Shown piece by piece: positions 1 through 64,000 of a DNA stretch of 64,000 bases (positions are counted from its first letter, which is position 1; every line of letters begins with the position of its first letter). The position numbers and the translations under genes were made by a program. Source of the stretch: Diphasiastrum complanatum. Its lineage: Eukaryota > Streptophyta > Lycopodiopsida > Lycopodiales > Lycopodiaceae. The notes under the pieces were generated by a model. That model worked only from the letters and a program-made list of their open reading frames with translations, was not told where the DNA came from and did no database searches. The stretch lies in NCBI GenBank assembly GCA_029204225.1, contig CM055103.1, forward strand, positions 43,842,604 to 43,906,603, written 5' to 3'.

Positions 1-702
1 GATTGCAAGCAATAGCAAGAGCAAGATCCCTAGCAAGGAAGAGCAACGAAAAGCAAGCAAGCAAACAAGAGCACTAAACTTTAGATTAGGCTAACCTATA
101 AAACTTGAAAGCAAAAGAAGAGGAGCAAGAATGCTCACGAAAATGCGGTTTTATTGGCATCCAAGTTTCGCATGGATTATCCACGCAATATCTACGCGTG
201 GATGTTCCATGCGGCTTTTTTTTCCCTCTCTTCACACGTGAGAGGGTAACCCACATGGGCTCGCATGCTTTAAATGTCATTCATGCAAGTCATAATCTTT
301 TCTAGAATTTATGAGAATATTTTATTGTAGGATTTGACATAAAATCTTACATAAAATATAATTTTTAATATGATAGAACATAAAAAAAATCAATTCAAAG
401 ATCATTATGGTAGTATTTAATTGTTAAAACTAGTTTTATATTGTTATAAATTTTACTTTTCTTGAGATTTGACATACAAGACAAAATCACGAGATAAAAC
501 ATAGTACATATTGGGCGGAATGCGACACCCCTCTGGACAAGCTCACTATTCAAAACTTCAATTGGCCAAGAATTTCATCAGAGCACGGTTGGGATACGGA
601 TGTAGACGCCTGAAGGGATCTCACCCTATTTGCCAATAAATATTTCAACTGCTCTGATCCAACAATCTGCACAGCAACCACTTACACCCGGGACTTAGTT
701 CT
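1..702. other. left flank, no gene seen
   Basis: No coding region is convincing here. Short open frames at 86-305 have no recognisable domain. Bases 1-80 are a purine-rich stretch with repeated AGCAA words. A hairpin (listed separately) sits at 168-213. Bases 340-480 are AT-rich. The sequence next to the inverted repeat at 703 shows no resemblance I can see to the sequence beyond 10361, so no target duplication can be defined. Confidence 0.5.
168..213. repeat. imperfect hairpin followed by a T-run
   Basis: The arm GCATGGATTATCCACGC (170-186) pairs with CGTGGATGTTCCATGC further right with about 17 of 20 positions matched and a loop of roughly 6 bases. A T-run follows. It looks like a terminator by shape, but in a plant nucleus it is more likely a small palindromic repeat or the end of a MITE. 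No function is assigned. Confidence 0.45.
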
Positions 703-732
703 CATTAGAGGAGTTTCGAGCACCAAAAGGGC
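703..732 (+). repeat. left terminal inverted repeat
   Basis: It begins CATTAGAGGAGTT and continues to CCAAAAGGGC. It matches the reverse complement of 10332-10361 at 26 of 30 positions, including the first 13 in a row. The inner end overlaps a near-perfect palindrome, CAAAAGGGCCTTTTG (about 724-738). Confidence 0.8.
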
Positions 733-1121
733 CTTTTGTCAAAATGCGGTTTTTGACTTTTCAACTATTGACGTACACTTGGCCCAGTTATATATTTACA
801 TCTGTGAAAGACCGTAATGTTGTTTGCCGGTCGATTTCTTTTTTGGAACTTTTCGGTCATATTTTTATACAAATTAAAACTCCCGCCGGGTAGGGTCCTG
901 ACTTGTAATTGGACCGTAATTGTTGTCCGTGAGTTTCCTGAGTGCCCGGGACCTAACACTTGTGGTTAAAGTAGGTCTATTTTGATCTAACCATAGTTAG
1001 AATAGCATATATGATTTACGAAAGACCGTCAGCATTTATTACAAATTTGGTTATTTATTTTCATACTGATTCAGCTACATTTTGTTTCAAACTCTGTTGT
1101 TCATCTTCTTTTAGCTTTGCA

Positions 1122-2490
1122 ATGGCTTCTAGAAGCCGTAGACCGCAAAGCAATATTGTCTCAATTTTTGTTTGTAATGATAAAGACTTTGATGGCTCTT
1201 GGATACTAAATATCTATAGAAAATTTTACTAAGAACTCATGCATTCCTCATCAAGAGGTATTTTTGGTAAAAAGAGAAAATCAAATATGGATTATAGGAA
1301 TTTTTGAAAAGGTAGAATTTTAGACTTCAAAGTTTTACCTGGAGGTCGAAACATTTCAAAGATCTTGATTCAACATGTCTACATGCATAAGGAAATTAGA
1401 GTGGAAGGTGTAAGTTCAAATGACAGACTCAAATGCAATTGTAAGTTTTGGAGAATTTTTTGCTTTGAGCTTTGCATTAATCATTTAGACGTGTATCTGA
1501 GTTTTTAAATGGCATATAATTTTATGGATTTGTGTAGACTGGTATCCATCAAGCATTATCGAATGGCAACCTATACAATCCCTTGTCGGCATCATGGGCG
1601 TCATTCATTCTGATATTGGTCTTCTGCAATACAAGAACCGCTCTGGATTCTTGTATTTTCTTCTATGATTCATTTTACACACCATCCAGTTTAGGTGGAA
1701 AATTAGAGGTGATATCATTACCCTCTTTCTCAAGCAAAGAATGGATTTCTCCAAATTCCACCATAGCAGAGAGCTTCTGATCAAGGTTTTTTATGGACAT
1801 TCAAAACTATATGAAATGTAGCACAGGTTCAAAAAACAATAGATTGCACTGATTTTTGCCTATTGCAATATTTGTTGATTTTTTTGTTGAATGTAATATT
1901 CGTAGAACAGTGACAATGTTTATTTGTAGTGATTTAACAGACAATATTTTATCAAGCCTCCTTGATGATCATTGGGATAAAAGAGTAATGGCAATATTGA
2001 GTGCATAGTTAATGGATCGTCAATGAAATTTAGATATCTTATAGAAAAACAAGTGCTTTCTTTAACATTTTATTATAGAAGATGGTCCAAAGTTGGCAAT
2101 GGATGAAAAACATTGGATTAGGATTTTACAGTGAATCATCAAGATCAAATAGAAATCCAAGTGAGGAAAAATAATTCTACTCTTACAGCAATTGAGGTGG
2201 AAGAAGATTGGACACTCGATTACATTCGATTATAGCTTACATTGTTGCAATATGATACTCCTAAACACTTCTGTTTTCGAGTCAACGAGATATTGGTAGG
2301 TGTATGTGTATTTATTTCAGTTTACATTTGAAATGACTTTCAATGATTTTATTTAAACATGTTTCAGTGTTTTCGGTATTGCAATATTTCATTTAACATA
2401 ATCTTAATGTTAATATTGTTTAACAAGTTTCTTTGATGTACAGGTAAGACCAAGACAAGAAAGTCTCATAGAGTGCAAGGACTTAAATAG
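1122..2490 (+). pseudogene. unknown protein of the H3-ULP1 transposon, decayed, spliced
   Basis: I do not recognise this protein. From ATG 1122 (MASRSRRPQ) one frame runs to 1440 with two in-frame stops (TAA about 1230, TGA about 1305). The residues after each stop look like protein (GRILDFKVLPGGRN, KILIQHVYMHKEIRVEG). A GTAAGT donor at 1441 joins to an acceptor ending GTGTAG near 1538, with phase kept, and reads on WYPSSIIEWQPIQSL. A later exon holds IEIQVRKNNSTLTAIEVEEDW and LLQYDTPKHFCFRVNE. The last exon ends near TAG 2488-2490, overlapping tail to tail with the end of the H3-ULP1 gene. Coding origin is supported by splice phase and continuous frame. The function is unknown; the open stretch around 1583-1780 in another frame is a shadow. 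Confidence 0.5.
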
Positions 2491-4339
2491 ACATTTCAAT
2501 CAAAGGTGCCTGAGGCATATCCTCGAGCACTGTAACCTCATCCACAGATCCCCTGGCAGGTTCATCCGAGGCACCTTCATGCTTGTAGGGCCTTGCACAC
2601 AATAGTAAGATTTTCAACATTTCATGCCGATACTGATGAATCGCATTTGTTGATACCGCAGGAACTGCAAGATAAAATATCGAGTGTATGTATGTATTAG
2701 CCAATGATTTAAAAAATATAAATTTACAAAGTTAACAATATATCATCAGGATACTGGAACATTGAAAAAAATACCTCACGGATACTAGCATCTGAAGGTT
2801 GCACCATATACCAATCCAAGAACGATTTAACATTCCAGATTGAATACCATCCACAGCTGAAAGCATCGTCTTGTTGCAAAGATTGAGAAATCACAACGAA
2901 AAATTGTTAAATTATAATTCAATATAATTCTAAACTCCATGCCATCATGCAAATAAAATATGTAAAAAGATTCTTTTTACCTTTGCATCAACAACCTCTA
3001 TGTTGGTATTTACAATCAGCCCATCCGGCATGGGCAATAGCTCCACCATCCTTTTGTACATGGATTTAACCATGGAATGGGTGGCATGCAAAGAATTCAT
3101 TGTCATGCACACAGGTGTGCAGCTTCCAGTCGAATCCACTTTCATGGATATGACGTGCACACTCCAATGTTTTCTGCCAGAAAATGACAAGCAATGAATT
3201 ACTAGAATCTATGAGTTTCCAAAAGACAAATCTTACAGAAAACAAATATTACAAGAAGAAACTATCTTACTTTGAACAGTATGGGATGATGAACATTGAT
3301 GCCTCCTTGCTAGTGTGCCTGAAGAGCCTTCTGGCTTTCCTCTCTTTATTCAACAGATGCCCAAAAAATGGAGATACAACAAAAATTTCCTTCGTGACTG
3401 TATATGTATATATATGTACATAGTATGCACAAGCAGATTCAACTATTGTGTCTGAGATATATGAGGTCTTCTCTTTTAGCTCCCTACAATGCTGGTCTTT
3501 GATATGCATTGCAAAATTAATATCGTCTATACAAAACATAAACTCCCCTCCGAGATCATCTATTTTCTTGGCTATATACAGATCAAAATCAATGTACCTC
3601 TCAAAATCAAAAAATGTGTCTTTAGGTTTATTTGGAAGTCTGATGTGCAACTCTTTATCAGTTGCATCAACGTCAGAAACAATCATGTCCACCACTATAT
3701 TTAGGTCATTCTCATGTATAGAAGGAGAATTGTGCAATTGAAGATCAGGGGTTACGGGAGGACTCTCAACTAGTGGAATTGCGGATGTACTAGCCAGATC
3801 TTTTCTAATGGGAGGAGGTGAGGGTGAAGAGCTGGGAGACCTGGGCTTGGGTTGCGAACGCTTGGGCTGTGCTTGCTTTCTCTTTTTGCGAGGTGGGACA
3901 GGCCTGCTTTTAAGAGAAACTCGCCTCTGTGTGAATCCAAACTTAAATATGCTGTCATAGGTGTTTCGAAGCCTCATGACAAGAAGCATGTCCTTGGGCA
4001 TCAATGTCACCCTCTTGCCATGAATGGAGCACAACATCAAATCCTCAAACAATTTTGTCTGCAAGTCCTCGTATGCAGTATGGAGGGCTCCAATGAAGTG
4101 ATATTCCACCTCACTGCATAGGGCAGATGGGTGGTCATATCTTGTGTAACCTCCCTCACAGCCCGGTAGAAGGCTGCTTTTGGGATCAGAAGTTTGGTTC
4201 TCCTCTGCAAGGCCCTGATGGCTCTCAACCATGGACGGCGCGGTCTTCCACGTCTTTGCGGACGTACGGGTTTAGATGTCTGGGGATGGGACGGTTGAAC
4301 AAAAGTGGTAAGCCTAGCGGTTTGCTTCGTCCGAGCCAT
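2483..4339 (-). CDS. histone H3-fold protein fused to a ULP1/C48-like cysteine protease
   Basis: The start (4339) reads MARTKQTAR, identical to the canonical H3 tail through R8, then diverges (LTTF; K9 lost). An H3 fold follows: the alphaN-alpha1 region includes LLIPKAAFYRAVREVTQ; after one frameshift near 4125, alpha2 reads GALHTAYEDLQTKLFED, then LCSIHGKRVTLMPKD and alpha3. LLIP and a long loop 1 recall plant CenH3. Next comes a basic, Pro/Ser-rich linker (PPRKKRKQ), then a protease region: FIIPY, His in KHWSVHVISM (3167-3169), Asn in TMNSL at the acid position (3095-3097), Gln in QQDD, Cys in FSCGWY (2853-2855). Donor 3270 joins acceptor 3174 in phase, rebuilding a Lys codon. Further introns start at 2980 and 2774. 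The end is either TGA 2614-2616 (phase-consistent) or TAA 2483-2485 (longer frame). Likely role (inference): a chromatin-directed deSUMOylase-like or processing protease of the transposon. Confidence 0.8.
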
Positions 4340-4400
4340 TGAGGCCGGATATCTATACCACGCAAGGACAGAGACACAGTAGAAGAGACACTGAGAACTC

Positions 4401-5360
4401 TAACGGTGATATCACTACGATGCGAGAGAGTGGCAGAGTTAGGCGGGGAGACGTAGGGGCTCGTGTGATTACGATACTGGGAAAGTCAGGCTGATATTGC
4501 TACGACGCGAGAGGGTGTAAGGAACAGGCATGGGGACGAGGTCGCTCGCGTGATGGCAATATCACGAATGCAGGTCGTATGGAAGCAATCAAACGTGACA
4601 GCAAATTATGCGAAAACCTGTACAATCCCTGGAAATGGACCTATATAGGGGTAAAAAGTTGGCACGTGTGAATACCAACGACACGTGGCCCAGTCAGTAG
4701 CTAACATGTGGAACCACATGTCTATATATGCATGTGTGAAACTGCATGTTTGGATCAACATGTGTGGGATCCCACGTGGGGACACATGGCCGAATGGATT
4801 AGTGACATGTGTTCTCGCACGTATAGGCTCGCACGTGTGGTCACGTGGCCCAATCAGTACCTAACGTGTGGGGCCACACTTCTGTATCTGCACGTGTGAA
4901 ACTTGCATGTGTGGCCATGTGGTCGAATGGTTTGGTGACATGTGTTCTGGCACGTGTTAGCTCGCACGTGTTGGCACATGGCCGAATGGCAGATTGACGC
5001 GTATTGTAGCACGTGTGGTCTCGCACATGTGGACGGTTGTACTACATGCCATAGATCTGATCCGTTGTTGGATCGACAAGTGTACGGCTTGGATTTTATT
5101 GGTTTTAGCTATATAAATATTGTTTGATCAGTTAAAACATTTTGCTAAGTTTTGGATTTTCACTCCTTGTAGCTCTTTGTGTGTGAACACTACTATTTCT
5201 TTGCAGTATCGCTACCACGTGAGAATCTTTCATAGATTCTAGACAATCTAAGATCCCTTGCGTCGTTCCGATATCAGGTCATTCACCAATATTCCCATCA
5301 CGCGAGGATTTCCAGATTGTCTTCTTACTCCTTGCCACCCCGCGTCGTAGCGATACTCGG
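4401..5360. promoter_or_regulatory. bidirectional promoter between two divergent transposon genes
   Basis: Two opposed TATA boxes frame the region: CTATATAGG at 4641-4649 for the minus-strand H3-ULP1 gene (about 300 bp before its ATG), and CTATATAAAT at 5109-5118 for the plus-strand gene (about 270 bp before its ATG). A CACGTG-type array fills the space between. Both leaders carry the motif CG(C/T)(G/A)TCGTAG(C/T)(G/A)ATA in the sense of their own transcript: 4408-4426 and 4492-4512 on the minus strand, 5341-5357 on the plus strand. A reversed copy lies at 5206-5219. The layout suggests joint control of both genes. Confidence 0.6.
4663..5040. repeat. dense CACGTG / ACATGTG array with imperfect tandem units
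   Basis: CACGTG, CATGTG and ACGTGTGG words occur every 10-25 bases. Larger imperfect units repeat, each with (C/A)ACGTGTGAA-CTGCATGT, a (C/G)CCGAATGG-like word, TGACATGTGTTCT and CTCGCACGTG. For example, about 4726-4890 is echoed by 4893-5000. CACGTG is the plant G-box core bound by bZIP and bHLH factors. An array this dense between divergent genes could instead bind an element-encoded protein. Confidence 0.7.
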
Positions 5361-5382
5361 CCCTACTAGTCATACTTTCGAG

Positions 5383-6562
5383 ATGGCCGCCTCATCCTCT
5401 AATACTTTTGATTTTGCGTTGCACGCCTTCCTCGTTGAATCTGGTGCTGGTAACTACATAGGTCACTATAAGACGTATTTCAATATGACTTTTGATATTG
5501 AGAGGTTTGGATTAGAACATAAATCCTATTTTCCAACGTTGTATAAAGAGTATTATGATAGTCTGAATTAGTCTATGTTAATAATGGATAATCTACGATT
5601 CAGTACTTGTCCAACCATCTTCCAAGCAAAGCCACAACCGACGATTCACAAAAATTGTGAGTGATTTTAAACGCGTGGTTCATTGTGACCAGCACAATCG
5701 ATCATGTCATTTTTTGCAGGAAGGCATGGGCTTTGTGTTTTATCTTTCTGCTCTTGTTCCTGAGGAGGCAAGAACTTTGAGGCTTAGCATTAAGGGTGCC
5801 TCATCATCAACTAATTCTATGATATCAGAGTCAACTATTGTTGATGACGCCTTGGGTGCTGACGAGGAGGCAAGATTGGCATCAATGTACGACCTAGCCG
5901 AGTCTCGTGCATTGTCCATTTCTTTCGTATCTGACGTGCATCCATATGACAAAACCAAGACTCTCCTCAATTTGCCAGTGTATTACATGAATAGTGTCTC
6001 ATACCTCTCACTGAATGATGTTGGAGATGTTCTTGATCTGAGGGAGGACGAAATATTATCGATTTTGTCTAATTTCATCAAAGAATTTGGGGACTTCATA
6101 GATCTCGATGGTGATGATGATCTACGTGCTTCTATTGATTACAAAGATGGAGATGAATGGATGGATGGGACTGAAGCACTACAGTCAATCATGTCTGAAA
6201 GTAGGGCATACCAGACAAATTTACCCTATGAGGAGGAATTTTTGAAAATCCGAAGCAGATATGTGTCACGTGGTCTTCGGAAACTAGTCCATCCAGTGCT
6301 TCGATGACCATTGTTGCTGGTCATGATCTACATACTGCTGCACTTATTGAAGCTGATGGTAGGTAAATCAAGTTTTATTTAATGAGATTTTTATTGAAAT
6401 GTAGTTATTTTGTTTATCAAGACATGTGACCTTTGCTCGTATTTTACAGGCTACTGTGGAGGTGGATGCCTTTGCAACAAGGCATGGATATTTGAGAGAA
6501 GGCCAGGGATCACGACAAAGGGATTCATCCCTGTCCAATTATTTGAAGTGCTTTATAAATAA
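5383..6562 (+). CDS. unknown acidic protein of the H3-ULP1 transposon, 3 exons, disrupted
   Basis: I recognise no domain. The first exon starts at ATG 5383 (MAASSSNTFDFALHAFLVES) and stays open to a TAG at 5569. A shift of frame is needed to reach NRRFTKI before the GTGAGT donor at 5657. The acceptor TTTTTTGCAG ends at 5719 and opens a long exon (EGMGFVFYLSALVPEEAR) rich in Asp and Glu (DFIDLDGDDDLR). Before the donor at 6359 the frame changes again, to MTIVAGHDLHTAALIEADG. This splices in phase to the exon at 6450, giving a Cys-rich YCGGGCLCNKAW and a stop at 6560-6562. It diverges from the H3-ULP1 gene and shares its promoter region, so the two products may act together. The two frame breaks may be decay or unseen introns. 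Confidence 0.5.
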
Positions 6563-7043
6563 AGAGATTTGCATTCATCATAACAAAGTTTCTTTAGATG
6601 CTGCGACAATAATAATGGCAATTAAAGTGTTATCCTATTTCTCAAACGGGCATAAATACCCTCCGAATACATATAAATTTATTTTTGCGAAGAGAGACAT
6701 TGTCGTATAAGTATTTGGCTATGTAGCTAAGGAAGTTCCGAAAAGGTCTTCCTCTTTAGTTCTGGATACATTGACTTGAGCAAAAGAAGATCGATTGATT
6801 TTATAGATCCATATGATAAAAAAAAATTTCTTCATGACCACACAACAAAGTTGATCATTAAAGACAAAGAGAAACAATGATTTTGCCTTGCATTGTACTA
6901 CAAATGATGCGATATAATACATATACTTTTTTCGTCTGATATCATGAAAATTACTATGGGTTGAGTCTTGCATCAATATTATTTTCGTCTATAAATTTGC
7001 ACGCCTTTATGAATTTCTAATAATTTGTTGATCTAGTTTTATA
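6563..7043. other. gap between convergent transposon genes
   Basis: AT-rich sequence between the end of the unknown plus gene and the last exon of the transposase. The frames at 6426-6710 and 6719-6976 are shadows without domain signal. Probably 3' untranslated sequence of both genes. Confidence 0.4.
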
Positions 7044-9676
7044 TCAGATTTGAATACACCTCTAGAACCATTGAAATAGCTGGATGATGTAACTATTTTT
7101 TTGAGATGTTCCACCGTGTTGTGTATTTTGATGAAATGCTGCTCTGGCTTGCCAATGCGATTTCTCCATTCCTTGTGATGACCAAATACTTAGACTGCCA
7201 TAAGCTTTTGCAAAAAATGATGCATGATGTCATCAAATGTGCTGCAATATTAGAGATACATATAATGTCATATTAATCATTTTAAATTTAGCATATGTGC
7301 AATGAGATTATAAATCGAAGAGTTAGTTACATTGAAAAGAGATTTACCATATAATGCGTAATATGATCTTCACCCCAGACATCTTTAACTACATCCACAA
7401 ACTCAATTGTTGATTTCTCAATTAGTAGGACATTAGTATCAGACAGTTTATCTTTTCTGAGCAATTTGACCATGTTGTCAAGCTTTGTCCAGACTTCAAC
7501 TTTTTTAATCCTCATTGTTCCTTTTTCTTCGAAATCCTTTGTGGCATTGAGTACATCTATCCAAATTGAGTACTAGATTTTAGTTGGTTTTCCGGAATGA
7601 TTTGATAAGAAACGACGAGCTTTGGATCCTCCTATACTTGGTTTGCATGGGATGTTTCCCGTTTTCCCTGAAAGCTTCTCGTCATTTTGTATTTTAACGT
7701 GTCCTTTATGAAGTCCCGCTTTTGATAAAACTTCTTCCAATTGAGCTATTGCCTTTTTGGCTAATGACTCTGGCTTAGTATTCCAAGCAAACCAAATATG
7801 AAGGTATGTCAATTTTTTGATAATTCTAACCTCTCCATGTAGTGTACAAATGTGAACATTTTTAAGTGGAGTCGGTAAGACTGGTTTCCAAGTCGGATCT
7901 TCTATATCCCTTGAAACTCATGTGCTCTTCGACATGTCATGTGTAGTTTTCATGCAATAGAGGCATGGATGTTTTGAATTTGCTCCATGTGAGACGTTGA
8001 ACATGCACTTCAACGACTTCAGGTCTCCAACCAAATGCCATTCCACCTTAAAATCACCTATTCCAGGAACATTGAGTGGTGTGTCGCTCATATGATTCTT
8101 AATTATCTCTGGATATTCTGTTTTACTAAAAATCCAAAATAGAATGTCATGATCTTCTTTTAAAACTTGTTTGAAACACAAAATCATGAACTATTTTAGG
8201 AGAATTGAACTCAGACCTATAATAACAAAACAATATTAGCTCAAAAGACAAAACCATTAATTCTCGAAATGAATTAGTTGCTAGTACTCAATAGAATAGA
8301 TTTAAACCTGGAAAGCTGCCAACCACCAAATATTATTTTTGGACTGCACACTGAAATCAAGACTCTCCGAGTTTATCGTATTGCTTAATGCTCCATTCAT
8401 AAGTGTAACACTAACCCTTTCCAGATTTTGTCCCTTTATTACTTCTGATTCATCTAACTTGAGAACTAATATCAATTTTTCAGCACTTTCATTTGTGATC
8501 CCATAAAACTTTACAATAAATCTCAGTAAATGATTCAGATGTACAAACATATTGTTGGTAGAATGACAAAGTGTCATGTTTTGAGTTATAAATTTCATTT
8601 ATATGGTAAGGAGTACCAATGATGTTTTACAAACCCCTGTTTAACACATCCATCTCTAATTTGATTTGAAAGGGCCGGGGAATAGGAAATTTTTTTATAT
8701 GTACTTGTCCAAATGTCCCTTTGATAATTTTAAACATTGTGTCATATGCATCCCTGCTAATACCAGAATAATCACATGCTCCTTGTATCAATTTTTGGTC
8801 AATGATCTTGTCGACTTCGTCCATAAGGGCCTCTGCAATCTTGGACTTGATTCAAGAATATCGTTGATTTCCAAGTAGACTCATCGTTGACTTGGCTGTA
8901 AGTACTAAACTCAAAGACTTTCTAATCATGTCCTTGTCTTTCAGATTTTCATTGGTGACTAAAGCTGATCTGCAAATTAAAAATAAGATTTAGAAAAAGA
9001 AACAATTCACAACCATTGAGTGCTAGATGAAACAAAACACATGAATAGTTTAAAACATAATCTTACTTGAAAGCATATATTCTTTTTTTTCGTTGACCCC
9101 CACTTGTTGAAAGCTCGTCAATACTTTTTAAAATTACTCTTTTTTCTTATTGTTCAGTATTTTCTTCCGTAATATGTTTACTTCTACATTTATTTGACAA
9201 TATGAGGTACCCAATGTTTGTACAATTAGTCTCATATTGTCAGTTTCTTGGTTAAGGTTTAATATAATATCTTGCAAATGAGAATTATCTATCTTCAAGA
9301 TTTCATTCTCTTTTTTTGTTTGCAAAAAAAGAGTTTCTTTTTCTCGGTAGTCAGTAAGCAAACCATTCAACATATTTTCCAAACAATGGATTTTTTTCAT
9401 TGAATTACTAATGCCATAACTTTTCAATCTTTCACAATAACCCAATAGACCATTGTGTCCTTCACACAAAAACAGTATGAGTTGTGTGACCGATCTAAAA
9501 TTTGGATGTTGCATTGAGCTTGGATCGATTGGATACAAACTTCCATCAACCCATAGATCACAATGTTTCTTGTCTTACATCCTTTGGTGAGCTGGTAAGG
9601 TGGATCCTTTCAGATTTTTTCTCGACAGTGGAACATATTTTGTGGGAAGATCAATATGGAGATGATATTTAGACAT
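7044..9676 (-). pseudogene. DDE transposase with RAG1/Transib-like motif order, decayed, 4 exons
   Basis: Likely exons: 9676-9067, 8969-8308, 8190-7348, 7241-7044, with GT..AG ends, about 770 codons. Start MSKYHLHIDLPTKYV. A coiled-coil stretch (KENEILKIDNSHLQDIILNL) lies in exon 1. Exon 2 has LILVLKLDESEV (first Asp, 8452-8454). Exon 3 has EWHLVGDLKS (second Asp, 8023-8025), then HPCLYC (C-x2-C) and ICTLH. It ends WGEDHITHYM. Exon 4 has WSSQGMEKSHWQ with the final Glu at 7164-7166. D, D, CxxC, H, E is the order seen in RNase-H transposases such as RAG1/Transib; membership is my inference from motifs. Breaks: in-frame stops at 9575, about 8867, 8630, about 7918, 7573, about 7230 and 7062, and frameshifts near 9140 and 8490. 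It is therefore inactive here. Confidence 0.68.
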
Positions 9677-9765
9677 CTTTATAATCGATAGATTAATCCA
9701 GTAGGAAACCAACTTGTTATATATTTTGTAAGCTATTAAAACTCGTCTTAATTAAAAAAAATTAA

Positions 9766-10038
9766 TTGGAAAAGTTTGAAATGACCTTGGCGCTCTTTTT
9801 GATCCATCACACTCCATGTTTCTTGCTTTATATGCAAAATCAAAGCTTTGCAGTTATGAGCAAAATAAGCAAAATATTTTTTCAATAGATGTGTGTTGAA
9901 ATTGCAAATTTTTGAATTGCAAAAGTTTGAAATAACCTTGCCACTCCATTTGATCCAAGACACTCTGTATTTTCCGAATTGCAAAAATTTAGATTCACGT
10001 TGGCGCTCATTGTGATCCAAAATATTCAAAGTTTCTTG
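9766..10038. repeat. three subterminal direct repeats of about 60 bp
   Basis: Units start near 9766, 9916 and 9978. Each carries TTG(C/G)AAAA-(G/A)TTT(G/A)(G/A)A, then a core like CTTGGCGCTC and TGATCCA, and two continue to GTTTCTTG. They sit between the transposase start and the right terminus, where DNA transposons often place transposase-binding sites. Confidence 0.6.
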
Positions 10039-10331
10039 ACATAATTTTCAGATCGATAAGACTGTTTTCCTTTGATGTGAATGCTTTGAGTAGATGGAAA
10101 GAAACTTTGATGTGCAATACAATTTGCATTTACATGAGAAGTTATGTTAGTTAATGGTAGAAAATAGATTCTTGAAGTATGGACCCCACGCGTTGCAGCT
10201 ACCCAACTTCCAGTTAACTACATACGTTACTAGTGAGGTCAAGTCATCGGATTTGTGCGGGTAGACCAAAAATTCGGTTGGAGTTTTAAAATCCGACGAT
10301 TTTCTCTCTCCTACGTGGCATTTGTTAGATA

Positions 10332-10361
10332 GCCCTTTTGGACCTTGGAACTCCTCTAATG
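10332..10361 (-). repeat. right terminal inverted repeat
   Basis: Read on the minus strand from 10361 it begins CATTAGAGGAGTTCCAAG and reaches CCAAAAGGGC, matching the left end at 26 of 30 positions. The flanking base run after 10361 is TAAAAGTAAC. Confidence 0.8.
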
Positions 10362-10473
10362 TAAAAGTAACATCTATGCATAGTTAGGTGCCTATCCAGT
10401 GAACTAACCCTTGTTGACAGGCGGGAGGGCTACTACTACAACAAATTGAAGACCCTACAAAGATATTAGATCA

Positions 10474-13400
10474 TTATTGGAACAAGAAGACAAATCCATA
10501 AGTCGATTTTTTGGTGTCGACATTGCCTACCCAATTTGCATCTGTATATTCATGAAATGTATGGATATCAAATGAATTATCATCACCATAGCAGATACAT
10601 AGGTCGATAGTAGCTCGTACATATCTGATTACCTTGAAAAGAGCTTTCCAGTGGATTATGCCATGATTGGTCATGTACTAACTCAAGGAACTAATGGCAT
10701 ATGCAAGATCGGGTCTGCTGGTCAAGATCATTGCATACATTAGGGACCCGATAATAGATTGGTATGGATAGCCCTTCATTTTTGCCTTCTCCTCATTGGT
10801 TAGAGGGCAATATTCCTTGGATAATTTAAGACCTGGATCTATACAGACTTGCAATTCATGAAATTGAATTCTATCAGCAAATTATGGAAGTACCTCTACT
10901 GGGTGATATAGAGAAGTCTTCATCTGTAGATTTGAATTCTGAGACAATAGTGCATTTCTCCTAGATCTGTCATCTCGAATTCTTGGGATAGCATCCTCTT
11001 CGTATCCTTTGTCATAGCAATATTGTTGCTGAACATCAACGTATCATCCACATAAAGTGTGATGATGACAAGAATTGATCAACATGAAATATACATTACA
11101 GTTTGTAGAGCTAGGTTGGAATCCATGATCGATCAAGAACGTGTTGATTCAATGAGACCATGCTCTGGATGATTGCTTCAGACCGTACAAAGCTTTATGG
11201 AGTTTCCATACCTAGTCTTCTTGAGCATTGAGGATGTTAGATGGCCTCCTCGATAACTCCATTGAGGAATATTGTTTGTACATCCACCTAGTGTAGCAGT
11301 CGAATAGGGGTGTGCTTGACGATTGGGCTGAAAGTTTTGAAGTAGTCGATATTGGAAATCTATGAGAATTCCCTTGTCACGAGTCGAGCTTTCCTTCTAT
11401 CGATACTACTGTCTACTTTATATTAAATCTTAAAGATCCATTTGCAATCGATTATCTTTCTGTTTGTTAGCAACTTGGTCACAGTCCATGTGTTGTTCCT
11501 CAACAGTGAGTTGTACTCCTTATCCATTGCTTTTTTTCAGAGATCTGAATCGGCCTGTGACATAGCTTCCTCAATTGTGGTTGGCTCTTGAATAGAATAG
11601 TGAAAGAACTCATCAGTATATTGAACAGGCTGAGTTCGAGTTCTTGTTGATCTTCTAGTCAAAGTTTCTGGCTACGAAATTCGACTTTGTATTGGCTGAT
11701 TCGGCTGATTCGATTGCTCTTGAGTTGTAGCTTCTTGTTATTCTTCTGAGTCTGACTATACAGGGTGACTACTGGAAGGAATAGAAATTACCTTTTGATA
11801 AGTATCAGTTGTCAGGGCAGAAATTGTAGACTACATCTGGTCATTGCCCTTCAAATAAGTAAACTGATCTTCGATAAAAGTCACATCCCTGTTAGTAAAA
11901 ACTTTACAGGTGTCTATATTGTACAGTCTATACATTCTATCAAAAGTGTAATAGCCAACAAAAATAGTCTTAAACTGCTCATCTAATTTCTTTCTATTGT
12001 CCTTTGGGACATGAGCATAAGCAGTGCGTCCGAATACTCTCAAAATTTTAATGAAAGTTTGAAACCTATCCAAACCTCATGAGGAGTTTTGCTGTCAAGT
12101 AAACCTTTAGTTATACATCGGTTCTGCACATCGCTACTGTTGATATAGCATGTTGCCAGAATGATTTAGGCAATGAAGCATGAGTTATCATGCATTTGGC
12201 ATATTCGACTAAGATCTTGTTCTTCCTTTTTGCCAGTCCATTCGATTGTGGAGAATAGGAAGTAGCAAACTGTTGTTCGATGCCGTTGGCTGAGCAATAA
12301 TCCTTGAACTCATTTGAAATGTACTCGCCGCCATTGTCGCTCCTTAGAACTTTGATTTCCATGCTTGTCTGCAACTCAGCATTTTCTTTGTATTTCTTGA
12401 AGAACTGGAAGGATTCAGATTTGTGCTTCAGAAAATATACAATAGTTCTTTTAGAATAGTCATCTATGAAGGTAATAAAGCATTTTGCACCAAGCAATGA
12501 TGGTGTTTGCATTGGGCCACATATATCAGTATGTACAATGTCTAACAAATCTTTTGAAATATGTTCTTGATTTGACTTAAATGGCCTTCTTGTCTATCTT
12601 CCCATAATACAACTTTGTCAGACAGGAGGGTCGACAATTCGATAGTCTAAATCAAGAACTGAAGAACATTTAGACATGTAGCCTATTGATACATGATTAA
12701 GGCGACCAAGTCTATAATGCCAAATTAATTCTTTATTGATAGATGTTGAATTGCTTAAAGCACGATTAGTATTACAATGACTAAGCCTATAGAGATATCC
12801 ATGCCTCTTTCCGAGTGCAAGAACTCTCCTGCTCTTATCAAGAATTTGAAAGGAATATGTCTGAAACTCTACCCTATGTCCTAAGTTTGTAATTTGACTG
12901 ACCGACAACAAATTTGTCGTCAGATTCGAGACATACAATACATTTGGTACAAGTTTCAACATTCCATTCTGAAAATTCATTCTAACAATACCTCCACCTT
13001 CAATTTTGTGGGACCTATGGTCTCCAAGGTGAACAAATTTGTTGGTGTTGTAGGCCGAATAATCGATAAACCATTCTTGATGGCTTGTCATATGTTGTGT
13101 TTCTCCATAATCGAGGAACCATTCCTCCAATTGTTCAACACGACGATGGTTCACCATGAAGACTTCCTGATATCATCGTTTTCTTCGATCTTCTGCTTTG
13201 TGTTGGCTGCATGAGCTTGTTGATCTGGTTGTTTCTTTTTGTCGTTGTTGAACTTCAAGATTCGACAATCCTGGATTTCGTGATTTGTCCTCCTGCAGTA
13301 TTTGTAGAAGAGTCTTTTCTTATTCTGAACAAGTTGTTGATCCTGGGTCTTCTGTGTCTACTGTCGACTTGTCGGACAACTTTCTTCTTCTCTTGCTTCC

Positions 13401-14011
13401 TTGTGTGTTCTTCTTCGAAAACAATGCTTGTGAGTCGTTGATGGAGGATGAAGATGTTCCATTTCTTCTTGTCTCCTCCTGCAGCAGCATGATTAAGACT
13501 CTGGACAATGTTATATCTGAGTGTGTGGTTATCATCATCACCCAGTATTCATAAGATGATGACAAACTGGACAATAAGGTCATAACCACGTCAGAGTTGT
13601 CGACTACCGAACCTATTGCCGCCATATGTTGTATAGAGTCTTAAATTGATTGATGTGATTCTGAACAAAATCACTATCCGACATTTTGAGAGACAAGAAC
13701 TTTCTCCTCAGATGCAGTTTCGAAGTGGCATCTCTCACTTCATATAATGTACTCAATATGCACCAAGCCTCTTTTGAAGATCGGGCCAATCTGTGTGTCA
13801 GAGATGTTAAGGGTGATCAAGGTGAAAGTCTTGCCATCCCTGAGCTTCCACTTGGAAATGGCTTGCAATCGACACTAAGAAGTAGTTCGATTCCAATGAC
13901 TATTTTCCAAAACTCCTTGGCCATCAGTACTACCTTCATCTTGAATTTCCATAAATGGTAGTTCTAACCATCGAGTTTGTCTACCATTAGAGTAGACTGT
14001 GGTTGTGAATC
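10474..14011 (-). pseudogene. decayed Ty1/copia gag-pol
   Basis: Gag start MDSQPQSTLMVDKLDG lies at 14011, with a stop directly after it. Further down come a gag tail (13625-13320), a pre-integrase region (VLYVSNLTTNLLSVSQI, 13157-12618), and integrase (12548-12111) with DIVHTDICGP and RSDNGGEY. The third catalytic residue is lost: the usual GxAERKN reads NGLAKRKN, Glu to Lys. RT keeps LYVDDTLM near 11040-11066, and RNase H ends at 10474 (GIIHWKALFKVIRYVRA). The order PR-IN-RT-RH is that of copia. Many stops and shifts separate the pieces, so it is inactive. No 3' LTR is visible before the transposon end at 10361. Confidence 0.85.
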
Positions 14012-14158
14012 CATCTGGAATTTCAGGATGAGTGTATGTAGATAGTAGATTAATATGATTGGAAACAATTATAGCAAATGTCTACACTATATCAGAACAA
14101 TCGTTCTGATAATATTAGCTCTAGTTCCACCTCCAATAATCAGAGAGTAGTAATTACA

Positions 14159-14648
14159 GCTCTGATACCATGTTGGGATTCGATGTCTGCGCCCGTCGTG
14201 ATAAAGCGAAGCGAGCGGAATCCTCGATGCATGCAACTACGTCTATAGGATTCAGACCGACTTCAACAGATCGAAGTCTTCCTTACTTGATCACAACTTC
14301 GAAGTCACTGGATCTAGGCAATCGATTCCATAGCCATGCACGAATTATCTTGATTATAGATTTAGCTTTGCCGAAGCGTTTTAGGTGAGGTGATTAGAAC
14401 GACAAATCGACAGAAGCTATCAGTCACATATGAAACAAAATTAATGTACGAATAAGTTTATTTGCAAGCATGAATCTATCTGAACATAAATGAAGTAAGC
14501 ATTCAGCATACATGATCTAGATTACTTGGAACATTGATATATTAGTCGTGTAGAAAACACAGTCTGAATGCAGATAGAGATGCCTTCTTTTTGAGACAAT
14601 ACTCTGTGATAACAAAGAGAAAAAACAAGACAATTGCGCTCTAGATAA
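14159..14648 (-). mobile_element. primer-binding site and 5' LTR of the copia at 10474-14011
   Basis: On the minus strand TGGTATCAGAGC (14170-14159) is the initiator-Met tRNA primer site used by many copia elements. The sequence just upstream ends CCCAACA at 14171, a normal LTR end. The LTR extends to the right; its outer end is not defined, because the LINE starts around 14650. Confidence 0.6.
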
Positions 14649-14654
14649 TTGTTT

Positions 14655-16835
14655 GATCGTAATGAACAGATAAATTGGCTAACTGAGCAATTGACAAGTT
14701 GGACTACATGTCTTTCCCCTTTGTTGCCTTCTGAGCAGTTTGGCTTTATTAAATGCCATAATATTATGGACTCTCTTCTCAATGTTTGGTCCTTTGCTGA
14801 CTCTCTTATTGCTTCCTCTACTCCTGCTCTGATCCTTCATCTCGACCTGGACAAAGCCTTTGATCGCATTGGATGGAACTACATTCTAACCAACTGCCTC
14901 TGGCCTTGGGCCTTCCTCAGTCCTTTTGCTCTTTTGTCCGAGCCCTCTATTCGTCTTCTTCTTTCACTCTCCTCTTCAACGAGTGTCGCTCCTCGACCTT
15001 CTTCTCCAAGTGCGGTATTCGTCAGGGTTGTCCATTGTCTCCCGTCATTTTTGCAATTACTGCGAAGCCTCTTTCTCGTGCTCTTCACCAAGCCTCTTCC
15101 CTTCGTTTGGTTGGCCCCGTCCGTTCTCCTTTGGGCCCGCTCTCTCACCAGTTGTTTGCTGATGATGTCACACCTTTCTCCCTCCTTTATGAGTCGCATG
15201 TTCTCCACCTTCTTCGAGTTTCTCTGAGTTATGCTATTGCTCTTCCTCTCTTTTGAATAAGGAGAAGTCGACGAAGCTCCATATCATCTCTACTCACCTC
15301 CCTTCTTGGGTATTTGCTCTCGACATTAGTGTCCCATGGCACAATTACTCATTTGCTTGGATTCCTTTGGTCTTCACCTCACTCCCCAGTAGTGTTTTGA
15401 TTGGTTCCTCCAGACTTTCACCTTTAAGTTGGCTCTTTGGGACCCCCGCTTTTTCCTTTGCCTCCAGGGTCATATTCTTGATGCTTATCTTGTCTTTTTC
15501 TCCTCTACTTTTGCTACTCTTGCCTCGCTACATAACAAACTCCTTCGCCATTTCCTTTGGGCTACCAAACGCCCCCTTCTTCTCTGGTCAGTCTATACAG
15601 CTTCGCCGCTTGATGGTGGCATCCCTGATCCTTCTGTTAAAAACAACTCCCTTGTCCTTCGTCATTTTTCTTTCTTGGACATGCCCTCTCACCATTGGCA
15701 TTTTTTCTCCTTCACTACATGGCCTCTTCTATGGTTGCCCCTTCCCTTATGCAACCTTCTCCTTTCTTCTTTGCGTTGCTATCCTTGGTGGTTCCTTTAG
15801 ATTTAAGGGACTCTTTATCCTTAGGAATTGGCCTCCTCTTTTTGGAATTTCGTTGTCTCCTCTCCTGGGCCAACCCCTTGCTTCTTCCGTCAAACGACTC
15901 CATTTGGACCTCCTCTCTCTTTCCCCATGCTTCTCCCCTTTTTTCCCCCTCCATCTACGTCTTTCTCTTTCGTTGGCCCGCAATGGGCTACTTACGCTCA
16001 ACCAAATCATCCACGTGCCCTTAATGTCATCTCCTCAGTTCTCAGGCTCTTTCCTTTGGCGAACATTCACTCCTTAATTTTGCAGCCTCCTTGGGTCGTG
16101 GGTCTTGGATTTGCTCCTTCTTCTTTTGTTATGGATGGGTGGGAGCCCTCTCTTGACCAATCCCTTCTTGACTACAGGGCTTCTCACCTTCGTCGACATC
16201 CTTCTCTTTTTCTTGACTTCCTTAATAGGGCTTGGTCCTGTTCTGATTCCCCTAGCCTGTAGTGTAAAAGACTCAAGACGGCTTGCTCTCTGATATCTAG
16301 CCTACCGAATCCTCACCAATTCCCTCCCCCTTTTGGCTAAATGGCCCTTTCTTTTAGACTGACTTTGCCCACTCAACCAACTGGAAGAGGAGTCTATTGA
16401 GCATCTTTTTTTCAATTGTCGTAGAGACTTGTGGTTGGAAGTCCATATCGTCTCCTTGACCACTAGTTCATTCTGGCCCCATTTACGGTTGACACTGTCC
16501 TGTTGGGAGATCCACCTATTTGGGCACATTCTTTATTTCACTTTGACACTTGTGAAGGTTGGTAGTTTTAGGGCTCATATGGTTGGTGCACAATTGCGAG
16601 GTTTTTGATAGTTCTTCATCACCTCTTTCAGCGACGGCTTGTTTAAGACTTGCTATATATTTTTTCAGTGCTATTGAAGTGCCTCCTTGCGTGGTGTAAT
16701 GAGAGTCCTATAATTTTTTGTATAGTGCACCCCTTTTTGGGGATTGGTTATTGTTTGGCCTTTGACACCGACGTTTAACTTTGTAAATGTAAAATAATAT
16801 TATCGATAACCTTTGGAAAATAAATAAATAAAACC
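14655..16835 (+). pseudogene. 5'-truncated LINE (L1-type) reverse transcriptase
   Basis: RT motifs occur in several frames: GFIKCHNIMDSLLNVW and LHLDLDKAFDRIGWNYI (14750-14890), GIRQGCPLSPVIFAI (15011-15055), QLFADDVTPF near 15150, and a LNKEKS-like segment at 15253. Near 16380-16440 the typical C-terminal zinc-binding segment is seen (EEESIEHLFFNC). The element ends near 16835 in AAATAAATAAATAAA. The endonuclease and ORF1 are missing. Repeated frameshifts show an old, dead copy. The strand and A-rich tail agree with a 3'-anchored LINE insertion just upstream of the TM9SF gene. The long frames on the opposite strand here are shadows. Confidence 0.82.
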
Positions 16836-17024
16836 CCGTACAACCCAGCACCGTACGTTTTGAGCCCGTGTTCCGTATTTCCGTACTCCTCAATATAATA
16901 GCCAGCATTTCAACACACCTCTGACCTCACTCGATGGCGATGGCGATGGCGGAATAGAGAAGCAAGACGCCGATCATCTTCATCATCGCCAGAAGCAGGA
17001 ACAGGAAGGTTTGCGATCCAAGGA

Positions 17025-19016
17025 ATGGAGTTTTCTGTGATGGCATTCATCTCTGAGGCCAGGAATTGCTTCTTCTCAACCCTAATGTTAGGGTTTCTAG
17101 TGCAGCTTGCTCATGGATTTTATCTCCCCGGCAGTTACATGCATGCATATCCCAAGGGCGCTGAGCTTTGGGTGAAGGTAAACTCCCTCACTTCGGTGGA
17201 AACAGAGCTGCCTTATAGTTATTACAGCCTGCCGTTCTGCACTCCTCAGGGTGGCGTGCGCAAGAGCGTCGAAAATCTGGGTGAGCTTCTGACAGGAGAT
17301 GATATTGAGAATTCCCCTTACCGCTTCCGCATGAATGTGGATGAGTCCAACCTTGTGCTGTGTACTAAGACGCTGTCGGAAACAGATGCAAACCATTTTA
17401 AGCAACGGATCGATGACCTTTATCAGGTGAATTTGATGCTTGACAACCTTCCTGTGATAAGGTATGTTCATGCCAAAGACTCTGATTACATGTTTCCGGT
17501 AACAGGTTACCCTATAGGGTTTGCAGTAAATAAGGATTACTACTTGTCCAATCATGTCAAGTTCAAGGTGCTGATTCATGAATATGAGAATTCTGGATCG
17601 GAGTCAGTAATGGCGTTTGCAGATGGTCTAGATGCAATCCCGTCTGGTGGGGGCAAGAACATGTCTGGTTACACCATAGTAGGGTTTGAAGTCACCCCTT
17701 GCTCTTTGAAACATGATTCTAGTGTTTCTTCCAAATTGTCTATGTATGATTCGCTTCCAGATTTCAGCTGCAACCTTGATGGTCCGTATCAAATTGTTCA
17801 AGCTGGAGAGCCTGTTACTTTCTCTTATGAGGTTTCTTTCGAGAAAAGTGAGATCCGGTGGCCCTCGAGGTAGGATGCCTACCTGAGGATGGATGGTGCT
17901 AGAGTGCACTGGTTTTCTATAATCAACTCTGTTATGGTCATTTCATTCCTTGCAGGAATTGTGTTTGTAATCTTTCTAAGGACAGTTCGAAGAGATTTGA
18001 CGCGATATGAGGAGCTTGATAAAGAGGCTCAAGCTCAAATGACAGAGGAGCTTTCTGGATGGAAGTTGATCGTGGGGGATGTTTTTAGGGTTCCGCCACA
18101 TCCCAAGCTTCTCTGCATCCTTGTCGGTGATGGGGTTCGTCTTACAGGCATGGCTGTTGTAACAATCTTCTTTTCTGCACTGGGATTTATGTCTCCTGCA
18201 TCGAGAGGCATGCTTCTTACTGGAATGGTTCTTCTCTATCTATTTCTGGGAATAGCAGCAGGTTATGTTTCTTGCAGAGCATGGAAAACCCTGAATGGCG
18301 GTAATGGTGAAGATTGGAGGTCAATGTCCTGGCGATCTGCTTCTTATTTTCCAGGAATCACATTTCTTATACTTACCCTTCTCAACTTCCTTTTGTGGGG
18401 CAGCAAAAGTACAGGGGCAATACCATTCTCTCTTTACTTGATTATACTTGCACTGTGGTTTTGTATTTCTGTTCCTTTAACCTTATTGGGTGGGTATTTG
18501 GGGTCCAAACCTGAGCACATCTCCTTTCCAGTTCGTACAAACCAGATACTTCGGGAGATTCCTCGCCAGAAATACCCATCCTGGCTGTTGATAGTTGGTG
18601 CTGGGACACTTCCATTTGGTACTATTTTCATTGAGCTTTTTTTCATCATGTCCAGCATCTGGTTGGGGCGGGTATACTATGTGTTTGGCTTCCTTTTCAT
18701 TGTGCTGATTCTTTTGGTGGTTGTCTGTGCCGAGGTCTCTGTAATACTTACCTACATGCATTTATGTGTGGAAGATTGGTGTTGGTGGTGGAAAGCATTC
18801 TTCTCATCTGGTTCTGTTGCACTTTATGTTTTTCTGTATGCAGTCAATTATTTGGTTTTTGACTTGCACAAGCTGAGTGGATCCGTATCAACAATTCTCT
18901 ATATTGGATATTCATTGCTCATGGCACTTGCCCTCATGATAGCAAGTGGCACTATTGGGCTCCTTGTGTCTTTCTATTTTGTGCATTATCTCTTTTCGTC
19001 GGTGAAGCTTGACTGA
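17025..19016 (+). CDS. TM9SF/EMP (nonaspanin) protein, one internal TAG
   Basis: Intronless frame of 664 codons with an internal TAG at 17871-17873 (codon 283) where the family has Trp (WPSR-stop-DAYLRM). The same frame continues to 19016, so this is one gene, not two. The start MEFSVMAFISEARN fits: a hydrophobic signal peptide follows, then the family start FYLPGSYMHAYPKG. Luminal motifs: LPYSYYSLPFC, ENLGELLTGD, IENSPYRF. After the break, VHWFSIINSVMVI opens the first of nine membrane spans, followed by DVFRVPPHPKLL and the conserved spans. The C terminus ends VKLD, a KXD-type signal known to retain EMPs in the Golgi through COPI. Length without the stop, 662, is normal. A TATAATA lies at about 16895. 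Role: Golgi/endosomal membrane protein. The TAG is a G-to-A nonsense change, a sequencing error, or a sign of a recent null allele. Confidence 0.93.
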
Positions 19017-22000
19017 TTGATTCAGTTGGAACCATGGCAAAGAAGCTATGTCTTCATTTGGAAATTTTGTAGATTTACTTTTACTTGCTCATTTTCTCAA
19101 GGGGATATTTGGACTACTACTTGTTTGTAATGATAGTGCCACATGACAGCCTCATGCCCCAGAACTCAAGCCGATTAAGAGGATGATGGTTGCGGATCAG
19201 ATGATAGGATTTCGTTTTTTGAAAATAACCAAGGTAGCTGCATCAAAAGCTTCTCTGGAAGAGTTTCTGGACACCTGAAAGAGCTAAGATGGTGTGTTTT
19301 CACAGAGGTTCTAGATGTTGCTAAAAACTCATATGAACATTAGTGTGTTTCTTCATTCTTGCTTTATTCTGCTTGTAACAACCCTAGTGGACAAGTTCGT
19401 GCTCATATATGAATTATGAGATGATGCTCTCAAAAGTCAACTGACATTGAGCTTCATTTGGTACATTGCTTAGATTATGGTGCAATTTTCTTTTTGACAA
19501 ATAGTTTATTGAGTCTCCACGAGCAAGTCATATGTTATCATGACCCAATTTTATTATCATTTGTGGTAGTGAAGGAACCAAACGATGATAAGGCGGAACA
19601 TGTTCCAGAACGTATTCTGTTCCGGAACGGGCAACTATGGGTTCAACCTAGCCAATGAACTGCAATTTGTCAAAGGTCTTGCCGGAAAGAACAGATAAAA
19701 GAACCTGAAAACTTCATAATATGTTTTTAATTCTTGATGTACCTAGTTGTGAGTCTTGACTACATTAAGTTTTAGCTGGCAAATCTAGAGTTTGGAATCT
19801 GTGATATATTTAGTATTGATTTTTGACTCAGTTGAACTATAATTGGTTAGTCTGGAGTCCGAACCTAGAATCATTACTTGCCATTGTAGTGACTAATGCA
19901 TATTTTGTACAATAATATAGTACTAATAAGTCATTAGAAATGCAAATTTCTTTTATACTAATCTCTAGCTTTTCAACATTATTTACAGTAAGCCAATTCT
20001 CTAATTCTTTATGAGGCAATCATATTGTCCCTCTGCAACTTATTGAGTAAATACATATAAAATTTTCAGTTTTGGTACCAATTCAAATGTTATCAATGAC
20101 CCATTCAATGTGATGAGGTATTTGTATGTCTAGAGTACTCACAACTTGTTGCACACAAGGTACAGACCCATGGTCAAATGTTGTCAAGCCCACACATACC
20201 TAGTGTAGCCACAACCATTGGGTCATATGGCTCCTTCAACTTAAAGGAGAGGGATGTGCTCATGCAGTACTTAGTTTACATGTTGGTGTTCCAAATATGT
20301 TACATGAGATTCTCTCAATACGATAGTTCCAGTCAAAGCCATCTTGCTACACTTGATCTTGGACATCATGACTCGTATGTTTGTATTGAGGGGGTAATTT
20401 TTACAGCACAAAATATGTTATTGTATATTATGAATTTGCAAAACCAATTCATGTTCATGCTACATGACATTCAGAGTCTCTTCTGACAGCTTGGTATCTT
20501 TTGCACTTCCAGATTCATTCTTTCTGACTGTAGCATGACTGTCAGTCTGTACATTTAGCTTGGAATGCATTTGAGCCAATTCCATGCATTCTTTCTGAGT
20601 GTTCATGGTCTCTACGTTTGGCTTGGAATGCATTTGAGCCAATTCCTACCAAATTGTAGCACTAATGTCGTTTGGCATTCATGCTCTCTTTGGATAGCTT
20701 GGGATTTCAGTTCATCTCTAGGTCCACTTCTTCCTATATCTGTATGGCATTCATGATCAATATGGCCAGCTTGGAACGCACGGTTCTACCACAAATGTTT
20801 TGATTTTCCTTTGGCACTGTTGGCCCATCAGATTAGCACAATGGAAGTCTGGTGAGCTTAGTTCTATGGCATTGTAATGTTTTTTGTGCAACAAAGCTCC
20901 AGTGGTACATTCTAGTAGAGTTCCTTTATTGGTATGTGGCAGCAAACTGTTTATGACACACATTGCTAGAGTTATGTTGTTGGTATTTGATAGCAGCATT
21001 CTTTCATTGTTATGTAATAGTCTTTGTCGTTGTCGAACTTGACTATTAGCCATTCTCGTGTATTTTTGCAGATTGTGCAATAACATGAGTAAAACTACAA
21101 AAATTGGATAATTGAATGGATGGAGATTAAAGATCGGATTATGAGGATAATAATCCTACATTTTTTTCAAGCATTCTACAATATAGTAAAATAGGCTTCA
21201 AGCTTCACAATAGCATCTACATGAAGAGTTTCTAATCCACGAGGGTCAAAGATTAGCAATCCAGCCATGATTATTAGTAGTAGCATAAATAGAGCAAACA
21301 TAATTTATGTTGGCTAAAGACATCATTAAAGGGAAAAATGACCAAACACCATAGCAAGCATATGTGGATCCAAAATAGCATAACTTTGTTCTCTTGTATT
21401 AAGAATGAAAAATTAGATACAATGAGCTTTTTTTTATAGAAGCTCATGGAGTTTCCTTTTCACATTTGCTTATGGGATGACATTTCAAGTCTCAAAGTAC
21501 AACGCAAGTTTCTTTTTGAAAACTTGACTTTGACTTTTACGTAATTTTGTAAGTCTAAATTTAAACTTTGAGACTTGCTAGAATTGTTTTTTTGCCCCCT
21601 AGTGACTAATGGCATCACAAGTTGGACTTACACTTGTAGGATGCCAACTGGGGCCTAGCATTACTAACTATTGATGAATTTTTTAAGATGGGCTTATACA
21701 CATAGGATGCCATACTTGGGCCATTAATTTAATAAAAACGATTACAAAATGATTATTTACAAAGGTTTTCTCTGCAAGGTGCCCTTTTTCTAAGTTATTC
21801 TAAGCTCCATTGAAAAGCCCCTTAGGCCTTGTATTCCAGCCTCCACAACGTGTGACATCTATTGTGTTTGATGATTGATTCTCAATGCTTGATAGCTTGG
21901 TTATCTGAACAAGATAATGATCGACTCTACTTCATCTATTTTTATTACTGTACATGTGTAGATATATCCAAAGCATGAAAGACGTTGAGCTTACTACTGT

Positions 22001-22999
22001 TCGATGTGGATTTTTGCGGTGGTCATGGGTGTCACTATCCAGGTAGGTAGCAATTGTGGTTGTCACTATCCGAATAAATGGTGATCGTAGTTGATGTTAT
22101 TGTCAAAGTTGAATTCGACAATTTGTCGATTTGATTCAAAGTCGGGTGACAAGAGTTCAAATGTCCGATTCAATAATTGTTTGAATTGAACATTCGAGCA
22201 ATCGTCGAAGGTCGATAGCTCGATAGTTTGACTGCCTTCAACAATTGTCACATAGATACATGTTCTTCAAATCACATGTATTTTTGTAGACTATGCAACA
22301 ATGTGAGTAAATATGAAGCAATATGAATGAATCAAGATTAACTATGGGATGTAGGGAGAGAAAGAGAATAAATCCTCCCCTTAATATGGATCCATGAATG
22401 TCTTGATCTTCAGACTAAGCGATACACAAAATTTGATGTGTGTATCAATGCTCAGATATATGGTAGTGATTATGACTAACAAAGCCTTATTACATTTCTA
22501 CGACAATTTGTAAAATGTCGTAGAAGTTTATCGTGAGTAGACTATTGTTATTACCTTTTGATATCTGTAAAAATTACAATGTATTTCTGCAGGTATTGAG
22601 AAGTTCACATTTTTTGAGATTTTCATAAAGGTTGAAATGACGAGATCTACATGTATCTTTGATACTTTGTATTTTTTACCTATTGTAAAACTTTGTGTAA
22701 ATTTGCAGAATCCGAATAAATCTACAGTTGAATTGTCACAAAACGTGAGTAAATCTACAGTGTTGCAAATTTCAGCTTTTCTGCTTGTGTAAAATCCAAT
22801 GTTTTTCTACAAAATTACATCTATAGTTGACAGAAAAATAGAGAGTAGTAGGAAATAAAACTTGCAATTATTTAGATGGATTAGAGGGTGAAGGGAGATT
22901 AACTCCAACACCATGAAACATATCAACACGGCCTGATTGGGTGCTAAGTGAGTAGGGCACTCAATTTTAAGATATTTGAGGCATTCAATGTAATCGAAT
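19017..22999. other. 3' flank of TM9SF and intergenic DNA
   Basis: The first 300-400 bases are probably the 3' untranslated region. Beyond that I see no domain-bearing frame; frames such as 20178-20486 and 20757-21086 are short and lack family signal. Bases 21500-22800 are AT-rich with many near-palindromes around TCGATAGCTCGATAG (22200). No retroelement motif was recognised. Confidence 0.5.
20558..20647. repeat. short direct repeat pair
   Basis: The word GGAATGCATTTGAGCCAATTCC occurs at about 20562 and again at about 20625, about 63 bases apart. Between the copies, CATTCTTTCTGAGTGTTCATG-like words also echo. A local duplication of no known role. Confidence 0.6.
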
Positions 23000-23715
23000 A
23001 CAAGATCTAAAATTTGGGAAATTTAGGATTTGAGAATGTAGAAGGTTGGGAAGATAGAAGTGGAGAATATGGATTGGGAAATGTAGACTTGGAAAGCAAC
23101 TTGGAGAAGTAGGAAAAATATAAAGTTCGGGAATGTGGAAGTGGAGAATTTAGAAGTGGAAGTTTAGATCTAGGAATCAAGTCTTGGGAATTTGATTGTG
23201 TGATTTTGGAAGGATGAGAGTGGGGAATATAAGTGGTTGAGAATATAGGTTTATGAATAAGGGATCTTGAAAGAGTACTGGGAATGTTAGGACAAGGTTG
23301 GAACAAGGTTGGGAAGGTGGATCTTGGGAATATAAAAACTTGAGAAGGTGGAATATAAAAGAATAAGGGATTTGGAAGACAAAAGTGCTGGAAGGTTGGG
23401 GAATGTAAGTTGTAAAGAGATCTATAGATTGAGTTGGGAAACTTAAAAGATCTGTGAATGTGGAAAATGCACAAAGCTGGAAATGTATATGTAAAGACAA
23501 AATGAAAGGCAAGATTTGAAAATGTGGAATAGATATGGAAAAGTGAAATGAAGAGTTGGGAAATGTTTATCTTGATGAAAAAATGGGAAATACAAATTGG
23601 GGAATCAAGAATGGAAGTGTGTGAGTAAGGATTGAAAAATCTGGATATGGGAAATGTGGATGATGACTCGATTATGTCTTGTAGTATATTCTCAAAACAT
23701 GGATTCTTCAACTAG
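23000..23715. repeat. purine-rich degenerate tandem repeat, stop-free on the minus strand
   Basis: The plus strand is built from variations on GGGAATGTGGAA / TTGGGAATATAGAAGTGG. The minus strand stays open for 234 codons (23711-23007) because TTCCCA-type repeats rarely make stops. The protein is low-complexity (Ser, Phe, Pro, Ile) without a signal or domain. I treat it as a degenerate minisatellite, not a gene. Confidence 0.6.
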
Positions 23716-24058
23716 AAGGATAGTTCGGATCCAATGACAACTCCCCTCAAGCTTGGGAAGTCACCCCTTTGGGAATACAACCTTGGAAATTCAAGAAGCT
23801 TGATGGTGGTTGATGATTTGGAGTATGCCCTCACCGATCTGAACAATGATTTATACTGAATGGATGTATTCAAATCTTGGATGGCGAACTCAGATGGTGG
23901 GAATTGTGACAACACAAGGAAAAATACAGCAGCATGAATGGAGGCAGATTAACATAGGATTAGGAGAGTAAAGGAGATAAATCCAACAAGACCATCACTG
24001 CAACACTCATCAAAAGGTTCTCACCCAAAGCCCTTTTATCCAATTAACTCAGATCAAG

Positions 24059-24805
24059 ATGCGAAGTAAAGAATCAGTATGCACCTACATCGAGCACTTC
24101 AAGCGTCTTAAAGGAGACTTTGTCGATGATAAAATCACTGAGAAAATGGCCATTAAATTTTTCCTAGTTGGGTTACGCAAGGCCATTAGGAGAGAATTGA
24201 ATCCCATAGACTCTTACACGACGCTAAAGGACGCGATGGATGATGTCATCCGAGAATAAGATGAAGGGTCTGACGAGGGTTATAATTATCGCGAGAAAAA
24301 GGGTAAGGGGCTGGCTAAACATGGGACTTCACATATTGAAGAATCCGCCTCAACCAGCACGGTCGATATCCTTCAGCATCTCTAATTTTGGAAAAGAGCA
24401 CACCAAGCACAAATGGAGAAGCTGATCTCAGAGTTCCAAAAAATACTAAAGGATGTGGCCGAAAAGACCTTCCCTATCCATGAATATATACGGTGCCCTA
24501 TGTGTGCTCAACACCATGCTGCCAACGAGTGCCCACATGCAAGAACATACTATCAGCAGGCGGCAAGACCAATGTACCATCCATACAGACCACCTGGACC
24601 TCCAAATTATGCACCGAATTCCACTACCAATGCATCCGCGCAGTGGCCAAGACAATACCAACCAAGGCCAATAGGCCCAGTTTTTCATCAACCTAGATCC
24701 TTTGATTCTATGAACCATCCTACACCACTTTTATATTCTCAACCAGAGTCTTCTTGTCCAAGGCCACGATCTCTCCCCACCCATTTCCACCACATCAACA
24801 TTTTG
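24059..24805 (+). pseudogene. gag fragment of an LTR retroelement (Ty3/gypsy-like)
   Basis: 24059-24259 encodes a capsid-like segment (YIEHFKRLKGDF, KFFLVGLRKAIRREL). A frameshift leads to 24413-24808, with a zinc knuckle CPMCAQHHAANEC and a Pro/Gln/Tyr-rich tail (YHPYRPPGPPNYAP). This is the arrangement of gag. No protease, RT or integrase follows within 2.3 kb. It is either a truncated gypsy element or the gag of a non-autonomous one ending at the tract near 27151. Confidence 0.65.
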
Positions 24806-27150
24806 TAGAGAGTCAACATATTGCTACATCGTCTATCACCCAAGTTGATTGCGACTACATAGACCTAGCGATGTACTATATAGAAGATAACAATGTGTCT
24901 ACTCATCAAGTTGATCCAATTGCACATTACTAAAATTAGTAGTATTAGATGTGTCTAGGCTTGTTTAGTATTACTGATTCTTTTGTCATCTATGGATACA
25001 TAGTTTCTTCTGATCCAAATAGAGTTACATTCTATCTAGCAACCATGTAAGGTCTATCTCAAACACCATCCATAAATAAGACCGAGAATGTATCACTTCA
25101 GATCTGTGTCTTCAATACGTCTCTATGACCAAGCAATTGATATCATACCCTAGAGCCAAGTTTTGAGCTACCGCCTGATGAATAATTAATTTTGTGTCTA
25201 GATGACAACCTGTATTTTTTTTTATCTAAGTGAAAGTAATCTAAGACATATTTGTCTTATTTTATGCTACGTAAATGTTACACGTTCTGACTGTGTGTTT
25301 TCTTTTGTAACACTGTAGCTATGGCCTTGTGCCAAGTTCGATACTGGATTGCAAGAGTTTGGTTTAAGAGTGTCATGCAATTTCTTTTATAGCGTTATAT
25401 GCTACAATTTTTCATTTTTTCTCTTATTTCAAGTTTTGTTCTATCAACTATGTTGTTTGTTGTTGTCTGTTTGTTTGTTCTATTGTCATATGGTTTGGTG
25501 TGTTTTCTTTTGCAGCAGCACTATTTGTGATATTTCATTGACAATTTTATTCTACTTCTGCAGTTGCAGTATCACATGAATTGTCATTGGGATATATCTC
25601 TACATCTTTACCAATGATTTCAACAACTTTCATTATGAACAAAAAGAGCAGTCAAGGGACTTCAACAACAACTGCTCAATATGAAACAAACGGAGCATCT
25701 TATCAGACTGCAATCATGATCCAGACAAATATCCGTCTTTTTAACACGATGGAATATTCGCGACAACAATCCCACCGCCATCATCAATAAGCAGTTGGTT
25801 TTACGTAAGCGATACAATATCCACGTTTTTCCAATTGCCTCACCATGGCCATCACATCATTGAATAAAGTGATAGCTTGTACCCGATGATGGGCTCTCAA
25901 GTCACATCAAAGGCAAAAGCTATGTGCAAACTGACACAGATGACAAGTGTTCCTACCAACACCAACAACGATGCTTCATCAGACAAATGTACAATGAGCA
26001 GTGGTCATGATCATGTCTCAAGCCCATACTACCGTTGTTCTACATCATCCATTTGATCATCTGCGGAGGCCACAAGAAGCACAAGTCATCAACGAGTGAA
26101 ATCTTATATCTCTACGTAAACTGAAGGAATCTCATGTCAATTAGAGATTGAAGTTATGAGCACACAACCTCAAGGACAAATGTCATTTTCAAAGCCAAAT
26201 AATGATGACACTTTGGAAAATTGTACACTGAGCATTGGTTATGAATAGCTATAATGTACACAAGGTCCCTATCATCCCTTGTCCACATCCATTCCTTCCC
26301 CCATGTTCTCCCATATAATCACTCATGAAGCTTCATCTCACTTTTCTCATCCATGTTTCAAGACCTCATTCCCACCCGATCGATCAATCTGAACTTGCTC
26401 TAGTTCTCAATTGAAGCACTTCGTGAAGCAGACAAGTCTACAACATCTGCAACATCCCAACGATGTCAATTCAGAGCTCCCGCTGAGCAATGCCAACAAG
26501 CATATTATCAAAAGGACCTTGGAGGTTTTTGACAAACAACAAGTGGTGTTTTTGTAATTAAAGAACTAGACAAGTTATTTACTTGGTGACCTTTCAAAGG
26601 CCACTACTATGTGTTAAAAAAGAAAAATAAAAAAAGAAATAGAAAAAGGGAGTTCAAGCCTCTAGTCCAAGCAATCCTTCATGGAGCTCTCAACGGTACA
26701 ATTGACCTCAAAAAAGCTGCAAGGCAACAATCAAAGTTCTGCCAACATCATGTCTTCAAGAGACAACTATGAGCAACAAACCTTTGATCCATTTATTTAC
26801 CTCCACTACCACCCCCGTATGTGACTCACATCCTATCACTTACCCTCATCTTCATCTCATTACTGTTCATTCACACCTTGTGTTGTTTTCATACCATATT
26901 CAACAACCCAAGCTCTTGTACATCATCCACTGAATCATTAGTGTGGGCACTTGGAAACACAACCCATCAAAGAGCCAACTCTCATATAATTCACATCAAC
27001 TCTTCTGGAGACGCTCATACTTCTTCAAAGCTTCATCTCCTACGGAGCAACACCTTACAAAAAGTTTCACATCTACAAGTTGCATCGACTTTGACTCCTC
27101 CAGTACCACAAGGAGTGGGGTCTTAACATTGCACTTGGCATGGGACCGCC
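24806..27150. other. non-coding stretch after the gag fragment
   Basis: No pol domain is visible in any frame. Short frames (25349-25790, 26821-27176) have no family signal. It could be the spacer of a large non-autonomous LTR element running to the polypurine-like tract at 27151. Confidence 0.35.
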
Positions 27151-28300
27151 AAGACGGAGGGGATAATGTAGGATAATATTCCCTATGAATATTCTAGCTA
27201 TATGGTAATTCAAATTAGTTCAAGTCATATAATTAAAGCGACTCTAGCTTAGGTCCACTGGGGGTCTGCTGTCCCATGGAACCTAACTTATAAAAATAAG
27301 TCATATGGTCCATTGGGGGTTTGTCCCATGGAACCTATTGTAAGTGACTTAGTTCTGTACTTAAATTACTATGGCTTGTAACTTAACTAAATTATAAGGT
27401 TTCGAGTTTTTGACAATTCATTTGTAGGTGAACACTTGTAGAGGAATTCTACATTTTGGATCTTCCCATCTCTCGTGTCTCTTCATTGTGGATCTTCCCT
27501 TTGGTTGTAAACTATTGTATGGAATATATTATTGAGTTAGCTATGTCCTCTTGGTTGGGTAAGCCTCAAGGAAGAGTATAGGATAGCCACCTTAGTTTGG
27601 AAGGGGATGCCTCAAATTAAGGGTTAGGATTCAAGGAAGATTAGGGTTTCATCTTTAGATTTAATCTTAGCCACTAGTTGGGGGGTAGCCATAGTGATTA
27701 ATCTAGGGTTTCTTAATAGTATCTTCTCATTTGTGTTAGCAACAAGATGAGCTTATGCAAGAAAGAGTGGATCTTACCCTCACAATACTCATCACCATGC
27801 TATCCCTTGGCCAGCATGCTTCCTTCCCCATGCTAGTTGGATTAAGCCATAGTGCATGCTAGTTGGGAGACCGCCATAACATGCGCTAGTTGGAGCCATA
27901 GCCGGAGGGATGCTAACAAGCCAACAACACCTAACCCTTGGGTTTAATAGTGATTAAATGCTACTTCATATAGGTTTTATGGCTAATAAACATAGGATAA
28001 ATAGGGCTTATAACCATAGGTCAATAGAAGGCCTCCACATAATTTTAGCACCTTGGCGCGTCAGGGTGCGCAGGCCAAGGGCTGGCCAAAAAGGCGCAGG
28101 CGGGTGCCAGGGCGGGCGCGCCAGGGGGCAGACAGCGCCCAGGTGGCTCCGGGCAGGCAGCGCTGGTGGCGCCGGGCAGGCCCAGGTGGCCTCGGGTTCA
28201 CACCCACCTGTGCACATGTGAGTAAGCAGGTGGCAGGTGGCACTAGGCAGCTTCACACCCACCTGTGCACATGTGAGTAAGCAGGTGGGTTCAGTTATAT
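27151..28300 (+). mobile_element. possible 3' LTR after a polypurine tract
   Basis: AAGACGGAGGGGA (27151-27163) is followed after TAA by TGTAGGATAATATTCC, which looks like a PPT-LTR junction. Inside, a 30-base unit with TTGTCCCATGGAACCTA repeats (about 27255 and 27309). A TATA-like TTATATATAGG lies at about 28295. No matching 5' LTR was found, so the right end and the link to the gag at 24059 are inferred. Confidence 0.35.
28040..28290. repeat. GC-rich block with short tandem copies
   Basis: This is a sharp GC-rich island in AT-rich surroundings, built from CAGGTGGC, GGCGCGCCAGG and GCCGGGCAGG words. The segment from TTCACACCCACCTGTGCA through CATGTGAGTAAGCAGGTGG occurs twice (about 28196 and 28250). 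Open frames on both strands follow from its base composition. It is probably part of an LTR promoter region. Confidence 0.6.
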
Positions 28301-31300
28301 ATAGGTACTAGTTTATCTCAGAGATTTGCTTATGATAAACCCTGGTGCCCGACGAGTTAGCATATGTGGGACAATGGCTTGATCAAAAAATGATCATCGG
28401 ATTTGCCATGTCATATGGACCATTGCCAAATATGTGTAAACATTTTATTGTATATGAAAGGTGATTAGTGTTAATCACATGGCTCACAAATAGAGGCCCT
28501 TTTTGAGTCCAAAAGGGCCCTAATGTTTTTATTGTGTAGTAGGATTTGTTTACATGTGATTCAAAATAATGAATTGTACTATTTTAGGAATAGTGATTTG
28601 AAATTTTTCGAATAAATGGATAAGAAATCATGCAATAAAGTAATTGTAAGCAATTGCTTTACTAAGTATTGATTATTAATTTTTTTTTTTTAATGGTGAT
28701 GATTATAGAAACTTTGTTAGTCATGATTTGTGATATCTCACATGGATTTTAGTTCATGAATGCATGACTATTGAGCAAGAAAATATTTTGTATTAATAAC
28801 CACATTATGAATAAATGAGACATGCCCATGTACAAACCTCAACAAAGAATAGAGTAACATTAGTATTCTGAGTTTAATATTCAAAGTTAAGTGTCCAAAA
28901 TATTACTCAAAATGTTTTCGTCAATAGTATAGTGTAAAATGTTTGTCTGTGTCCCTCATGTACTAGGGTGTTGTCATGGCATGTATTCATGAGACAGATG
29001 TACATAATCACATGTGTATATAGCCACTTTAGTCCAGATTCCTACAAGAAGACAAGTACTTGGGAGAGACTTGTCTATTTTGTTTTGATATTGAAATCCA
29101 GCAAATTTGTTTTGTTGGAAGGGTGGCACAAACCGTAAGTGTATCTTGTTCATCCACAGGCGAAAATTACACATCCACCCTATGTCCATGATACCCAATA
29201 GATGATATATATATCATCTCTGCCTTCAAAATTTTCACTAGGCCCAAAGCTATGAAAAATTCAAGCACACTGCATTGGTACAGGTTGCATGCTACTCCAT
29301 ACTCCCAAGGGACTTATTGTGGCTTCTACTTTGGTTTCATCAAGGTCCCATGAGTAGCAATACTTTTTGAGATGGCTATGGATTTCCTCTTGCAAGCACG
29401 TAGGTAGATGTAGAATGTGTTCCTTAAGCCAACCAAATCATCTGTTTTGGTACATCCACTTCTCTCGCACTCACCTACTTAAGCAAAGGATGGCTTAACT
29501 TCGGAGCTCTGCCCAATGTCTTTTTTTAAAAACTTCTAGTTCTAAAGTTTGGAGAATTCTTCAATAAGTTGTTACAAGAATAAGATGGGTCTATATCAGG
29601 ATATGACAATCTCACATTGAGGTGATTTTATGAATTTTCTATCACAAGATGCAACAACCATGATGTGCACAAGTTTTTATGAACATGCAAGACTATGAGC
29701 GAGCAGATGATATGACATGAAAATTGTTAATCGTCTCTCTTTGTCTCTCACAACACCATTTTATGCAATATGACAGACTTGAAAGAACATGGTCTGGTGA
29801 CCTTATCCTTTAGTAAATAGAGGAAATAAAAATCGTTGCAGGATTAACTTGTCTATAGTAATCATGCAAACTTTAATCTTATATGTCTTTGGTCCTCTAC
29901 TATTCTCTTTGCAAGAAATGATTTTATTTCTACTACGTTCTCATTTATTTTATTAATAAAAAAATAACAACAAAACAATGGAGTAATTAATCAAAGTTAT
30001 GAACAATTAAAAGTTAATATATGTCCCTAACACATTAATTATGTATTATAGTTAATTAGAAGCTCATAGTTCTTCATCATACATTTCTAATAATCATCCA
30101 ATAATAAAACATTCACTTGTGTGCGTCCTTTAACATGCTAAACACAAAACGTCCACAACATGTAACATGCTAATTACAAAATATCGACAACATGCAACCC
30201 ATAGCTATGCAATTAGGAAGCTATATATTGTCCCACACTATCAGACTTCAACAGAAGAGACATTGACAGGAGAGCACCCACTTGCGATCACTCTTGATTT
30301 TAATATTGCGGACTGCTAGTTCAAGACTAATGTCTTTACTGATGCCAGTGTTCCTATCAATCTATGATAGATATCTATCCCTTTAACAATACTGCTTTGA
30401 TGTGCTTTTATGGTATTATTATTTCAGAGCATTTTCTTAACAGAATAGTTGAAACAACAATAAAAAAATAGACTATGTACATAACCTTTCTTAACAGAAT
30501 GTTGAATTTTAATGCCCAGCATCTCAAACTCTATTGCCTTTGAAACTCATCGTAGTTGATATAATAATGACTGTTAACCCTAGCGATTTCATGATATCCA
30601 TGTATTGGTAGGAAGCTTTGGTTAATGAGAGTTGCAACCATAGATTTCAATCTTGCTTGAATTGAATCTACCTGACCTGATTGATCATGATTACCAATCA
30701 TTTTTCATGAAAATCAATCTCAACTCTCAGTGTAGAAATTCACCTAACAATACAACTGCTGTCAATTTGCTAGTTTGTACATTGTCGGCTCATTTCTTAC
30801 GAAAGCACTAATTTCATTTATTACGATCACAAGGTTAGAAGTGATGGGCAAATAGGTTAGAAGCACTTACAAGGTGTCTTACACAAGAAATAAAGGAAAT
30901 TGACTCGAGCCATAGTTCAACAATCGTTACTATTTTTCCTTCATGGAGAATTGAGTTGGATGGTAGAGATACTCACTAAGTAGTGGCTTTTTGGCTTAGT
31001 CTTGTAGTGACAAAATCAAAGTATTTCAATATTGTTCAACTGCATCTACTTCTCGAGCATTACAAAGAAAACATATAAATAGGACACTCTTATCGCATGA
31101 CAATGCAAATTGATTACAGATGAATCAAAAGTTACCCATCAGCTATCTTGTAGTCATAAAGAAGAAAGTCCTAATATGAGGATAAAGGCATCCCGACAAA
31201 GAGAAATAGTAGTCATCCTTTCGTCATAGAAAGTTCTTCGTAGGTGCTATTATACAAGATAAATCACTCACTCATGTTCTAGAGCCTAGGATGTATGCTA

Positions 31301-31755
31301 CAATTATGTTAGTAGATAGCACGGTTTCAAGGTTCCATCGTACTACTCTTTGAATAGTGAAAAATTGTACACAAAATTGTTGTTGTCTAGGCCGGTTGGC
31401 ATATTCATCCGAACTCATTTGAGACAAAGGCATCAATCACACTTTTTCATCATAAGCATTATCATCAGTCGCTGATGCTATGATAATGTGGTTGGGTGTG
31501 AAGTCTTTTGGCATAGTCACATCTACACCCTAACAAAAAATGGCATAAATAAAATAATTAGTGAAGTTCAAATGAGTGATTACTTCCATCTTTGTTAGTC
31601 ACGTTGTTAAGACTTTTGCTTGTAGCTTTAGATATACATAAGTTGATAAGTCATGGCTTGAGATTTATATAAGTTGGTGGTTTGTGTTGTTAATAATTTT
31701 GCTTGTAGATTCCGAATCCAGATAAATATATATATAAGTTGGTAGTTTAGAATGA
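28301..31755. other. intergenic, AT-rich
   Basis: No gene seen. A hairpin with arms GGCCCTTTTTG and CCAAAAGGGCC lies at about 28495-28522 and ends CCCTAATG, faintly like the transposon termini. A T-run is at about 28681. The short frame at 28974-29198 lacks any domain. The rest shows no retroelement motif. Confidence 0.45.
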
Positions 31756-31951
31756 TTATTGACTAGTAAATTGTCTTTTTTGCATTAGTAGATAGACAGT
31801 CGCAGATGGCGCAGTTGAAGGATAAATGTATTTTGGACTTATGAGATAGTACCTCGCATTTTGGCTCGAAATTGAGAGCGATGTGTTGCTGCTTCTGAGT
31901 AGAAGAATACCATTCAAGACACAAAAACAAAGCTTCAATTACGGAAAAAGC

Positions 31952-32179
31952 TTACAGATCCAAGGCTACCAAACCACGCGCTCCACAACAAAAACTGAAA
32001 TAGAATGATGAAGGATCGTCACCATTGGGGCTGTTGGGGTGGCCTGGAGGAATCAAACGCGGGAGAGGATGTTCCGCTACAGGCGTTGCATCCGACCATT
32101 CCTCCGACTGCTGTGCCTGCTCCCAATATAGAATGCTATTACCATCGCTCTGATATCTGGTACTTGTAGTTTGGCTCAT
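31952..32179 (-). CDS. small hypothetical ORF or first exon
   Basis: 75 codons from ATG 32179, reading MSQTTSTRYQSDGNS, with a Pro-rich middle (PLPRLIPPGHPNSPNGDD). The last coding bases run into GATCTGTAAGC, a fair splice donor, so it may be an exon. I recognise no family. Base composition is more balanced than in the flanks, which is the main reason to list it. Confidence 0.25.
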   Translation of the reverse strand: MSQTTSTRYQSDGNSILYWEQAQQSEEWSDATPVAEHPLPRLIPPGHPNSPNGDDPSSFYFSFCCGARGLVALDL

Positions 32180-32307
32180 TCCTGTCGTGTTTTGCCATCG
32201 CTTATTGGATAAAAGTCTTGTTACAAACAGATCGGAAAATCAAAATGGGGATTTCCAACTGAGCATATGCTGCACGATACTGCATCACCTCACAAAGCCG
32301 AGATCTA

Positions 32308-32420
32308 AACTAATCCTAGTTGTAGTGCAAGCTTCGCACTTGTTTGAGTTTACGTTTTGTTAAACTAATCCCAGTTGTAGTGCAAGGTTCGCACTTGTTC
32401 GAGCTTACCTTTTGTTAAAG
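32308..32420. repeat. two tandem copies of a 56-bp unit
   Basis: The unit AAACTAATCC(T/C)AGTTGTAG through CGCACTTGTT(T/C)GAG to TTTTGTT occurs twice in a row with few changes. Each copy contains the near-palindrome GTGCAAG(C/G)TTCGCAC. Confidence 0.75.
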
Positions 32421-32639
32421 TCTCAGTTAGTTGGGACGTATATATCTTTATCATCAATGTACCTATGAGGTTTATTTTACGAATAAATGCACCCAGGTGA
32501 GTCATGACCACTCACGTTAGTCACGCTGTCAATAAAAAAGTACACCGTTGATTTCTTTTTCTGTAAGGTCTTCCGTGACCGTCGATATCGGTGGGCCCAG
32601 CCAGCGAAACACGTCCACACAACTGAGCGGACACGTAGC

Positions 32640-33430
32640 AAACGGCTGAGAGCGTGCCACGTCCGCATAATCTAGGGCTCAGATTCCGGAGAGATCCCCG
32701 TACGGTGGTCACCGTTGGATATCCTTGATCCATTCGGATTCTGCCATGTGGATCGCGTCAGCCACTCGATATCTGGCACGTAGTGCTTTGACGCGTGGCT
32801 AGCATCCAATGGGTGGTACAGCATGTACGGTTCCATTAGCACGATCGGGATAAGAGGGCCCGATACGCTAAGGGCTTACATTCGCCACCGCTCCATGGTC
32901 GTAGAATCATTTCGATATTGCCACGTGTAGTGAGATGATCGATCAGATATCCACGTTGGAGAGTCTTGACACGTGGCACAGATCCAATTGCTCGGGGGCA
33001 AGAGACATTGTGTCCCTACGAAGGCTAACTAGCATTCTGGACCCTCCGCCGTGAGATATTTTGAAGCGCATATATTTTTGCCACGTGCTTAGAATATCTC
33101 TATCGCTAAAAAGCCTCCACGTGGTAGCCTCGACGCGTGGCAAGCATCCAACTGACAGCGCGTGAGCCATCTCGTGCCCGATAAGTGGGCCAGTTACGCC
33201 CGTCTTCTTTTCCTGAATTACGATCCAGGAGAAGCGTTGATCTCAGCACGTGTTTATAATCGACGATTCAAATCGTCCACGTGGTGATGTGACACGTGGC
33301 AAGAATCTGGAATACGCTCTCTGAGGCTTTCATAATCGACGATCCTGCATCGTCCAAGCGGCAGTGGGACACGTGGCAGGAATCCGAGGGAGAATGTGGA
33401 ATGTGCTCTCTGGGGCTTTTGTGTATATAT
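32640..33430 (+). promoter_or_regulatory. G-box module array and TATA box of the DUF7054 gene
   Basis: About five imperfect modules occur, each pairing a (T/G)CCACGTGG-like site with GAC(A/G)CGTGGCA and an ATCCAA tail: near 32790, 32970, 33131, 33292 and 33370. The last two are a tandem copy of about 77 bp sharing ATAATCGACGAT. TATATATAT at 33422-33430 then precedes the ATG by about 190 bp. G-boxes are bound by bZIP/bHLH factors in light and ABA responses; which of these applies is not shown by the sequence. Confidence 0.6.
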
Positions 33431-33618
33431 ATGTCGCCCGCTCTTCGGAGTTGGCAGCGAAGAAGAAGAGACGGCTTTTTGCTCGATTTCGGTCGCGGGT
33501 TCGATCCCGCGTGCGAGCACGAGGATTTGGGTCGCGGGTTCGATCTCTCGTGCCAGCAGGAGGAGGCAGCCGAAACAGAAGAGAGAGCGGGAGCGAGAGC
33601 GAGAGGGAGGGAGTGGCG

Positions 33619-36332
33619 ATGGGAAATCCGGCGAAGAATCTGAAGCAATCGCTGAGCGATCTGTTGGGCGCTGGCAGATCAGATCAGAAGAGGCAGCAGC
33701 AGCGCAGAGATCACAAATTCTCATCGCAATCGTCTAAGAAGCGGCAGAAGATCAGATCAAAGCCAGCGGATTCCTCCAACACCAACAGCAACAGCAGCAA
33801 CAGCAGCAGCAGCGGAAAGAAATCATGGAGGACCTCCTCGCTGAGAGCTGATGATCTCGATCTGGGCTCCAAGCCATTGCCATCGCCATCGCCTGCAGCA
33901 GTTATACCAGCCTCAGCCTCTGTATCGGATCAATGCAAGAGCCAATCCTTCAGAAATTTGTCCGCAAATTGGGCCTCTGCCCACGCAAGATCAGCTGCAT
34001 TGGCTCCGGTGCAGCTGGGTGGGATTGTCATGAGGCGTTCTACCTCTGCAAATAGCTTTGCTTCCAGGACGCATGACGATGATCCGTCTTACCTGGCGTT
34101 TGAAAAGCTCTTCAACCAATTTCAGGTCGGACTCTTCCCCACGTCTGCATGCGCAGTTTGCTTGTTCCAGATGTTACCTGCTCTCAGGCTAATTTCTATG
34201 TCAAGCATGTATTCGAAAACAATGGATATTCTCCTAAAATTGTAGGATGGAAGCCATAGTTTAAGGGTGATAGGCGTGTCTTAATGGCCCGGTCGTGAGT
34301 TTAAATCCCAACTCGAGGTAATTGCGTCAGAGGCCAAGTCTGTAGCGATGGAGCTTGCAGGCACGTGCAGATTTCACAATGCATAAACGGTGTTGTCACC
34401 CGATCACTTAAGGCCGGAGAAGGGATGAAAATTTAGGATGTAGCTAGTTCTTTTATTAACAACCAGCTGAAGGTGGTATTCATCTCCACGTCCCGGGTGG
34501 GGAGGGATGAAACTTTAGTCCTGCAGCTAGACTGGTGATTACCTCCTCCGGATGACATTTAGCTCAGACCGTGAAAAAAGTTGGGTGAGAGAGATTCTTG
34601 CTCCGTAGCTGGAGGCTGTAGTTCTGAACCCTGTTTGTAATTGCACACATTCTGTGCATAAAACTGTTAGGGGGTTGTGCTGGGCATTAAAAAAAGATTC
34701 AAAGATGAATTTCCTACTTCTAACTCATTTGAATGCCTCCATTATAGTTCATTTTCATTAGTGTATATTGAAGAAGCAAGCCTCACACGTCGTACGTTAT
34801 ATAATATTGAGAGATGTATCTTTCGAGTAAGCAACCAAGGGAACGCTTCACTCCATATGCTGCTCCTTCATACACGTAAGATCTACAGTTTCAGTCCTTT
34901 GACATGAAAGATTGAAAGTTTCGACCTGTCAAAAGTCTATTGTTCTACATAATAAGGAAATACTTTTTTTCTACAACCCGGCCATCTTTGCTTGTGAAAA
35001 AATACTTGTTAATCTCTCGTCATTGGTTATTCTTGCCAAACATAATAGTTTCATTAGACTTTAAGACTATTGGCTTTTGCTATTCTAGATGTATAGGATA
35101 GTTGAAGACGGAAGACATTTTGTGGCAAATTTTGTCGTGCACTTCATGTTTATTTCAGTTGAGTGCCTAAATGTTCTCACGCAATGTGGTTATCGAGTTT
35201 CTTCCAAATGGTAAAGTGCGAATGCGAATTTTGTAAACACAATACTCTTGCAAGTATAATATCTCCAAATTAAAGATCTGAACTAGAAGCAAGTCATTAA
35301 ACATGGACTTTGCAGACTTGGCACCTTAGCTGTATACAAGTAGTCCGAACAATATCGTTCGTTGAGACGTTGGACGTGACTTGAACATGTCGAATACAAA
35401 TCACCGATCTCCTTCCTGTTTCTTTGATACTTCAGAATATCAATTATTATTGTAACACACACATCTACCGATAGATAGAATACTTCAACCGACTTGAATT
35501 GCAGGTATGAAGTTTGTAGCAACATTGTGAGAAACAAACATGAGGGGCTGAGGGGGAATTAGTAGCACCTCAGAAAGCTTTGGAAGATCACAAATTTCCC
35601 ATAGGCATATTATTGCCCAAACGAAGTCCATGAAGAAAAGGAGATCATAGCCCATAAAAACTCAAAAGTAATTGCCCATAATAAAATTTCAGCGGTAAAA
35701 GAGGAGTATGCCTTGCAATGCAGAATAAGAATGTGTGTGACATGCTTAATAGAAATACACGCGACAAGCCTGTGTACATGTTAATGTTTGAGCTCTGGTT
35801 GACGTCCTTGTGGGCTGGCAATTTGGCAGGGCAAACCTCCCGACACCAGAAAGGTGCTGGTAACTATTACAGTGCTGGGCACAATCGGTCGACTACGCCT
35901 TTTCATCGCAGACACTGCAACTGTGCCTGAGCTCATCGCCATGGCTCTCGGTGAGTATGCCCACGAAGGTCGCCTTCCACCTCTCGGTCGCAATGCTAAA
36001 GCCTTCCACCTCTACCTCACGCCATTCCATCCACAACGTAAGCTCCTCCACCACTGTCAATCCATTGCTGAATCAATCATTTCATCTTTACCAGTTATCA
36101 ATTTAGTTAACACTTATGTGAAACGATTAATCGTCGACCTGTTTGGCTGCTGGCTGCAGCATTACCTCCTCAGGAAACCATCAAGAGGCTGGGAACCAGA
36201 AGCTTTGTTCTATGTCCGACAAATCAAGCACCGTCGCCACGCTGCAAATCATCAGCAGAGATGCCTAAGGGTTCACGATCATGGTGGAGGATCATCACTG
36301 GCATTTCTTCCAATGTTGCCTTAGTTTTATGA
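33619..36332 (+). CDS. DUF7054 ubiquitin-like domain protein (At4g22758-like), 3 exons
   Basis: Exons 33619-34125, 35830-36037 and 36160-36332 total 888 nt, 295 residues. All junctions keep phase (NQFQ to GKPPDTRK; HPQ to LPPQETIK). Exon 1 encodes a disordered basic N terminus (MGNPAKNLKQSLSDLLGAGR, Ser/Asn runs, MRRSTSANSFASR). Exons 2-3 encode the plant DUF7054 fold: KVLVTITVLGTIGRLRLFI, ELIAMALGEYAHEGRLPPLG, and IKRLGTRSFVLCPTN, the conserved end. The biochemical role of the family is not established. ATG 33619 was chosen because the upstream frame is 5' leader. Intron 1 (1.7 kb) contains a tRNA-like segment with GTCGTGAGTTTAAATCCC near 34300, a possible old SINE. No disruption is visible. 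Confidence 0.85.
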
Positions 36333-37622
36333 GGAAAACTTCGCAGGGGTAAACCCAAAGTGAATATTTTAATCAATAACTGCTGGTTCTCGGTGTATGG
36401 TGGACGAATCCTATCATGATTGAACTTCTCAACCCGCTCAAAAAGTGTTGAAGATCCAACCTTGAACTACCCACTCGCAATGTTGCAGATCCAGGCTTTG
36501 AATTACCTGCCTGAGCTTTGGAGTGGGAGTTATATGTTGCCTGAGCTTTGAATTACCTTCCAACATATATGTGGCACACAACAGACTATACCAATTAAAG
36601 CTTCAAGCCCAAAAACGATATCAGGAAAGATGTGTGTTAGCTTTCAGAGATGATCTTTCCTCAACCAGCTGCTGCATTGTGTTGGATGCCAACAGCTACT
36701 GAAAAGTGCATAGAAACGAAGCAGCTGGGTAGGATATATGTATGCTGAGTGCATTGTACTAGAGAAAATTTTCCTATTTTCCTTCTCTCTTCTCAAGTAA
36801 TAATTGTGAAGGTCATCCAATATAAGCTGCAAACTCTTTCCCATAGTATCAAGCTTTTGATTGTTTGTGACTATATGGTATGAAGTTGCTCTCAATGGTA
36901 TGAAGTTGCTCTCAAATCTGCTAGACAGACCCCAAAATGAGAGAAACAAAGTATGTGAATGAAGTAAGTCTACAATGTATGTCAGTGCTACAATGCTAGA
37001 CAGACCCCCAAATGAGAGAAACAAAGTATGTCAAGTGAAGCAAGTCTACAATGAGGGATAAACCCAATTGCTGATCATAGATGATCTACTATTCTTAAAA
37101 CCTCCAAAAGACTTTGATGTGCCAAAAGTGACTCCCAACATGCTCTCACACTACAATCATGTGCTTGCCATGATCTAGCTCAAAAGTATCTCCACATAAC
37201 ATGTAATAAAAAACTATCCATTTGGATTCTTTCTTGCCAAGTAATCATTTGATACTAAACTTAAGTATCATGAAATAGATCTGCCGGTCCATTCCATATG
37301 GTTGATTACTATAAATAGGTAACTTATCTATACATATACCTTTTTTGTATTATATTCATGTAAAATGGATTCCAAATTACTCAAAATACACACTATTTCT
37401 AAACTATTACACACTATTTTAGGCGCCACAATTGACATTAACTTGAATATTAGGACGAGCTCGATGACCAAAGAAATGGGTCCCATTGGGTTTTGAGCTT
37501 CACAAAATTCAAACTTCTTTTCTATACTTTGAAGTGCTAAAAAAAAGTGGGCCCACTGGCTACATGCACTTACGATCATACATGCGTACCATCATGTACT
37601 CATATTGTACCCAAAGTATGAC
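36333..37622. other. intergenic 3' of the DUF7054 gene
   Basis: The first part is probably the 3' untranslated region. Frames at 36644-37024 and 37328-37579 on the minus strand show no domain. A local duplication lies at 36880-37050 (separate entry). Confidence 0.45.
36880..37050. repeat. nested local duplications
   Basis: GGTATGAAGTTGCTCTCAA occurs twice side by side (about 36879 and 36898). The stretch GCTAGACAGACCCC followed by AAATGAGAGAAACAAAGTAT and AAGTCTACAATG occurs at about 36920 and again at about 36995. Confidence 0.75.
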
Positions 37623-37740
37623 CCAAAGGGGTTGATGCTTCTTGGTTTCCAATGGAAGGCTCGAACTTGAGACCAAAGAAACTTTGGATGTCAAGCGTTA
37701 ACCAATTGAGCCAACTCCCTTGGGTCCAAAGGGGTTGATG
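37623..37740 (-). mobile_element. minimal tRNA-derived SINE with 15-bp target duplication
   Basis: CCAAAGGGGTTGATG occurs exactly at 37623-37637 and 37726-37740. Between them, on the minus strand, is a tRNA-like head: GGGAGTTGGCTCAATTGGTT (A box) and GGTCTCAAGTTCGAGCC (B box), with a short tail. The whole insert is about 88 bp. The exact flanking repeat marks retroposition, not an in-place tRNA gene. Confidence 0.75.
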
Positions 37741-39800
37741 GCAAGGGATGCTATAGAAAGAGCATTGCACTCCTTATAATGTGAATACCCGTGACTTGCT
37801 TATGGGATAGTCAAGGCAACTTCAAGCTTCATGTTTTCCCCTATGTGCTTACTTTCTCCACCAACATCCCCACTTAAGCAAACACACATCCATATGAGTC
37901 ATATATTGGGATCCCACCCCAATCGCTTAGTCACCGACCGTGCTAGTGTCCCCCAAAACTGCTAGTAGCAAGGGACACTAAACGATGAGCAACAACTCCT
38001 AATATGAGGATGATTCCAGGCCCATTACTTGCTTTTGGAATAATTACAACAATTTCAAGTCACACACCACCTCTCAATGCACACCTTACTTCCTCCAACA
38101 TGAATTTTCTTTTTGACCAATATTTTGATTGTTAAGCTTTGTCAACATTTTATTAACTTGACTCTATTAGGAAGTTTTTGCTATGACATCTTTTAGGGAA
38201 GACAATACAATATAATTCCAACACAATTTGAAAAAGACACACACACTTCTTACTATATATTTTTATTAGAGTTGTTGATACTTTTTCTTCAACAATTTAG
38301 GGTCCTTTTCAACCCAATCACACATATCATAAAGGTGCAACTTAAAATACCATAAACTTAGACCTAGATTAATTTCACTACTTAATTTGCAAATATTTAT
38401 CTCTTTGAGAAGGCATTGTAAAGTCTATATTATTGTCTAACTAAAAAACACTAACAATTCATGATAAAAATTAACATAATGTTGAATCAAAGATGGGTCT
38501 GTTGGAATTCGATGCTCAGCCTGAAATCCATTTGTTGTTAATGAGCATCCTGAAAATTTTACAAAACCTAGAAAATATAAGGCTCGAGTTTTTCTGAAGA
38601 TCAAAAAATCCAGTATCGGATGACCCAATGTCAAGCCTAACAAACAAAGATTTTTTGACCCTAGATCAGATCGGATCGAGGTGAATTATCGGGTCGAATC
38701 AGGTCTGATTTTTTCGACTCTGGAAAAGCCGACTCTGACTATTTTTTTGACCCAGTGTAAAAAATTGATCCTTTGTATACTTTTTGATATTTTGTAAAGT
38801 TCGATACTGTTGGTCTAAAATCCGACCCAACGACTTCGCGTTGACAGTCCGCCTATATTGTACATGCAGTTATAATTCTGATGCAATTGTAATAACTATA
38901 GAAAATATCAGTAATAGATATTTTGAGTAGTGTATCAAGATAAGTATTTTCATCAGAAAACTTCTGATTTTCAACAATAATATCCATAAAGTCCTCAATC
39001 CAAGGATCCTATTCTAAGCATGCCAATCACAAGCAACACAAGGGAACCTGATGGTGGACAAACCAACCCAACCAAACCTAGATCAAACGAATCTAGCCCC
39101 CAAGCTATGGATCAATCACTCAGAGAGGAATGAGGCATCACACCAGCAGCATCCTGCCACCGGTCATGCTATCAAGCATACACTAATGAGAGCCCAATAG
39201 GTATACTTATACCCTCCAAGGCCCATGCACTACTAGTAGTGCACTTTGACACCTCACTGGACACCTCTGCAGCCTATCTGGGCCACGTCATCCAGTTTGC
39301 ATATCTCTGTACAATCCAGTTCTTGATCTTCTTGGGATGTCCAAGAATCAAAAGGCTGGTTGGTTTCTTGATTCTTGGACTTCTAACATGGTGTAGTTTA
39401 GTTTTGTTTCTTGTTTTTGTCAAGTTATGCAAGGTAGCTCAGTGTGAATGTAGTGTAGGCTCTGATTTCAGTTCGTTTTAAGAGTAGGTAGCTGTAGAAT
39501 TTGTAGAACGTTCATTGGTTTGCATGATGATCTGTGAATGAGCGTTCTTGGCTTGCATCCATGTAGAATGTAAGTGCGTTCAACAGTGACGTCCCTGAGT
39601 TGTCCTCTGACAGGCAGGACAAAAGAAACATACTACAACGAAACTTTGTTTCCTTCTGCCTGGGTTGGCATCGTAAAATCAATCAAGAAACCATGTAACG
39701 ACTGCCATGAAGCCTGATAACAGGCAGAAACGGTTCTGTAAGCAAGAAGCAGAAAAGTAAACAACGGGTCCTCTGGAGCAGGGGATCTGTCAACACTCAG
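37741..39800. other. intergenic
   Basis: No gene or retroelement motif is convincing. Bases 38640-38870 are rich in GACCC/GTCGGA words. The plus frame 39239-39481 is hydrophobic, without homology that I can name. Confidence 0.4.
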
Positions 39801-39802
39801 TC

Positions 39803-39972
39803 AATTTATGGCTAATACTGGCATTATCCATTGGAAGGCTCTCATAAGAGTCATGAGGTATATTGGAGCTACCATGGACCAGTTCATCTGCTATGGAGAA
39901 GTCAACAACGACAATCTTCATCAGCTCAATGGATATTCTGATGCAAGCTGGGGAGGAGATATAGACAATCAA
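39803..39972 (+). pseudogene. copia RNase H fragment, plus strand
   Basis: The frame reads MANTGIIHWKALIRVMRYIG and LNGYSDASWGGDID, the start of the copia RNase H domain. It ends abruptly at about 39972, where the opposite-strand copia A begins. A truncated fragment. Confidence 0.7.
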
Positions 39973-39974
39973 CA

Positions 39975-42005
39975 ATCACTTTGTTAGTAGAAGGAATGTA
40001 AACCTTGTAGGCTTTACTCACCTCACTAAATCCAACAAAAATACTTCTTCTTGAAGATGGATCCTCCTTGGTCCTATCATCAAGAGTAATGTTCACATAG
40101 CATGTGCATCCAAAGGTTCTTAGAAAGTTGACACTCGGCCTCCTCTTGAATAGCATCTCAAAAGGTGTCTTTCCATCCAAAATAGCACTTGGCCACTTTC
40201 ACATAAAGTCCTATTCTTTCTTTCAGCCACTCCATTTTGTTGTGGGGTTCTTGATATTGTATACTCCCTCTTGATCCCATGCTCATCACAAAAGGCCTTG
40301 AACTTGGTAGATATGTACTTACCACCATTGTCACTCCTTAAGCACTTGATCCTTGTAAAAAATTGGTTCTCCCTTGCATTCTTGAACTTGATAAAGACAT
40401 CATACACTTCATCCTTGCTCTTTAGTAGATAGATCCAACAAAATCTACTAAAATCATCAATGAATGTTACATACATCTTAGCTCCACTATTGCTAACTGT
40501 AGTACAATATCCGAATGTACAAGCTAAAAAGGCTTTGTAGATCAAGATGTAGATCTAGTATAAGGTAGTCGATGTGACTTAGAAAAAGCACAAGACTTAG
40601 AAACATGATTGATGCCACTTAAGGAACTTGGAAGACCTACCACAACCTTCTTTCTAGCCATTACCTCCAATGACTTGAAGTTGAGGTGTCCCATCCTTTT
40701 ATGCCAAACCTCTTGAATAGGTATTTGCTCCCTTGCAACACATCCAACTTGGTTAGAAATAAAACAAGAATCTAGTTTGAACAACTTTCCTTGCCTTTTA
40801 CCTTTTCCAATCAAGACATCCTTCCTTTTGATCATACAAGAATCTCCATCAAACTCCACCTTGAGGCCTTTACTTAGCATTTGACTCACACTAAGCAAAT
40901 TCTTGGTAATAGATGGAATAAACAAGACATCCTCCAAATGAACATTCCTATTTGTAATGAGATAAATAGGAATTATGTCAATTCCTTTGATTGCACACTC
41001 ACCGTCATTGGTCGTGTAGATCACCCTCTTGTCATCTTTATATGCCAACAAAGAAGTGAAATACTTGTTGTGAAAGGTCATGTGTGAACTTGCTCCACTA
41101 TCAATCCACCAAGGATCTAGATCTCCATCATTAGCAAGCATACATGAAGACATCACAAAAGCATCATCATTTGCATCTTGAACATCCAAACCATCCTCAT
41201 CATCAAGAGTAAGATTACCTTGCTTGTCTCTTTGATCTCTCTTCTTCTTGTAGCAATCACTTGAAAAGTGTCCTTTGATGCCACAATAGAAGCACCTGAG
41301 CTTTGATCTATCCTTCTTTTTGCCACTTGAAGAAGCATCCACTTGATCTTGCCCTTTAGACCACTTACTTTTGGTTTTTCCCTTTGTGAACATAGCATCC
41401 TCTTGAAGTGTCGATGTAGATCCACCTCTTGCTTGAAGCCTATATTTCTCATTGATCAAGATCTCTTGAAGATCCATAAAACTTGGCAAAGTCTTTTGAA
41501 TAGCAATACTTTGAACAATGTTAGCATGAGCATCCAACAAGCCATTAAGAATTACTTGAATAAGCTCTCCTTCCTTAATGCTTTCATCAATGAAAGCCAA
41601 CTCATCATTCAATGCTTTCATCCTCAAAACAGAAGTACTTGGACTTACTTAATTCTTTTGCAAACAAGAAAAAATTTGCCTTCTTAGAGTCAACACTCTA
41701 GAAGTAGACTTGGATTCATAAAGCTTCTTCAATGAATTCCAAGCTTCCAAAGATGACGTGCACTTACCAACTTCATTGAGAAGCTCATTAGTAACATTCA
41801 TCTTTATCATGTGTAGAGCCTTCTTGGACCTCTTGTCATACCTCATTTGATCTTGTTGTGTTGTTGGTATCTCCTCCAAACCTACAACAATATGCAAAAC
41901 ATCATTCATCTCAAGAAGTGACTCCATCTTCACTTTCCACAATGAATAGCTACTTGAGATAAGCTTATCATTGGCTGTCAACATTACTCCAATTGAAGTT
42001 GCCAT
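39975..42005 (-). pseudogene. copia element A, gag to integrase, RT missing
   Basis: Gag starts at 42005 (MATSIGVMLTANDKLISSS). A TAA at about 41650 interrupts it; the same frame continues to the zinc knuckle CFYCGIKGHFSSDC and protease DPWWIDSGASSHMT, then LLSVSQML and WHKRMGHL. A frameshift near 40545 precedes integrase (FIDDFSRFCW, RSDNGGKY, QQNGVAERKN). The element stops near 39975, before any RT. Very close in sequence to the gag of element B (46791-48023). Confidence 0.87.
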
Positions 42006-42593
42006 GTAGCAATGACTTGATCTTCTCTTTCAACCTGTTTCAATGCACAAAGCACTCCTTTGAACAACAAAAAATGCTTTCAAAAGAAATCATCAAGATT
42101 TGAAACTATCTCCCAAATTCTCTTCTAGTACTTATACCAAGCAAATCAACACATAGAATCATGGAATCTTGATCAACCTATGATCTATCCTCAATCTAAT
42201 GACTTTTGCCACTTCCTAAGCTTGAAACATGCTCAAATGAAGTCCAGCAACCTCCCTATCTAGAGATCCAATCAAAATTAGAGTTTTGACAAAATCACAA
42301 AAATTGACTATTCCAAATCTATATGCAAATGCTGAAAATTTGATATGCAATCTATTAGCCACCACTTAGGCTGATCCAATGATCCAAAAATCAGCCAAAT
42401 CCAGTATGTGAACTCAAAAATTGGAATTGATCAAGTTTACAGATCTAGATAGGGTTTTGATCTACAAAAGATCCAATCTACAAAAGCGAAAAACTCGATT
42501 TTGGTGTAGAATCCTCTCTAGCATGCTCTAGACTTGATATCTTCACCAAATCATTGATAGATCTGATTTCCTCCTTCATAACCTGAAACACAA

Positions 42594-43252
42594 GATCTGA
42601 TACCATGTGAAGGATTTCAGATCATTATGATCCAATCCACTTGAAAGATCTTTGGTTGGAAAGAGAAATACGCTACCACTCTTACCAATGTAGAAAAATC
42701 AGCATCTACACACAAAATGAGATGCAAACACCAATAGAACTTGATCAAACTTGAATGTAATGATTATGTATTGTTGCTGTCCATACAAAACCAGCAAGCT
42801 ATTGTCATTCACACGTGTGAAACCAAAAATAGCATTTATGAATCATTCTACACATAAAATTACATGCAATCACCAATATAGTGCACCAATGGATAGTAAA
42901 ACCCAAGAGAACCGTGTATAAGCATGAAATGAGATAGAGAAGAGACAAGATCACTCTCTCCACTAGTTACATTCATTTATAGCAGGTCCAAACCCTATTT
43001 GGCCACTTGGCTTTCCCTCCGAAATGCTAACCCTACTATATTTGGGTCTAGATTCAATGTACCCAGCTATTCAACTTTGAATCTCCTAAAACTCGTCTCA
43101 AAACTTTCCCACACTTTCAAAAAGTGTTAATTCAAATGAAATTTAGACTAATGTACTTTGAAAAGTTATTCTCTAAGTCTAAAACAAGTTTTGGCCTCAA
43201 TATGCCAAATATGGAAATATTGACAAAATGATCAAACTAGTTGAATCTTTCA
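42594..43252 (-). mobile_element. 5' LTR (642-647 bp) and primer site of copia A
   Basis: On the minus strand the LTR starts TGAAAGATTCAACTAG at 43252 and ends CCTTCACA at 42606. The primer site TGGTATCAGATC follows at 42605-42594. Closely related LTRs lie at 43916-44554 and 48461-49096. Confidence 0.8.
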
Positions 43253-43699
43253 CTGAATACAGCAAGCTTACCAAGTGTTCTTAAGCCCACACAATTACAA
43301 ATGTTCAGTATGACAAGTGCTTTAATGGCTATTAGCAATGGCACAAAGCCTTAGGTTCACGAATCGAAACAAGTGTAACCCTCATGGGTCAAAGTAGTCA
43401 CATTCGCTAATGAATTCACCAACATAGCATATTAATAATGTTGTTATAATGATGGTAAATAAAGATTAGATTTAGTGTTACTGAATTGGCAAAAAATCCA
43501 AATCCAAATTTCAAAGCATTAAGAAACAATAGAAAGGTAGCAAAGACCCCCACAAATCCGAAGCCTACAACCACAAGATAACTGGCAATAAAGAGACAAA
43601 ATGTTCATTTTTAATTACTAAATTGGCTGGACCCCACTAGATTATAACATGCATAGATCCCTTATCAAAAACTTCAGGCCTTTTAGATAATAATGAGTA

Positions 43700-43903
43700 T
43701 TTAGTCAAATCGCAATAGTGTGGTGTATGGGTAGAGTTGTTGACTACGATCATCTAGGTGTATGCTCGATTCCCAACTACTACGAAGCGACATCTTAGGG
43801 GCTTGCCCCTCAGATGGCATTGCCCACATAGCATTGCTAAGTTGTATGTATGTTGTATATAACCGACCACTAGTATCTTAACACATTGCCAAAAAAAAAA
43901 AAC
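43700..43903 (+). mobile_element. tRNA-derived SINE with A-tail
   Basis: GTGTATGGGTAGAGTTG (A-box-like) and GTATGCTCGATTCCC (B-box-like) open a stretch of about 190 bp ending in a 12-base A-run (43891-43902). It lies directly beside the LTR at 43916. No clear target duplication is seen. Confidence 0.55.
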
Positions 43904-43915
43904 AATGGCAGTTCC

Positions 43916-44554
43916 TGTGAAAGATTTCAGATCATTATGATCCAATCCACTTGAAAGATCTTGGGTTACAAAGAGAATCACCTACCAATCTCACTAATGT
44001 AGAAAAAGCAGCATCTACACATAAAATGAGATGCAAACTCTAATTGATCAAACATGAATCAAATGATAACGTATTGTTGTTGTCCATTCAAAACCAGCAA
44101 GCTACTGTATTTCACACTTGTGGAATAAAAAATAGCAATTATAGATCATTCTACACATAGAATTGCAAGTAATCACAAATATAGTGCACCAATGGATAGT
44201 AAAAGCCAAGAGAACCATGTATAAGCATGAAATGAGATAGAGAAGAGAAAAGATATGTCTCTCCACGAGTTACATCCTTTTATAGTAGGTCCAAACCCTA
44301 TTTGGCCACTTGGCTTTCTCACCAAAATGCTAAACCTACTATTTTTGGGTCTAGATTCAAAGTATTCAACATTCAAATTTGAATCTACTCAAATTCGCCT
44401 TCTAACTTTTCCACACTTTCAAAAAGTGTTTATTCAAATGAAATTTAGACTAATGAACTTTGAAAAGTCAATCTCTAAGTCTAAAAACAAAGTTGGCCTC
44501 AATATGCCTAACATGGAAATATAGCAAATACGATCAAACTAGTTGTATCTTTCA
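43916..44554 (-). repeat. 3' LTR of copia B
   Basis: It starts TGAAAGATACAACTAG at 44554, directly after the polypurine tract, and ends CTTTCACA at 43916. 639 bp. Confidence 0.75.
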
Positions 44555-45145
44555 CACTCCCTCTTCAACTAGTTTTAGCATGGACTTTGATAACACTCTA
44601 AGTGATGTCCTATGCTTCATGAACAAGTCCTTTCCCAATGCTTTGGTGAATATATCAGCTACACATTCCCTTGAGGACACATGCTGAAGCTCCGCTTCCT
44701 TTGCAATGACTTGCTCCCTCACAAAATAATATTGCACCTCAATATGCTTGCTCCTAGCATGAAAGATAGGATTGGTTGCCAAGATTTGGATTGATTGATT
44801 GTCACAAAAGATGAATGGGCTCTCTAAAAAATTCAGCAAGTGAAGATCCTTGATCTTTATTCTGATCCATACCATCTCCTTTGTGCAATGTGTAAGAGCT
44901 TTGTACTTGGCCTCACTAGATGACAATGAGATAGTGGCTTGTTTCTTCGACATCCATGATATAGCTCCATCACCTATGAAAATATAATGAGAACTAATGG
45001 ATCTCCAGCATAGTCTGAATCTGAAAATCCAAAAGGATTAGATGATGATCCCTCATACAATATGCCAAAATCTCGAGTTCCAATGATGTACCTCAAAACT
45101 TGCTTTCCTAGCTTCCAATGCTCCCAAAGATTTTTGATAAAGTCC
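44552..45145 (-). pseudogene. RNase H end of copia B
   Basis: From 45145: HWKLGKQVLRYIIGTRDFG, then DSDYAGD. A small deletion and frameshift follows, then MSKKQATISLSSSEAKYKAL, NPIFHARSKHIEVQYYFVRE and the end near 44555 (VEEGV). The RT and the fingers/palm are absent. The upstream border is sharp, at a short duplicated sequence. Confidence 0.8.
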
Positions 45146-45950
45146 ATAATGAAGGCTCAGAAGAGTCTATAAAGAAGGCTTATTCCTAAGTCTATAATGA
45201 AGGCTCAGAGGAGTCTATAAAGAACGGGACAAGGCCAAGGGTCAGATCACCCTATTGACTCTTTCCACCATGATTGAGGATGGGCAACCTCTAGAAAAAA
45301 AGTGCCAATGACCATGATTGAGGATGGGCAACCTCTAGAAAAAAGAGGCCTAGGAATTGATGGACATTATGCAAAACAAGATTGGTCATATACCTTTAAT
45401 TTTCCTTAGGAAGATTGCACTTGGGTGAATTCCCAAGTTATAACCATGGAAAACTATATGTAATTAAAAGTCAAGATAAAGCTTGTACCACCAACCTCCC
45501 ACCTACTTTTCCACGTGCATTCTAGTCTATTTGACACCTAGAATGGGGCACCCTCCTACACTCTCACTTCATATGCCAAATCATCATAATAACTCTCTCA
45601 AACTTGTTCATCTCACTAATTTACCCTCTCTAACTAATACACCTCATCCATACACTCCACTTCACCTAAAGTCCAATTGGAGTCTTCCCTACACCTCATG
45701 CACTTACACTTGACACCTCACTTAGTTTGGATGGACTCTCCACTCTCTATATAAGTGAAAATGCGCCCACTAACAAGAGGATTCAATGATTTTGCGTCCA
45801 AGCTTTGCCCATTTGTTGTTTGTTGTGTACAGGTGCTTTGGAGAAGAAGATTGAAGCATTGGCTCAAGGAGACTATGCTAAATTATGAATTGAAAGATTT
45901 CTGAAGCTCAAACCCTCTTGGATCTCCCACACTCTTTCACATTCTCACAC

Positions 45951-46051
<101 letters not shown>

Positions 46052-46154
46052 TTCACCCTCTTCTGAAAACATGGTAAGTTCATGAATCTGATATGCACAT
46101 GTATTGAATGGTTGTTTAGTACCATTTGCAAGTCATAAGAAACCATATCCTTTG

Positions 46155-46475
46155 ACCATGCATGTCAGTTTAGACTCTTGCATGTCATGCCATCCATTGC
46201 CTAATGACCATGCAAGTTAGTTTAGACTCTTGCATGTCAAGCCCTCCATTGCTTAATGTCCATGCATGCCAGTTTAGACTATTGCATGTCAAAAATCTAT
46301 TATCCATCATGTTTCCATGTCAAGAATCTATAATCCATCATGATTGCATGTCAAGAATCTATGATCCATCTTGATTGCATGTCAAGAATCTATGATCCGT
46401 CCTAATTGCATGTCAAGATTCTAAGATCCATCATGTTTGCATGTCAAGTATCTAAGATCCTTCATGATTGCATGT
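46155..46475. repeat. two-tier minisatellite
   Basis: Three units of about 52 bp carry CATGCA(T/A)G(T/C)(C/T)AGTTTAGACT and CATGTCA. They pass into five units of about 31 bp reading TGCATGTCAAGAATCTA(T/A)GATCC. The shorter unit looks derived from the end of the longer one. Confidence 0.85.
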
Positions 46476-46790
46476 CGAAAGAATTAAGATTTATGAAGAA
46501 ATTTCTATGCTTCTGATAAGCTAGATATGAAATTAAGACCTTTGAAAGGAAGTAAGTTGATGATTCCTATTTTGAGACCCCTCTTGGAATCCATTGTATA
46601 TGTAATTGGCATAGGCCAATTGGTTTTGCATAATGACAAGAAATATCCTTCGGGGGGAGGGGACGGGTGGTCCCCATCTTGACCCCTCAATGCTTCCACT
46701 ATGTGTGAATGAATTTATGTGATACATTGTTTTCGAGTTTTGATTTTGAAAGTATTATTTGATTTCATTTAAGTTGATTCAAGACTTGAT

Positions 46791-48023
46791 TTATGTGAAT
46801 GATAAGTCCTTCTTTCTAGCCATTACCTCCAATGACTTGAAGTTGAGGTGTCCCATCCTTTTATGCCAAACCTCTTGAATAGGTATTTGCTCCCTTGCAA
46901 CACATCCAACTTGGTTAGAAATAAAACAAGAATCTAGTTTGAACAACTTTCCTTGCCTTTTACCTTTTCCAATCAAGACATCCTTCCTTTCGATCATACA
47001 AGAATCTCCATCAAACTCCACCTTGAGGCCTTTACTTAGCATTTGACTCACACTAAGCAAATTCTTGGTAATAGATGGAATAAACAAGACATCCTCCAAA
47101 TGAACATTCCTATTTGTAATGAGATAAATAGGAATTATGTCAATTCCTTTGATTGCACACTCACCGTCATTGGCCGTGTAGATCACCCTCTTGTCATCTC
47201 CATATGCCAACAAAGAAGTGAAGTACTCTTTGTGAAAATTTATGTGTGAATTTGCTCCACTATCAATCCACCAAGGATCTAGATCTCCATCATTAGCAAG
47301 CATACATGAAGACATCACAAAAGCATCATCATTTGCATCTTGAACATCCAAACCATCATCATCAAGAGTAAGATTACCTTGCTTGTCTCCTTGATCCCTC
47401 TTCTTCTTGTAACACTCACTTGCAAAGTGTCCTTTGATGCCACAATAGAAGCACTTGAGTTTTGATCTATCATTCTTTTTGCCACTTGAAGAAGCATCCA
47501 CTTGATCTGGCCCTTTAGACCAATTACTTTTGGTTTTTCCCTTTGTGAACATAACATCCTCTTGAATTGTCGATGTAGATCCACCTCTTGCTTGAAGCCT
47601 ATATTCCTCATTGATCAAAATCTCTTGAAGACCCATCAAACTTGGCAAAGTCTTTAAAATAGCAATACTTTGAACAATGTTAGCATGAGCATCCAACAAG
47701 CCATTAAGAATCACTTGAACAAGCTCTCCTTCCTTAATGCTTTCAACGATGCAAGCCAACTCATCATTCAATGCTTTCATCCTCAAAACAAAAGTACTTG
47801 GACTTTCTTCATTTTTTTGCAAACAAGAAAAGATTTGCCTTCTTAGAGTCAGCACTCTTGAAGTAGACTTGGATTCATATAGCTTCTTCAATGAATCCCA
47901 AGTACACTTACCAACTTCCTTGAAAAGCTCATTGGTAACATTCATCTTGATGATGTGTAGAGCCTTCTTGGCCCTCTTATCATACCTCACTTGATCTTGT
48001 TGTGTTGCTGGTCTCTCCTCCAA
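46791..48023 (-). pseudogene. gag/protease part of copia B
   Basis: An open frame of 410 codons lacks the first part of gag (a deletion just after the expected start region at about 48030). It contains KALHIIKMNVTNEL, the zinc knuckle CFYCGIKGHFASEC, protease DPWWIDSGANSHI (Asp-Ser-Gly kept) and WHKRMGHLNFKSLEVMARKK, and then stops at non-copia sequence. Close to element A through its whole length. Confidence 0.85.
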
Positions 48024-48448
48024 ACCTACAACAATATTTAAAACATGATCAACCTATGATCTATCCTCAATCCAATGACTTTTGCCACTTCCTAAGATTG
48101 AAACACAATCAAATGAAGTACAACAACCTCACTATCTAGATATCCAATAGAAATTAGGGTTTTGACAAAATAACAAAAGATTGACTATTCCAAATCTACA
48201 TGCAAATGTTGAAAATTTGATATGCAATCTAATAGCCACCACTTAGGCTGATCCAATGATCTAAAAATCGGCCAAACGGAATTGATCAAGTTTGTGAACC
48301 TATATAGGGTTTTGATCTACCAAAGATCCAATCTACAAAAGCAAAGAACTCGATTTTGGTGTAGAATCCCCTCTAGCATGCTCTAGACTTGATATCTTCA
48401 CCAAATCATTGATAGATTTGATTTCCTCTTTCACAACTTGAAACACAA

Positions 48449-49096
48449 GATCTGATACCATGTCAAGGATTTCAGATCATTACGATGCAATCCACTTGAA
48501 AGATCTTGGGTTACAAAGATAAATACTCTACCAAGGCTCACCAATGTAGAAAAATCAGCATCTACACATAAAATGAGATGCAAACTTTAATACAACTTGA
48601 TCAACTGATTAAGTATTGTTGTTGTCCGTACAAAACCAGCAAGCTACTATGTTTTACACGTGTGGATCCAAAAATAACAATTATAGATCATTCTACACAT
48701 AGAATTGCAAGCAATCACAAGTATAGTGCACCAATGGATAATAGAACCCAAGAGAACCATGTATAAGCATGAAATGAGATGGAGAAGAGAGAAGACATGT
48801 CTCTCCACGAGTTACATACTTTTATAGCAGGTTCAAACCCTATTTTGCCACTTGTCTTTCACACCAAAATGCTAAACCTACTATTTTTGGGTCTAGATTT
48901 CTTGTACGCAACATTTAAATTTGAATCTACTCAAACTCGCCTTCTAACTTTCCCACACTTTCAAAAAGTGTTTATTCAAATGAAATTAAGATTAATGAAC
49001 TTTGAAAAGTCAACCTTTAAGTCTAAAAACAAAGTTGGCCTCAATATGCCAAATATGGAAATATAGTAAATATGATCAAATTAGTTGAATCTTTCA
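48449..49096 (-). repeat. 5' LTR and primer site of copia B
   Basis: The LTR starts TGAAAGATTCAACTA at 49096 and ends CCTTGACA at 48461. The primer site TGGTATCAGATC is at 48460-48449. Confidence 0.75.
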
Positions 49097-49242
49097 CGTC
49101 TCGACAGTTTGAAAACCAAAGGCATAAACTCATAAATCACAATAACTAAACTCATAAATTCAAATATTTTTTATAAGAGTCTAATTCACTGTTATGGGCC
49201 ATTTATGTATCAATTTAATGTGTTTCTGAACCGTCATAATAT

Positions 49243-49272
49243 CATTAGAGGAGTTCTAAATCCCAAAAAGTC
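49243..49272 (+). repeat. solo copy of the H3-ULP1 transposon terminus
   Basis: It begins CATTAGAGGAGTTCTAAA and continues CCCAAAAAGTCC. It matches the right terminus of the 703-10361 element at 24 of 30 positions, including the first 14. No transposon genes follow before the copia sequence at about 49565, so it is a remnant or part of a short non-autonomous derivative. Confidence 0.55.
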
Positions 49273-49522
49273 CCTTTGTAAAGATACTTTTTATATTTTT
49301 TCTCAAATTTTGCTTACACATGGACCAATCAAAACACTCAAATTTAAAATCTACGTAACATAGCTCATTAGAATTTAAAAAAAAAAAAGTTTTCTTCATA
49401 ATGCTATAATTCGGCGCCGGGGGCAGCCCGCAAGCATGACATGTTATTCATAGTATAATATGCAATTATCATTTAAAATAGCATAACTTTTTAACCGTAG
49501 CTCCGATTAAGACAAAAATTAT

Positions 49523-49559
49523 ACCGTTGAAAAGTGCTCGACGAGAGCTTTCCAACGGT
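49523..49559. repeat. 37-bp palindrome
   Basis: ACCGTTGAAAAGTGCTCG and CGAGAGCTTTCCAACGGT form a hairpin with 15 of 18 pairs around a single central base. It lies 250 bp downstream of the solo transposon terminus and directly before copia D. Confidence 0.75.
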
Positions 49560-49564
49560 ACTAC

Positions 49565-49924
49565 TGCCCTATCAAATCGCTTATGACCTCAGGATCCACA
49601 TAGTGGATGAGAAAATTGCATTCTTACATGGCGAATTAGATGAAGAAGTCTACATGGACCAACCTTCCGGTTACATTTGCACGTCACTTGTCACCTATGT
49701 CTGTCGAATGCACAAGAGCATCTACGGTCTGAAGCAATCTGTGCGACAGTGGTACAAGAAGAAGGATCATGCTCTACGATCCTTGGGCCGAGATAACAAA
49801 CCTAGGACAAGCCAGATGCTACCTAGGTTTTCAAATCGACCACGACTATGATGAAGGAAAACTATACCTTCATCAGTCCAGGTACATCCAAAAGATCCTA
49901 GATGATTTCAGAATGACATATTGC
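49565..49924 (+). pseudogene. copia D, RT part left of the nested insertion
   Basis: The frame has YDLRIHIVDEKIAFLHGELD, EEVYMDQPSGYI and SIYGLKQSVRQWYKKKDHAL, which are central RT motifs. A deletion follows and the frame runs to the insertion point at 49924. Copia D resumes at 56083. Similar in sequence to the element at 61050-64000. Confidence 0.8.
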
Positions 49925-50606
49925 TGTTAAAAATTCACAATTCTAGCTTGACTAGTTTTGGTCATATGACTTGTAAATAGTTAGATGGTCATGATGTGGC
50001 TTGTCACACGTGCCAAATAGCATAGGATTCCATTCATAAGGATGTTCTCAAGTAGACCTAAGTGTTAGAACCTTTGGAATGAGTCCAAATTATGCTTAGA
50101 TACAAGGGAGAAAAAATAGGAGCTATTTTTGGTAATTTTTGCATTGTTGAGGGATCTCCAAGATTCCAACCCTAACTTGGTAGGGATGAAAGATCCACCA
50201 AAATTAGCATTAGGGATAGGTTTAGGGCTACTCATACCTGCCCAAAACTGTGATGGATCATGTATATATAGGTGATGATATCTCACCAAAATCAATCAAG
50301 CAATTTCATGTTTTTTCTCTCATAATGGTGCAATTGCTCTCTATGTTCATAATTGTTTGAGTACTTGTGATTACTAATGATTATAGGATTGAATTTAGGT
50401 CTGGTGTACAATACTCAGACTGTGGGAGGCCGTACTTTCACACATGTGAAGCCTTCTTCAAGGATTTGGGCCATTTAGTGAGGTTCAAGCATAGATTTTT
50501 GATGGATTTTGATGGTTCAACTTGTGCTAATCTTATGAAATCATAATCTATTGTTTCCCTCATCATTTCAAGTGTTTTAGGATCCTTATTTGCTGTAATT
50601 TTTACA
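49925..50606 (+). repeat. 5' LTR of copia E
   Basis: 682 bp, with a TATA-like GTATATATAGG at about 50264. Differs from the 3' LTR at 50444 and 50515 only. Confidence 0.97.
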
Positions 50607-50619
50607 TGGTATCAGAGCC
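50607..50619 (+). promoter_or_regulatory. primer-binding site of copia E
   Basis: TGGTATCAGAGCC, complementary to the 3' end of initiator Met tRNA, begins immediately after the LTR. Confidence 0.9.
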
Positions 50620-51417
50620 TAAAGGCTGAAATGAGCTAAATCCTTGGTTTTCATTCAATTTGATCACAATTTTTTATCTAAATCTTGTGTAGATTGGATC
50701 TTAGCATCTAGTATTGATTCTAGAACTCAAAGTGAGTCAAATACATTGGAGATTGGTGTTGTGTGACTTCATTTTCAGGTGTTTAGGTGTCTAAAACCAG
50801 AGGCAAAGTTGAATTCAATTCACATTACCAAGATAGCAAGTTTTGCTTGCTCCAAGCATTGATTTCTAAGCGAGTTTTGGAGGTGATTTCATAGAGGAGG
50901 CTTTCTAGCATTCAAGGAGAGGGAAGATCAGAGTTTTGGGGACTCTTCAAGGCTGTTCTAAGGTGTAGTAGGCACCTCCTAGAGTGATTTAGGTTCAGTC
51001 CAACCATTGCTTGACTTATGCACCAAATTAGATCAATTTTTCATCAATTTTGATCATTTTTTGCTTGTGATTGGATAGTAGATTGTGTTGCATCCTCATT
51101 AAGTTCCATTTAGATCTTTTACAAGTGATTTTGGAAGTATATTAGGTTGCTGAAATTCACTCTTGATCAGATCATTTGGAAGCTTTAATGTTCTTTATAG
51201 AAAGAGGGGCATTTCTACTAGTATTGTCTACTTCAATCAAGCAAGTGCATTGTTTCTAGTATTCTATGATTTGATTTTGTTAGAGATCATTCTTAGATAT
51301 TTATAGGAAGTCTATTACTGATCTTTTCAGGTCCCTAAGAAGTGGGATAAGGTAGACCTTCAATCAAATCAATAGAAGTAACCTTCATTTGTGTCAAGTC
51401 CTTGATTAGGAGACTAG

Positions 51418-54400
51418 ATGGCATCTATAAATGCATATCTTTTGGATACTAATGAAAGGCTCAACAAAACTAACTATTCCATATGGAAAGTTAGAATGGA
51501 ATCTATCATGATCATGCAAGATCTGATGGAAATTGTAAATGGTAAGGAGGGTGAACCTATTCATCCTCAAGAAAAAGCCAAATACATCAAGAGGTGCAAT
51601 GTTGCACTACATTGCATAAAAATGAATGTTGCAAATGAACTCTTAAGAGAGGTAGGAGATTGCACTTCAGCTCAAGATGCTTGGGAGACTTTGCAAAAGG
51701 TCTATGAATCCAAGAACCAAACTAGAATGTTAGCTTTGAAGAATCAAATCTATAGAAGCTATCAAAAGAAAGGAGAGAGTGCACATACTTTTGTCCTAAG
51801 AGTAAAGGAATTGAACAAAGAGCTAGCCTTTATAGGTGACCCTATCAAGGATGAAGAGCTTGTTCAACTCATATTGAATGGACTAAGCTTTGAATTTGAC
51901 AATTTGGTTCAGGGATATGCAATTATGGGTAAGCTACCCATACTTGAAGAACTCCAAGGCACACTCATGGCCGAGGAATCAAGAAGGAGCCAAATGCAAG
52001 AGAGGATGGATAGGCTTTCCATCCAAGGTGGAGATGACCAAGCTCTCTTCACCAAAGGCAAAGGCAAGTCCAAAGGCAAAGGATCAACATTCAAGAAGTC
52101 TACAAAGCTTGAGGATCAAGAAGGACCCCCAAAGGCATCTCCATCAACCACCAAAGTCAAGAAGGACAAATCAAAGGTGAAGTGCTACTATTGTAGCAAG
52201 ATGGGGCATTATGCCTCGGAATGCTTCAAGAGGAAGCAAGATCAAAGCCAAGCCAACATGAGCAAAGAGGAGGAGGAGGAGAGTTCACATGAGGACTCTC
52301 TCATGATGTCCATATTTTCTTCAACAAGCTTCAAAGGAGAAGATCCTTGGTGGATTGACTCGGGTGCTAGTTCACACATGACTAGTAAAAGGGAGTTTTT
52401 CTCTTCTCTCTTATCTTATGATGGACCTATAAAGTCTATCTATACAGCAAATGATGAAGCTTGTAAGATTGAAGGAGTTGGTAGCATTCCCCTTTTCTTA
52501 GGATCTTCCAAAAAGATCAACATAGAAGGTGTTTTGTACATTCCTACAATAACAAAGAATCTACTAAGTGTTGGCCAAATGGTAGACAATGGTTTCAATG
52601 TTGACTTTGCTTCAAATGAATGTTTCATCAAGAAGAAGGGTAAGATAGTGGCTAAGGGCACTAGACTTGGCAAACTTTATAAGCTGGATGCATTTGTGGA
52701 TACTAATGTTGTCATGTTGGCCGAGAAGAGCAAGATATCTACCTTTACTTTATGGCACAAAAGACTTGGACATGTCAACTCGGGTTCCATGGAGGCTATG
52801 ATCAAGGAGGAGTATGCTTTAGGCCTACCAAGGTCTATTGGGAAGGAAGACAAGGTTTGTGAAGCTTGTGCCTTATCCAAGGCACATAAGAAGGTGTTTC
52901 CTAACTCCATCACAAAGTCATCTCATCCTCTTGAACTCATACACTCGGATGTGCACATTGCTAGCACCAAATCTAATGGAGGTTCATCCATGTTTTTAAC
53001 CTTCATTGATGACTACTCAAGATATTGTTGGGTGTTCTTACTTTCTTTCAAGTCTCAAGTATTTGATACTTTTGTAAAGTTCAAGTTGTTTGTGGAAAAG
53101 CATCATAATCATAGCATCAAGATTCTTAGAAGTGACAATGGTGGAGAATTCATCTCCAATGAGTTCAAGGCCTTTTGTGAGGAGGAAGGGATCAAGAAAG
53201 AGACTTCTTGTCCTTACACTCCTCAACAAAATGGAGTTGCTGAAAGAAGGAATAGAACATTATGTGAATGTTCTAAGGCTTTAAAATTAGATGCTTGTGT
53301 GCCCAAATCCTTTTGGGGTGAGTCTCTTGTATGTGCAAACTACTTGATGAATAGGGTGTCTTGCAAAGCAATTGAAGGCAAAACTCCTTATGAGATGTTG
53401 TATGGAAAGAAACCCAATCTTAATCACTTGAAAGTTTTTGGGTGTATATGTTATGTGCATGTGCCATTGGAAACAAGAACCAAGGAGGATCCATCTTCCA
53501 CAAGAGGGATCATGCTTGGATATGCAAGCTCAAGCAAGGGCTACAAACTCTATCTCCCATCCTTGAACAAATTTGTTGTTTCAAGGGATGTCATCTTTGA
53601 TGAACATCATATGCATATGCTTGAAGAAGGCTCAAGTGATCCAACAATCAAGAAGAAGATGGCCGAGGAGCAAGATCTTGGTTTTGAGGAGGAGCTCATG
53701 GAGGAGCAAGCACCAAACCCACCTATCACACCAAGGAGATCTTCAAGGGCAAAAGTGGAGCCATCAAGGCTCACATATCAAGGCAAAGGACAGCAAGTTG
53801 AGGGTATCTCATCCACTTCTTATGCTTTATCTAGTTTTGAAGAACCGTCTAATGTTGAAGATGCATTGAACTCCAAAGAATGGTATAAAGCTATGTTGGA
53901 TGAGTATGATGCCTTGATTGAGAATGAAACTTGGTTGCTTGTTGAGAGACCTCAAAGGAATGTAATAGGATGCAAGTGGGTCTTCAAGCTTAAGTTGAAT
54001 GCAAATGGGAGTGTTAACAAACATAAAGCAAGATTAGTTGCAAAAGGTTATGCTCAAGAGAGAGGGATAGACTATGAGGAAACTTTTGCACCCGTGGCCA
54101 AGATGGTCACAATAAGACTAATCATTGCACTTGCATCACATTTTGGATGGATTCTATGTCAAATGGATGTCTCTAATGCTTTCTTGAATGGTTTTTTGGA
54201 AGAGGATATCTATATGGAGCAGCCACAAGGGTTCATCAAGCATGGAATGGAGAACAAAGTATGCCATCTCCAAAGAAGCATCTATGGCTTGAAGCAAGCC
54301 TCGAGATCTTGGAATTCAAGACTACATTGCTATCTTATTTCACTTTCTTTTGTTCAAAGTGAATATGATCCCACTCTTTACATTAAGTTTGATGATGTTG

Positions 54401-55386
54401 GTATTGTACTTTTACTCATTTATGTAGATGACATCATCATTAGTGGAAATAGTGTTGATGGTATTGAAAAAATCAAGATAGATCTATCTTTAGAGTTCAA
54501 GATGGTAGATCTAGGGTGTCTTCACTTCATCTTAGGCATAGAAGTACTTAGAGGGTCTGATTTTATCTTTATAAGTCAAGTAAACTATGCTCAAAGTCTT
54601 TTGAAGAAGTTTAAGATGGAAGTATGCAAAAGTGTTGACACACCAATGGAGCAAGATGTAAAAGTGCCAAATGAAGATGATGAAAGATCCTTCATGGACA
54701 TCACTTTGTTTAGGCAACTTATAGGTTCCTTAATGTGGATCACTATAACTAGACCAGATCTTAGCTTTAGTGTATGTAGGTTGAGCCAATCCATGCAAAA
54801 TCCATTGAATATCCATTGGAAAAAGGCTAAGAGGATTCTAAGATACATCTCAGGTACATTGGATTTTGGGATTCTATATAGAGGAGATGTGATTAACCTT
54901 CATGCATTTAGTGATTCAGATTTTGCAGGGGACAAGAGGGATAGGAAATCAACAAGTGCCTATTCAACTTTCATAGGAGAAGGTGTGGTTTCATGGCTTT
55001 CAAAAAAGCAAGAAACTACATCTCTATCTTCAACCGAGGCCGAGTACAAAGCTTTGACAACCACTACAAAGGAGGTACTTTGGATCAAGAGATTATTGGT
55101 GGAACTAAAGATCATGGATTCAGAGGAGGCACCAATCATCTACAATGACAATATATCAGCCCAACACCTTGCATCTAACCCAATCTTCCATGCAAGATCT
55201 AAGCACATTGAGATATGCCATCACTTTGTGAGAGAAATGGTGCAAGCCAAGGAGATTGCTTTGGAGCATGTTCCAAGCAATGAATGTGTAGCTGATCTAC
55301 TTACTAAACCACTTCAAAAGACACCTTTTATGAAGTTCAGATCATCACTTGGAGTGATTAGTAAAGCAATGATTGAACCAAGCTAG
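51418..55386 (+). CDS. copia E gag-pol polyprotein, 1322 aa, intact
   Basis: A single frame from ATG 51418 (MASINAYLLDTNERLNKT). Order: gag (1-250) with zinc knuckle CYYCSKMGHYASEC (C256, C259, H264, C269); protease WWIDSGASSH (D314); pre-integrase LLSVGQMV and WHKRLGHV; integrase D511, D573, E609, giving the D-x35-E spacing; RT with SIYGLKQASRSWN and YVDD at 1002-1005; RNase H with FSDSDFAGD and SLSSTEAEYKAL, ending SLGVISKAMIEPS. All catalytic residues I can check are present and no stop occurs. Between the 5' LTR and the ATG lies about 800 bp of leader. The preserved frame and near-identical LTRs indicate recent movement. Confidence 0.97.
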   Translation: MASINAYLLDTNERLNKTNYSIWKVRMESIMIMQDLMEIVNGKEGEPIHPQEKAKYIKRCNVALHCIKMNVANELLREVGDCTSAQDAWETLQKVYESKNQTRMLALKNQIYRSYQKKGESAHTFVLRVKELNKELAFIGDPIKDEELVQLILNGLSFEFDNLVQGYAIMGKLPILEELQGTLMAEESRRSQMQERMDRLSIQGGDDQALFTKGKGKSKGKGSTFKKSTKLEDQEGPPKASPSTTKVKKDKSKVKCYYCSKMGHYASECFKRKQDQSQANMSKEEEEESSHEDSLMMSIFSSTSFKGEDPWWIDSGASSHMTSKREFFSSLLSYDGPIKSIYTANDEACKIEGVGSIPLFLGSSKKINIEGVLYIPTITKNLLSVGQMVDNGFNVDFASNECFIKKKGKIVAKGTRLGKLYKLDAFVDTNVVMLAEKSKISTFTLWHKRLGHVNSGSMEAMIKEEYALGLPRSIGKEDKVCEACALSKAHKKVFPNSITKSSHPLELIHSDVHIASTKSNGGSSMFLTFIDDYSRYCWVFLLSFKSQVFDTFVKFKLFVEKHHNHSIKILRSDNGGEFISNEFKAFCEEEGIKKETSCPYTPQQNGVAERRNRTLCECSKALKLDACVPKSFWGESLVCANYLMNRVSCKAIEGKTPYEMLYGKKPNLNHLKVFGCICYVHVPLETRTKEDPSSTRGIMLGYASSSKGYKLYLPSLNKFVVSRDVIFDEHHMHMLEEGSSDPTIKKKMAEEQDLGFEEELMEEQAPNPPITPRRSSRAKVEPSRLTYQGKGQQVEGISSTSYALSSFEEPSNVEDALNSKEWYKAMLDEYDALIENETWLLVERPQRNVIGCKWVFKLKLNANGSVNKHKARLVAKGYAQERGIDYEETFAPVAKMVTIRLIIALASHFGWILCQMDVSNAFLNGFLEEDIYMEQPQGFIKHGMENKVCHLQRSIYGLKQASRSWNSRLHCYLISLSFVQSEYDPTLYIKFDDVGIVLLLIYVDDIIISGNSVDGIEKIKIDLSLEFKMVDLGCLHFILGIEVLRGSDFIFISQVNYAQSLLKKFKMEVCKSVDTPMEQDVKVPNEDDERSFMDITLFRQLIGSLMWITITRPDLSFSVCRLSQSMQNPLNIHWKKAKRILRYISGTLDFGILYRGDVINLHAFSDSDFAGDKRDRKSTSAYSTFIGEGVVSWLSKKQETTSLSSTEAEYKALTTTTKEVLWIKRLLVELKIMDSEEAPIIYNDNISAQHLASNPIFHARSKHIEICHHFVREMVQAKEIALEHVPSNECVADLLTKPLQKTPFMKFRSSLGVISKAMIEPS

Positions 55387-55400
55387 ATAGTGAGGAGGAG

Positions 55401-56082
55401 TGTTAAAAATTCACAATTCTAGCTTGACTAGTTTTGGTCATATGACTTGTAAATAGTTAGATGGTCATGATGTGGCTTGTCACACGTGCCAAATAGCATA
55501 GGATTCCATTCATAAGGATGTTCTCAAGTAGACCTAAGTGTTAGAACCTTTGGAATGAGTCCAAATTATGCTTAGATACAAGGGAGAAAAAATAGGAGCT
55601 ATTTTTGGTAATTTTTGCATTGTTGAGGGATCTCCAAGATTCCAACCCTAACTTGGTAGGGATGAAAGATCCACCAAAATTAGCATTAGGGATAGGTTTA
55701 GGGCTACTCATACCTGCCCAAAACTGTGATGGATCATGTATATATAGGTGATGATATCTCACCAAAATCAATCAAGCAATTTCATGTTTTTTCTCTCATA
55801 ATGGTGCAATTGCTCTCTATGTTCATAATTGTTTGAGTACTTGTGATTACTAATGATTATAGGATTGAATTTAGGTCTGGTGTACAATACTCAGACTGTG
55901 GGAGGCCGTACTTTCACACGTGTGAAGCCTTCTTCAAGGATTTGGGCCATTTAGTGAGGTTCAAGCATAGATTTTTGATGGATTTTGATGATTCAACTTG
56001 TGCTAATCTTATGAAATCATAATCTATTGTTTCCCTCATCATTTCAAGTGTTTTAGGATCCTTATTTGCTGTAATTTTTACA
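55401..56082 (+). repeat. 3' LTR of copia E
   Basis: 682 bp, preceded by GTGAGGAGGAG and followed by the ATTGC duplication. It contains a CACGTGTG where the 5' copy has CACATGTG. Confidence 0.97.
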
Positions 56083-56670
56083 ATTGCAAAGGGACCAACA
56101 CCCCAATGCTTGCAAGAACGATTCTAACAAAGAAGATGGTCCGAAAACCGACGAAGAGAAGAAGGCCATGCAACACATGCCTTATATGAGGGTAGTTGGA
56201 TCGCTGATGTATCTAGCAAATAACACGCGTCCCGACGTTGCGTATCTTGTGTCTAGGATGATCCAATTCAACGTGAACCCAGGTCCTATACACTGGAAGA
56301 TTGCGAAGCAAATCCTATAGTACCTTCAGAAAATGAAGGATTTCGGGTTGTGTTACTCCCGTGATGCCAGATTCCAATTCCAATTGCACTCCTATAGCAA
56401 TGCAAGCTGGGCATCACTCAAGGACGACTGTAAAAGCGTCTCGGGAGGGTGCTTCATTGTAGCAAAGGCAACCATTCTCTGGGTCGGCAAGGAGCAGGAC
56501 CATCACCACTCAGTCATCCTGCGAAGCAGAATATGTCACAGCCGCCAAGGTGGCCAATGAGATCACATGGCTCAAACAGTTCCTCGACGGATTGGGTGAA
56601 ACCACCAATGAGCCTCTAATTCCGCAAATGGACAATACTTCTACACATGAGGGGATGGGGAACTAGAATG
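56083..56670 (+). pseudogene. copia D, RNase H part right of the nested insertion
   Basis: 56084-56320 reads MPYMRVVGSLMYLANNTRPD and NPGPIHWKIAKQIL, then a stop; 56333 onwards continues LHSYSNASWASLKDDCKSVS and, after a shift, AKVANEITWLKQFLDGLG. It decays near 56660, before the usual C-terminal part. With 49565-49924 it forms one older copia split by element E. Confidence 0.8.
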
Positions 56671-56689
56671 GATGTTAGCTCAATTTATG

Positions 56690-59600
56690 AAGACATAAAT
56701 TCGTTCTTATACCTGAATCTTGGAAGTAGATCATAAACATGAGATGGAAAATGGTTTTTGGAAGCCAACATTATGTAAAGAGCCCTTTTTGTCAAAATGA
56801 AGGGTGAAATGGTTTCAAAAAAGACATTTCCCTTCAATGAAAGTTGGTTGTGGAGAGGAGGCTTCGTGGCTTTCTGAAGGAGAGAAAAGGAGTGAGAGAG
56901 AGGAAAAATGTGTCCAATTTTGTGAGGAGAGATTAGAGAAGTGAGAGCCAGAGCTTTCTTTCCCTCTCTATCATTGCTGGTCCACAAAGAGCTTTCCCTG
57001 TAATTGTATCTGATGTATGAATCTTACATGTAACTCCCTGATCACTGAGAATTGAGAAGGAAGGAATCTGAAGCAGATTGAAGCCAAACATCCATGTGAA
57101 ATCCGCTTACAGACATGTTAAATCAAACCTGATAGTTGTTGTTGAAGTAAATCTGAATGCTATTGGATATTGGAAGCTTGGATCTCTCTGAAATACTGTC
57201 ATTGCTGCTGTTCTAAAAAAGAGACCCATTCCATCAATCACTGCTATTCTGAAAGTGTGTTTAAGTATTGTCATTGCTGCTACTCTGAGAAGGGAGGAGT
57301 ACAAATCCCTGGAGCGACCTACACATCCTTGTTGCGGTTCTGATCCCTGGAGCGACCTGCTCTCTTATTGCGACAGAGAGGCATGTTACTGAGAAAATGT
57401 CTTGGAAGAGAGAGGAGCGCACATCTCTAAAAAGACCTCTTCTTCACATCGCGACTGAAGGGTGAAGACTGAAGGGCAACCTGTCTTGGAATAGAGGAGT
57501 GACCTGTTCCACCATCGCGATCTGTTTTTGAAGAGAGAGAGCGAAGGAGAGGCCAGAGAGAGAGAGAAGCCACGTGACCCAGCCCACGCCTTTTTCTTGG
57601 TGAGTTGGGAGAGACAGACCCGACAAAAATTGGGTGCCCACACTGGTAAAACTGTGATCCTATGTGGAAGGAAAAAGCAAGGGACCGGTAACAGTGCATG
57701 AATTGAAGATTCAGTTACCTGCTGACTGTTTGAGAATTCTTAACCTTTGGATAAATCGTGGGAAGTTAAAGCAGAGTCTGACTGATTCTCTGAGGTAACT
57801 TGCAATTTCAAACTGAGATTGAAATTATACTTTAAGAACTCCTAATGGCTGTGTCGATTGTTCCACTAAAATTTGTAATAACTCTACTTGAAGGCTTGAT
57901 TTTAGACTTTACGAAGTTATCTAGAAAATGACAATGTGCTTATAAATTTAACAGTCTGAAGGGCTCTTTGTCGTACTATACCAACAAGGTTAATATAGAT
58001 TTTTATAGTAAATAATGTTGTTCCCACAGAGGACAACATTAGAAAGTTATGTATTTGGTACAATTATGACAAGTTGTTTCGAGTGTTATTCTGGTTGTCA
58101 ATAGACATTTAAAAGTAACCAGTATTACTTGTGGTTTGGGGAATGTAATGTTAACAATTTCAGAACAACAATCTACCCTCTATCAAATCGAATGAAACGC
58201 GATCTACAGATGAGATGTTATCAGAGTAGTATAGCGGTACTACTCTCTGGCTGATTAAGGTGTCAACAAGAGTCGAGAATTGTTCGATGTATTTGTGGTT
58301 GTGCAGGCAATTAATCAATCGCGTTCATGAACTGTTCGTTTCTAGACAGAAGTCCTCAATAACTTAAGTCCAAGGTTTTGGCTAAAGAGCACGAATAGTT
58401 TTAGAGCACGTTAGAAACTTATGTCAATTACAATCAAGAACACAGATCAAAGAATCAATTCTTCAGACAGGGACTGTCATCTCATATGTATACATATAGT
58501 TTTATTCAATGATCGTGCTAGACTGTACCAAAGATAGTCGTTATTCGAGTGCCGAAAAGAAAGTATTTGCGACAGACGAATAAGATGAGACAGTTCTTTA
58601 TAGCATGTTTTACGGATACACAGCAAACGACTATAATGCACTAGAGAGTCTGTCTGATCAGAGAGTAATTCATGTAATGCGTTAGAGATTGCTAGTAGAC
58701 TCAAGATCACTCACACCCAACAGTGCGGAGAACGGAGATAAGGGAGAATAATTCTCAGCACTCTATTACATATGCATAAACTTTTCTCTTGATGCTCCGG
58801 ACTGAAGTGTGAGATCAATATATGTTCTACGGGACGAGAAGATGAGTATCTATTGAGTGTTCATGATAGGAATTTGAAGTTGCCACTTTCCATGTGTAAA
58901 AATGTTCGACTTCAGTAAGATGTGCGAACTTTGGAATAATGATTTTGAGTGGTGAGGTGAGGTGAGTGAGGTGAGTCATATTCTAGATAGGTCATGTCTA
59001 GTACATCACTTTGGATCAAAAGTGAAGGTATCAACTGTTAAGCCTTGTGTACGATGTAAGATGCGTGCACTTGAAAGTTACCTCGAACACTTTTGCATGA
59101 AGTGTGTTTAAAAAAGATGTGCCTCTTTGGAATTATTTGGTGATTTTATAGATTAGCATCCAAGTGTTGCATATTTTGCTTGTTGCCTATCAATATGAAT
59201 GTGCAAATCTATGTCATTAGCTCCATTCATGAGTTCATCTTTGAACTACATATTTCAAAGAACGTTCATGTTTTAACAAGTATTGTTTCTGATAATCAAC
59301 CCATGTTTCTCGGCTTTCGTGAAATAAGTATTGCTCTACTGCATGTATTTGAGCGGGTGTTGATAGCTTATAAACAAGAAGTATGACCCTATGCTTGTTC
59401 ATCGTATGTTTCCATGACTTGATGCCATTATTTAATTATGTTTGGTTGAGTACGAGGCAAAGTCATTGATTCTTGATGCAAAGAGCAATTTTTGCGCTCG
59501 TCCAGAATTGGCAATTTGCAATTGTTTTGTGTGACAAGTTAGTGTTTGATATTTGATCACAAGAATTTTTCTTGTGAATACATAATGATTATAAGGCATG

Positions 59601-59870
59601 CATTTTTTTAGTTTGTGAATATGGTAGATGATCCTTGGACTTGTACATGAAATGTGTACATTTTGTAACTTAAAAATATTTGCCACATGTTGAGCAAATG
59701 AATTTGGGTGTTGTCTTGTTATTATTTTCAAAGCATCTAGAATTTCGGTTCTCCCAATTGGAGGTGTTAGCATGTTGTTTTTTGGGTTTGTGAAATAACA
59801 CACACTTGAGGTGGATCTCTAAATAGAAGTACTACAATTATGCATAGTTGATTTTCATCTATGCATATGA
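56690..59870. other. intergenic or unrecognised LTR sequence
   Basis: No gene with a domain. Near 57307-57370 the word TCCCTGGAGCGACCT is repeated about 40 bases apart. ATTGGGTGCCCACACTGG at about 57627 resembles a gypsy-type LTR/primer-site junction, but no other part of such an element was found. GGTGAGGTGAGGTGAGTGAG lies at about 58951. Frames such as 57386-57699 and 59432-59803 lack family signal. Confidence 0.4.
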
Positions 59871-59879
59871 AATAAAATC

Positions 59880-60840
59880 TGTTGATTATGAAGAAACAAA
59901 ACATTTCTGTTACCAAAGCTTTGCTAGCTTTCAACCCTCAATCTGACGAAAATGTTCGTGAACACGAAAGTCAAAAGACACGAAGCGAAAATGTTCGCGA
60001 ACATCTTGACGAAGAGACACGAACTCAAAAAATTCGCAAAAGAGAATTTTTTGTGGTACAACGGGAGAAAGTCAGACGACGCCAAAAGTCAAACGACTCG
60101 AAGTGACACAAAAATCGTTGCAACATCTTTCCTGTCCTCATGCTCCAAAAAGGTCAAGAAGATCATGCAAGTACCCAGAAGTACAGATATCTGATTTGAT
60201 AGCATGACATCAGCAGATGCACTCTAAGTCGTGGCTAATCTGTTGTTCTTGTAATTAGTGATTAGTTGTAGATGTTTAATCACTCTAATCTAGAAGTTAC
60301 ATGACAAGACTATATATCTTTCTGGTTAACGTATAATACAGAGAGAGAAGAACAAAAAGTCTAATGCTAGTAAGCAAGTAGACAAAAATACTGAATACGA
60401 GTCCGCTTGCGTGCGAGACAGTTTTTTGATAGGATCCGTAGATCCACAAGTCCACTGGTAAATCAAGACACGAATTCGTGAGAGAACCGTATCTCTCTCG
60501 CGCCAACGCACTGTGTGGATCTGCATGCGGTGCTTGAAGAATCAGAAAAATCAATAGACAATTTTGTAGCCGTTGCGCACACATCATTCTTATCTTGTCT
60601 GATCCCGAACAAGAATTAGTCTGCTGTTATTTGCATGTTTGTTTCACTTGTTCATTTAATTTCGCAACTTGGTTAGTATCTTGTTGAATGCTACATTAAT
60701 CTGTTAACGTAGTACACTAGTGTCTGTCTACATTCTAGAGGACTGTAGGAATGATGCAGCTGGGAGTGACCAGCAGTCATATCCAAACTCCATCTGAATC
60801 GTTTTGTTTCACAATTTTCCGCTTCAGTGGTATCAGAGCC
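59880..60840 (+). mobile_element. putative 5' LTR and primer site of copia F
   Basis: TGGTATCAGAGCC at 60828-60840 follows a sequence ending CGCTTCA, a plausible LTR end. The upstream limit is not defined; a TATA-like CTATATATC is at about 60310. Bases 59950-60040 hold repeated TTCGTGAA / TTCGCGAA words, including the perfect palindrome ATGTTCGCGAACAT, similar to plant heat-shock elements; whether these are inside the LTR is uncertain. Confidence 0.45.
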
Positions 60841-61049
60841 TACCTTTGTCATAGTCTGACATACCCGAAAAGCTATCAGATCTAGAAGGCCGAGCATTGA
60901 AACAAACAACCATCAACAATTAGTAGCATACAAAACAAGATCTGTACAGTTCTTGATTCTTTAGGATCTAACTTTCTAGCCTAGAAAGTTAAGACCTCAT
61001 TGATACTAAAGGGTGAAGGTTTATTCCCTTGGGTGGGTGGCACATAAGA

Positions 61050-64000
61050 GATGCCTACAACATCAGGCAAAGAGCTACACGAATGGAGAGAGAAAAATGA
61101 CAAGGCATTAGTCTTGCTATTTTCATCCATCAAAGATAGTCTCACACTTGACCTGGCTACACTCTCCAAGGCAAAGGAAATGTGGAATACACTGCTCACG
61201 AGATTTCAAACAAAATCAAGAAGTCAAATAATGATGCTGGAAGACCAGCTGACCAACCTACAGTGGGACGACAAAGTTCTCACTTCCTTTGTAAGGAAGA
61301 TGAACTACACAACTCTGGAGCAGATAATGCAGTGTTAGTTGAGAAGCAACTCACTTACCTGTTGAGAGCCTTACCCAGATCTTTCCAGACGACCAAAACC
61401 TTGCTCGCGAAAGATCCTACCATGACCCTCGAAAAGGCGATTGTCAAGATTCGAGAGGAAGTCGAGGTGAGAGAGCACCTTGATCACAAGGATGGTTCTG
61501 ACTAGGCCTTCTACAGCAACAAAGAAAAATCCAAGAAACAATTCAAGCCTAAGAGGGAGTCAAATCAAAGACAGGATCATGATCAGCAAGCAGAGGGGAC
61601 AAGCAAAGGCAACTGAAAGAGCAAAGGGAGATCGAAACAACAAGGGGGAGAAAAGAAGACTTGCGTGAGATGCAGAAGAGATGGGCACACAATTGATACA
61701 TGCTGGCTCAATCCGAAAATTGAATGTATCCATTGCCACAAGAAGGGCCATGCAGCCATGGATTGTCGCTTGAACCCGAGGAACAAATCAGCACAAAACA
61801 GACAGTAGAACAACAACATTTCTTCCTATGTCGAGGAGCTTGAGAGCTCGTAAATGGGTGAAGAGAGATTGAACAGAAATTGTTCGACCGCCTACATTTG
61901 TGCAGATTTGTGTTCAGCATCAACATCTGACACACATGAGGTGATCCTAGATTCAGGAGCCACCTCACACTTCATGACTTCAAGATGAATAATGTCTGAT
62001 TTCAGCAGTGCTGATCCTTCAAGATTCATTGTTCTTGGAGATGGATCCAAACATCAAGTGAACGGTATTGGTTCACTGTGGCTCGACACCAATAGAAGAG
62101 ACAGACGACTCGAAGACGTTCTGTTTGTGCCTACACTGCAGCAAGACTTGTTTTTTGTGGCAAGAATAGCTGATGTTGGGATGTGTGTCACATTTTCTGA
62201 TGAAGCATGCAACGTGGTTGACGCTTGTACCAGAAGAAAAGGTATTCTATATCACTTGAAGGTACGCCTGTCTGCAGATTAGGTGCATCAGACTCATGAT
62301 GATTCGAGACACTCTGTGGAACAGGAGATTATGCCACATGAACTCAATGGCACTTTACCAAGCAAGCCATCATGGAGCAATTACAATCAACATCTCGAAT
62401 GCAACCAGTTCGACCACCTGTATGATGATGGCCTACTCGAAGGCTCCAAGAATACTGTGGGCTGAAGCAGTAGCTACAGTTGCATACATCCAGAACATGA
62501 TAGAAAAGTCTGGTATCCCTCATACGACACCACACGAATTATGGTGGGGTAGAAAGCCCAACATGTCTCACATCAAAATTTTTGGTTGTGCAGCTTATGC
62601 ACATATTCCTGATAAGCTACAAAAGAAGCTTGATGAGAAAGCTGAACATGGATTTCTAGTAGGTTATGACAACAATTCGTTGTACTACAAAGTCTACATG
62701 CCAGACACGAACACTATGAAGACAGTGAGAGATGTCAGATTTGATGAGAGTAGGACAATGGCCAGTGACGATCTTGTCAGCTATGAAGTCCTGGAAAGAC
62801 ACTACTATGATTTGCCACCAGTGACAGAGGGAGCAGAAGCCGAACATGAAAACGAAGATTTTTGAGTCGCTTCGCATTCGAGTGACGAATCAGAAGACGA
62901 AAGATTCGAAAGGTAGTCCTCTGTTATAGTACCTATAAACCAAGATGGTTCCAGACCTAGCAGAGCAGACAAAGGCAAAGGCATTGTTGTCTCAGGAGGA
63001 TCTCCTAGAAGGTCGACAAGACCGCGAAGAGCGGCAACAAGATATGTTCCAGGCAGCTCCGCTTCTACATCAAAAGAGTTTTGTGGATTCAGTGGAGAAC
63101 CACAAACTTTCGAGTAAGCAATTGAATGTCCACAGAAGGACAAATGGATCCAAGCCATGAACGAAGAGATGGAATCCATGAGGAAGAACCATTACCACAT
63201 AAGCGCAAGACTGTCAAATGCAAATGGGTGTTCAAGCTCAAGTACGGACCAGATGGGAACGTCTCGAAATACAAGACAAGACTGGTAGGGAAGGGATTTT
63301 TTCAGAGATATGGTATTGACTACTCTGAAACCTTCTCCCATGTCATCAAACATTCGTCCCTAAGATTATTATTTGCATATGCAGCTGCTTATGATCTCAG
63401 GATCCACATTGTGGATGAAAAGACAACCTTCTTGCATGGTGAGTTAGACGATGAGGTCTAGATGGATCAACCCCCATGTTATGTCTCGAATTCACTTCCT
63501 AATTATGCATGCAAAATGCATAGAAGTATCTACGGTCTGAAACAGTCAGCTCAACAATGGTACAAAAAGAAAGATCAAGTCTTGAAATCATTAGTTCAAG
63601 CCACTGATGGTTGATTCCAATGTGTATGTCAGAATTACAGATGGGCACATCATTATTGCGGCTGTATATGTGGACGACACTCTGATACTTTGCAAGAGTG
63701 AGCAACTGATTGCTAAAGTGAAGAGAGACATCTCGAAACATTTCAAGATCGTGGATCTGGAAGAAGCCAAATGTTATCTTGGCTTGCAAATTGACAAGGA
63801 CTATGAGGGAGGTAAGTTGTACCTTCATTAGTCCAGATACACTCAGAAGATCCTAGAGGATTTTGAAATGCTGAATTGCAAATGAGCGAATATTCCAATG
63901 CTCATGGGAAGGGTGCTGACAAACGATGATTGTCCGAGGACTGAAGAAGAGAGAGAACAAATGCAGCTCACACCTTACAGAAAGCTGATAGGTTCGCTAA
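61050..64000 (+). pseudogene. copia F gag-pol, decayed, integrase core deleted, runs off the window
   Basis: Gag from 61051 (MPTTSGKELHEWREKND), frameshift near 61330, then LLRALPRSFQTTKTLL. Two zinc knuckles (CVRCRRDGHTIDTC, CIHCHKKGHAAMDC) at 61660-61770. Protease DSGATSHF near 61960, then a stop. Pre-integrase (62296) jumps directly to the end of integrase (AEAVATVAYIQNMIEKSG, IFGCAAYAHIPDKL), so the D,D,E core is missing. RT follows with CKWVFKLKYGPDG, HIVDEKTTFLHGELD and VYVDDTLILC (63663-63692), with stops between. Related to copia D. The element continues past 64000. Confidence 0.85.

Follow-up and report, generated by a model that had tools for sequence, protein, structure and literature searches.

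Does a stretch of plant DNA encode a histone H3 joined to a SUMO-type protease and, if so, what kind of gene carries it and what might the protein do? The question was raised by a window of 64,000 nucleotides from Diphasiastrum complanatum (contig CM055103.1, positions 43,842,604 to 43,906,603), the whole stretch of DNA analysed here, for which the original prediction proposed that an H3 fold and a ULP1/C48-type protease form a single transcript unit. The fusion of H3 to a C48 domain, and its origin in a transposon, we now regard as very nearly certain.

The gene occupies four exons on the minus strand of the window. An H3-type tail and fold are encoded by exon 1 (3271..4339), which continues through a basic linker into the N-terminal portion of the protease region; the fold, from alpha-N to alpha-3, lies at approximately 3970..4240. 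Exon 2 (2981..3173), with splice sites common to the copies, carries the catalytic His (KHW) and an Asn at the acid position (MNSL), exon 3 (2775..2882) carries the oxyanion Gln and the catalytic Cys (QQDDAFSCGW), and exon 4 (2483..2664) encodes a C-terminal extension. The proposed protein start, MARTKQTAR, was found at 4339, and the His, Asn, Gln and Cys motifs of the protease were all present as described. From 4339, the reading frame begins MARTKQTARLTTF and enters the first half of the H3 fold, while a second frame contains the other half, the basic linker and the start of the protease region. Both halves matched the Pfam Histone family, PF00125 (frame 4040-4399, 1.6e-8, 35.2 bits; frame 3270-4271, 4.9e-9, 36.9 bits), in keeping with the predicted fold, but they sit in different frames, which the original prediction had left unmentioned.

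Relatives of the gene carry one extra base near 4087, indicating that the window copy is frameshifted inside the H3 fold. A splice or a programmed shift between the two halves was ruled out, since most relatives read through in a single frame at this point; for the same reason, we attribute the shift to a one-base deletion in the window copy. The donor GT at 3270 follows the last base of exon 1 (3271), and the acceptor AG extends to 3174, just before exon 2 begins at 3173; the join preserves phase. The Cys exon has lost its acceptor AG, 7 nt are missing at the start of exon 4 as compared with the relatives, and ~280 bp are deleted near the 3′ end, these deletions altering exon 4. Judged by its sequence, the window copy is a pseudogene of a multicopy transposon gene.

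A search of the genome with the exon of the window family, family A, returned at least 123 rows, ten of which were free of stops and had a frame open over at least 350 aa, enough for both H3 halves and the linker. Thirty-three sequences, including that of the window, were gathered, and 26 rows were aligned once 7 near-duplicates had been removed. The first donor is GT in 24 of these 26 rows and the first acceptor is AG in 23 of the 25 rows with letters at that position (the window counted). In one natural copy, L021, the frame is uninterrupted through the four exons and encodes a protein of 517 aa, in which a MARTKQT start is followed by the H3 fold, the basic linker and the C48 domain. L021 matched Pfam Histone at 2.6e-23. 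Five family-A copies were scanned for Peptidase_C48, for which the curated cut-off is 20.7 bits: L028 and L030 passed (27.7 and 23.1 bits; 2.9e-6 and 7.6e-5), L022 fell below the cut-off (14.7 bits), and L021 and L025 gave no match.

Two further families were found. A provisional CENH3 fold, used as the query, gave 13 top-scoring matches, and then at least 137 further H3-like places. L091, the one fetched of the 13, is a canonical H3; five of the further places were fetched, three of which belong to family C, one to family B and one (L086) to another kind. A host CENH3 was not isolated among the matches listed in this search. The family B copy, L090, also begins MARTKQTARLTTF and has the architecture of family A, with 53% identity over exon 1. 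Searching with family B gave at least 120 matches (112 candidates scored), and 8 of them, the query included, cover positions 1-364 without a stop. The family C copies (L087-L089) have H3, linker and C48 exons; their tail is MDRRKQTRR, not ARTKQTAR, interrupted in two of the three copies. The phase of the exon 1/exon 2 junction is identical in families A, B and C (NKHWS, NKHWS and NGHWS, from one copy each).

Pfam Histone matched family B at 8.5e-25 and family C at 8.9e-25, with 83-88 bits over L021, B and C, as for an H3-type histone fold. Peptidase_C48 matched B at 32.0 bits (1.5e-7) and C at 32.2 bits (1.2e-7), the C entry being composed of pieces of two copies. The profile search proposed as a check was thus positive for the histone and, in B, C and two of the five family-A copies, for the protease, although the ULP1 exons of the window, scanned one by one, gave no Pfam match. 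The fusion itself is present as one spliced frame in three divergent families, but not in intact form in the window copy that had suggested it. From the splice signals and from selection on the copies, the H3 and C48 exons would be carried on one transcript.

The window copy of the gene lies within a transposon of 9,659 bp (703..10361, given without strand) that has terminal inverted repeats at each end. At the outer end 703, 26 of the 30 bases of the repeat (703..732, plus strand) equal those of the other end (10332..10361, minus strand), where the 12-base start of the 703 end recurs in inverted form. With window positions 1400-1900 as a DNA query against the same genome, 40 of 1,283 candidate places were scored, all of them with a match of at least 92%. 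Ten of the 12 pieces fetched had the 703 end at the identical base and diverged beyond it; in another the divergence came sooner, and the last stopped short of this point. Among five other copies fetched for the 10361-type end, all five had it (up to 2 mismatches allowed), and the 703-type end was present in four of five. No target duplication, including the 8-bp duplication by which hAT elements are recognized, was found in the window copy or in the four copies with both ends. A single-copy host fusion gene is ruled out by these element ends, together with the family-A and family-B matches (at least 123 and at least 120, respectively).

The element carries two other genes. The second, a presumed transposase, is present in the window as fragments at 7330..9574 on the minus strand, with a coiled-coil-like part followed by exons that are conserved in relatives (~230 and 267-287 aa). 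It is located further upstream of the H3 gene in the element; in four compared pairs, it was 3-4 kb upstream of the H3 match on the same strand (presumed transposase / H3 match: C12:54004761 / 54008025, C11:30734056 / 30737590, C5:45537791 / 45534295 and C2:51664901 / 51668755). A 114-aa piece of it matched all 150 places scored, giving at least 150 in the genome. Because no Pfam family was above cut-off for the window pieces or for exon pieces of relatives, we can only infer that this gene encodes a transposase, and no informative NCBIfam match was obtained for two of its pieces. The Pfam matches obtained for the window pieces and for five exon pieces of relatives included no MULE family, in a scan that took exons singly and that a distant MULE relation could escape. 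In the family C copy L087, the frame of the H3 gene extends upstream into a stretch 50% identical (66 aa, 9e-22) to the presumed transposase of family A. The third gene (5383..6710, plus strand) is divergent from the H3 gene and consists of open frames of unassigned function, with no Pfam family above cut-off.

Purifying selection has kept both halves of the protein in the line from which the copies descend, with the clearest signal between families, as indicated by pS, pN and omega values and by a comparison of shared with singleton substitutions. For the H3 fold, L021 (A) compared with L090 (B) gave a pS of 0.73, a pN of 0.20 and an omega of 0.08, and for copy C2 (A) compared with L090 the pS of 0.79 was beyond correction; within family C, omega for the fold was 0.06, 0.06 and 0.21. 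Between A and B, the linker was looser than the fold (omega 0.25-0.26), and the pre-protease part had a pS of 0.77-0.78 and a pN of 0.34. The protease exons gave a pS of 0.82-0.83 and a pN of 0.26-0.28 between A and B, and a pS of 0.83-0.90 and a pN of 0.45-0.47 between A and C; their omega was 0.52 between B and C and 0.11-0.49 within A. For L021 and copy C2, both of family A, omega was 0.31 in the fold, 0.35 in the linker, 0.57 in the pre-protease part and 0.74 in the tail. Family-A substitutions common to at least three rows numbered 75 N and 72 S, as compared with 321 and 136 for singletons (p=3.8e-5); the comparison omitted any variant present in just two rows and any column that had fewer than 12 letters. 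For the family-A H3 part alone, the same comparison was not significant (28/21 versus 67/36, p=0.37).

That the fold has been selected along with the protease speaks for a functional chromatin protein. Taken together with the VANC and Kaonashi precedents discussed below, this selection leads us to favour, at a little under an even chance, an anti-silencing histone variant that brings deSUMOylation to element chromatin. The H3 half would join H3-H4 complexes and become part of nucleosomes at the DNA of the element or close to it. There, the tail of the fusion could bear K4 marks while offering no K9, K27 or K36, the sites of plant silencing and elongation marks, and the tethered C48 domain would remove SUMO from silencing factors; the two together might keep the element transcribable. 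The action would be like that of VANC and Kaonashi proteins, yet would proceed by incorporation into nucleosomes and not by the binding of DNA motifs. We also put forward, tentatively and as rather unlikely in its full extent, a broader proposal: that a superfamily of transposons codes for a nucleosomal H3 variant of its own, with K4 as nearly the sole tail lysine and joined to a deSUMOylase, that it builds silencing-resistant chromatin on its own DNA, and that the variant has been kept by selection since before the three families diverged.

The H3 half was compared with known histones. Its best PDB sequence matches were H3 chains and Schizosaccharomyces pombe CENP-A chains. Structure prediction, another proposed check, was of partial help: an AlphaFold model of exon 1 (357 aa, 14 sequences) had a mean pLDDT of 36 and was set aside, but the H3 fold modelled alone reached a pLDDT of 58, a medium confidence, and its first 40 Foldseek matches comprised 39 chains from entries for nucleosomes, CENP-A or H3 variants and one from the UAF complex. 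These matches had TM values below 0.5 by query length, and the assignment of the fold therefore rests on sequence. In the tail, MARTKQTARLT is common to families A and B and the remainder has diverged. Between K4 and the fold there is no lysine in 19 of 24 family-A rows and one lysine in the other five, the window row included; family B has none. Because it has no lysine besides K4, the typical tail is without a counterpart of K9, K14, K18, K23, K27 and K36, and the loss of K9 was thus correctly predicted. In plants, K9 and K27 of H3 carry silencing marks.

Of the whole tail, families A and B have best preserved the ARTKQTAR end, which could also be explained if the protein were a decoy or dominant negative, since this end of H3 is read by K4 readers and haspin. 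The H3 half would then bind and titrate H4, chaperones and K4-tail readers, the C48 domain would act in the nucleoplasm, and nucleosomal H3 would not be replaced; a bulky C-terminal domain could indeed hinder nucleosome packing. However, constraint on exon 1 between families is strongest over the whole fold, including H113, R116 and D123 (IHGKRVTLMPKD), which we take, in numbering and role, to be H3-H3′ contacts, and a tail decoy needs none of this. We consider a decoy unlikely, though with an appreciable chance.

The proposed deSUMOylation depends on the C48 half, for which PDB profile matches were obtained to a Ulp1-like SUMO protease (6.6e-6), SENP2 (5.4e-5) and yeast Ulp1 (4.6e-4); the alignment to Ulp1-like proteases and SENP2 also supports the placing of the His and the Asn in exon 2. 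This half resembles the ULP1/SENP SUMO proteases of family C48 in its His, Gln and Cys motifs and its profile match, and differs from them in its fusion to H3 and in having Asn for the catalytic Asp. His, Asn, Gln and Cys are at the same places in A, B and C; the canonical His-Asp-Cys triad is thus replaced in all three families, and protease activity may be changed or absent. The domain might have lost hydrolysis altogether and become a SUMO-binding reader joined to chromatin. This we consider distinctly unlikely, given that His, Gln and Cys have been kept in A, B and C and that a C-H-N triad is functional in papain, among other cysteine proteases. By that analogy, SUMO-protease activity of the C48 domain is possible, if unproven.

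The element might, alternatively, have captured a CenH3, which would load at centromeres and bring the C48 domain to SUMO targets at the kinetochore, aiding transmission or centromeric insertion. Plant CENH3/CENP-A and the H3 half share an H3 fold, an altered tail and RW in loop 1 (A and B), and LLIP, this RW, and AYED and DS.LC (A) resemble plant CenH3. SUMOylation of aKNL2 controls CENH3 binding in Arabidopsis, according to the part of the source available (PMC12903445). In addition, 26 of the 150 listed matches to the N-terminal half of H3 are clustered at C3:18.5-21.7 Mb. The long loop 1 from which a CenH3 had been argued, however, is a 4-aa insertion confined to family A and absent in the B and C copies that were read, and the argument from it fails in those two families; loop 1 of family C has RF in place of RW. 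In a tree of 13 rows and 99 columns, in which the CenH3 rows other than that of S. pombe were provisional sequences, the transposon H3s formed one clade (85/81); the forks below it have less support (67/80 and 80/96), and the tree gives the clade no supported link to CenH3, nor does it decide between H3 and CenH3. Outside the C3 cluster, the copies are mostly dispersed over the chromosomes among the matches listed, so that centromere targeting is weakly supported, and both fetched copies of the cluster had the H3 part followed by other sequence in place of the protease. Unlike CENH3/CENP-A, moreover, the protein is fused to C48 and is multicopy on a transposon. We regard a centromeric role as very unlikely.

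A functionless H3 passenger captured by chance, already disfavoured, is barely credible: fungal hAT elements provide a recorded case of H3 capture with loss of function (PMC6710886, in the part available) and most of the 26 aligned family-A copies contain stops or frame gaps, but both halves are under purifying selection across families and the phase of the exon junction is conserved.

The favoured reading, an anti-silencing variant, has its nearest parallels among plant transposons. VANC proteins strip DNA methylation from their own elements (PMC5735166), and some of them carry ULP1 (PMC13317346), as stated in the accessible parts of these sources. The VANC proteins of VANDAL elements are transposon-encoded and relieve the silencing of their own family, an effect that would apply here by analogy; they recognize DNA motifs, and the available portion of that paper mentions no histone fold (PMC5735166), whereas the protein described here has an H3 fold. 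Kaonashi (KIU) Vandal MULEs are, like the present elements, plant DNA transposons with an accessory gene that has a Ulp1 domain, and they have been linked to hypomethylation of related elements (PMC13317346, in the part available). They are described as non-TIR MULEs, and the word 'histone' is absent from the accessible text of that review (PMC13317346); the present elements, in contrast, have inverted repeats and encode an H3 fold, and the exons scanned gave no MULE match. The hAT transposons of Dothideomycetes share with the present element a length of ~9.5 kb and an amplified H3 sequence, intronless in their case (PMC6710886). They are RIP-inactivated, have 8-bp target duplications and a hAT domain, and, in the available part of the source, come with no mention of Ulp1 (PMC6710886); in D. 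complanatum, the H3 forms a fusion with C48 that selection has maintained, and target duplications were looked for and not found.

No transposon-borne H3-ULP1 fusion was found in the titles and abstracts of the open-licence literature, a body of work with subscription papers mostly outside it. Capture of H3 by transposons in fungi and of ULP1 by MULEs in plants are each known. Hosts silence transposons by means of histone marks, and a transposon-made H3 joined to a possible SUMO remover would, if the reading is true, be an answer in this arms race at the level of the nucleosome. The fusion would make it testable whether a parasite can replace the H3 of its host at its own DNA, and a natural tail with K4 and without K9, K27 and K36 would offer a ready experiment on which H3 lysines are needed for silencing.

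Among the 150 listed genomic matches to the N-terminal half of the H3 fold, 26 fell in one cluster on contig C3 (18.5–21.7 Mb), and two clusters of five matches each were located at 29.9–30.2 Mb on C3 and at 49.4–49.8 Mb on contig C14. In both C3 copies that were fetched (L092 and L093), the H3 fold was still open and was followed directly by different sequence. Judged from these two examined copies, the C3 cluster copies are an amplified derivative carrying the H3 part only. Another H3-like frame was found in L086, one of the H3-like places fetched from the genome (1914–2600, minus strand; Pfam Histone, 3.8e-27). It carries an unrelated N-terminal extension, and inspection of the listed L086 frames by eye revealed no C48 motif.

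The terminal sequence of the element recurs at window 49243–49261 (plus strand) and at sites within 219–596 of L076. In L076, a small insert bounded by two inverted ends lies within a relative of the element, so that non-autonomous derivatives probably exist. A palindrome of two head-to-head element arms, 95–96% identical, was observed in L066/L067 (C9, 29.90–29.91 Mb). No target-site duplication was found at the exact inverted ends, in the flanks of window 703 and 10361; a cut-and-paste element without such a duplication is unusual.

Frames at window 51418–55386 (plus strand) and 10477–13172 (minus strand) are, by their motifs, presumably Copia-type retrotransposons, one of them stop-free over 1,322 aa. 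The H3-carrying element adjoins the older of the two. Open frames at 16902–19016 (plus strand) resemble a host gene of the transmembrane-9 family.

The element's divergent gene (window 5383–6710, plus strand), which shares its upstream region with the H3 gene, matched no Pfam family above the cut-off. Between the two genes, numerous CACGTG/CATGTG-like repeats were seen by eye at window 4600–5050, which may constitute a regulatory or binding region.
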